The translations under genes and the position numbers were made by a program. Under the pieces are notes generated by a model that saw only the letters and a list, made by a program, of their open reading frames with translations, did not search any database and had not been told where the DNA came from. A DNA stretch of 8,799 bases from Prevotella sp. (lineage in GTDB: Bacteria > Bacteroidota > Bacteroidia > Bacteroidales > Dysgonomonadaceae), in contig JAISKQ010000005.1 of the NCBI GenBank assembly GCA_031260865.1, positions 1 to 8,799 of the forward strand. Reading direction: 5' to 3'. This document shows, piece by piece, positions 1 through 8,799 of the stretch. Every line of letters begins with the position of its first letter. Position 1 is the stretch's first letter.

Positions 1-5
1 CCCGC

Positions 6-68
6 AAGGGGTCGAACGCAGACGGTATGTGTTTTGCTATAAACATACGACCCCTTCGAGGTCGTTTT
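6..68. other. Hairpin-rich left end, possible terminator of an upstream gene
   Basis: AAGGGGTCG (6-14) can pair with CGACCCCTT (48-56), with a smaller inner stem TATGT (26-30)/ACATA (43-47). Alternatively CGACC (48-52) pairs with GGTCG (60-64) around a loop containing TTCG and is followed directly by TTTT (65-68), which is the shape of an intrinsic terminator for a plus-strand gene lying left of the window. The two folds are mutually exclusive. No coding region is visible here. Whether this is a terminator or the end of a dispersed repeat cannot be decided without the upstream sequence. Confidence 0.35.
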
Positions 69-110
69 ATCGCCGACAATCCGTCCTATCATCCTTTTTT
101 AGTTTACAAT

Positions 111-289
111 AAGAATGGCGCGAAGCGGTGTTACCTAAAAACTGTTACTTTTGTTACTTTTTTAAGTTTTTGAGTAGTAAGTAATGAGTTTTGAGTAATG
201 AATTCTAACATGTTAGTAAACTTGTACACTTGAACTCTAGTAAACTACATACTACTGTTACCTAAAAAGTGTTACTTTTGTCACCTTTT
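111..289 (-). repeat. Left dispersed-repeat array (two cores, inverted relative to the right-hand array)
   Basis: Two copies of a short core lie at 138-163 and 265-289; on the minus strand they read as variants of GGTGACAAAAGTAAC. Each is preceded on the plus strand by TGTTACCTAAAAA (129-141 and 256-268), so the unit repeats every 127 bp. The block starts with AAGAATGGCGCGAAGC (111-126). Between the cores, 172-215 is built from GAGTARTAAG/GAGTAATGA-like words. Every one of these elements recurs in reverse complement at 8327-8628. The core at 265-289 is identical over 25 bases to 8464-8488. 172-215 matches the reverse complement of 8412-8455 at 38 of 44 positions, and 111-126 matches 8365-8380 at 16 of 16. 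No open reading frame of note runs through it. Confidence 0.85.
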
Positions 290-367
290 GTAATTAGCCG
301 TTGGTTTTTAGCTGTTGACCGCTCACTGAAAAAAGGGGTCGGGGAGGCGGCAGATTTTAAGTTAGGT

Positions 368-401
368 TTTGTATCTTTTATGAAAAATCTGTTTATATTT
401 G
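368..401 (+). promoter_or_regulatory. Bacteroidetes-type promoter for the A2M gene
   Basis: TATATTTG at 394-401 is a full match to the Bacteroidetes -7 consensus TAnnTTTG. A TTTG at 368-371 could be the -33 element, although the 22-bp gap is slightly long. Transcription would start near 406-409 and give a leader of about 20 nt before the ATG at 426. The open frame can be extended upstream to a TTG at 399, but that codon lies inside the -7 box, so the ATG is the better start. No Shine-Dalgarno sequence is visible, which is normal in this phylum. Confidence 0.6.
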
Positions 402-425
402 ACACTTAATTTAATACGATCAAAC

Positions 426-3400
426 ATGAAGCCTTTACGAAATATTTTGAAAAACATCATAATAACAGGTTTGTTTTTACTCCCCTTGCATCGTTCACAA
501 GCTCAAACTATCGACTGGCAGGGAACAACAGGGGAAACATACGTTTTTGAAATAAGCAATAATGAAGCGCTAAAACTTCTAAAAAGTCAACCTAAAGACA
601 GCCTGATCCTAAAAATGTTGCATACGCCTAAAGGTTCGTTTAAAGGTAGCCGATGGGATAATGAGCCGAGACAAGGGCACTTTCTTCATGCCAGAATCAT
701 ACGGAATAAAGTGAATTTTAATTATGAACCGGTAATACCCTTTAATGTGTTCCTCTTTAAAGAATACGGAGCGTTAACGATTCAGGTGACGGATATATCG
801 GGCGAAATAAGAGGGGATGCCAAAATTAAACTTGGACGATCACAGATTGAATACGACAAGAATAGCCGGACATATACGACCGATGATTTCTGGTCGGAAG
901 ACCCGACAAGGATACTTACTGTCGAACTGGATAAATTTATGGCTATTTTCGACTTGAGAAAATACCCCGTTTCTTCTTGGTACAGTTCTTATTACGACAG
1001 GAAAGGTCAGTCGCCTGATTTCTACAGCTATATGATTACCGACAAAAATAAATATAAGCCGGGAGAAACCGTCCGCTTCAAGTCTTACGCGCTATCCGGC
1101 AAGAAACGCCCTATAAAGGATTCGCTGGAGATATGGATGAGCATGCCGAACAGATATGAGTATAAAAAAATATCGGCGTTAAGCCCTTATCACGAAGGAG
1201 GTTTCGCGGGAGAAGTAAATCTCGTCGATTCGCTGAAACTCAGGCTGGATCAATCATATTATATCCAACTTAGGGACGATAAGGGAAGAATTGTGTCATC
1301 CACCGTATTTAAGTATGAAGATTATGAACTTTATGACAACAAACTGGAAATAGAGTTGGATAAGAAAATACATTTCTATCCGGATACGAACAAAGTAACA
1401 ATCAAGGCGACAGACGCGAACGGGCTATATCTGTTGGACGCGAAAGCCGATGTGACCATCAAACGAGGGACAGTACACAAATCATATACTGATATTTTAT
1501 CCTTGCCTGACATATTACTGCAGAAGCAGATTGACTTGGACTCGTACGCCCCTACTCTATTCGAGATACCATCGGATATATTTAAACAATCCGATTGCGA
1601 ATATGATGTCAGCGTCAAGATTGTAACATTTGACAATCAACGAATGGAACAACAACGCCGCGCTTCGTTTTATTATTCCGCCAATAACATACAGGCGACC
1701 ACTGATAATGACTCCATTATCACTTTTTCTTTTTATGAATTGGGGAAAGAACGAGCTATTAAAGCGGAGTTGAAATATAATGGGACAGGAGAATCAAAGA
1801 TAATAGACCTGCCTTATTCGGAGGTATTCAACCAGAAGCTTAATTTATACCAGATAAAAGGAATTGACGCGGATGTGAATAAATCCATATTAACGAGTAG
1901 CATTCCATCCCGATTGGATTTAACGGGCGGCATCGAAAAAGATTCGTTTAATGTAAAGTTAGTCAATCCGTTGAATCTGAAAATCTCATGGTATATCTAT
2001 CAGGGAAACAGCTTGTTGGAAAAAGGTTCGGGGACAGAATTTGACTTTAAATACCCAAACACTGATTTAGAAGTTGCCCATTATGTCGAAATGTTTTACT
2101 TCATAGGAGACGAAGAGCAGGCATTCAGGCGGGTATTCGTCCCTAAGACCGAGTTTTTGAATGTGACTATCGACCTTCCGGACAGGGTATATCCCGGACA
2201 AAAGATAAACGCTGCCATATCCGTAAAGGACAACCTGGGGAAAGCTGTTGCGGACGTGGATCTCACGGCGTTATCGGTCAACACGTTATTAGGATATTAC
2301 GTGCCGGATTTGCCATACTACGGAGCGCCTCCACGCACGAGGGAACAACGAGCGTCCTATTCGATGGACGACAGGAGTTATAGTTTTAGTATGCCGTTGG
2401 ATTATAAGTTTTGGAATAGGCTTGCCAATCTAGAAAACACGGATTACTATAAATTTACATACCCTTGGTATACAATGTTTAGGCACATAGTGGATACACC
2501 CGATGGGACTACACAGTTTGCTCCTTATATAATGAAGGATGGAGAGGCTATCGAGATATATGCCATCGAACGGAATGGGCTACCGCTCTATTTCTCATGG
2601 ACAGAACAACCGAAGGCATATTCTTTTCCCGCGATAGACACTACATGCCAAACGATTTCGTTGAGATTGCCGGATAGAGTCATCCGTTTGGATTCAATCT
2701 ACTTTGAGAAAGGGAAGAAAACGATATTCAGCATAGACCTCAGCCATTTACCTGAAAAAGCAAAGGTCATTAAAATCAATAATGGGAATAGCTTTACGAA
2801 CGAAGAAATAAAAAGATATGGTGATTATATTTCGCGCTTACCGGTAAAAGAGAACGCTGATTATACATACATAGAAAAAGACCATGCGATATACCCTGTT
2901 TTCCATAGCTGCCTGATGCCGTATCGCAATAGTGTATTGGCCGGTCCGATTCCCGGCGGATACGCGAGATATGATAATAGTGTGGAATATAACCACGAAG
3001 GGGGATTCTCATACAAATTTGACAAAAATGTAGTCTATAAATATCCTGAAAATGTATTCCCTGCCTATTTGCGGTATAAATACAGTAATGAATTTAATGA
3101 TCTTAACGATTTTGTCCTGAACGCTCAAGAGTTCCGCAGGAAGCTGGTGGAATGTCAAAAAGGAAAATCCGACTGGCATCCGGAGAATATTCATATTTCA
3201 GACTATCGGCTAAATATGAATTTCCGTTTACCAAAGGAAAAAGACATGTCAGGGGTATCCAATTTATTATTTGAAGACACTAAAACAGGGAATATTATCT
3301 ATCCGGACAGGTTTGAATATGATCAACGGCAATATTCCGAAATTCCAGTTGGACAATACAACATCATTTTATTGTACAATAACGGTAAATATCTGAAACA

Positions 3401-5993
3401 AGAAGACATAGCTTTTATCGAAAAGACTTATCTGGATGTAAACATGAGTAAACTGGCTATACATGAGGCGGATTCTGTGTCATTAAAATGGTTATCCTTG
3501 AAATCAGTGAGAATCAAGTACTATACCCCATATACTGTGTCGGAACGAACAATCTTGAAAACAAGCGCAAGGACATTCGGCAACACCATCACAGGTATCG
3601 TAAAAGATGGTACAGGCGAGCCTTTGATCGGCGTGACCATTCAGGTGGCAGGAACCCAATATGGCGCGATTACAGACATGGACGGTAAATTCAGTATCGG
3701 AATCGATGGATATGAAGCGAGATTAAAATTCTCTTATATAGGATATAAGCCTAAAGAAGTGAATGTTTCGGTAAAAAGTGAAATCACTATGATATTGGAG
3801 GAAGACGCGGCTAGCCTTGATGAAGTTGTTGTCGTAGGATATGGCGTACAAAAGAGGAATTATTTAACAGGCTCAGTATCATCTGTAAGTGGCGCGGATA
3901 TAAGTCTTGTCGCTCCACCGGAAGAGCTTGAAGATGTGGCAAACGAGAACAATAATACTACAGATATCGAAGATAGGTTGTATAGCGAATTGATGCAATT
4001 AACCGGGCTACGCTCTAATTTCTCCGATGTCGGATTTTGGGAACCAAGATTGTTTACCGACAAAAAAGGTAAAGCTGAATTTTCAGTAACGTTCCCTGAT
4101 AACATTACTCGATGGGACGCGGTAGTATATGCCATGAACCGCAAGTTAAAAACAGGCACGGCACGCAAGTCCATAAGATCATTTAAGCCATTAATGGCAG
4201 AACTGAAAACGCCGCTATTCCTTGTGGTAGGTGATTCCAGTTATTTTGCCGGCACAATACGCAACTATACGAAAGACGCGGAAATACAGGGCAAAATAAT
4301 GTTCAAGTTGCAGGAAGACACTTTGATGCGGAAAAACATTGATTTTGTTAATTCATATAGCGAAAAGCTGTTTGTAACGGCGACAGCTACAGATAGCATC
4401 ACTACCCAATACCTATTCACTCGCGACGACGGCTACACCGATGGAGAACAACGCGGCATATCCGTGGTCTCACAAGGTACGGAATTAGCGGAAGGAACTT
4501 TGAGATTTTTGAGCAACGGAGATGAAGTGGAAGCGACGGCGGGAGATAACGAAAAGGTATATGTAAGTGTTTCAGGCAAGCAACTCGACGTCTATATGGA
4601 CGCCACGTCTTATCTTACCGGATATAAATACGCATGCAACGAACAATTAGCTTCAAAACTAATCGGCCTGCTTAATTATAGAGTATATCAACAATACTTA
4701 GGTAAAGACTTTAAGCATGACAAACAAGTAGATGAGATTATCGACCGATTGCTAAAGACCCGGAATGATAAACAACTATGGTCATGGTGGGGATTATCGT
4801 CCAACACATCGTTTTGGATATCGGCTCACATTATGAGAGCCTTAAAGATGGCTAAGGATCACGGATATAAAGTAAACTTGGATTTACGCGAAGTAGAGAC
4901 CGATTATGCCGATATTAAGCCTTATAGGGGATCTTCCCTCTCCGATATAGAAATCATACATGCCTTATCGGAATGGGGCGCGAAACAGGATTATGCCAAA
5001 GCGGTGGATATACTCGAAAAGGAGGTAAAACGAAGTCAGGCTTATGACGATTCCATGGTGGATGTTAATCGCGGAAAGTATAACTACTACTCCCAAAAGC
5101 GCTCTTATCTGAAAGAAAAATTATTGTTATTGGAAATCCGCCAAAAGCAAAACATTGGATATGAATCTGATAGTTTAACAAAGTATCTAAAAAAAGCGAT
5201 CTTGGGTGAGATATATTGTGATGACGGCAGAGCAGCTCGCGATTGGTATTCCGATAAATTAAACAATACGCTCATCGCTTACCGCATCATAAGGAACGAC
5301 TCTGTACTGCAAGCATTGAAAGAACCCATGCAAATGTACATTCTGGGGACTAAAGCCAACGGATGGAATACATATCAGGCCGCGTCAGCCTTAGCTACCG
5401 TATTTCCCGATCTTATAGCAGAAGCGTATAGCAAAGACAAGCCCGCGACAGTTATGCTGAGTGGAAAAGAAAATAAGGCTATCACAAAGTTCCCTTATAA
5501 TACCGAACTTAACCCGGGGGAAAGTCTGAAAATACAGAAAAAAGACGGTATGCCGCTAATTTATACCGCGTACAGCTACAAATTGGTAACCACCGAACAT
5601 ACCGGTGAGGCATTCAAAGTAAATACTTACCTACCGAATGTTGATAAATTAACCGCCGGAGTTCCGGCTACTTTATCGGTAATAGTGGATGTAAAACAAG
5701 AAAAAGCAACGTATGTGATGATAGAAGTGCCTATTCCGGCCGGATGTAGCTATATATCTAAAAGACAGAACTATTCATATCGGAACGGGGAAGTCTATCG
5801 GGAATATTTCAAAGAGAAAGTTGTTATTTTCTGCGAAAGCTTACCTCCGGGAATATACACATACAATATCGAGCTATTACCGAGATACACAGGCAGTTAT
5901 ATCCTAAATCCAGCAAAAGTGGAGTTGATGTATTTCCCTGTGATAAACGCGAACAATAACCTGCGAAGAATCAACATAATAGAAAGAGAATAA
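426..5993 (+). CDS. Secreted alpha-2-macroglobulin family protein with thioester and embedded SusC-like segment
   Basis: 1855 residues, within the usual size range of bacterial A2M proteins, which trap proteases or shield the envelope. A signal peptide (residues 1-26) ends SQA|Q; no lipobox cysteine is present, so it looks soluble rather than lipidated. Visible in order: MG2-like strand region near 200-290 (YMITDKNKYKPGETVRFKSY), further macroglobulin-type domains to about 570, a bait-region-type domain at 578-655, about 400 unassigned residues, a carboxypeptidase-regulatory domain (about 1052-1127), a TonB-box-like stretch (LDEVVVVGYG, 1131-1140), the A2M domain around GFWEPRLFTDKKGKAEF (W1205), the thioester motif CNEQ (Cys1404-Gln1407), toroid-type helices with WSWWG (1452-1456), and the typical C-terminal domain (PIPAG 1769-1773, MY 1835-1836). 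The start at 426 follows from the promoter and signal peptide. No pbpC (PBP1c) gene, the partner in proteobacteria, is adjacent. Family assignment is firm; substrate and location are inferred. Confidence 0.93.
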   Translation: MKPLRNILKNIIITGLFLLPLHRSQAQTIDWQGTTGETYVFEISNNEALKLLKSQPKDSLILKMLHTPKGSFKGSRWDNEPRQGHFLHARIIRNKVNFNYEPVIPFNVFLFKEYGALTIQVTDISGEIRGDAKIKLGRSQIEYDKNSRTYTTDDFWSEDPTRILTVELDKFMAIFDLRKYPVSSWYSSYYDRKGQSPDFYSYMITDKNKYKPGETVRFKSYALSGKKRPIKDSLEIWMSMPNRYEYKKISALSPYHEGGFAGEVNLVDSLKLRLDQSYYIQLRDDKGRIVSSTVFKYEDYELYDNKLEIELDKKIHFYPDTNKVTIKATDANGLYLLDAKADVTIKRGTVHKSYTDILSLPDILLQKQIDLDSYAPTLFEIPSDIFKQSDCEYDVSVKIVTFDNQRMEQQRRASFYYSANNIQATTDNDSIITFSFYELGKERAIKAELKYNGTGESKIIDLPYSEVFNQKLNLYQIKGIDADVNKSILTSSIPSRLDLTGGIEKDSFNVKLVNPLNLKISWYIYQGNSLLEKGSGTEFDFKYPNTDLEVAHYVEMFYFIGDEEQAFRRVFVPKTEFLNVTIDLPDRVYPGQKINAAISVKDNLGKAVADVDLTALSVNTLLGYYVPDLPYYGAPPRTREQRASYSMDDRSYSFSMPLDYKFWNRLANLENTDYYKFTYPWYTMFRHIVDTPDGTTQFAPYIMKDGEAIEIYAIERNGLPLYFSWTEQPKAYSFPAIDTTCQTISLRLPDRVIRLDSIYFEKGKKTIFSIDLSHLPEKAKVIKINNGNSFTNEEIKRYGDYISRLPVKENADYTYIEKDHAIYPVFHSCLMPYRNSVLAGPIPGGYARYDNSVEYNHEGGFSYKFDKNVVYKYPENVFPAYLRYKYSNEFNDLNDFVLNAQEFRRKLVECQKGKSDWHPENIHISDYRLNMNFRLPKEKDMSGVSNLLFEDTKTGNIIYPDRFEYDQRQYSEIPVGQYNIILLYNNGKYLKQEDIAFIEKTYLDVNMSKLAIHEADSVSLKWLSLKSVRIKYYTPYTVSERTILKTSARTFGNTITGIVKDGTGEPLIGVTIQVAGTQYGAITDMDGKFSIGIDGYEARLKFSYIGYKPKEVNVSVKSEITMILEEDAASLDEVVVVGYGVQKRNYLTGSVSSVSGADISLVAPPEELEDVANENNNTTDIEDRLYSELMQLTGLRSNFSDVGFWEPRLFTDKKGKAEFSVTFPDNITRWDAVVYAMNRKLKTGTARKSIRSFKPLMAELKTPLFLVVGDSSYFAGTIRNYTKDAEIQGKIMFKLQEDTLMRKNIDFVNSYSEKLFVTATATDSITTQYLFTRDDGYTDGEQRGISVVSQGTELAEGTLRFLSNGDEVEATAGDNEKVYVSVSGKQLDVYMDATSYLTGYKYACNEQLASKLIGLLNYRVYQQYLGKDFKHDKQVDEIIDRLLKTRNDKQLWSWWGLSSNTSFWISAHIMRALKMAKDHGYKVNLDLREVETDYADIKPYRGSSLSDIEIIHALSEWGAKQDYAKAVDILEKEVKRSQAYDDSMVDVNRGKYNYYSQKRSYLKEKLLLLEIRQKQNIGYESDSLTKYLKKAILGEIYCDDGRAARDWYSDKLNNTLIAYRIIRNDSVLQALKEPMQMYILGTKANGWNTYQAASALATVFPDLIAEAYSKDKPATVMLSGKENKAITKFPYNTELNPGESLKIQKKDGMPLIYTAYSYKLVTTEHTGEAFKVNTYLPNVDKLTAGVPATLSVIVDVKQEKATYVMIEVPIPAGCSYISKRQNYSYRNGEVYREYFKEKVVIFCESLPPGIYTYNIELLPRYTGSYILNPAKVELMYFPVINANNNLRRINIIERE
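3579..3902 (+). other. SusC/RagA N-terminus-like segment inside the A2M coding sequence
   Basis: Residues 1052-1159 of the A2M protein follow the N-terminal pattern of SusC-family transporters: GNTITGIVKDGTGEPLIGV, then a G.Q.GAITDMDGKFSI turn, FSYIGYKPKEV, a closing ITMILEED, the TonB-box-like LDEVVVVGYGVQKR (1131-1144), and LTGSVSSVSGADI (1147-1159), which resembles the start of a SusC plug domain. The plug stops there; an acidic, Asn-rich linker (about 1163-1185) follows and leads into the A2M domain. The carboxypeptidase-regulatory fold alone is common in Bacteroidetes surface proteins; the contiguous TonB-box and plug start is what ties the segment to SusC. Whether it contacts TonB is unknown. 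Confidence 0.85.
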
Positions 5994-6054
5994 TAAGCTA
6001 TCTATACCAACGTCATACTTGTCTACATCGGCGATTGCACCATGAATAAGTATT

Positions 6055-6095
6055 AAAATTAACTTAAGACGCCGCGCTTTAACTTAATTAATTTT
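6055..6095. other. AT-rich imperfect inverted repeat after the A2M gene
   Basis: AAAATTAACTTAAG (6055-6068) and CTTAATTAATTTT (6083-6095) are complementary apart from one unpaired base, around a GC-containing loop (6069-6082). It lies 62 bp past the A2M stop and ahead of the next promoter. It could be a weak transcription end or an RNA-stability hairpin, but the stem is nearly all A/T and lacks a clean T-run after it. The rest of the 5994-6196 gap shows no gene. Confidence 0.3.
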
Positions 6096-6109
6096 AGTTA
6101 ATAAGGGTG

Positions 6110-6154
6110 TTGTTACAAAAAATATTTATATATTTGTGATCCTAATTATTTTTG
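6110..6154 (+). promoter_or_regulatory. Candidate promoter(s) for the downstream ECF sigma gene
   Basis: TATATTTG at 6129-6136 is identical to the -7 box in front of the A2M gene and has a TTG at 6110-6112 as a possible -33 element, with a short 16-bp gap. A second full match to TAnnTTTG, TATTTTTG, lies at 6147-6154 but has no obvious -33 partner. Either would give the sigma gene its own leader of roughly 35-60 nt, so it need not depend on read-through from the A2M gene. Confidence 0.5.
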
Positions 6155-6196
6155 CCCTAACACAAACAAATAATTATCCTATAAAAACAAGGATGT

Positions 6197-6706
6197 ATGA
6201 AAACTAAAAAACAGTCATTAGAACAAAGTTTGATTGGTATGCAAAACAACATGTTGAACTTTGCGATGAGCCTTACAACAAACAGAGAGAAGGCTAAGGA
6301 CTTGACGCAAGAAACAACACTGAAAGCCTTAAGCAACATTGACAAGTATTATGACAATGTGAACTTTAAAGGATGGGTTTTCACAATCATGCACAATATT
6401 TTCGTGAACAATTACAGACGCACTGTCCGTAGTCAATTGATAATCGATCAATCAGAAAATTCATACTTGTTAAATCTATCGCAGAGCTCAGGCTTCAACA
6501 CTCCTGATGGCGCGTATTCATATTCTGAAATAACCAAAGTGTTGGATAATTTCGCGAATGAATACAAGAATCCTTTTGTCATGCACTTTTCAGGGTATAA
6601 GTACGAAGAGATAGCCAAAAACCTAAACTTACCGTTAGGAACGGTGAAAAGCCGTATCTTCTTTGCCCGGAAAAGGTTACAGGAAATATTGAAAGATTAC
6701 AGATAA
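6197..6706 (+). CDS. RNA polymerase ECF sigma factor (no adjacent anti-sigma gene)
   Basis: A 169-residue sigma-70 family protein of the ECF type, which would direct RNA polymerase to a specific promoter set. Region 2 spans about residues 15-78, with AKDLTQETTLKAL (33-45) as the core-binding helix and NFKGWVFTIMHNIFVNNYRR (56-75) as the -10-reading helix. Region 4 spans about 110-164 and ends in a helix-turn-helix, YEEIAKNLNLPLGTVKSRIF (136-155). A purine-rich AAGGA (6189-6193) stands only 3 nt before the ATG, closer than usual. No anti-sigma gene follows: the next gene is convergent, beyond a terminator. It shares a strand with the A2M gene upstream but is separated by 203 bp and has its own promoter candidates. 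The family is clear; the regulon and the inducing signal are unknown. Confidence 0.92.
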   Translation: MKTKKQSLEQSLIGMQNNMLNFAMSLTTNREKAKDLTQETTLKALSNIDKYYDNVNFKGWVFTIMHNIFVNNYRRTVRSQLIIDQSENSYLLNLSQSSGFNTPDGAYSYSEITKVLDNFANEYKNPFVMHFSGYKYEEIAKNLNLPLGTVKSRIFFARKRLQEILKDYR

Positions 6707-6725
6707 AACAGGTCGTCGTGCCAAT

Positions 6726-6762
6726 AAAAGCTTTCCCTTGTATATGAAGGGAAAGCTTTTTT
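6726..6762. terminator. Bidirectional intrinsic terminator between convergent genes
   Basis: AAAAGCTTTCCCTT (6726-6739) pairs perfectly over 14 bp with AAGGGAAAGCTTTT (6747-6760) around a 7-nt loop. On the plus strand the stem runs into a T-run ending at 6762; on the minus strand it ends in TTTTATT. It sits 20 bp after the plus-strand sigma stop and 12 bp after the stop of the minus-strand gene, so it can end both transcripts. Confidence 0.9.
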
Positions 6763-6773
6763 ATGATAATTCA

Positions 6774-7193
6774 TTATCCGCCTTGCTCTTCCACATAGAA
6801 AAATTGCGCGGTGACAATCACCTCCCCGTTACTCTTAAATTCAAACAGGTATCTTGTGTCAAATCCTTTTTCATTGAAACGGCAGAAATCGGGATGTACC
6901 ACGCCTTTCGACCTCTTTTCGGACACATTATAGGCATTCTTTTTATCTTGCTCAAAAGCATTTAAAAGATCTTTCAACAGCGCCTCGTTGTTACTGAAAG
7001 TAACCTTAATGGTCTTACGTTCTTCTTTTTTTGTTTCCGGATTTTTGTAATTTATCACTGTCATATCAACGGTGGAAATACCTTCACATTTCGTCAGCCA
7101 GTTCTTTAACGATTGCTGCGCCGATAGTTTCGACAGCGACGCACCAGCCAAAAGGCAGATTATAATTAAACTAATTTTACAGACTTTCATCAT
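6774..7193 (-). CDS. Small secreted protein of unknown function, DUF5024-like
   Basis: 139 residues. A hydrophobic signal peptide (about 1-25, core ISLIIICLLAGASL) ends LSA|QQ; the Cys at 13 is preceded by III, so it is not a lipobox and the product is probably soluble in the periplasm or exported. The mature part of about 114 residues begins with a KNWLTKCEGIS segment, followed by alternating charged strands (TVDMTVINYKNPETKKEERK, IKVTF), a helix with FEQDKKNAYNVSEKRSKG, and a final strand pair ending AQFFYVEEQGG. The overall look recalls the Bacteroides family DUF5024, assigned from memory and not verified. It is the last gene of the sigma/anti-sigma operon, 62 bp after the membrane protein, with no promoter box seen in that gap. 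Two ATGs in a row (7193 and 7190) leave the start uncertain by one codon. The A-rich leader is typical for the phylum. Confidence 0.8.
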   Translation of the reverse strand: MMKVCKISLIIICLLAGASLSKLSAQQSLKNWLTKCEGISTVDMTVINYKNPETKKEERKTIKVTFSNNEALLKDLLNAFEQDKKNAYNVSEKRSKGVVHPDFCRFNEKGFDTRYLFEFKSNGEVIVTAQFFYVEEQGG

Positions 7194-7255
7194 TTCATTT
7201 TTTTTCAGGGTTAATAATTCGTTGAATTTATATTAATATCCGTACGGTATCATCT

Positions 7256-7774
7256 TTATAATCCGGAATTTATCATATTCTCTATTTTTCTGTCCATTTC
7301 AGAATATTCCTGTAATTTCTTCTCCGGTAAATGAGTTATGGCGGCAAGTTCTTTTTCCTTCATATCCATTTTCAATTGGATCGCTCTGTCTTCCGCCTCA
7401 ATCATCTTCAGGTCTTCTATTTTTTCTCTGTTTTTTACAATGTAACTGCCTTCGTATGGATTGAATGTATCAACTCGATTCATTATCAACGATTTAATCA
7501 GCAACAACGCTAAAACAGAAGCGGCAGCCGCGGCTATCGCCAACCACTTTCGGCGATGGTTATTCTTGATAATCCTTGCCGGTATGGTATTTCTTACAGG
7601 TTCGCTCTTTATGTCATTTTCGAAATATTCAAAGACCGGCTTATAAGGCTGCAATTCTTCGGGTATATCCTCTTTATGAAAGAATGAATACAACTCCCGT
7701 TCTTCAGCATTGGATGTTTTACCATCGAAAAAACGCTCCAATAAATCTCCTATATGTTTATCTTTCTCTGTCAT
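7256..7774 (-). CDS. Single-pass membrane anti-sigma-like protein
   Basis: 172 residues. The N-terminal part (1-75) is cytoplasmic in type: GDLLERFFDGKTSNAEEREL resembles the opening of Bacteroidetes anti-sigma factors (LL..Y.DG..S..E...L). One membrane segment follows (about 77-97, LAIAAAAASVLALLLIKSLI) after a basic NNHRRK, which fits N-in/C-out. The C-terminal part (about 98-172) is short, rich in E, K and M, and probably helical; the FecR domain found in many Bacteroides anti-sigma factors is absent. The start at 7774 is preferred over an upstream ATG at 7855 because its ATG overlaps the sigma stop as ATGA (7774-7771), typical of translational coupling; the longer version would add 27 residues that run back through the sigma gene. 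The role is inferred from position, topology and the N-terminal pattern. A sensor that is not an anti-sigma factor remains possible. Confidence 0.85.
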   Translation of the reverse strand: MTEKDKHIGDLLERFFDGKTSNAEERELYSFFHKEDIPEELQPYKPVFEYFENDIKSEPVRNTIPARIIKNNHRRKWLAIAAAAASVLALLLIKSLIMNRVDTFNPYEGSYIVKNREKIEDLKMIEAEDRAIQLKMDMKEKELAAITHLPEKKLQEYSEMDRKIENMINSGL

Positions 7775-8268
7775 AGTCCTTGCTTTTTGAAAAAAAGTTC
7801 TTTTACACGTTTTCGGGCGCGCGACAAGCTCATGTAAATTGTGCCGGGCTTGCATCCGGTAATTTCGGCTATTTCTTCCACCTCCAGCCCGTCGATATGT
7901 TTCATCCGGAGGATGATCTGTTGCGACTCGGGCAGTTGGTCAATGATACGTATCAAATGCTCCATATCATCCTTTTGAACCAATTGCATATCAGGAGTAA
8001 GCGATTCACTTTCCATGATTATGCTATCCGCCATCTTCACATTGTGCTTATCCGCCCTTAGTTTATTGATGCAAAGATGCTTCGTTATCCGGATAGAGAG
8101 CGCGTATATGCTATCATATCCATCAAGAGTTTCACGCATAAGCCAAAGTTTCAGCAATACCTCCTGAATAATATCTTCGGTATCGTCCTCTTTTATAAAT
8201 CGCCGCGCGTAATTCTCCAGTCGGCGGCGATATGATAAAACCTCTGTGATGAATCGCTCTTTTTCCAT
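7771..8268 (-). CDS. RNA polymerase ECF sigma factor, first gene of a sigma/anti-sigma operon
   Basis: 165 residues from the ATG at 8268. Region 2 covers about 18-72: DTEDIIQEVLLKLW (29-42) is the core-binding helix and YDSIYALSIRITKHLCINKL (51-70) the -10 recognition part. Region 4 covers about 106-158: LPESQQIILRMKHIDGLEVE then a helix-turn-helix, EIAEITGCKPGTIYMSLSRA (132-151). An in-frame ATG at 8289 would add MIVYISI, which looks unlike the family's N-terminus, so the shorter form is favoured; neither start has a Shine-Dalgarno sequence. The stop overlaps the next gene's start (ATGA), so sigma factor and membrane partner are probably made together. No clear Bacteroidetes promoter was found upstream; TAGATTTT (minus strand, 8304-8297) is a one-mismatch -7 candidate. 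The upstream region enters a repeat array within about 60 bp. Autoregulation is common in such operons but not shown here. Confidence 0.92.
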   Translation of the reverse strand: MEKERFITEVLSYRRRLENYARRFIKEDDTEDIIQEVLLKLWLMRETLDGYDSIYALSIRITKHLCINKLRADKHNVKMADSIIMESESLTPDMQLVQKDDMEHLIRIIDQLPESQQIILRMKHIDGLEVEEIAEITGCKPGTIYMSLSRARKRVKELFFKKQGL

Positions 8269-8326
8269 GATACTAATATAGACAATCATAAGCTAAAAAT
8301 CTAACACGGATATGCACTCTTTTTCT

Positions 8327-8628
8327 AAAAAGGTGACAAAAGTAACAGTTTGCAGTCAGCCATCGCTTCGCGCCATTCTTTTCTTGTAACTCGCAACTTC
8401 TTTCAGTTAGCTAACATGCTATCACTCATTACTCAAAACCCATAACTTACTACTCATCACTCAAAAAGGTGACAAAAGTAACACTTTTCGGTCATCATCG
8501 CTTCGCGCTATTCCTCTTCATTTTCTCGTAACTTGTAACTGCATCCATCATTTCAAAGACCTCTTCAATCATCGCTTTGCGCCACGAATGGTTTATTGTT
8601 CAAAAAAGGTAACAAAAGTAACCGTTTT
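8327..8628 (+). repeat. Right dispersed-repeat array (three cores)
   Basis: Three cores of the form AAAAAGGTGACAAAAGTAAC lie at 8327-8351, 8463-8488 and 8602-8628 (the last with GGTAAC), spaced 136 and 140 bp apart. GC-rich satellites CATCGCTTCGCGC (8361-8373, 8496-8508) and CATCGCTTTGCGC (8570-8582) fall between the cores, and a stretch made of ACTCATTACTC/CTTACTACTC words sits at 8412-8455. The same parts occur in reverse orientation at 111-289, so the arrays bracket all five genes as imperfect inverted repeats. No gene lies in 8290-8799. The repeat is probably a genome-wide intergenic family, inferred from its modular, degenerate look. Confidence 0.85.
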
Positions 8629-8636
8629 CAAAAGTC

Positions 8637-8780
8637 CTGTCTTTCAGACAGCGTTGGTTCTTTTTTTGTTGGCGATTTTACCTGCGCGCAATCACAGATT
8701 GCTTGCCTTCCTTTTGCCCAAAGCCGCAAAAGGAAGCAAAAACGCTTTAACGCCCACTTCATAGGACGACCCGCTACGGG
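8637..8780. other. Run of hairpins at the right edge
   Basis: Four short inverted repeats follow one another. CTGTC (8637-8641)/GACAG (8647-8651) is followed 8 bases later by a T-run (8659-8667). GCAATC (8688-8693)/GATTGC (8697-8702) has a 3-nt loop. CTTCCTTTTGC (8707-8717)/GCAAAAGGAAG (8726-8736) is a perfect 11-bp stem with an 8-nt loop. CCCG (8770-8773)/CGGG (8777-8780) closes the series. The third could act as a terminator-like structure on either strand. The last, with the adjoining ATAGGACGA, faintly recalls the left end of the window (GTCCTAT at 82-88 is its complement). No coding potential was recognised. Confidence 0.55.
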
Positions 8781-8799
8781 CTTAAAGGCTAAACGAAAA

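Follow-up and report, generated by a model that had tools for sequence, protein, structure and literature searches.

The 8,799-nucleotide stretch of Prevotella sp. DNA analyzed here (the window) encodes an alpha-2-macroglobulin (A2M) whose predicted bait site carries the N-terminal part of a SusC transporter; we tentatively propose that the conserved TonB box of this insert docks the protease trap on TonB. The window protein is a thioester alpha-2-macroglobulin. Its gene, like all of its features given below, lies on the forward strand at 426..5993, within an open reading frame at 399..5993; reading from the ATG at 426 gives 1855 aa. The ATG is followed by a signal-peptide-like stretch (judged by eye) without a lipobox, and a lipobox regular expression run over the first 45 aa gave 0 matches in 120/120 family members (the best 120 of 6045, some N-terminally incomplete). 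A Pfam scan placed the A2M domain PF00207 (MG7) at 4035..4280 (residues 1204-1285; E 7.7e-17, 61.4 bits against a cut-off of 21) and bMG10 (PF17973) at 5646..5939 (residues 1741-1838; score 49.2, cut-off 26.2), together with a weak MG2 match below its cut-off. The thioester motif CNEQ is present at 4635..4646 (residues 1404-1407), and CxEQ is column-aligned in 120/120 members of the window family (best 120 of 6045). In a fold search, the predicted model showed the A2M fold of a type I bacterial alpha-2-macroglobulin, with 4u48 and 5a42 among its matches.

The foreign segment was recognized most clearly by the NCBIfam model TIGR04056 (OMP_RagA_SusC), which matches residues 1054-1160 in a single stretch to model positions 2-107 of 981 (E 7.6e-39). 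PF13715 (CarbopepD_reg_2) matches residues 1055-1136 (E 1.5e-19), and the nearest solved sequences are the SusC homologues 8aa4 (E 6e-21) and 5t3r (E 1.1e-15), which share with the segment the order N-terminal extension (NTE), box, LTG(A/S)VS. These matches establish the segment as genuine and derived from SusC, well outside what chance would give. A low-confidence linker at 3504..3578 (residues 1027-1051; pLDDT <50) leads into the SusC-type NTE (CarbopepD_reg_2) at 3585..3806 (residues 1054-1127). The TonB box LDEVVVVGYG follows at 3816..3845 (residues 1131-1140), the counterpart of 81-VDEVVV-86 in Bt1763, and then the first plug strand, LTGSVSSVSGADI, at 3864..3902 (residues 1147-1159); the remaining plug is absent. 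An acidic linker at 3891..3965 (residues 1156-1180), of variable length, low conservation, and low pLDDT, is likely the bait proper. The plug family PF07715 gave no match in the window protein up to E 1, the Pfam scan detected no beta-barrel family, and the SusC/RagA model score of 133.8 bits lies below the family cut-off of 368.25. The protein thus has the NTE and TonB box of SusC/RagA transporters and lacks their whole plug, their barrel, and a family-level score. The E value of the TIGR04056 match, together with the same layout in 119 relatives (best of 6045), rules out chance or a frame artefact, and the relatives and the tree described below rule out a one-off recent insertion in this genome.

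The original prediction held that 3579..3902 (residues 1052-1159) follows the SusC/RagA N-terminus within an A2M protein, that the plug is gone beyond its first residues, and that the segment might have been captured from a susC gene. The TIGR04056 match bears out the first point and its end at model position 107 the second; the search against SusC families, which fit the segment better than generic regulatory domains, and the SusC origin of the segment lend weight to capture. Docking onto SusC/D complexes, another suggestion made there, drew no support from the analysis. The placement between two A2M halves could be refined to the predicted bait-region site. The bait-site position, the large family, and the plug-keeping relatives had been missed.

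This position rests on an AF2 model and a VIA alignment, in which residue 573 of human A2M is paired with the first residue of the model. An MG6-like domain starts at 2178..2300 (residues 585-625), and residues 1195-1282 align with human A2M 731-818. The insert therefore lies directly upstream of MG7, the domain that comes after the bait region in human A2M. In the model, the NTE is folded (block pLDDT 75-86). The TonB box has pLDDT <50, which is predicted disorder rather than proof of it, and forms no strand in the A2M-fold model, so the burial of the LDEVVVVGYG strand in the A2M fold, which would have spoken against the original prediction, is not seen. The linker after the box (1156-1180) has pLDDT of about 30 to 47. 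The TonB box and the following acidic linker are accordingly modelled as disordered and exposed, and the insert position and the predicted disorder are consistent with a bait region between MG6 and MG7. The model of a plug-bearing relative, L120, had a mean pLDDT of 58 and was left out of the fold searches. Complement C3/C5 also match the window model in fold and carry a foreign domain at the same site, since their ANATO domain is placed between MG6 and MG7. We know of no kinship between ANATO and the NTE, and of no TonB box in C3/C5.

Among known systems, the type I proteins E. coli ECAM/YfhM and Salmonella SaA2M share with the window protein PF00207, bMG10, CXEQ, the A2M fold, and a disordered stretch before MG7, according to the available parts of their descriptions (PMC4498604, PMC5764988). 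In the window protein, unlike both, the bait site holds a SusC NTE and a TonB box. ECAM is a lipoprotein according to its PDB entries, whereas the window family is without a lipobox by regular expression. No PBP1C-type gene was found in the window's other four scanned ORFs or in eight neighbour ORFs of five relatives, and the window A2M branches separately from 53 other Bacteroidota A2Ms. The SusC/RagA transporters (Bt1763, RagA) have the NTE, TonB box, and first plug strand in the order found in the window protein, which is without their plug body and barrel. In the portions of the Bt1763 study available, the box 81-VDEVVV-86 comes after the NTE (Pfam 13715) and is flexible in the NMR structure of the NTE, its deletion or mutation leads to a levan growth defect resembling SusD loss, and what the NTE does in SusC is termed unknown (PMC7782687).

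The insert is a lasting feature of a large family. A search returned 6045 proteins with E ≤0.001, of which the best 120, the window's own among them, form the set to which all values in this paragraph refer; a scan of named genomes with the single sequence as query had found 2 relatives only. PF13715 and PF00207 are both present in 120/120, and one family cluster (P0083) represents 10,869 member sequences. The box regular expression fits 115/120; three of the five misses differ little from it, and the other two (P0086, P0119) diverge further. The mean majority fraction is 0.854 for the box, compared with 0.789 for MG7, 0.688 for the TED, 0.598 for the whole protein, and 0.592 for the NTE, and it falls to 0.335 in the linker after the box and 0.184 in the linker before the NTE (1027-1052). 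The box is the most conserved stretch of ten residues in the insert (better windows, 0/120). Over the whole protein, 71/1846 ten-residue windows outdo it; the 220 residues lying upstream contain no such window. Box identity is still 79% in random pairs less than 45% identical overall (436/1500, mean 42%). For the SusC boxes of the window genome, 16 in number, the mean is 0.70, a comparison of orthologues with paralogues that proves little. Plug-like bits also occur in the family linkers: a GRVAG-like motif in 14/120 (shuffles, mean 0.22) and an RG motif in 15/120 (shuffles, mean 1.07). The conservation of the box is a constraint and says nothing of its cause.

A search with a plug-keeping relative scored 7994 proteins, 5094 of them at E ≤0.001, and the best 120 were taken as a sister family, which includes members from Sphingobacterium multivorum, Chitinophaga, Niabella, Proteiniphilum, and Bacteroides. 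Like the window protein, these A2Ms have a thioester and the NTE and TonB box before MG7 (PF00207 in 120/120; CxEQ column-aligned in 120/120; best 120 of 5094). Unlike the window family, they mostly keep the plug at the same A2M site (PF07715 in 99/120). The box regular expression fits 105/120, the other 15 being mostly variants, and conservation in the same 120 of 5094 is 0.813 for the box, 0.748 for the C-terminal motif of the plug, 0.681 for MG7, 0.532 for the whole protein, and 0.307 for the linker before MG7. Three of 195 windows in the sister insert, at YGxRxANGV, outdo the box. Four A2Ms (P0201, P0204, P0215, and P0221) are named SusC/RagA outer membrane receptors by one source, likely a misannotation caused by the plug domain.

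In a tree of 188 A2M cores, the window family forms 47 leaves (support 1.0) and is joined to the plug-bearing family, 111 leaves together (support 0.907). The sampled window-family entries have NTE and box in 41/41 and a plug in 0/41 (two entries are the window's own protein), and in six further loci of this clade NTE and box were called and a plug in none. Among 60 sampled sister proteins, 54 have NTE, box, and plug, 5 are without a box call, and 1 has the NTE only. Parsimony within the 111-leaf clade alone is ambiguous on plug loss. Loss becomes the likelier reading because L042 and L088, which carry a plug, have their branches close to this clade; the nodes below it have support of 0.18 to 1.0. 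The window family thus likely lost the plug and retained NTE and box; judging from the conservation of the box and the tree placement of the plug-less family, the box likely outlived the plug.

We propose that an ancestral A2M took up a SusC NTE-box-plug module at its bait site and that the window family then lost most of the plug, retaining NTE and box. As in SusC, the C-terminal domain of TonB would pair with the strand of the box, and this pairing would keep the trap at the contact between TonB and the outer membrane. An incoming protease could then cut the variable linker beside the box, upon which the thioester would be released and the protease bound. A docking motif beside the bait fits better than a bait acting as a mimic, since the box is constrained while the adjoining linker varies, seems to have survived the loss of the plug, and is predicted to be free. 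Three TonB_C domains over cut-off were found in the window genome, which is incomplete, and TonB coupling of the window A2M is plausible. We are close to evenly divided on docking as a whole. Against it, L086, whose MG7-TED is 36% identical to that of the window, among the closest outside the family, shows no module. It also leaves unexplained L037 and L131, whose baits have plug pieces but no box. A part of the sister plug also outdoes the box in conservation, and a bare docking motif needs no plug.

The wider clade bears on a second reading, in which the bait is an integrated decoy that mimics the periplasmic face of SusC (TonB box, plug) and diverts a SusC-attacking protease to the trap. 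We consider this possible, though somewhat improbable. In the phylum, 66/148 sampled genomes contain PF00207, which occurs at 87 places in all. Loci L001-L138 gave 138 A2M ORFs, 136 of them distinct; the set is not random, as many loci were chosen by similarity to the window, and the TonB-receptor profiles were built only from 16 SusC proteins of the window genome. The combined profile (S_ALL) detected 31 domains in 29/136 A2Ms, and all 31 lie at the bait site, at most 400 residues upstream of MG7, which favors the decoy; reversed sequences gave no matches to this profile. Single-module matches fall within the same distance for the box in 23/23, the plug in 11/11, and the NTE in 24/25 cases, and at least one TonB-receptor module is present in 31/136 distinct A2Ms. 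An outgroup-rooted tree unites 83 A2Ms in one clade (support 1.0), with 30 profile-positive members (33 with the regular expression added), a recognizable box in 26, and no detected TonB-receptor piece in 50; the remaining 53 A2Ms have a single weak NTE only. An even spread through Bacteroidota A2Ms, which would have weakened the original prediction, is thus not seen (30/83 against 1 weak case in 53). With a box in 26/83 members and no detected piece in 50/83, docking is not general in the wider clade.

Also in favor of a decoy, receptor motifs are enriched in 81 clade baits over shuffles: the box in 22 (mean 0.04), a GRVAG-like motif in 12 (mean 0.08), and an RG motif in 31 (mean 4.35). The corresponding counts are 0, 1, and 16 in 430 other windows of the same clade proteins, and the 53 A2Ms outside the clade have 0, 0, and 1 in their baits. 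Short receptor fragments turn up repeatedly, and some depart from the SusC order: they are short or out of order in L030, L032, L038, L045, and L128, and in L032 GRVQGMVIRG precedes LEEVVVTGY, with L030, L038, and L045 similar. The bait of L009, upstream of MG7, contains LDEVIVVSERPLIEKSSTNTTRIVSSDEI, which to us resembles how a TonB receptor of a non-Sus class begins. A TonB-receptor match is present in 26 baits; in 6 of these a receptor is a better match than any other A2M bait, and in 20 it is not, with a receptor set nearly all from one genus. This suggests several captures in addition to the old one, and the short NTE-box segment tree, with its mixed support, hints at the same. A second A2M of the window genome (L001, contig C266) has most of its bait cut by the contig end.

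Several observations weigh against the decoy. Bait regions tend to be variable, yet the box is conserved in both the window and sister families while a separate linker varies. The plug of the A2Ms follows a consensus of its own (NGLP, RAANGVIMIQT), as against IDGVP and NGVIIITTK in SusC, which does not resemble a mimicry still under way. The decoy further requires a SusC-attacking protease, and we know of none that attacks SusC in this manner. For the shuffled pieces of the wider clade it is the better fit, and it may apply in that clade; the conserved sister plug is fully accounted for by neither docking nor decoy.

We regard as unlikely a passive capture, in which flexible, periplasm-stable N-termini of the numerous susC genes recombined in as bait linkers with no specific partner: it would suit the 50/83 clade members without a detected piece and the turnover outside the window family, where the plug of L134 reaches 63% identity with a SusC-like ORF (1035 aa) from its own genus and L107, L130, L133, L135, and L136, also of that genus, have none detected, but it predicts drift, whereas the box is conserved over 240 proteins of two families (best 120 of 6045 and best 120 of 5094) and was likely retained when the plug was lost. 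Nor did any barrel piece come along, as the window protein and ten plug-bearing segments match the SusC model no further than position 242 of its 981; these segments, picked for plug matches, have PF07715 over cut-off in 10/10 and the SusC signature TIGR04057 in 9/10.

Docking on TonB thus remains our preferred reading for the window family. Elsewhere in the window, ECF sigma factor genes lie at 6197-6706 (+) and 7771-8289 (-), and a DUF5024 protein is encoded at 6774-7193 (-). An ORF at 7256-7855 (-) overlaps the second sigma gene and has no Pfam family over cut-off; our guess is an anti-sigma protein. Linkage to ECF sigma genes was rejected, as no sigma factor occurs among eight neighbour ORFs of five family loci (L113, L114, L180, L181, and L183), which encode an MscS channel, a TonB-dependent receptor, radical SAM, HTH, GH2, M23, Hsp20, and GH76 proteins. 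The A2M neighbourhood therefore looks unconserved. Pieces of TonB receptors were also met in other settings. The genome of the plug-bearing L134 encodes a 549-aa protein (L169:1976-3625, -) that combines a BlaR1-type M56 peptidase domain (47.1 bits; cut-off 31) with three tandem plug stretches (PF07715, E 1.8e-21), by its domain matches a second protease-related protein reusing plug pieces. Two SusC-like proteins of 1623 and 1645 aa (L170:1408-6279, -, and L171:1479-6413, -) have VIT and vWA domains between NTE and plug; these domains also occur in inter-alpha-trypsin inhibitor heavy chains.

To our knowledge, TonB boxes are known only from outer-membrane transporters. The pairing of A2M with SusC-type domains is already visible in database annotation. 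We found no account of an A2M with a TonB box or plug in Bacteroidetes, mainly in openly accessible literature with a wider search by title and abstract, and none of an M56 peptidase with a TonB-dependent receptor plug in Bacteroidetes in the literature searched. The labelling of some such A2Ms as SusC receptors by one source is a warning to users of these annotations. The window A2M offers a natural test of the function of NTE and box without a barrel. If protease traps have long kept a TonB box, often together with a plug, then a defence protein of a large phylum would be served by TonB or keep watch on it. It is quite unlikely, in our estimate, that pulling by TonB on the box at the bait site harnesses the proton-motive force for placing, arming, or triggering an immune-type A2M in the Bacteroidota periplasm; if true, such a TonB-powered trap would make TonB an energy source for defence, beyond import.
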